IMG/VR virus record: IMGVR_UViG_3300035698_012275
Span: 1 to 22,420 of that record
Length of the DNA stretch: 22,420 nt
Reading direction: 5' to 3' (one strand)
From: a virus
Below the pieces are notes generated by a model that was not told the DNA's origin, searched no databases, and saw nothing but the letters and a program-made list of their open reading frames with translations. Within the stretch, counting starts at the first letter, position 1. Each line of letters starts with the position of its first letter. Below, one piece after another: positions 1 through 22,420 of the stretch. The translations under genes and the position numbers were made by a program.

Positions 1-284
1 CCCCGCGTTTTCGGCTTGCGCTTCCCTCCGAACCCGGGCGGTTTTTTATCAATAGTCACGATGATATTCACATCGAGATCCGCCTGGGAGTGAACAGCAT
101 TGACCGCAAGAATGTCGAAGCCCTCCTCCTTCGCCCTCTCCTCAATAAGCTGCTTCCATTTCTTTTTCCGCATCAGTTCCTCGAATGGGATGTCGAACTC
201 GATGCGCTTCACCATCCTTGACGCGCCGGCGCCATCTGCGGCGCGGGGGTCGTGTCGGTACAGGCCAATGATTGCCTTCTTCAT
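1..284 (-). CDS. Hypothetical protein, 3' end cut by window edge
   Basis: Open frame from an ATG at 284 that runs off the left edge; about 94 residues are visible, starting MKKAIIGLYRHDPR. The start follows a good SD (GGGAGGAT) and overlaps the stop of the upstream gene by the 4-base ATGA arrangement, so it is probably translationally coupled. The visible part is mixed charge, with a Lys-rich stretch (MRKKKWKQLIEE) followed by a beta-like segment (DLDVNIIVTID) and a basic Gly/Lys/Pro-rich end. I recognise no family and no membrane segment. It is the most downstream gene seen in the leftward operon, next to the lysis enzymes. Confidence 0.72.
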   Translation of the reverse strand, partial: MKKAIIGLYRHDPRAADGAGASRMVKRIEFDIPFEELMRKKKWKQLIEERAKEEGFDILAVNAVHSQADLDVNIIVTIDKKPPGFGGKRKPKTR

Positions 285-598
285 CCTATCCTCCCAAGGG
301 GATTTCCCTTCGTCTGCGGGCGGTTTTTTTCATAGTCTTTACACTCTGTATTATTATCGACGAAATTGCACGGACGCTTTCGCTTGCGACAGACTCCAAG
401 CCCAGAGAGATAGCGACACTCGATAGTCACATCGATCTGTTGAACCAGTTCTCGGATGTACTTCAGAACGGAAGGTCCGAGCATGACGTGTCGCTCAAGC
501 TGCTCTCGGAATTTCAATAGTCGCTTGTGCGGGGTTCCCCCTGGCCGCGCATTCTCCAGCAACCGATCAACAGTCTCAATGAGAGGTTCAGCCGACAT
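281..598 (-). CDS. Small Cys-containing protein of unknown function
   Basis: 105 residues. The N-terminal two thirds are helical and charged. The C-terminal third has four cysteines spaced C-x8-C-x6-C-x8-C (CRYLSGLGVC, then RPC and ECKDYEKN), a pattern that could hold a zinc ion. Its ATG sits directly after the stop of the lytic transglycosylase gene (TAG then ATG) and its stop overlaps the next start as ATGA, so it is inside one operon. The SD is weak (GGGG about 9 nt away), which fits coupling to the upstream gene. No family recognised; a metal-binding regulator or accessory protein is only a guess. Confidence 0.75.
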   Translation of the reverse strand: MSAEPLIETVDRLLENARPGGTPHKRLLKFREQLERHVMLGPSVLKYIRELVQQIDVTIECRYLSGLGVCRKRKRPCNFVDNNTECKDYEKNRPQTKGNPLGRIG

Positions 599-1438
599 CT
601 ATTTGTACCCCAACACCTTCCGGTGCGGTCCTCCCATTTTCCGAACTACTCCAGCAATTTTTCTGGCGTATGGGTAGCTGGGAATGTTCCCGGGCCAATA
701 GAGCCACGGCATCCTTGTCCTCACTTTTTTCCCTGACCATTTCCGTCTCAATACCATTCCGTATGCTGTGACCTTTGCTCCTCCCTCGACAGAAAACATT
801 TCATCAAGAGTTGGGATGCGAACCCATGTGCGATTCTCTCGGAAGCATCCAGCCTCGCCTTCTTCACACGGAAGTCGGGCGTATTTTTTCCAGACGACTT
901 GGCCTATCCCAAGGTCAGCGAGCCGCCCTCTCCACTTGCGACTCCCTATCACTGATTTAACTTTCTCCTCAGTCCATCGGTGAGGGTTCTGAGTAGCATC
1001 AACGAGGCCGATCCTTTTGGCATACTTCCTCGGGTTCGGGCCGATGGCACAACGGTTGCCACGGGACTCGCTCCAGATAACACCCCAGACTCCCCACGGG
1101 TTAATTTCGTTGTCGTATTCTGCGAGTGCATTGAGGAGGGCATGCGCCATTGTCTCGGCGCGTTCCTGCCATTGATCTTCCGGCGTAGGGATCCCGCATT
1201 CCCACCAAACTGTTGACTCTGTTTTGATTGCTCGGATGAAACCTTCCGCCATTTCTTCTGCGAGTTTTTCTTGTCCTGAATTAACAGCATAAGGATTCGC
1301 ATCGAGCGGTGTGAAATCTGGGGTGGCCTCTCCTTCTATTGGCTCTGATTCCACAGGCATTCCATTGGAAGGATCCCCAGCTGCCACAGTTGCTATGGTG
1401 AGAAGTGTCGCTGATAGTATTAAAAGAATTTGTCGCAT
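599..1438 (-). CDS. Secreted lytic transglycosylase-like protein (SLT fold)
   Basis: 279 residues. Residues 1-20 form a signal peptide (basic start, then LLILSATLLTIATVAAG), so the product is probably exported by the host Sec system. Residues 112-185 resemble the catalytic half of a goose-lysozyme/SLT domain: WGVIWSESRGNRCAIGP, where E124 would be the catalytic glutamate, and then DLGIGQVVW at 175-183, matching the 'GLMQ' motif of the family. Lytic transglycosylases cut glycan strands of peptidoglycan. It lies 4 nt downstream of the amidase gene, so two wall-cutting activities are made together. It could be a lysis enzyme or a virion-associated wall hydrolase; the signal peptide favours an exported lysis protein. 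The SD is TTGGAGAA, 9 nt before the ATG. Confidence 0.7.
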   Translation of the reverse strand: MRQILLILSATLLTIATVAAGDPSNGMPVESEPIEGEATPDFTPLDANPYAVNSGQEKLAEEMAEGFIRAIKTESTVWWECGIPTPEDQWQERAETMAHALLNALAEYDNEINPWGVWGVIWSESRGNRCAIGPNPRKYAKRIGLVDATQNPHRWTEEKVKSVIGSRKWRGRLADLGIGQVVWKKYARLPCEEGEAGCFRENRTWVRIPTLDEMFSVEGGAKVTAYGMVLRRKWSGKKVRTRMPWLYWPGNIPSYPYARKIAGVVRKMGGPHRKVLGYK

Positions 1439-1442
1439 TCAA

Positions 1443-2366
1443 TTATTCTCCAATCTTCCATCCCCCAGCATTTTTGACGAATGCCCAGAAGTATTCGTGG
1501 ACCTTCGCTTCCGCCTCCTCCCAGGGGAATCCTGCGGGATCCCACTTGCGCGGCGAGCAGTGGAGGTGGCCGATCATACCGACGTGTTCGAGGTGCTTCG
1601 GGTGAACCTTCCTCGGGATCTCTCCCTTCCCGTTGCGAGGGAACTTCGGAGGGATCGAAAACATCTTTTCAAAAGGTACTGCAGAAAGACTACCGGCCCT
1701 GTAGCTCCAGGACTTCCGCTGACCGAGTCCGAGCGCGGAGATGGCGTACCAAAGGCCAGCGGCCCAGCGGCATACCGCATCGACTTGGGGTTCGGGAAAG
1801 CAGAACACCTTCATCTGCATTCCCTGCAGAAGCTCATCCTTCACAGCGTGCGGAAGGTTCCCTGTTCGCGCCCGATTTTTTGCGGAGTAGTAGTCAGGTC
1901 GCTTCTTCGCATTGGGCCAGAGACAGCATTCATTTCCTATGCTGATCTGATTGTGCTTGCCGGCGTGTTTTGCGGCCTTTACCGCATCGAGAAATTGATA
2001 GATGCGACCGTCGTCTTCGGTGGCAAACGGCACGGAGAGGCCGCGCTGGTTGTGGAGCACCTCCCGCATGATTGCGGGATCCTCGCGGTCAGCTCCGGAG
2101 TGGTGGATAAAAACTTGGCGGATCCCCGCCACTCCACCCTTCCTCTCCTTGTACCGTTTGCCCTGGATGACTCTGGTCCTCACCTTCCCAGTTGCGAGGT
2201 CTTCGGTTTTGACTACAGAACGGTTCGTGTCGTACTGCGAGAACCCTTTGTCCTCCCACCACTTGATGACCCTCGTACCGATGTCGAAAGCTACCTTGTC
2301 CAGGATGAACGCATCCTCCGCCCTGAATGGCTTTCCGGTCAGCGATACCTGATATTTGATAGTCAT
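1443..2366 (-). CDS. N-acetylmuramoyl-L-alanine amidase (endolysin)
   Basis: 307 residues, Amidase_2 (T7 lysozyme/AmpD/PGRP) type, cutting the bond between MurNAc and L-alanine in peptidoglycan. Visible zinc and active-site motifs are VFIHHSG at 85-91, HAGKHNQISIGNE at 134-146 and GHLHCSPRKWDPAGF at 266-280, the last matching the AmpD-type 'PxRKxDPG..F' ending. The N-terminal 80 residues are extra compared with T7 lysozyme (151 aa) and unassigned. There is no signal peptide, so it would need a holin or another release route. I chose the ATG at 2366 (AGAAGG about 9 nt upstream); a GTG one codon earlier at 2369 is possible. It lies just upstream of the transglycosylase, forming a lysis pair. 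Confidence 0.85.
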   Translation of the reverse strand: MTIKYQVSLTGKPFRAEDAFILDKVAFDIGTRVIKWWEDKGFSQYDTNRSVVKTEDLATGKVRTRVIQGKRYKERKGGVAGIRQVFIHHSGADREDPAIMREVLHNQRGLSVPFATEDDGRIYQFLDAVKAAKHAGKHNQISIGNECCLWPNAKKRPDYYSAKNRARTGNLPHAVKDELLQGMQMKVFCFPEPQVDAVCRWAAGLWYAISALGLGQRKSWSYRAGSLSAVPFEKMFSIPPKFPRNGKGEIPRKVHPKHLEHVGMIGHLHCSPRKWDPAGFPWEEAEAKVHEYFWAFVKNAGGWKIGE

Positions 2367-2410
2367 CACATCTTCCCTTCTGTCATTGCTCGCCGCGGAT
2401 CATACCACGA

Positions 2411-2823
2411 TTAGCCATTGTCCTGCGAGTTACTGCCCGGCCGTTTTGCTCGTCGTACTATATCAGCCAGATCGCTGACGTCCTGCGGCTTCGTCTCGCT
2501 CTGTTGTCCTCCTGCTCCCTGCCGCATCGCAGAGCCGAGAACTGAGGCCATCGCAGCGGTCTGCATCGCCATCTCCAGCTGGATGCAGTACATCTCGGCG
2601 CGACCTTTGACTGATGCGAGAGTCTCGACAACTTGGCAGTGATCCCTGATGCGATCCTCTCCGACAAAACGGTGCGCGAGATTCTCCAGCCGTTCTACCT
2701 CCTCAGTAATTGCGCCGTGAACCCGCGCTTTTATTTTCTCCTCTGGGGTTTCGGGGCGTCCCTGGTTCTCTTCGCCATCAGACTTCTCTTCTGTCTCAGA
2801 TTCCGTTGTGTTTTTTTCTTCGC

Positions 2824-2827
<4 letters not shown>
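2411..2827 (-). CDS. Acidic coiled-coil protein of unknown function
   Basis: 138 residues. The first 35 residues are very rich in Glu, Ser and Thr and probably disordered. Residues 35-100 are predicted helical with heptad-like spacing (EEVERLENLAHRFVGEDRI, then a Met/Ala-rich helix), followed by a polar tail. The start is GTG at 2827, overlapping the previous stop as GTGA, with a good SD (AAGGGAG, 5 nt away). It sits between the replication block and the lysis genes. No family recognised. An oligomeric accessory protein is plausible, but nothing in the sequence fixes its role. Confidence 0.75.
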
Positions 2828-4233
<1,406 letters not shown>

Positions 4234-4249
4234 TTGTAGCGTCTCCTTT

Positions 4250-5743
4250 CTAGTACTCAGAATTGTTAGGCCCGCGCCGTTGCGAGGCACGGGACGGTGC
4301 ACCTGTTCCTGCGAAAAATCCCTCTGATCGTTTACTCTCTTCAGTCGGCCCTGTATAGGATCCCGCTGGCGGCTTGGCATACTTCCCATCGCGCTCATCG
4401 GGGAACGGTCCATCACTCGCAATATCCCAGCCACGAATGAACATGCGGGAGAGGTCCGACCACAGCCGAATCGTTCCTGTCTTTCCGTGAGTAGCCTTCG
4501 CAATAATCAACTGGGTGTCGGGATCGTCCTCGCACCCTTGCCGGTAATATCCGCGACGGTACATGAACCAGACGACTCGGGCAATTTGCTCGATGGCGCC
4601 GCTCTGTCTCAGGTCGTGTAGCGTGGGGCGTTTATCCTGCCGCCTCTCCACCTCCCTGTTCAGCTGCGTGGCGAGTAGGACCGGGATGTCCAATTCCTTC
4701 GCGATGTCCCGCAATCCCTTTGCGGCATTCTCAACTTGGTTGGTCTGGTTGTCTCCTTTGTCGGTAAGTTCACCGAGGTGATCCACGATGAGGAGGTCCA
4801 ATCCGTGGACCTGTTTATGGAGTGCGGCAACCTGGGCGATCCGCTCGGAGGAGAGGCCGGGAGAGTCATCGATCCAGAGGGGAAGTTTTGAGATCTGCGT
4901 TGCTCCCTGGATCAGTTTCGGCCAATCGTTATTGTGAATAGATCGCAGCATCAAGTCGTTGAGATCTACGTCACCGAATCTCGCCAGTTCTCGCAGAATG
5001 ACATACCGTCTCGCGTCCTCAGTTGGGATGTAGAGGGTATGCCGATTGGCAAGCGCGGCATTGGTTCCGATGTTGAGGCACAGTGCCGACTTCCCCATCC
5101 CTGGACGTGCGCCGCAGACGGTGAGAAGCCCAGGCCATAGTCCTCCGGTAAGTTCGTCGATGGTCCCTATCCCAGTACGATCGAGGCCGGCTGGCATCGT
5201 TCCAGATTCCAGCTCATCGAAGACGGCTGAGAGGTCATCCCCCACTCGCACGGGCCCGTCTCCTCCGTCTATTGCGGAGGCCATTGTGACCGCCTTCCGC
5301 GCCCCAGCTAAGTAGCCACGAACATCTCCGAACTGGCCTCCAAAACCATCTGCTACAATCTGCTGCGCGGCATAAATCATCCGGCGAGCCGCTGCGTGAT
5401 CTCTCACAATTCTTGCATAGTGATCTACGTTTGCGGCAGTAGCCACAGATTCGGTGAGCCCGTTCAGCCCCATGGCGCCGCCGATCTTGTCGAGGCCTCC
5501 GCGCTTCACCAGTTCGTTGCCGAGAGTAACATGGTCGACCGGCGCTCCTTGACTTGCGAGCGCCAGCATCGCTGCGAAGATGCGACGGAATCCTTCGATG
5601 TAGAAATCGGCCCCGTCGATAAGAATACTTCGCACGATAGGTAGCGCATCATTGTTCAAGAGTACCGCCCCGAGGCATGCCACCTCGGCTGTCTTGTCGT
5701 AGGGTGGTACCAGCCCAGCACCTATTCCTGCTGAATCGTTCAT
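4250..5743 (-). CDS. dnaB: DnaB-family replicative DNA helicase
   Basis: 497 residues, typical DnaB length. The N-terminal domain (15-125, starting AEVACLGAVLLNNDALP) is the DnaB-N helical domain that binds primase and loader. The RecA-like motor domain starts near 183. Walker A is GARPGMGKSA at 211-220, Walker B is LDLLIVDHLGEL at 315-326, and motif H3/H4 is TQLNREVERRQDKRPTLHDL followed by SGAIEQIARVV, a DnaB signature. It unwinds the parental duplex 5' to 3' ahead of the phage fork as a hexamer. The start overlaps the stop of the upstream replication gene as ATGA, with a strong SD (GGAGAGGAGG), so helicase and putative loader or initiator are coupled. The C-terminal 60 residues are polar and disordered. 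Confidence 0.95.
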   Translation of the reverse strand: MNDSAGIGAGLVPPYDKTAEVACLGAVLLNNDALPIVRSILIDGADFYIEGFRRIFAAMLALASQGAPVDHVTLGNELVKRGGLDKIGGAMGLNGLTESVATAANVDHYARIVRDHAAARRMIYAAQQIVADGFGGQFGDVRGYLAGARKAVTMASAIDGGDGPVRVGDDLSAVFDELESGTMPAGLDRTGIGTIDELTGGLWPGLLTVCGARPGMGKSALCLNIGTNAALANRHTLYIPTEDARRYVILRELARFGDVDLNDLMLRSIHNNDWPKLIQGATQISKLPLWIDDSPGLSSERIAQVAALHKQVHGLDLLIVDHLGELTDKGDNQTNQVENAAKGLRDIAKELDIPVLLATQLNREVERRQDKRPTLHDLRQSGAIEQIARVVWFMYRRGYYRQGCEDDPDTQLIIAKATHGKTGTIRLWSDLSRMFIRGWDIASDGPFPDERDGKYAKPPAGSYTGPTEESKRSEGFFAGTGAPSRASQRRGPNNSEY

Positions 5744-6681
5744 TGTCCTCCTCTCCTCGTACCCCTGACCTTATCGGCCAGATCGGTTCCGTGTCTATAC
5801 ATTTCGGTCACCCCGCCCTTCGGGTTGTCTTGGTCCTTCACCGCAGCATTCCAAACGAACCGTGCGAGGTCGCGCTTCGCTCTCTTCGGATTCGCGACGG
5901 TCCACCCTGCGAGCTTCGCAATTAGGGTAGCTACATCAACAGAGGGACAGGATTCATTGAGCTTCTGTGCTAACTGAATTGGTCGCTTTGCATTTTTCCA
6001 GAGTGTCTGCTCTCCCTTCCCTGGTATGAGAAACAATTCGCGCTGCATCGCAACATAAATTAAACGCAGCCGCGGGGTCGCATCAATTGGCGGATCAGTT
6101 TCCGGATCGGCTCCGAGGTCAAGAAGAGGAGTCGGGGTGATATGCGGCTTCCGCGTGTCGCCCTCCTCCCTCTTCTCTTGATCCTGATCCTGATCCTGAT
6201 CCTGATCTTGGCTCGGAAGGGGCTCGGAAGGGGCTTCGCCTACGTCCTGTAAAATTCGCTCAATATCTCCTGCTGTAATTGAGTATGCAGAAGCGTAGAT
6301 CTCAAAGAAACGCTGCAGTAGTGCGGTCTTGGGCAGTCGCGACAATTCCTTGAGGAGTCCGATGCGACGGTTATCTTTCGGGGCGAGACGCGCTCCGAGT
6401 TGAAACTTCGCCATCTTCACGACGAGAACCATGTCGGATTTTTCATCGAACTCGCAAAACCCCATCTTGCATAGCTTCCCAAGCCCCTTTGAAGCCCCTT
6501 GTGGATCTATCCCAATGTCCTGTGCCATATAGGGAATTGGGCAATAGTAAAGTCCAGACATGGATGAATGCGGCGAAGTGATAAGATACATTGCAATGCG
6601 TTGTGCATCGCCGTCGCCTCGCAATATCTTCCCTGTTTCCCCTATCCAGAAACGGCCCGATACTATGCTGTAATCGCGCAT
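5740..6681 (-). CDS. Winged-helix replication protein (O/DnaD-like initiator or helicase loader)
   Basis: 313 residues from the ATG at 6681, which lies 4 nt after the recT stop; the frame is open to 6753 but that would overlap recT by 68 nt. Residues 5-100 look like the winged-helix domain common in phage replisome organisers (GRFWIGETGK, AQRIAMYLITSP, YYCPIPYMAQDIGI, then KGLGKLCKMGFCEFDE). A Gln-Asp repeat linker follows, and a helical C-terminal domain (about 220-300, ending ARFVWNAAVKD) is the likely helicase-binding part. The gene is coupled by ATGA overlap to the DnaB helicase. By analogy with lambda O or DnaD proteins it should bind the origin or load the helicase. The fold call is by motif only; the SD is weak (CAGGGA). 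Confidence 0.8.
   Translation of the reverse strand: MRDYSIVSGRFWIGETGKILRGDGDAQRIAMYLITSPHSSMSGLYYCPIPYMAQDIGIDPQGASKGLGKLCKMGFCEFDEKSDMVLVVKMAKFQLGARLAPKDNRRIGLLKELSRLPKTALLQRFFEIYASAYSITAGDIERILQDVGEAPSEPLPSQDQDQDQDQDQEKREEGDTRKPHITPTPLLDLGADPETDPPIDATPRLRLIYVAMQRELFLIPGKGEQTLWKNAKRPIQLAQKLNESCPSVDVATLIAKLAGWTVANPKRAKRDLARFVWNAAVKDQDNPKGGVTEMYRHGTDLADKVRGTRRGGQ
6180..6209. repeat. In-frame hexanucleotide tandem repeat (Gln-Asp)
   Basis: Four perfect copies of GATCCT (6180-6203) and a fifth with one change (6204-6209). On the coding strand they encode alternating Gln and Asp in the linker between the winged-helix and C-terminal domains of the replication protein. The reading frame is kept whatever the copy number. 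Confidence 0.9.
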
Positions 6682-6685
6682 AGTC

Positions 6686-7948
6686 TTACTGTCCCTGTCG
6701 ACCGCGACGACCTCCGCGCTTCGGCTCTTTTCTAAGTTCCACACCTGGCTCATCGTTGGTCTTCTGCTCTTCCGCTTTGAAACGTTCCGCCTCTTCCTGA
6801 TCGATGCGGTTGGCCTCCGTCTTCTCCTCCTCTGTCATCTCCCTGTCGCCCTCCCTGTCGCCCTGCTCCTCCTCGGCCCTTGCTCCCTTGCGCGCTTCCT
6901 CCTCTTCCGGGGTCGGCTCAATGACAGGCTCCTTCCCGCTACTCCCAGAACCTTCTGGCGGCGGTCCCTCATTGTCACCCTGGCTGACGCCTGACTCTCG
7001 AAGCATCTGTTCGCGCAGACTCCCCATCCGGATGAGGCTTGTGGTCTGAACGGGCCCGTCGCCGGCAGCTACGGATCCAGTTGAAGTCCCGTCGAGAACC
7101 GCACTCGGAATTATCTTCTGAATGACATCCTGAAGATCCTGGTTGCGGCCCGATTCTGCCATGCTCACCAGAGCAGCTGCGCGGTCGAAGTCGGGAGAGA
7201 GATCCCAGAACTTAGCTGACCAGCGAACGGCAGTCTTCTGGGCCATCGCTTCGATGTAAGTGATCCACGGAATCTTGCGAATCTGGTACGCGCTCAACTC
7301 CTTCTCCTGCTCGTTCTCGTTCCATTTTTTATAGAAGATCTCCGAGCCATCACTCCTCACTTCCACCCTGATATTCTTGTCTGCCAGGACCCGGTCGCGA
7401 TGCTTGAAGATCGCCGCCATAGCATACGGCTGGCCGAAGTCATAGAAGCCGTCGTGGTATCTCAGCGCGGCGTAGACAGCAACCATCTGGCCTCGTTCCT
7501 GCCGCACATTCCACGTGTGATGGAGAAAGGGATCAGACCCGAGACGGTGAGAAAACTCATCGTTCTCATGCACGATGATTGCCTCGACCTTACGGACCAG
7601 CGGGTCGCGTCGGGCCAGCTTCATCAGTCCTCGGTATTGGACCTGGAGTTGCGTTAGCTTTCTCCACTTCCACTGATTCCCCTCCTTGTACTTCGACGAC
7701 CGTGCTTCCAGGTATGCCTCCCCGAGTGGACCCTCGAACCGAAGGCCGAGAGTCGCAGCCTCGAGGATAGCTCCGAGCGTGGAGTTTGGTTCCGATTCTA
7801 GAACGTCTTTGTCTCCTCCAATGTTGGTCAGCGCGGCATTGATCCACGCGTCCGGATCCATCGAAGACGGGAGCGATGATTTGATCATTTCGCGAATGCC
7901 TTCGGACTCCAACCATCCCTTTACTTTCTCGTAGTTTTGGTGTGCCAT
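6686..7948 (-). CDS. recT: RecT-family single-strand annealing protein
   Basis: 420 residues. Hallmarks of RecT: an N-terminal helix with MIKSSLPSSMDPDAWINAALTNI pattern, TLGAILEAATLGLRFEGPLGEAYLE at 58-81, LQVQYRGLMKLARRDPLVRKVEAIIVHENDEF at 101-132, and FWDLSPDFDRAAAL in the second half. RecT anneals complementary single strands made by its partner exonuclease, here the YqaJ-type gene 24 nt upstream. The core ends near residue 280. The remaining 140 residues are a low-complexity acidic stretch ending in a basic RGGRRGRQGQ tail; SSAP tails often bind partner proteins such as host SSB or DNA. The SD region is GAGGAGAGGAAGAGGAAG. Confidence 0.93.
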   Translation of the reverse strand: MAHQNYEKVKGWLESEGIREMIKSSLPSSMDPDAWINAALTNIGGDKDVLESEPNSTLGAILEAATLGLRFEGPLGEAYLEARSSKYKEGNQWKWRKLTQLQVQYRGLMKLARRDPLVRKVEAIIVHENDEFSHRLGSDPFLHHTWNVRQERGQMVAVYAALRYHDGFYDFGQPYAMAAIFKHRDRVLADKNIRVEVRSDGSEIFYKKWNENEQEKELSAYQIRKIPWITYIEAMAQKTAVRWSAKFWDLSPDFDRAAALVSMAESGRNQDLQDVIQKIIPSAVLDGTSTGSVAAGDGPVQTTSLIRMGSLREQMLRESGVSQGDNEGPPPEGSGSSGKEPVIEPTPEEEEARKGARAEEEQGDREGDREMTEEEKTEANRIDQEEAERFKAEEQKTNDEPGVELRKEPKRGGRRGRQGQ

Positions 7949-7972
7949 CTTCCTCTTCCTCTCCTCTGGGCG

Positions 7973-9196
7973 TCAGCCCAATTTTTGTGTGACTGCTGCT
8001 GCTGCTAATTCAATGGCTGCGCGGATTTCACCAAGCTCCATCTCCAACATGGCTGCGTAGAGATCGGCCCGTGCGCGAAGCTCATCGAACTCTTCAATGC
8101 CTACCTCGATATCAATGTCCTTCCCAGCAAACTCTTGTAGCTCAAGTTCAACGGTGACGATCTGAGAATCCTTCGCCTCGTCTCCGGTCTTCGGACGGTC
8201 CTTCGGTCCGTAGTGATTGAACTGGACATGCGGTTTCCCCTGTACCTCGTACTCCTTGAGATTGAGATCGGGGAAGTCGGCCTGGAGCGCAGACTTGCTG
8301 AAGGACTTCCGCCCAGCTACTTCGCGGTATAGGAATTTATGCCGCCCGATTTGTACAGCATCGAGCTTCGCCTCAGACATCACTTCTGCGACCATTTTCT
8401 TTGCCGCAGCCATCGACCTCGCGGCTGTCAGTTCGCGCTCCTTTGCGAGCTTGTAGGTGTTGACTGCGTCCTGCCACGCGTCTCCCTTCATCTGGCTGTA
8501 CTTCGACTTCGGTTTTACCAGAACGGGCTGGTCGTACTTCTTTGCCTTCGGAGGGATAGACGGCACGACGTTCTCGTCCCAGAAGCGTTTGGCGTTGCTC
8601 CTGATGATCTCGATCATGGGCTGATCGATGGGGAGGTCGATGATTTGAAGCGCGACGTTCTCGCACTCATAGATGACGACGCGGGTGCCCTTTATTTTTC
8701 CGATCCATTTCTCAGCATCGGCGCCGAGGAAGGGCAACGGGCATACGTTGGCACAGTGCGCGAGGTGCATCGATTGAATCATGTAGTAGTCGCGGATCCC
8801 GCTGGCGCGGAAGGAGTCTGCAACCCGTTGCATCGGGCTTTTAATTTCCAGCACCCAACCGTCCTCTATGAAGCCGTCGAAGTCTGCGAAGAGAGGAGAG
8901 TTGGGATCCCAAACCTGGAAGGTCTTGTACCTCTCCTCGTCCGTCTCAGGGGCATAAACCTTCAGGCCCGATTGCATTGCGTAGAAAGCTGCCGCGAGTG
9001 GCTCATATGTATTTCCACGCCGGAGATGCGGGTTGTTGTCTGTACTGAGGAGGTCATCCTCGGCCAGGGTTTTTTTCTTGTCGATGTAGAGGTCCACAGG
9101 CGTATGCTCAAAGACCTTTCCGAGGGCAAGCACCGGGGAGTCCGAAGATCCCACGCCGCGCTGTCTGCCGATCAACCATTCTAATTTTGCGCTCAT
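7973..9196 (-). CDS. YqaJ-type viral recombinase exonuclease (lambda-exo-like)
   Basis: 407 residues from the ATG at 9196 (AAAGGGAG 5 nt upstream); the longer open frame overlaps the upstream gene. PD-(D/E)XK nuclease of the YqaJ family: RQRGVGSSDSP at 11-21, RRGNTYEPLAAAFY at 59-72 (E65), LFADFDGFI at 102-110 (D107), VLEIKSP at 115-121 (E117, K119) and YYMIQSMHLA at 137-146 (Q141). All expected catalytic residues are present. It would degrade one strand of duplex ends so that RecT, directly downstream, can anneal the product. The C-terminal 38 residues (from F370) match a module in the 508-aa protein at 14844-16370, beyond the nuclease core. Confidence 0.92.
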   Translation of the reverse strand: MSAKLEWLIGRQRGVGSSDSPVLALGKVFEHTPVDLYIDKKKTLAEDDLLSTDNNPHLRRGNTYEPLAAAFYAMQSGLKVYAPETDEERYKTFQVWDPNSPLFADFDGFIEDGWVLEIKSPMQRVADSFRASGIRDYYMIQSMHLAHCANVCPLPFLGADAEKWIGKIKGTRVVIYECENVALQIIDLPIDQPMIEIIRSNAKRFWDENVVPSIPPKAKKYDQPVLVKPKSKYSQMKGDAWQDAVNTYKLAKERELTAARSMAAAKKMVAEVMSEAKLDAVQIGRHKFLYREVAGRKSFSKSALQADFPDLNLKEYEVQGKPHVQFNHYGPKDRPKTGDEAKDSQIVTVELELQEFAGKDIDIEVGIEEFDELRARADLYAAMLEMELGEIRAAIELAAAAVTQKLG

Positions 9197-9207
9197 TCTC
9201 TCTCCCT

Positions 9208-10374
9208 TTAATCGAGGCCGGGGAACGGCTCGACTTGTTTCGTGAACCACGCGACGTCAGAGTCGCCGTGGTAGCTGCACGGTTTGCGATACGGACACGG
9301 CGCTGACCTCTCCACACACGCATTTGCGTTACGGGGCCACGCGTCCCGACCCGCGTAATAGGTGGAGAGATCCAACAACTCTGCGGTGTCTCTCTTCCAG
9401 AAATGAATCGCATCTTCCGATGCCTCAACAGAGACTCGGTATGCGAATGTTTCTCCTCTCCCAACGATGTGAGTCAGCAGGCTGGAACACTGTGTTTCCG
9501 CCTCCTTTATATCGAGGCCGGCACGGACCACAGCGCGGTGCCATTCTTCAAAAGTAGTATCGCAACCACGCTTGCTCATGCCGCCGATCCCCGAGCCTTC
9601 ACATGCGTCGCACTGGATATGCGTAATCTCTCCATCCACCTTTTCTCTGTGCGGCATGCTTCCTTTTCCCTTACAGTTTCGGCACTGAATAGTGTCAGGG
9701 ATTGACGGAGCTTTCGTCCGTAGGACTTCCACCACAGCTGATGTGATTTTCACGCCGGAAGCGCGAGATGCGATCCACATTGATCCTACGAGGCGAAGGT
9801 CTAACTCGAGATCATTTGCGACGGCTTGCGGATCCTGGTTCGACGTGAAGCGCCGCACCAAAACTGCGGGAGGAAGTTCGCCGCGGTCGAGTACCCCATC
9901 GATTCGATCCGCATAGGTGAAGGTATCGCCCAGCTTCTCCTCAATGACTCGGTCGACAAGGGGCCGACCGCTTTTGTCGAGCATGAAGTTGAACCGCCCA
10001 TCACCGAGAACCTCCTCGTAGTGAAAGAGAATACCCCGCGCAGACTCCTCAAGATCGGTAATGACGTGGAGCCACTTTTCATGCTCATCGCGGGAGACAT
10101 TTCCGATGGCGCCGATAAGCTCATCACGGTAGGCCATGACGACCGCCTCCGCTGCTGCACGGACACGGATCGGGTTGAGTCCTCTCACCTCCGCATAGTC
10201 CCGATCACGGAGAGCGTCTCGAAGTATCGGCTTGATCTTTGGAGGCCACGGTGGGGGCTTCCGTCCCTTCGGTCTGCAGTTGTCGACATACTCAATTTGG
10301 TATCGCCGCGCACAGGTCGCGAGCGCGGAAATCATTCGCGGCGTATGCCGCCCTGACGGTCGTTCGTTTTCCAT
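9208..10374 (-). CDS. Cas4/AddB-like PD-(D/E)XK protein with DnaJ-type zinc insertion
   Basis: 388 residues. The start ISALATCARRYQIEY (15-29) is the N-terminal signature of Cas4/AddB/PDDEXK_1 proteins. C21 with C353, C360 and C366 near the end (CVERSAPCPYRKPC) could form the 4Fe-4S cluster typical of these nucleases. A candidate active-site Asp lies in ADRIDGVLD (155-163). However, the expected D-x-K strand reads VLVRRFTSN (171-179), lacking both the acidic residue and the lysine, so activity is doubtful. Between them, CRNCKGKG (231-238) and CDACEGSG (255-262) form a DnaJ-like CxxCxGxG zinc pair. The gene sits directly upstream of the YqaJ exonuclease and recT, so a role in recombination or end processing, perhaps structural, is likely. 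The SD GAGGAGGAGG is 2-3 nt from the ATG. Confidence 0.8.
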   Translation of the reverse strand: MENERPSGRHTPRMISALATCARRYQIEYVDNCRPKGRKPPPWPPKIKPILRDALRDRDYAEVRGLNPIRVRAAAEAVVMAYRDELIGAIGNVSRDEHEKWLHVITDLEESARGILFHYEEVLGDGRFNFMLDKSGRPLVDRVIEEKLGDTFTYADRIDGVLDRGELPPAVLVRRFTSNQDPQAVANDLELDLRLVGSMWIASRASGVKITSAVVEVLRTKAPSIPDTIQCRNCKGKGSMPHREKVDGEITHIQCDACEGSGIGGMSKRGCDTTFEEWHRAVVRAGLDIKEAETQCSSLLTHIVGRGETFAYRVSVEASEDAIHFWKRDTAELLDLSTYYAGRDAWPRNANACVERSAPCPYRKPCSYHGDSDVAWFTKQVEPFPGLD

Positions 10375-10386
10375 TACCTCCTCCTC

Positions 10387-10404
10387 GGCCGATTGGCTGC
10401 GGCC
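10387..10404 (-). other. Stem-loop directly upstream of the Cas4-like gene's SD
   Basis: On the transcribed strand, GGCCG, an 8-nt loop and CGGCC form a 5-bp GC stem, followed at once by the SD GAGGAGGAGG and the ATG at 10374. A hairpin touching the SD could tune translation. It is similar in position, but not in loop size, to the pentaloop hairpins of other genes here. Confidence 0.4.
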
Positions 10405-10676
10405 TAGGTTGCGTTGTCAGTCGCCTCCTCAAAGGTGGGGAGGAACGCTTCGCCATATTCTTCTGACGTAACCTCCTCCAGCAATTCCTCCGGAGCTACA
10501 CCGAGCACCTTGGCATACTCTTTCAGCACGCTCGTCTTGGGATCTCCTCGCATCACGACATCGTGAACTCGCTGGGGTGTCTTCTCGAGCTGTCTTGCAA
10601 ACTCGCTGAAGGACCACCCGCGCTGTCGCAGCGTGAGCAGAATTCGCGCCCTGAAATGGTTTATTTTCTCGTTCAT
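10404..10676 (-). CDS. XRE/Cro-CI-type helix-turn-helix regulator
   Basis: 90 residues. Residues 8-65 form a lambda-repressor-like HTH: ARILLTLRQRGWSFSEFARQLEKTPQRVHDVV covers helices 1-3, followed by KEYAKVLGVAPEELLEE, the usual fourth and fifth helices. It likely binds DNA as a dimer and controls phage transcription; there is no CI-type protease domain, so it is Cro-sized. The SD is strong (CAGGAGG, 6 nt from the ATG). It lies 29 nt upstream of the Cas4-like gene and follows a 131-nt gap, a reasonable place for regulation of the recombination/replication block, though I see no clear operator repeat there. Confidence 0.85.
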   Translation of the reverse strand: MNEKINHFRARILLTLRQRGWSFSEFARQLEKTPQRVHDVVMRGDPKTSVLKEYAKVLGVAPEELLEEVTSEEYGEAFLPTFEEATDNAT

Positions 10677-10807
10677 AAAAAACCTCCTGTTCTGTTTCCC
10701 TTACTGTTGCATGCGAAGTCTGTACGCTAAACGCATTTTCTTTAAACTGAAAGTTTTTTCCAGCTGTACCCCGCCTTTTCTGATAGCTCGCCAACCTCCT
10801 TTTGTTA

Positions 10808-11158
10808 TCACCCTTCATGTTGCTTTCGCATGTCCTTTGTGAGCTTCACAACGATGCCGAGTAACGCCTCTTTCGAGAAGCTCCGAATGCGATGTCCTGC
10901 CCAAAGTATGCCGGCGCTTTGCTTCCCTGCGATGTGCTCCATCCTCCAGTTTATTTTCTCGAGACTTTCCTGCTGTCTCCTCTCTGAGACTTTGCTCATT
11001 TCTGAGTCATTATCGGCTACCTTCTGACCGCCTTCCAATGAGTTTGCGATGCGGTGTAGCTCGACTGCGACGCGACCTATTTCCGCTGCGATTTTAGGGA
11101 CATCGCCCTCGTAAAATTTCCTGCCGATTCCGGTCTGAAAAAATTCTGGTCCGGCCAC
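10808..11158 (-). CDS. Conserved small phage protein of unknown function
   Basis: 116 residues, GTG start at 11158 with a strong SD (GAGGAGG, 5 nt away). The beginning, EFFQTGIGRKFYEGDVPKIAAEIGRVAVELHRIANSLE, matches a short motif I recall from many phage and prophage proteins ('FF.T..G.KFY.G..P.L...L..IA..L'), of unknown role. The second half is helical and basic (RIRSFSKEALLGIVVKLTKDMRK). It has no membrane segment. It precedes the XRE regulator and follows the hairpin-rich gap at 11159-11367, so it may begin a transcript of its own. Confidence 0.78.
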   Translation of the reverse strand: MAGPEFFQTGIGRKFYEGDVPKIAAEIGRVAVELHRIANSLEGGQKVADNDSEMSKVSERRQQESLEKINWRMEHIAGKQSAGILWAGHRIRSFSKEALLGIVVKLTKDMRKQHEG

Positions 11159-11306
11159 TTGATCCTCCTCTCCCAGCTGGTCTGGGGTTTATAGTCACAC
11201 TAGAATACGGTTCCGTTTCCCTACTCTCCTTGACCATCCTCCTCCCTCAAAGACCTATTATATCCTGCTCCGTCACTCGGGACAGCCTCCTGGCCGTCGT
11301 CCTCCC

Positions 11307-11343
11307 CCCAGGATGACCTGGGAGTCCTCTTGACCACTCCCAG
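11307..11343 (-). promoter_or_regulatory. Overlapping, mutually exclusive hairpins
   Basis: Two inverted repeats share bases: CCCAGG-4 nt-CCTGGG at 11307-11322, and CTGGGAGT-10 nt-ACTCCCAG (8 perfect bp) at 11318-11343. In RNA only one can form at a time. Neither is followed by a U tract on the minus strand, so neither is a standard terminator. The site lies in the 209-nt gap (11159-11367) after the 111-aa gene and before the 116-aa gene. The gap otherwise holds an imperfect direct repeat of ACGGCCAGGAGG type and no convincing gene. Confidence 0.5.
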
Positions 11344-11367
11344 CCCTGTATGCCCTCCTGGGCCGTC

Positions 11368-11703
11368 TCAGCCCCCCATACCTTTGGGAGGTCCATTTGG
11401 CATAAGCATAGTTACAAGACCTTCCTCGTCGAAGTATCTAACCATGACGGGCCCTCGGCGCCGAAGCTCCTTCAGGGAGGCGGCAAGGCCGATCCCCAGG
11501 CCATAGGTAACCGCCCCTGTCTCTTTCATCCTCGCCGGACTCCCGGCCCCTACAGCCTCCATAAACGCCCTGTACTCAAGGAGGATTCTCTCGGCCCCTT
11601 CCCGCCGTGGTACCTGGTCTGAGATTATGAGATCTGCGATAGCCTCAATACGCTTCGAGGCGTTCCCTGCAGCGAATGGATCTGGTGCTTTACCACGCTT
11701 CAC
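11368..11703 (-). CDS. Small basic protein of unknown function
   Basis: 111 residues from the GTG at 11703, chosen because GAGGAGG lies 7 nt upstream and GTG/TGA overlap the upstream stop by 4 bases; the longer open frame would run back over the zinc-finger gene. The sequence begins VKRGKAPDPFAAGNASKRIEAIADLI, a basic N-terminus followed by helices, then a beta-like end (GPVMVRYFDEEGLVTMLMP) and a Gly/Pro tail. No family recognised. It is the last gene of the AAA+/VWA cassette. The frame after its TGA stays open for 48 more codons to 11221. Confidence 0.72.
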   Translation of the reverse strand: MKRGKAPDPFAAGNASKRIEAIADLIISDQVPRREGAERILLEYRAFMEAVGAGSPARMKETGAVTYGLGIGLAASLKELRRRGPVMVRYFDEEGLVTMLMPNGPPKGMGG

Positions 11704-11885
11704 TTTCTGACCTCCTCTTCCTCTCCGAAATATTCTTCTTCGCAGCCGGGGCACAAGCCGTCAGATACCAGGGCCGTCACCCTGTTAATCGGGTGTACGG
11801 CGTCTACCCACCTCCAGCAATTTTCTACTCCAGCGGGAACCTTCTGTTTGCCGCACCAGCTACAAATTGTGATGGCGATATTCAT
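11700..11885 (-). CDS. Small CxxC zinc-finger protein
   Basis: 61 residues. CSWCGKQ at 8-14 and CPGC at 45-48 make a four-cysteine zinc site of the 'CSWCgk...CPdC' type found in many small bacterial and phage proteins. Its C-terminus is acidic (EEEYFGEEEEVRK). It is probably a small DNA-, RNA- or protein-binding adaptor. It starts 11 nt after the VWA gene and its stop overlaps the next start as GTGA, so it is coupled to the gene after it and may serve with the AAA+/VWA pair. Confidence 0.8.
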   Translation of the reverse strand: MNIAITICSWCGKQKVPAGVENCWRWVDAVHPINRVTALVSDGLCPGCEEEYFGEEEEVRK

Positions 11886-11896
11886 TCTGATTGCCC

Positions 11897-13366
11897 TCAG
11901 ACTTTCCCAAAGAAATTGTGCATTGTTTTTTCATCGCGAAGTGCGTCTGCGAGGACTACGGTATCGTCGCTAAATTTCTCATTGCAGCCTCGGCTGGTTT
12001 GACTCCCGACCAGGATGGAGTAGCAGGAGAAATCCAACTCGTTGCGTTTTCCCTGCCATGCTTTCAACCAGGATTCTGAGATGTGAGATTGACCGTCTGT
12101 AACCATGACGATGTCGGCCTTCTGGAAGGCTCCTTGGTCGCGGATAATATTAACGGCGTGATCCAGACACGGTTCAAATTCTGTCCCCCCGCAGGCGGCG
12201 AAAAAGTTTATCGCCTCGGTGATCGACTCAGGCGTCATGGCGGCGCGATTCTCGAAGACGTCGGTACGGAGTACTGAGGATCCGAAATGAACTATCGCGA
12301 AGGATCGATTCTGCTTCTTCGCCACATCCATGAAGGCGAGGCATACCGCAGCGGCCCAGACATCTGCATCGCCAGATCTCATGGATCCGGAGGAGTCCAG
12401 AACCATCACGATTGGTCCCTTGTGATCCTTCTGCTTGTCGGCTTTCTCTACACAGGCGAGGCTGCGCTCCGCATACTTTGCGGCGAAGAGGGGGCGGAGC
12501 TTCGGTGTGCTGAAGACCAGTTCCCGAAAACAGAGGTTACTGAGGTCGTTGGAATAGCGGCGACCCACCCTCTCTCCTGTGCCGAAGCGCGGTTTTTTTC
12601 TCTGCTCTTCCGACGCGATGCGACGAAGGCGTCCTGCCAGATCTGCTATCTTGCGAAGCCGGTCGTTTCCTCCCACAATCTGCGCGAGCTTCGCGCCGGT
12701 TGCCATCACGGTCTGTCTTCCGTCATGCTGATCGAGTCCTATCCCATACGCTTCGACCAGCGCGTTCATTTTGTCGATAGCCTCTCCTGCAGCCTTCGCC
12801 GCTTTCCGCATTGCGGTACGGGCCGCAGTCATATCGATTTCTTCGGCTGCGGCTTCTGAATCCTCGCGGTCCTTCTCCATTTCCTCCAGGACTTCATCAA
12901 GGGTTTCCTCTATGGCTTCAGCCTGCTCCTCGTCTCCCTCCGCCTCGGCGTCAGCCAGGAGCCTCTCCAGGTAGTCTACGGCCTCTTCATCGGCGCGGAG
13001 GTCTCCGACGGGAGAGGACGGCGGCGCGAGCTTCGTCATCAGGTCGTCTATCATCGCGGTTGTGACTACTCCCGACCATCCATCATTCCCTACCGTCTGT
13101 GCGCGGAGATCATTTACCTCGGGCACGTCCCGCATCGCTCGGTCCAACTTCTCAAAAACCTCCGCACCTTCCTCTACCGCTTCAAGGCGGCGCGGTTCAT
13201 CAGCATGAAAATAGTGGTACATCTCTGCTGCGAAATCGGGGAATGCTGCGTAGCGATTGCGGCCTTCCGCCTCCGCTTTCTGCGCGGACTCATCGGTCAG
13301 CGTGTGATGCGACCAGAGGTGACGGTCAAACTCGGAAGCCTCGTAAATTAGTGGGCGCGTTTTCAT
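11897..13366 (-). CDS. ViaA-like VWA-domain protein, partner of the MoxR ATPase
   Basis: 489 residues. The C-terminal third is a von Willebrand factor A domain with an intact metal site: GPIVMVLDSSGSM at 317-329 (D324, S326, S328), ACGGTEFEPC at 391-400 (T395) and IVMVTDGQS at 419-427 (D424). The spacing and wording resemble E. coli ViaA. Residues 125-180 are a long acidic coiled coil; 1-120 and 200-310 are helical and unassigned. VWA proteins of this type bind and are worked by a MoxR ATPase, which is encoded 9 nt upstream. I chose the ATG at 13366 (SD AGGTGG, 5 nt); a GTG at 13375 is possible. CobT-like VWA proteins are the alternative family. Confidence 0.88.
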   Translation of the reverse strand: MKTRPLIYEASEFDRHLWSHHTLTDESAQKAEAEGRNRYAAFPDFAAEMYHYFHADEPRRLEAVEEGAEVFEKLDRAMRDVPEVNDLRAQTVGNDGWSGVVTTAMIDDLMTKLAPPSSPVGDLRADEEAVDYLERLLADAEAEGDEEQAEAIEETLDEVLEEMEKDREDSEAAAEEIDMTAARTAMRKAAKAAGEAIDKMNALVEAYGIGLDQHDGRQTVMATGAKLAQIVGGNDRLRKIADLAGRLRRIASEEQRKKPRFGTGERVGRRYSNDLSNLCFRELVFSTPKLRPLFAAKYAERSLACVEKADKQKDHKGPIVMVLDSSGSMRSGDADVWAAAVCLAFMDVAKKQNRSFAIVHFGSSVLRTDVFENRAAMTPESITEAINFFAACGGTEFEPCLDHAVNIIRDQGAFQKADIVMVTDGQSHISESWLKAWQGKRNELDFSCYSILVGSQTSRGCNEKFSDDTVVLADALRDEKTMHNFFGKV

Positions 13367-13375
13367 CGTAACCAC

Positions 13376-14785
13376 CTACCCGGCGACCGGGCGATAAAGT
13401 GTTATTTCCTGGCCCCTTCTCGCAAGCTGTTTCAGCGCGACCTCGACGACCTCGACGGCCTCCTTCACGGAGTCGTTGTCGGGAGACTTCTCCGCAACAT
13501 CCATGATTGCGTCTCGGCGTCCACCAAGCTCGGCCTGTATCTCTCCCATCTGCTTCGCGGCGGCTGGCTTCGAGAGCGTTCCGATTTTGACATCGGCTAC
13601 TGACGGCAGCTTCCTCATTGCGATGCGAACACCGTCGATGATGGACGTTGCTTGCGAGCCGTAGGGGTCAGCGGCATTGCCTACCACCTTGAGCAGCGCG
13701 GGGCGTTCGGTGTGAACCTTCCAGAGAGTATCCGCGAGGACCAGGAAATCGTTCGGCTGTACGCTGTCGTGTCCGTTTACCACGGCGCGAGCTCTTATCA
13801 GTTTTGCGGCCTTGCCTATCCAGGTTCGGTCGGAACCTGCGAACCCTGCGCTCTCGATGGCGGATTTGATACTCATCAGAATTCTTGCCTCATCTATTCC
13901 CCAGGGAATCTGGTCGGCCATGATTCTGAGAGCTTCCAACTCGCTGCGGTTGAGTGTCGCGGTCACGGCGGGAGTCCCTGTCGTGAGAAGTCCGAGAAGG
14001 GCGTTCTGATCTCCGATGCTTTCTACCCAGTAGCGTAGGGTGAAGCGGTCGTAGAGGGCATCGAGGGAGGGATCCTCGGGGTACTCGTTCGACATGCCGA
14101 AGACAGTCTCGAGAACGAGGTCGATCATCTCGGCGCCGTTCCGCATTTTCCTCTGCTGCGTCGCGAGGAGGAATCCATTGAGTAGGGCACTGCCGGCCTT
14201 GAAAATTTCATCCAGAATCCAGACCTGCTTCACGGGCGCGACTCCGTCTACACATCTTTCGTAACGGTCCTCATTCATCATCTTCTGTGCGCTGAAGATC
14301 CCGAAGACCTCCTCCGGCGATGTGTCCTTCGTGAGTTGAATCTCGAAGACAGAAAAGTCGATGCACTCGGCAATCGTTTCGGCTAGTTCTGTTTTCGCGG
14401 TGCCGGGAGGTCCGAGAGCGAGCATGTGTTCCCTGGCAATCAGCGCGGTTAGCGCACCGTCGATGGGTGCGGACCTCTCCACGAAGTGAGCCTTGAGTTG
14501 GGTGCGAACCTGGGAGAGGTGTGCGAGGACTTCGGGGCGGAAATTCTTCATCAGTTTTTGGGCATCATAGACCGCTTGTTTTTTTGCCTTCGCTGCGGTC
14601 TTCTGCATCGCCTTTTTTTCATCCTCGGACTTCGCCCGATTCTCAATAACCCTCCGCTGTTCTGCCAGCTGAGTCATCAGCATCTTGCATTCCATCTGGG
14701 CCAGCATCGCGTCTGCGGCATCGGCCCCGTTTACTGCGCGTTGCGCGAGGTCCATCAGGGTTTCGTTCTTGCTAAGTGCGTTCAT
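13376..14785 (-). CDS. RavA-like MoxR-family AAA+ ATPase
   Basis: 469 residues from the ATG at 14785 (AAAAGGAG 6 nt upstream). Residues 1-85 are helical and Lys/Gln-rich; the AAA+ module spans about 90-340. Walker A is GPPGTAKTELA (125-135), followed by SPEEVFGIFSAQKM and RYERCVDG, then Walker B QVWILDEIFKAG (187-198), sensor GMSNEYPEDPSLDALYDRFTLRYW (230-253, with N233 and R247). This order and wording match the RavA branch of MoxR proteins closely. Such ATPases act as chaperone-like remodelling machines with a VWA partner, encoded immediately downstream. The target is unknown. The C-terminal 120 residues are helical and may be the substrate or partner domain. Confidence 0.92.
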   Translation of the reverse strand: MNALSKNETLMDLAQRAVNGADAADAMLAQMECKMLMTQLAEQRRVIENRAKSEDEKKAMQKTAAKAKKQAVYDAQKLMKNFRPEVLAHLSQVRTQLKAHFVERSAPIDGALTALIAREHMLALGPPGTAKTELAETIAECIDFSVFEIQLTKDTSPEEVFGIFSAQKMMNEDRYERCVDGVAPVKQVWILDEIFKAGSALLNGFLLATQQRKMRNGAEMIDLVLETVFGMSNEYPEDPSLDALYDRFTLRYWVESIGDQNALLGLLTTGTPAVTATLNRSELEALRIMADQIPWGIDEARILMSIKSAIESAGFAGSDRTWIGKAAKLIRARAVVNGHDSVQPNDFLVLADTLWKVHTERPALLKVVGNAADPYGSQATSIIDGVRIAMRKLPSVADVKIGTLSKPAAAKQMGEIQAELGGRRDAIMDVAEKSPDNDSVKEAVEVVEVALKQLARRGQEITLYRPVAG

Positions 14786-14802
14786 CTCGTTCTCCTTTTC
14801 GT

Positions 14803-14821
14803 CGCGACCTCTCGGGTTGCG
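14803..14821 (-). promoter_or_regulatory. Pentaloop hairpin upstream of the RavA-like gene's SD
   Basis: The transcribed strand reads CGCAACC-CGAGA-GGTCGCG: a 7-position stem with one A.C mismatch and a 5-nt loop, ending 5 nt before the AAAAGGAG SD. It shares stem pattern, loop length and placement with hairpins before the genes starting at 18226, 19696 and 19974. It is a candidate translational operator. Confidence 0.5.
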
Positions 14822-14843
14822 GTTGTGATTAGCCTCTCCCACC

Positions 14844-16370
14844 TTACGCGCTCATCTCGATGACAGCAGCCTTACGACCCTTGCGAGTTTTCTCGGGCTT
14901 CTCGGCGGCCTTTGCGGCCTTGTCGGCGGCTTTCTTTTCTTCCCTCTCCTTCGCCTTCTCGGCCTTGCGCTCCGCCTTCTCCTCTTCCAGCTTCTCAGCC
15001 TTCTCATTCTCTTCGGTCTCGCGCTTCGACAAATCCTGCGTAACCCGCGTGGCGCACAGGGTGAGCTTGTCGGTCAGGTCGTCGATTGTGGTACCCAGAA
15101 TCGACTGGTAAAGTTCGGCCTTGGCGCGAAGCTCGTCGAAGTCTGCCATGCGCTTCTCCAGGGTACTCGTTCTCACGTTCGTCCAGCCGTCCTTGGCGTA
15201 GTAGTCCATCAGAATGATGAGGTCAGCAAGCTGTCCTTCTAGACCGTCGCGGGTAGCTGCGCGAAGTGACTCGATAGTCTCCTTCGTATCGAAGGTCGGA
15301 ATGACTACGGTAGTCATCCTGATCTCTGTCATAAAACCGTGCCATGCGCGGACCTTGTCGGCGTTGATTGCGGGGAGGTACCAGAGTCCACCGTGAGGGA
15401 GGACGGGACATGCGGCCCACTTCTTGAAAGCCTGCTGGAAGGCGCTCCGGATGTCGTTGGTGAGATAGGTATAGGCAAGCTCCAGATATTTCTCCTTGAG
15501 ATCGACTGCGGCGACATGCTCGGGATCCTCCACGATGAGGCAACCCTCTGGGCTCGCTCCCTCGCGATATGCGCTCTTGTCGAAGCCTACTTTTATTTCT
15601 GTCTCGAAGCTGACGTCCTTTGCGGAAACGCTATCGTCGGAATCGTCTACCACTTTCGAGGTCACGATGGCGTGAACCAGCTTGTCGGCGGAGTCCTCCA
15701 CGATGCGGGCCATCGGCTTGCCGCTGCTGTCCGCCTTGCCGACTGTGAAGACCAGGGAGATGGCTTTCCGGTAGCAGGAGTTCGGGGTTGTTCTCGGGAA
15801 GGCAAGGTCATCCTCGATGCCGAATTTTACTGCGGCTGCGAGAACCTCATCCTGTCTCCGAGTACCGGAGAGGCTCCATCCACATAAGTCTCCCAAATGC
15901 TTTCCCTCGGCTTGCTGGATAGCCTCTTGAACTTCCGTTGCCTTGATCGGGATATGCGCGGTCGGAACCGGCTTCGGCTGAACGGCTTTCTTCTCCGCAG
16001 CTGCGCGGTTTTTCATCTCCTTTTTCGTGGGCGCGGAAGTTTTCTCAGGCGCCGTTTTCTCCTCCACTTTTTTCTCTACGTTCTTCGCGGCTTTCGTCGC
16101 GGTTTTTTTCTCTACTTTTTGCGGCTCGACTTCCGCGCCGGCAGCGAGAAAACATTCGATGTCGTTGAGGTCCATCTCTGCTCCGAGGCCGAGAGCTTCC
16201 GCCATCGACGTCGTCCAGCGACCCAGGATTTTATCTCTGCGAGCCCAGGACTCACGGAGGAGCTTGCGAGCTACGTGCCGGACCTCTTTGTCCTGGTCCT
16301 TGTCCTTGCTGATGGCCTTGGCGATGTCCGTTGCGGTGTGAACGAGAATGTTCGTTGTATTCTGGGTCAT
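14844..16370 (-). CDS. Unknown 508-aa protein heading the MoxR/VWA cassette
   Basis: ATG at 16370 follows a perfect SD (AGGAGG, 5 nt). Layout: 1-80 helical; 80-135 a Lys/Glu/Ala/Pro linker; 140-410 a globular core with CGWSLSGTRRQDEVLAAA, LPHGGLWYLPAI (324-335) and RMTTVVIPTFDTKETI; 411-448 a helical module nearly matching the YqaJ exonuclease C-terminus; 449-508 a highly charged coiled coil with a basic end. No catalytic motif is evident. The GGLWYLP motif reminds me of phage proteins seen beside MoxR/VWA pairs, but I cannot name the family. It is the first gene after promoter P1 and lies 58 nt upstream of the RavA-like gene, so the three products probably work together, this one as adaptor or substrate. 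Confidence 0.83.
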   Translation of the reverse strand: MTQNTTNILVHTATDIAKAISKDKDQDKEVRHVARKLLRESWARRDKILGRWTTSMAEALGLGAEMDLNDIECFLAAGAEVEPQKVEKKTATKAAKNVEKKVEEKTAPEKTSAPTKKEMKNRAAAEKKAVQPKPVPTAHIPIKATEVQEAIQQAEGKHLGDLCGWSLSGTRRQDEVLAAAVKFGIEDDLAFPRTTPNSCYRKAISLVFTVGKADSSGKPMARIVEDSADKLVHAIVTSKVVDDSDDSVSAKDVSFETEIKVGFDKSAYREGASPEGCLIVEDPEHVAAVDLKEKYLELAYTYLTNDIRSAFQQAFKKWAACPVLPHGGLWYLPAINADKVRAWHGFMTEIRMTTVVIPTFDTKETIESLRAATRDGLEGQLADLIILMDYYAKDGWTNVRTSTLEKRMADFDELRAKAELYQSILGTTIDDLTDKLTLCATRVTQDLSKRETEENEKAEKLEEEKAERKAEKAKEREEKKAADKAAKAAEKPEKTRKGRKAAVIEMSA

Positions 16371-16380
16371 AGTATCCTCC

Positions 16381-16395
16381 TGAGGCATTGCCTCA
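16381..16395 (-). promoter_or_regulatory. Perfect palindrome at the SD of the cassette's first gene
   Basis: TGAGGCA-T-TGCCTCA is a perfect 7-bp inverted repeat that abuts the AGGAGG SD. In RNA it can fold as TGAGG-CAATG-CCTCA, a 5-bp stem with a 5-nt loop; in DNA it could be a repressor operator about 90-100 nt downstream of the P1 start. Confidence 0.5.
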
Positions 16396-16402
16396 TGGTT
16401 AT

Positions 16403-16430
16403 CGATCCGCGCAGAAAGAGCGCGGGATCG
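16403..16430 (-). other. Leader stem-loop between P1 and the cassette
   Basis: CGATCCGCGC, a 7-nt loop (AGAAAGA on the plus strand) and GCGCGGGATCG form a stem of about 10 bp with one bulged G. It lies in the roughly 115-nt untranslated leader between promoter P1 and the ATG at 16370. With the neighbouring palindrome it makes a structured leader. Confidence 0.5.
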
Positions 16431-16492
16431 TGGCTGCGAAACCTGCGAAGTATTTATCCTATTCTGTATCCTAAGATTCATCATCCAGTACC

Positions 16493-16520
16493 AATATACC
16501 TAATAGTCTTTTATTGTAAA
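16493..16520 (-). promoter_or_regulatory. Promoter P1 (sigma70-like)
   Basis: Minus-strand TTTACA (16515-16520) and TATATT (16493-16498) are separated by 16 nt. The -35 lies within CAATTATCTTTACAA (16514-16528), which is repeated exactly at P2. Both -10 boxes are preceded by GG. It lies in the gap between the stop at 16565 and the cassette start at 16370, pointing leftward, so it should drive the MoxR/VWA cassette and genes beyond. Confidence 0.65.
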
Positions 16521-16564
16521 GATAATTGGGTACTTATCTCCACAACTATTTAGGGAACAATATA

Positions 16565-16954
16565 TCACTTTTCTTCCTCTCCTATTCCTGGCAGTGGGCC
16601 ACATGCCTCCGGACCTTCCCACGGTCCCCAGTGCCCTGTAGCTACTACCCACCGTTGAAGGGCTGGGTAGTCATAGCGGAGGCACTGCGCGGGATCGATT
16701 TGGCCCAGCGCGTAGAATAGCCTGCTCGGGAGTGTTAACCCCTTCTCCACCTCCATGCATAGAACCAGGGTGGGTTCCTTCCCTGCCGCCTCACCATGCG
16801 TCTCGGCCTTCTCAAACCACGCGTGACCGTACTCGCAGAACGGTTCGACCTGGAGGGTCGGACGGCCGTGAATGAGGAGGAGTCCATCAGCCTCTCCTCT
16901 CCCCGCGGCATCCATGAGCATGCGGCCAGCCACAGCGTAGCAGTCTCCCTTCAT
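16565..16954 (-). CDS. Conserved phage protein with Cys-His (papain/transglutaminase-like) motif
   Basis: 129 residues from the ATG at 16954, whose bases overlap the upstream stop (TGATG). The start KGDCYAVAGRMLMDA, then LLLIHGRPTLQ, YGHAWFE (42-48) and FYALGQI (80-86), RYDYPALQRWVVATGHWGPWE (93-113) is a pattern I recall from many phage proteins of unknown role. C5 in GDCY and H44 in GHAWFE are placed like the Cys and His of papain- or transglutaminase-like folds, and a downstream acid would complete a triad. Thus a small peptidase- or amidase-like enzyme is possible, but no activity is established. It is the last gene of the P2 unit before P1. Confidence 0.78.
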   Translation of the reverse strand: MKGDCYAVAGRMLMDAAGRGEADGLLLIHGRPTLQVEPFCEYGHAWFEKAETHGEAAGKEPTLVLCMEVEKGLTLPSRLFYALGQIDPAQCLRYDYPALQRWVVATGHWGPWEGPEACGPLPGIGEEEK

Positions 16955-17274
16955 CAGTTCGGATCCCCGCGAGAAATCACACCGTCGTGGAGGAGGTCTA
17001 ACCACCGGATCAGGTCCTCTACCCAGACGGATAATTCTTCCAGCTTGTCGGTACCGTATCGCAGCTGCAGCGCGTCGTTCATTTCGGTCACCTCCAGGCT
17101 ATTCCCGATCCAGTTTCCCCTGATTGCGGCGATGCTCGAGATGCGAACCGTTACCCTCTTTCCGCTGCGTGTCACGACGACTTTAATATCCTCCCACTCG
17201 ACGGGCCCGAGTCCGAAGTCGTAGAGCTTCCGGCCATACTTTTCTGCGATGAAATTTTTGAGGTTGGCTTCCAT
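16954..17274 (-). CDS. Small protein of unknown function
   Basis: 106 residues from the ATG at 17274 (GGGAG 8 nt upstream); the frame is open further but would overlap the previous gene. It begins MEANLKNFIAEKYGRKLYDFG, continues with a beta-rich part (IKVVVTRSGKRVTVRISSI) and ends with a helix WVEDLIRWLDLLHDG. No family recognised. Its stop overlaps the start of the Cys-His protein as TGATG, so the two are coupled. Confidence 0.78.
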   Translation of the reverse strand: MEANLKNFIAEKYGRKLYDFGLGPVEWEDIKVVVTRSGKRVTVRISSIAAIRGNWIGNSLEVTEMNDALQLRYGTDKLEELSVWVEDLIRWLDLLHDGVISRGDPN

Positions 17275-17287
17275 TTTTCTTCTCCCT

Positions 17288-18226
17288 CTACCAGCCGGCA
17301 GTGCGTTCGGTTTTGGGAAGGTCGAGCCATCTTTCCATTTCCCCTCGGATGTCTTCGAGCCACTTGATAAAATCACATGCCGCCTGTGCCTTGGCGAGCT
17401 CGTCCAGATGCGTTCCCGGGCTTCCGCCTGATGCCCAGCGCCGATGCTGAACTACGCTGCGAAGCTCCTCCCCCAAATAGTAATTCGCCATGCGGTGAAG
17501 CTCGGTGACTTTCTCCTCCGGAGTGGTCGCCGCGGCCATGTGCTTGTTGTTCTCAGGAGAGGTGTAGTGCAGGAATGTGGTGTAGTGTTTCTCGCGGTAG
17601 GCAACGACTCCAAGCTCCTCGATTCTCCAGCTGTATTCGTAGGTGGCGTTCTTCTTCAACGCATCGAGGATTGCTGTCTTCCGCGCAGCGTTTTTGTCCT
17701 GGCCTTTTTTCGCCCATTCGATAATGCGATTCGGCCTCTCTATTTTCTCTTCGGCCATCGCCTTTGCCTTCTCTCTGCGCTTCTTCAGTATCTCTGTCAC
17801 CGCGATGTCCCACTCACCCTTCTCGTCGTGAGTCAGTATCTCGCGAACCTCGGGGAGAAGTCTTTCGACCCAGCTGTCAATTTTTCGGTTGACCTCATCT
17901 GTCTCTTCCACTGTTATCTGGTCACTGGGCATGTCGAGCGTGATGCGAGCCCGCTTTACCTCGCGGAGAAGGAGCTTGCTGAAGGCGTAAGGATCCGGCG
18001 TGGTCGGCAGCGTGATCTTCAGCCCCTTAAAAGACTTCAGATCTATTTCCGTTCTAACTACCCTTGCCACCTTCTCGGAAATGGCTACCCGAATCCCTGC
18101 TGGGTTCAGCCGGACAGTGCTGAAGATGCGGGTGATGAGATCCTTTTTTGCGAAGGCATTATTTCCACTGAGGTTTGAATTCTTTACCGGTGTCATTTTC
18201 GTTGATGTTCTTTTCGCTGATGTCAT
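17288..18226 (-). CDS. 312-aa protein of unknown function with duplicated start element
   Basis: The preferred ATG at 18226 follows AAGGGAGAGACGAAA. A second in-frame ATG at 18289 overlaps the stop of the upstream gene (ATGA) and has its own GGGAG, adding 21 residues including NTNCDLGGRKGETK. The N-terminus is basic (TSAKRTSTKMTPVKNSN). Residues 25-110 look globular; 160-200 are a charged helix (EILKKRREKAKAMAEEKIERPNR), and the C-terminus is helical (ACDFIKWLEDIRGEMERWL). No catalytic motif or family recognised. It is one of the larger genes in the P2 unit, and together with the gene at 19115-19696 shares the 48-bp initiation element. Confidence 0.82.
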   Translation of the reverse strand: MTSAKRTSTKMTPVKNSNLSGNNAFAKKDLITRIFSTVRLNPAGIRVAISEKVARVVRTEIDLKSFKGLKITLPTTPDPYAFSKLLLREVKRARITLDMPSDQITVEETDEVNRKIDSWVERLLPEVREILTHDEKGEWDIAVTEILKKRREKAKAMAEEKIERPNRIIEWAKKGQDKNAARKTAILDALKKNATYEYSWRIEELGVVAYREKHYTTFLHYTSPENNKHMAAATTPEEKVTELHRMANYYLGEELRSVVQHRRWASGGSPGTHLDELAKAQAACDFIKWLEDIRGEMERWLDLPKTERTAGW

Positions 18227-18270
18227 TTTCGTCTCTCCCTTGCGGCCGCCGAGGTCGCAGTTTGTGTTTT
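18223..18270 (-). repeat. 48-bp initiation element, copy A
   Basis: Contains AAAACACAAACTGCGACC, a pentaloop hairpin (18241-18259, TGCGACC-TCGGC-GGCCGCA with one A.C mismatch), the SD and the ATG at 18226. It matches copy B at 19693-19740 in 47 of 48 positions. The frame through it is open and continuous with the upstream coupled ATG at 18289. Confidence 0.9.
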
Positions 18271-18285
18271 TATTCTCCAGCGTAA

Positions 18286-18519
18286 TCATCTTGCTCTCCC
18301 TGGAGTAGTGAATCCGTTGACTGCGAATCTTTCCTTCTGCGCCCACATGATGCCCTCCTTCAGCGCGTCCAGCCTATTCTTCCGAATGGCTAGCGGAGTC
18401 CCGCGATAGTCGAGGGCCATCCACTGCCCTCGTTGCGCTGAGCCTTCCAGCTTCTCCACGGTGACTCTCTCCTCCTCCGCATCTTCCTCAATTCTTTTTT
18501 TCATTTCGCTGCGGGTCAT
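18286..18519 (-). CDS. Small protein of unknown function
   Basis: 77 residues. The first 30 residues are charged and helical (MKKRIEEDAEEERVTVEKLEG), followed by a compact segment (QWMALDYRGTPLAIRKNRLDALKEGIMWAQKE). Its ATG overlaps the stop of the previous gene (ATGA), with GGGAG upstream, and its stop overlaps the alternative ATG at 18289. No family recognised. Confidence 0.75.
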   Translation of the reverse strand: MTRSEMKKRIEEDAEEERVTVEKLEGSAQRGQWMALDYRGTPLAIRKNRLDALKEGIMWAQKERFAVNGFTTPGRAR

Positions 18520-19112
18520 TTCGATTCTCCCTTCTTAACTTCTCGAACCAGGGTGGCCGACAACCATCGAAGATCCCGTTCCTTCTTGGCTCGCATGGAG
18601 CCTTCTCCCATGTGGAAGTTGATGCGGTCAGCATCGTTCTGCCGGCGCTGGTTGCGCTCCTCTCTCTCCTCGGCGCCGCGCCGCACGATGCCTACCTTGC
18701 CGGTGCAATAATTGACCTTGCCAACGGTCTCCCATTTGGCCCCGTCCCTGTAACCGATGAGGACTTCGTTTCCTGGCTTCACGTCGGCAGCTTCGATGGC
18801 CCTGTACCCTTCGTCCGCATGATCCTGCTTGGCCTTGACCACTGTCTCGCGGGTGACTGCCATCTTGCCCATCGCAATATCGATTTTCTTGGAGGTGTAT
18901 CTGCGGGAAGCGGGGAGGAAGAGTGCCTCGCCCTTCACGACGAAGGCGTAGGATTTTCCTTCGCGCTTCATCGGCGCGAGCGTGTACTCTTTTTTCCCAG
19001 CATGGCGACCGCGCTCGATGTACCTGATATTTGTAACGGCCATGTCGAAGGTTCCCTTGCGGGTGCGGATTGCGAATACGTCTCCGGTTTTCGGTGCTTT
19101 AAGATTCGCCAT
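18516..19112 (-). CDS. Protein of unknown function with SH3/KOW-like segments
   Basis: 198 residues, ATG 19112 with a strong SD (GAGGAGG, 7 nt). Two beta-rich parts stand out: TGDVFAIRTRKGTFDMAVTNIRYIERG at 9-35 and VKPGNEVLIGYRDGAKWETVGKVNY around 110-135, both like small SH3 or KOW barrels that often bind nucleic acid. The C-terminal third is basic and helical. No specific family recognised. It lies 2 nt after the stop of the upstream gene and overlaps the next start, so it is in the middle of a tight operon. Confidence 0.78.
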   Translation of the reverse strand: MANLKAPKTGDVFAIRTRKGTFDMAVTNIRYIERGRHAGKKEYTLAPMKREGKSYAFVVKGEALFLPASRRYTSKKIDIAMGKMAVTRETVVKAKQDHADEGYRAIEAADVKPGNEVLIGYRDGAKWETVGKVNYCTGKVGIVRRGAEEREERNQRRQNDADRINFHMGEGSMRAKKERDLRWLSATLVREVKKGESK

Positions 19113-19114
19113 CG

Positions 19115-19696
19115 TTATGCCTCCTCTCGGGTCGGGAGAGCAGAGAGGATCTTGCTGAAGGTTTCCAACTCGTCCAGGTTGATTGCGAAGGAAACCCTGA
19201 CGGCCTTGTCGGAAAGACCTTCCTTCACCGTGACTCCTCTTCCGTTGAATTGCCTGCGGGCTTCGTAGGCATAGCTGTTCGGAGTATCAAACCCGAGGGT
19301 CTTGCATGCCTTCTTAAAAGCTGCGCGGCGCCTGTCTTCGTAATTCGTTTTTTCCTCCCTGCGAGCCGCCCGTGCAATGATGCCCTTCAGCTTCGCCTCG
19401 ACGCGCTCGACGGCCTTGGGAATGTCGAATCCTTTTTTCGGCTCGGGGTATGTCGTGACCTCTCCACATGCGCCGACCTTGTAACAGATTTTTCTCTGGC
19501 GTTTGTCGTAGGTGTGATAGCTGCGGTAGCCGTAACGGTCCACGATGACGGGACAGTATTCATTATCCACATTCTTGATGACGGTGCCGTTTGCCTCTAC
19601 GGTGTGCCCGGCCTCCTTCAGCGCGCTGATGAGTGCGTCCATGAAAATTACTTCTCGTTCTGCTATCGTGATTTTGTGGGGTTTGGCTTCGATCAT
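19115..19696 (-). CDS. 193-aa protein of unknown function with duplicated start element
   Basis: Preferred ATG at 19696 follows AAAGGAGAGACGAAA. A second in-frame ATG at 19774 overlaps the stop of the previous gene (ATGA) and would add 26 residues ending NTNCDLGGRKGETK, the same peptide as in the gene at 17288-18226. The mature part begins IEAKPHKITIAEREVIFMDALISALKEAGHTVE, then a Tyr/Arg-rich middle (YCPVIVDRYGYRSYHTYDKRQRK), a basic helix and a final beta-alpha segment (VRVSFAINLDELETFSKIL). No family recognised. Its body does not resemble the 312-aa protein, so the shared part is the initiation element only. Confidence 0.8.
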   Translation of the reverse strand: MIEAKPHKITIAEREVIFMDALISALKEAGHTVEANGTVIKNVDNEYCPVIVDRYGYRSYHTYDKRQRKICYKVGACGEVTTYPEPKKGFDIPKAVERVEAKLKGIIARAARREEKTNYEDRRRAAFKKACKTLGFDTPNSYAYEARRQFNGRGVTVKEGLSDKAVRVSFAINLDELETFSKILSALPTREEA

Positions 19697-19740
19697 TTTC
19701 GTCTCTCCTTTGCGGCCGCCGAGGTCGCAGTTTGTGTTTT
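19693..19740 (-). repeat. 48-bp initiation element, copy B
   Basis: Matches copy A (18223-18270) with one difference, in the SD (AAAGGAG here, AAGGGAG there). It contains the same pentaloop hairpin (19711-19729), the SD and the ATG at 19696. Confidence 0.9.
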
Positions 19741-19770
19741 CTCTCGAAAGTTCGTTGTTGATTAGGGCGC

Positions 19771-19974
19771 TCATCCTGTATACCTGCCGCTGCGAATTTC
19801 CTGGAGGTGATTCCGGATGTATTTAGCGGGGAGGCGCGAGATCCTCTTGCGGTATTCTTCCCAGCCTTCAGCAAAATAAGGTGCGCAAATTTTCCCTTCT
19901 GCGATGCCCTTCTTCATCTCCGAGATTACCGTCTCAACTAGTTCCTGTTTCGGGGTCTTTTTTTCCTGCGTCAT
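19771..19974 (-). CDS. Small protein of unknown function
   Basis: 67 residues from the ATG at 19974 (AAGGAGG, 5 nt). Charged and helical throughout (KQELVETVISEMKKGIAEGKI, then YRKRISRLPAKYIRNHLQEI), with no cysteine cluster or membrane segment. The reading frame is open further upstream to 20079, but that region carries a hairpin and the SD instead. Its stop overlaps the alternative start of the next gene as ATGA. Confidence 0.72.
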   Translation of the reverse strand: MTQEKKTPKQELVETVISEMKKGIAEGKICAPYFAEGWEEYRKRISRLPAKYIRNHLQEIRSGRYTG

Positions 19975-19986
19975 TGAGTCCTCCTT

Positions 19987-20005
19987 CGCGGCCTCCAGGG
20001 TCGCG
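19987..20005 (-). promoter_or_regulatory. Pentaloop hairpin upstream of the 67-aa gene's SD
   Basis: The transcribed strand reads CGCGACC-CTGGA-GGCCGCG: a 7-position stem with one A.C mismatch at the same place as in the 48-bp elements, and a 5-nt loop of different sequence. It abuts the AAGGAGG SD. The stem is kept while the loop differs, which favours selection on structure. Confidence 0.55.
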
Positions 20006-20050
20006 GTGCAAACAGTGAAATTTCTTTCTATTCCTCGCATGATTTTTTCC

Positions 20051-20356
20051 CTAGTCCTCCAGCGGGTAAAGTCGGTCAAACTGCTCCAGAGAAAGCCTCA
20101 AAATTCTATCGTCCAAATCGCCAATTCCGCCGGCCAAAACTTCGCGGAAATCTACCCTGCGGAAAAAGTCTTTTTGGGAGAGAAATTTTTCCAGCTCCAT
20201 GTGCGGTTCGCCGGCCATTAAAAATACCTTCTCGGAATCCTTCTTCAGAAAATCGGAAAAACCGAATTGCGCGATGAGCGCTACTAAAAATCTCTCTCTA
20301 ATTTCGATAACCAATCCGTTGTCCTCGTTGACCAGATCTACTCTTTGGTTTTTCAT
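20051..20356 (-). CDS. Small protein of unknown function, first gene after P2
   Basis: 101 residues from the ATG at 20356, chosen because CCGGAGGA lies just upstream; an in-frame ATG at 20398 falls at about the predicted transcription start of P2 and would be leaderless. The sequence starts KNQRVDLVNEDNGLVIEIRERFLVALIAQFGF and ends in an acidic helix (DDRILRLSLEQFDRLYPLED). No family recognised. As the first gene behind a phage promoter it may be an early host-takeover type protein, but that rests on position alone. Confidence 0.75.
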   Translation of the reverse strand: MKNQRVDLVNEDNGLVIEIRERFLVALIAQFGFSDFLKKDSEKVFLMAGEPHMELEKFLSQKDFFRRVDFREVLAGGIGDLDDRILRLSLEQFDRLYPLED

Positions 20357-20405
20357 GCTGTCCTCCGGGGTGGCTGCGTTGTTATTTCCTAATTTCATCC
20401 CCTAC

Positions 20406-20433
20406 ATAATACCTCTTTCCCTTTACTTGTAAA
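20406..20433 (-). promoter_or_regulatory. Promoter P2 (sigma70-like)
   Basis: Minus-strand TTTACA (20428-20433) and TATTAT (20406-20411), 16 nt apart, with GG before the -10. The -35 lies in CAATTATCTTTACAA (20427-20441), identical to the 15 bp at P1. It lies downstream of a terminator-like hairpin and just upstream of the 101-aa gene. Confidence 0.65.
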
Positions 20434-20567
20434 GATAATTGTTTCAGTTTAATCACATGCCTTTACCCTCCCACCACCACTGCGTTGTGGCTGATGACCT
20501 TTTTTAGCACCTGGGGATGGAGGCTAAACTGATGAACGATCGCCACCAGCCCCACCATTAGAGGCTC

Positions 20568-20611
20568 AAAAAAATGCGATTTTTTTTTAAAGAAAAGTGC
20601 GGACTGACCGC
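20568..20611 (-). terminator. Terminator-like hairpins after the membrane-protein gene
   Basis: On the minus strand the stop of the 184-aa gene runs into GCGG-TCAGT-CCGC (20599-20611), followed by ACTTTTCTTT, a short GC hairpin with a U-rich tail. Right after it, AAAAAAAT-CGC-ATTTTTTT (20568-20588) forms a second, A-U stem. Together with P2 downstream this marks a transcription unit boundary. The GC stem is only 4 bp, so it may be leaky. The rest of 20434-20567 holds no gene I can support. Confidence 0.5.
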
Positions 20612-21165
20612 TAGAAGAGCTTAAAAACGTGAATGATGTATCCGGAGGAGGCGACGGCGGCGCCGATCAATCCGCCGATCCACAGGACCGGACGAGGTAT
20701 TTCATAGTGTCCATTATCAGTGTCTCGAATGAGGATTCCCCGCTTCACTATGACCGTCCCAGTAGCGTCTGCGCGAAGCTCTGAAACGTCCAAGGCATCG
20801 TTGCTGTCCGACGTCTCGGCGCGACGCATTGCCTTACGTCTTGCGGGACAATTTTCCTCGTGAGATCCGACTGATTTTAAGATGCGTTCTGGAAGGTCGC
20901 GAAGGCTCGGTTTTATCTCATCGCGAACCTCGTACCAGAGTCCTCGAGCAGACTGCTCTTGAGCCGCTTGACTGCGACTAACTTCGCTGACTTCATTCCG
21001 CATATATTTCAGATTAGAAGAGACGGTACGAAGCGTTGCGGTGAGCGTTCCAAATGTCGCGCTACAGTCGGCACGCATGTCTGATTTCTTGCTGTTACCT
21101 TCAGGCTGATACTGAGCAGGAAAATCGCTACAAGATTCATGTTCATCCACCACTATATTCTCCAC
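20611..21165 (-). CDS. Membrane-anchored coiled-coil protein (holin/lysis-accessory candidate)
   Basis: 184 residues. The last 28 residues (PVLWIGGLIGAAVASSGYIIHVFKLF) form one hydrophobic membrane segment with a basic end, so the rest would face one side of the inner membrane. The N-terminal 30 are acidic; residues 40-75 are helical with heptads (LRTVSSNLKYMRNEVSEVSRSQ). The layout recalls haemolysin-XhlA-like phage lysis accessory proteins, though the lysis enzymes lie 18 kb away. Start is GTG at 21165 (weak SD); another GTG at 21153 preceded by GGAG is possible. It might instead be a virion-associated or superinfection protein. No stronger evidence is visible. Confidence 0.75.
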   Translation of the reverse strand: MENIVVDEHESCSDFPAQYQPEGNSKKSDMRADCSATFGTLTATLRTVSSNLKYMRNEVSEVSRSQAAQEQSARGLWYEVRDEIKPSLRDLPERILKSVGSHEENCPARRKAMRRAETSDSNDALDVSELRADATGTVIVKRGILIRDTDNGHYEIPRPVLWIGGLIGAAVASSGYIIHVFKLF

Positions 21166-21179
21166 TAATTCCGCCGTAT

Positions 21180-21479
21180 TTATTTCCCGTCCACCGGCAT
21201 TTCTAGAATCTGTTTGAGCTGATCGTCCTGGAAGAATCCCGCCTGAATTCGCTTCGTAATATGGGGCCCGTACTTCTTTGAAATTGCTACGCTGCGTAGC
21301 TCGACCGCAGCTATCGTCTGCGCCCTCCCAGCGGTGCGCTCCTCCTCCTCCTCTTCGAGTCTTGCGATAGATGCCTCCCTGTCCTTCCGGTCCGTTGCCG
21401 CCACCTTCTCGAGCATCTTCTCTTCAGCTATTTTGCCGGCGCTTTTTTTGTCTTTTTTCTTCGCTGCTACATCATTCAT
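21180..21479 (-). CDS. Charged coiled-coil protein of unknown function
   Basis: 99 residues from the ATG at 21479 (GGAG, 6 nt upstream); an in-frame ATG at 21491 lacks an SD. It begins with a Lys-rich stretch (DVAAKKKDKKSAGKIAEEKM), then a long Lys/Glu helix (DREASIARLEEEEEERTAG), and ends GPHITKRIQAGFFQDDQLKQIL. No family recognised. It lies between the appendage-like protein and the membrane protein, so an assembly or structural accessory role is possible. Confidence 0.72.
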   Translation of the reverse strand: MNDVAAKKKDKKSAGKIAEEKMLEKVAATDRKDREASIARLEEEEEERTAGRAQTIAAVELRSVAISKKYGPHITKRIQAGFFQDDQLKQILEMPVDGK

Positions 21480-21549
21480 TATCCGCTCCATATCATTGTC
21501 TTCCGCCTACTTTGCAATCCAATTTCTCGCGCTGTCGCCGTCTCCCTCT

Positions 21550-22236
21550 TTAGTGTATCGACACGTTGCGGTGTTCGAAGGTTAAGGTCTGTGCCGAGGC
21601 CGACTGAACGGCGAACCATACCCGGTCACCGGCGGTGAGGCTCATGATGCCGTTGCCGCCGCAGTTTTCGATGTCGAGGTTGTTAGAGATGAAAAGTTGG
21701 CTCGCCGCCTTCGCGTTTGCGGTAGCATTCATGACTGGCGTGACCTTTGAGACTTTCCTAGTGCCGAGAGATTGCGAGATCGATGCCGTGCATATGCCTC
21801 GGTACATCCCCGTCTTGTTGCACTGGAGGTAGCTGCCCATCTGCCAGGTGCATGCCTCGTTGCCCACGAACGCGATGTCCACCTCGAAATCATTGACGCC
21901 GAGATAGGTTACCGTACCAATACCGACATGGCTGGTTGACTGCACCGTCACGTAGTCGCCGTCAAGAAGTCCGTGCCCCGCGTCAGTGATCTTTATTGAA
22001 GTTCCGCTACCAGCCGTGATAGTGGCCCCTCCGCCGTCGGCCTTGCCTGCTTGGAACGTGAATCCACTTATCAGGTGCGGTGCAGTCGCATTGATGTTGG
22101 CGTTGTACATTGCGTACCATTCGTTGGCCGTGGCAAGGACTTCATCTGCTGCTACCGTGTTCCCCATCTCCGCGTAGTCGGTCGGAGTGGCAGCCAGGTG
22201 GTCAAGTAATCCTTGTTCTCTTAATTGTGCTTCCAT
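21550..22236 (-). CDS. Probable virion appendage/tail protein with GHGL..GD module
   Basis: 228 residues from the ATG at 22236 (GGGGAGG, 7 nt upstream). The middle part, ITAGSGTSIKITDAGHGLLDGDYVTVQSTSHVGIGTVTYLGVNDFEVDIAF, is a beta module often seen in phage virion proteins ('GHGL..GD.V.I.GT......V..V....F.I...F'). The C-terminal part ends LTAGDRVWFAVQSASAQTLTFEHRNVSIH, like the jelly-roll end of C1q/BclA-type or fibre-tip domains. Gly/Ala/Thr richness and lack of Lys suggest an assembled extracellular protein. It likely sits on the tail or head surface; receptor binding is possible but not shown. Neighbours to the right are small proteins of similar style. Confidence 0.78.
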   Translation of the reverse strand: MEAQLREQGLLDHLAATPTDYAEMGNTVAADEVLATANEWYAMYNANINATAPHLISGFTFQAGKADGGGATITAGSGTSIKITDAGHGLLDGDYVTVQSTSHVGIGTVTYLGVNDFEVDIAFVGNEACTWQMGSYLQCNKTGMYRGICTASISQSLGTRKVSKVTPVMNATANAKAASQLFISNNLDIENCGGNGIMSLTAGDRVWFAVQSASAQTLTFEHRNVSIH

Positions 22237-22258
22237 CACTCACCTCCCCGTCATGTTA

Positions 22259-22360
22259 TTACTTCACTATCCAACGTCCCATGCCGTCGGTGTGCGCGTT
22301 CTTGGCCAGGGGATAGGCGACGGTCGTGTCGGTCTGGTTGAAGCGCACCTTGCCCGTCAT
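22259..22360 (-). CDS. Very small protein next to the appendage gene
   Basis: 33 residues: MTGKVRFNQTDTTVAYPLAK, then NAHTDGMGRWIVK and TAA. It lies 4 nt after the stop of the gene to its right and 22 nt before the appendage gene. There is no strong SD, so translation would rely on coupling. Its C-terminal half resembles the end of the right-hand partial gene (both contain P.AKN..TDG.G), suggesting two related small proteins in tandem. Short, so only moderate confidence. Confidence 0.5.
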   Translation of the reverse strand: MTGKVRFNQTDTTVAYPLAKNAHTDGMGRWIVK

Positions 22361-22364
22361 TTCT

Positions 22365-22420
22365 TTACGCAGTCACCGAAGAACCCACGCCGTCCGTGAC
22401 CCAGTTTTTTGCGGCGGGGA
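22365..22420 (-). CDS. C-terminal fragment of a gene cut by the right edge
   Basis: Only 18 codons are visible, PAAKNWVTDGVGSSVTA and then TAA. The frame is preferred because of its resemblance to the C-terminus of the adjacent 33-aa protein (8 of 17 positions identical). The start and function lie outside the window. Confidence 0.45.
   Translation of the reverse strand, partial: PAAKNWVTDGVGSSVTA

Follow-up and report, generated by a model that had tools for sequence, protein, structure and literature searches.

A DUF6744 protein, a MoxR-type AAA+ ATPase and a VWA protein are encoded together as a conserved three-gene module of phages and prophage-like regions, and this module is linked by gene neighbourhood to recombination genes, although neighbourhood alone does not amount to a mechanism. 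The stretch analysed here, a viral DNA fragment of 22,420 nucleotides (the window), carries the three genes on its minus strand next to a small cysteine-rich gene, and all four lie where a sequence-only reading had placed them (Table 1). That reading had called the 508-aa protein unknown, whereas it belongs to the Pfam family DUF6744 (PF20529; 40.6 bits against a curated cut-off of 27 bits).

Table 1. Features of the window discussed in the text.
Feature	Position	Strand	Details
DnaB-like replicative helicase	4250..5743	-	translation read by eye; its profile finds homologues in other loci
DnaD-like helicase loader	5740..6753	-	phrog_1701 6.8e-39
RecT-family single-strand annealing protein	6686..7948	-	RecT 1.3e-24, phrog_148 9.5e-40
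YqaJ/RecE-type exonuclease	7973..9250	-	425 aa; YqaJ 2.1e-14, phrog_434 8.4e-32
Exonuclease tail	7976..8119	-	last 48 aa; homologous to the DUF6744 hairpin (FDELRARADLY)
Second nuclease-like gene	9208..10374	-	388 aa; profile links to phrog_1218-type exonuclease
Zinc-ribbon-like mini-gene	11700..11885	-	61 aa; 5 Cys, 4 in two CxxC pairs
VWA protein	11897..13366	-	489 aa; C-terminal VWA; VWA_2 6.2e-10
MoxR-type AAA+ ATPase	13376..14785	-	469 aa; bpMoxR 3.8e-41, AAA_5, AAA_lid_8
DUF6744 gene	14844..16370	-	508 aa; ATG at 16370 after AGGAGG; PF20529 2e-10
DUF6744 C-terminal helical hairpin	15030..15158	-	aa 405-447, EKRMADFDELRAKAELY...; also present on the exonuclease

The ATPase has the AAA_5 core, the AAA_lid_8 domain and the Walker A/B and sensor motifs that define a MoxR-type AAA+ protein. 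The motifs described earlier as intact can be read from the sequence, both in the ATPase (Walker A LGPPGTAKT, Walker B WILDEIF, sensor-1 region GMSNE) and in the MIDAS site of the VWA protein (DSSGS, GGT and TDG); the ATPase also has a DRF in the arginine-finger region, an SDR in the lid and an N-terminal helical extension of ~85 aa. Its open reading frame spans 14842-13376 with a likely start at ATG 14785, that of the VWA protein spans 13375-11897 with a likely start at ATG 13366, and that of the DUF6744 gene can be extended to 16484. The VWA protein is matched nearly over its full length by phrog_24053 (9.7e-40). The mini-gene, proposed as a fourth part of the machine, was rejected as a member of the module because neither tblastn nor a profile search found a counterpart in any relative. 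As for the suggestion that the cassette has its own promoter, the putative site in the window (TTTACA-16-TATATT) is no better than chance (3 sites found in the scan vs 2.1 expected), but such a promoter is plausible because in one relative (L044) the corresponding place is taken by TTTACA-16-TATAAT and AGGAGG.

The DUF6744 protein consists of an N-terminal helical domain (aa 1-80), a disordered charged linker (81-140), an alpha/beta core (144-360) and a C-terminal part of long helices (aa 363-490) with an end rich in lysine and glutamate. Its AlphaFold2 model has a mean pLDDT of 82 overall and 87.5 in the core. The homologue in a Moorella phage is 21% identical to it over 299 aa. Neither the whole protein nor its core had a PDB match at E <= 0.001 in fold searches, a PDB sequence search returned nothing significant, and the fold relatives came from BFVD only, all of them uncharacterised viral proteins. 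VIA-align also aligned it with CorA/ZntB and with ribosome recycling factor over about 90-100 residues (Z up to 11), chiefly in the C-terminal helices; these matches were discarded because they fall below the level under which similarity between helical bundles calls for caution. A literature search for DUF6744 found no paper.

Conservation of the triplet was examined from two sides. Alignments were needed as queries to reach the viral relatives: single-protein scans of viral contigs returned zero relatives. A tight DUF6744 alignment had no matches when scanned against genome contigs. When viral contigs were searched from MoxR, a VWA gene was near MoxR in 21/21 records, and DUF6744, which had not been used to find these records, was present in 18 of the 21 (17 near, 1 at 21 kb). 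This is the opposite of the outcome that the sequence-only reading had named as refuting its idea, namely absence of the 508-aa gene beside most phage MoxR/VWA pairs, and it bears out the proposal of a three-part machine with this protein as the third part. Conversely, a genome search from DUF6744 that made no use of MoxR found MoxR and VWA within about 10 kb in 37 of 46 fetched loci, a set that counts a phage record fetched a second time (L241) and a 3-kb contig. Among the 67 triplet loci, all three genes lie on one strand in every case (67/67), the order is DUF-MoxR-VWA in 61, and the triplet is contiguous (gaps <400 nt) in 39. Given these counts, the grouping of the cassette genes exceeds chance. 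Records labelled 'phage' from Salmonella, E. coli and Campylobacter, as well as 4/5 faecal scaffolds, resemble host chromosome with RavA-ViaA or related genes and served as controls only.

Like RavA-ViaA of E. coli, the window pair consists of a MoxR AAA+ protein and a C-terminal VWA protein encoded side by side, and RavA is the only strong solved match of the window MoxR (6.6e-38, AAA+ part only). Nevertheless, the similarity is confined to the AAA+ and VWA domains, and the window pair has DUF6744 as a third gene. With regard to the C-terminal LARA domain of RavA, the sequence matches reach to about residue 288 of the ~500 in RavA. Membership of the RavA-ViaA family, as the cassette had been labelled, was rejected: the ATPase scores 142 bits against the RavA NCBIfam equivalog (cut-off 681; control RavA in L004, 993), the VWA protein scores 57.8 bits against that of ViaA, in the VWA part only (cut-off 500; control 879), and in the tree the RavA controls group with cellular MoxR proteins from loci without DUF6744, apart from the window's side, with moderate support (SH-aLRT 83). 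The MoxR-vWA ternary systems (VMAP, beta-propeller; Kaur et al. 2020) are similar in combining MoxR and vWA with a third component and in the bpMoxR domain (PF20030), which the window MoxR matches at 140.9 bits (cut-off 27). They differ in that the third component here is DUF6744, in a phage or prophage setting beside recombination genes, and in that no effector domains were seen. Among the scanned proteins of the window, which is a 22-kb fragment, there was no beta-propeller/VMAP partner gene.

The window encodes an exonuclease (YqaJ) and an annealing protein (RecT) beside the cassette. The 388-aa nuclease-like protein has no direct Pfam nuclease match; a phrog_1218-type exonuclease adjoins Sak4 in other DUF6744 phages, and the homologue in one of them (L013) matches phrog_1218 at 8.2e-15. 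Overall, annealing-protein genes (RecT, Sak4, RAD52-like) were near 25/68 DUF6744 loci (13/27 viral, 12/41 cellular with MoxR and VWA) vs 0/75 cellular MoxR loci without DUF6744, a contrast that is inflated because the recombination-gene profiles were seeded in DUF6744 loci. With the same inflation, any annealing protein, exonuclease, SSB, clamp or DnaB gene was nearby in 18/27, 18/41 and 3/75 of these classes, respectively. SSB genes also adjoin DUF6744 in loci without the usual MoxR. Phage recombination modules of the RecET/Red type likewise have an exonuclease and a single-strand annealing protein; to our knowledge, none of the known ones includes an AAA+/VWA machine.

Phage early genes cluster anyway. 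In a rival reading, the three genes jointly serve some other target and only share the early block with the recombination genes. An annealing-protein gene is out of reach at many DUF6744 loci, including about half of the viral ones, and none was seen near most Paenibacillales and part of the Myxococcota copies. Such hitch-hiking is nevertheless unlikely, since the annealing proteins belong to three unrelated families that were met repeatedly in Bacillota, Myxococcota and phages but at none of the 75 control loci, and since DUF6744 shares a tail with the exonuclease.

This tail is a helical hairpin that, judged by sequence similarity, is common to DUF6744 and the YqaJ exonuclease in the window's clade. 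A profile built from exonuclease tails only matches the DUF6744 hairpin at 7.3e-6; its sole matches among 4052 ORFs at E < 0.1 were exonucleases, DUF6744 and a single 240-aa protein. In phage contigs of 95-100 kb the hairpin occurs exactly twice, on DUF6744 and on the exonuclease. Since the exonuclease has a copy, the same partner surface could hold both proteins, or the two could pair; the tail might also only dimerise. Its location on an exonuclease rather than a structural protein speaks against a virion-assembly chaperone, in which MoxR/VWA would remodel head or tail proteins, as do the genes recurring beside the triplet, which are recombination/replication genes and not late genes. In favour of such a chaperone, one locus (L018) has a terminase gene near the triplet. 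The precedent for such a chaperone comes from p618/p892 of ATV (Acidianus two-tailed virus) and the MoxR-vWA pairs of group 2.2 jumbo phages, which are likewise encoded by viruses and have been assigned to virion assembly (PMC4124505, PMC7824862); the available text of these papers reports neither a DUF6744 partner nor a recombination link. We regard this role as quite unlikely for the triplet.

It is also improbable that the triplet inserts metals or cofactors in the manner of NorQ/NorD or CobS/CobT, whether to mature a metalloenzyme such as a phage ribonucleotide reductase (RNR) or an Fe-S nuclease, or to raise the output of cobalamin. Maturation of metalloenzymes is a frequent task of MoxR/VWA pairs (PMC9976466), and the viral CobS/CobT of haloviruses and cyanophages, also a virus-encoded AAA+/VWA pair, has been interpreted as aiding cobalamin synthesis (PMC8651126). 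A DUF6744 protein was present in 8/8 halovirus records found with HVTV-1-type CobS, and Moorella phage MTATph1 and HVTV-1 each have RNR genes near DUF6744. However, these are the only two records in which such a neighbour was noted incidentally, and DUF6744 was not found in the five other CobS phages searched, outside haloviruses, so the idea that all CobS phages carry it was rejected. The window MoxR profile did not reach HVTV-1 CobS, and the window MoxR matches phrog_249 weakly (4.8e-5). Moreover, cofactor insertion leaves both the link to annealing proteins and the tail of the exonuclease unexplained. Similarly improbable is a defence or counter-defence system of phages and prophages akin to the ternary conflict systems: bpMoxR is named after these (PMC7159879) and one Anaeromyxobacter locus adjoins a PDC-S21 candidate defence gene, but PADLOC gave only weak AAA+ matches and nothing informative for the window DUF6744, MoxR and VWA proteins, no swapped effector domains were seen, and the window module adjoins the replication/recombination region.

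Among the targets that the sequence-only reading had offered, replication/recombination complexes are thus favoured, while virion assembly and host defence gain little support. We lean towards a three-part machine that remodels recombination complexes, with DUF6744 as the adaptor linking the motor to the recombination/replication apparatus. MoxR would form an ATP-driven ring, on which the VWA protein would dock and present its MIDAS site. This docking is inferred from NorQD, CbbQO and RavA-ViaA; NorQ/NorD and CbbQ/CbbO provide the model of a VWA protein docked in the MoxR ring with its MIDAS site used on the target, although their targets are metabolic enzymes and they have no DUF6744. DUF6744 would tie the motor to the exonuclease, the single-strand annealing protein and SSB, with the hairpin as a docking element common to adaptor and exonuclease; the adaptor role and the direction of remodelling are likewise inferred. 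The triplet probably loads, unloads or activates phage recombination enzymes, most likely through ATP-driven action on the annealing-protein/exonuclease complex at DNA ends or on replicating DNA. More tentatively, MoxR-VWA-DUF6744 may serve specifically to remodel the homologous-recombination complexes of phages at the expense of ATP, with the FDELRxRAxLY hairpin as a portable docking tag that marks clients of the machine and has moved between adaptor and exonuclease.

Earlier interpretations of phage MoxR/VWA pairs drew on analogy and made them virion chaperones (PMC4124505, PMC7824862) or vitamin B12 helpers (PMC8651126). With the constant third partner, the recurrent link to three unrelated annealing-protein families and the helical module shared with the exonuclease, another role can be tested directly, namely that the machine uses ATP to control recombination in phages, a process that genome engineering exploits. 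DUF6744 thereby gains its first functional setting, and, if the proposal is true, recombination proteins would be the target of an AAA+/VWA machine.

The DUF6744, MoxR and VWA genes are one unit. The four adjacent genes described in the sequence-only reading of the window proved to be real and intact; the window is a linear virus record of 22.4 kb in which the minus strand holds nearly all of the coding sequence. The 508-aa gene reported there as unknown stands as a gene but not as an unknown, its product being a member of Pfam DUF6744 (PF20529, 40.6 bits against a cut-off of 27). The ATPase is of the MoxR type (bpMoxR at 3.8e-41, AAA_5 and AAA_lid_8), and the VWA domain of the third protein is C-terminal and keeps its MIDAS intact. 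Downstream of the cassette lie, in order, genes for a phrog_1218-like nuclease, an exonuclease of the YqaJ type, RecT, a loader resembling DnaD and a DnaB helicase.

The conservation of the triplet was quantified from both directions. Searching viral contigs by MoxR alignment gave at least 21 loci; among the matches listed, VWA was close to MoxR in all 21 and DUF6744 was close to it in 17, with an 18th record carrying DUF6744 elsewhere. This is the opposite of an absence of DUF6744 beside most phage MoxR/VWA pairs, the outcome that the sequence-only reading had named as its refutation. The reverse search, seeded with DUF6744, was run in Paenibacillales, Bacillota and Myxococcota genomes, and MoxR and VWA were found within about 10 kb of DUF6744 in 37 of the 46 loci fetched, a set that includes one re-fetched phage record and one 3-kb contig. 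Overall, the three genes share a single strand in 67/67 triplet loci and follow the order DUF6744-MoxR-VWA in 61/67, counts that come from pattern-limited searches and ignore shared phylogeny. DUF6744 was nearby in only 5 of the best 80 cellular MoxR matches, and whole-genome searches found it nowhere in 15 of 16 genomes whose MoxR locus lacks it. Many of the "cellular" loci are presumably prophages.

The setting of the triplet is recombination. Three families of single-strand-annealing proteins are represented among the DUF6744 loci: RecT in the clade of the window and also in a Paenibacillus locus (L088), Sak4 adjoining a phrog_1218 exonuclease in four loci (L013, L016, L019 and L022), and RAD52-like genes in eleven Myxococcota loci, the majority of which adjoin a PD-(D/E)XK nuclease. 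An annealing-protein gene was near 13 of the 27 viral loci with DUF6744, 12 of the 41 cellular loci with DUF6744, MoxR and VWA, and none of the 75 cellular MoxR loci without DUF6744, a contrast that is somewhat inflated because the profiles were seeded in loci containing DUF6744.

In the window clade, the C-terminal helical hairpin of DUF6744 also forms the C-terminus of the YqaJ exonuclease. A profile built solely on the C-terminal 48 residues of seven exonucleases matched exclusively exonucleases, DUF6744 proteins and a single protein of locus L039 at E<0.1 among 4052 ORFs. Whole phage contigs of 95-100 kb contain the hairpin exactly twice, once in DUF6744 and once in the exonuclease. Three contigs have a tailed exonuclease and no MoxR, and in these the contig ends just upstream of the exonuclease, at the expected site of the triplet.

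Features of the window and of compared phage and cellular loci, with their positions
Locus	Position	Feature	Remarks
Window	2824-4503	Low-complexity charged protein gene	KKEEP and DTDT repeats
L017	7806-8960	DUF6744	SAP-like C-terminal motif (by eye), hinting at DNA binding
L039	7839-8561	240-aa protein outside known families	Between exonuclease and RecT; third hairpin copy (4.5e-9)
L056 (Alicyclobacillus)	7687-8907	Sliding-clamp (processivity factor) gene	Adjoins triplet on its upstream side; clamp genes also near MoxR/VWA in L003 and L005
L093 (Anaeromyxobacter)	5904-7347	DUF6791-ThiF (E1-like) gene	Near triplet, as is a ubiquitin-like gene (by eye)
L211 (Paenibacillales)	10512-12056	DUF6744	Then classical AAA ATPase, replacing MoxR/VWA
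L212 (Paenibacillales)	6969-8591	DUF6744	As L211
L213 (Paenibacillales)	7347-8888	DUF6744	As L211
L243	8542-9081	SSB fused with RadC-like JAB domain	Immediately upstream of DUF6744 gene

Some DUF6744 loci lack the usual MoxR. In two of the three Paenibacillales loci of this kind (L211 and L213), an SSB and a primase-like zinc finger are close to DUF6744, and in L218 DUF6744 is near another AAA+ with a DUF2201 VWA. L243, where DUF6744 adjoins the SSB-RadC fusion, is a further locus lacking the usual MoxR. The DUF6744 core gave a confident AlphaFold2 model (mean pLDDT 87.5) with no significant match in the PDB, and its BFVD relatives are uncharacterised viral proteins, including one from the halovirus HVTV-1. 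Gene 25 of HVTV-1 matched the DUF6744 profile at 2.7e-15, HVTV-1 also encodes CobS and a VWA gene, and a DUF6744 protein is present in 8/8 halovirus records found with HVTV-1-type CobS. DUF6744 was not found in five other phages searched, three of them chosen for CobS-like matches, the others being a cyanophage and a pelagiphage.

The window pair had also been called RavA-ViaA-like. We rejected this identity, as the pair misses both NCBIfam cut-offs and its ATPase falls in a separate tree group: the ATPase scored 142 bits against RavA (cut-off 681) and the VWA protein 57.8 bits against ViaA (cut-off 500), and the true RavA and ViaA of the control locus L004 scored 993 and 879 bits. In a tree of 153 rows, the window ATPase clustered with other DUF6744-linked ATPases, and the RavA controls formed their own group on the opposite side of a split with modest support (SH-aLRT 83). 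The control locus, labeled "Campylobacter phage A11a" in GenBank, carries enterobacterial-looking chromosome genes (rbs, kup, ravA-viaA and asnA, by eye) and is contamination.

Published interpretations are virion assembly for viral MoxR/VWA (PMC4124505 and PMC7824862) and cobalamin synthesis for viral CobST (PMC8651126). Neither predicts the pattern found here, and no mention of DUF6744 was found in the literature searched. By analogy with NorQD and CbbQO, the model systems for VWA-MoxR docking (PMC9976466), the MoxR ring would be the docking site of the VWA protein, whose MIDAS would act on a target. We propose that DUF6744 connects this motor to the recombination complex, with the hairpin as the shared contact.
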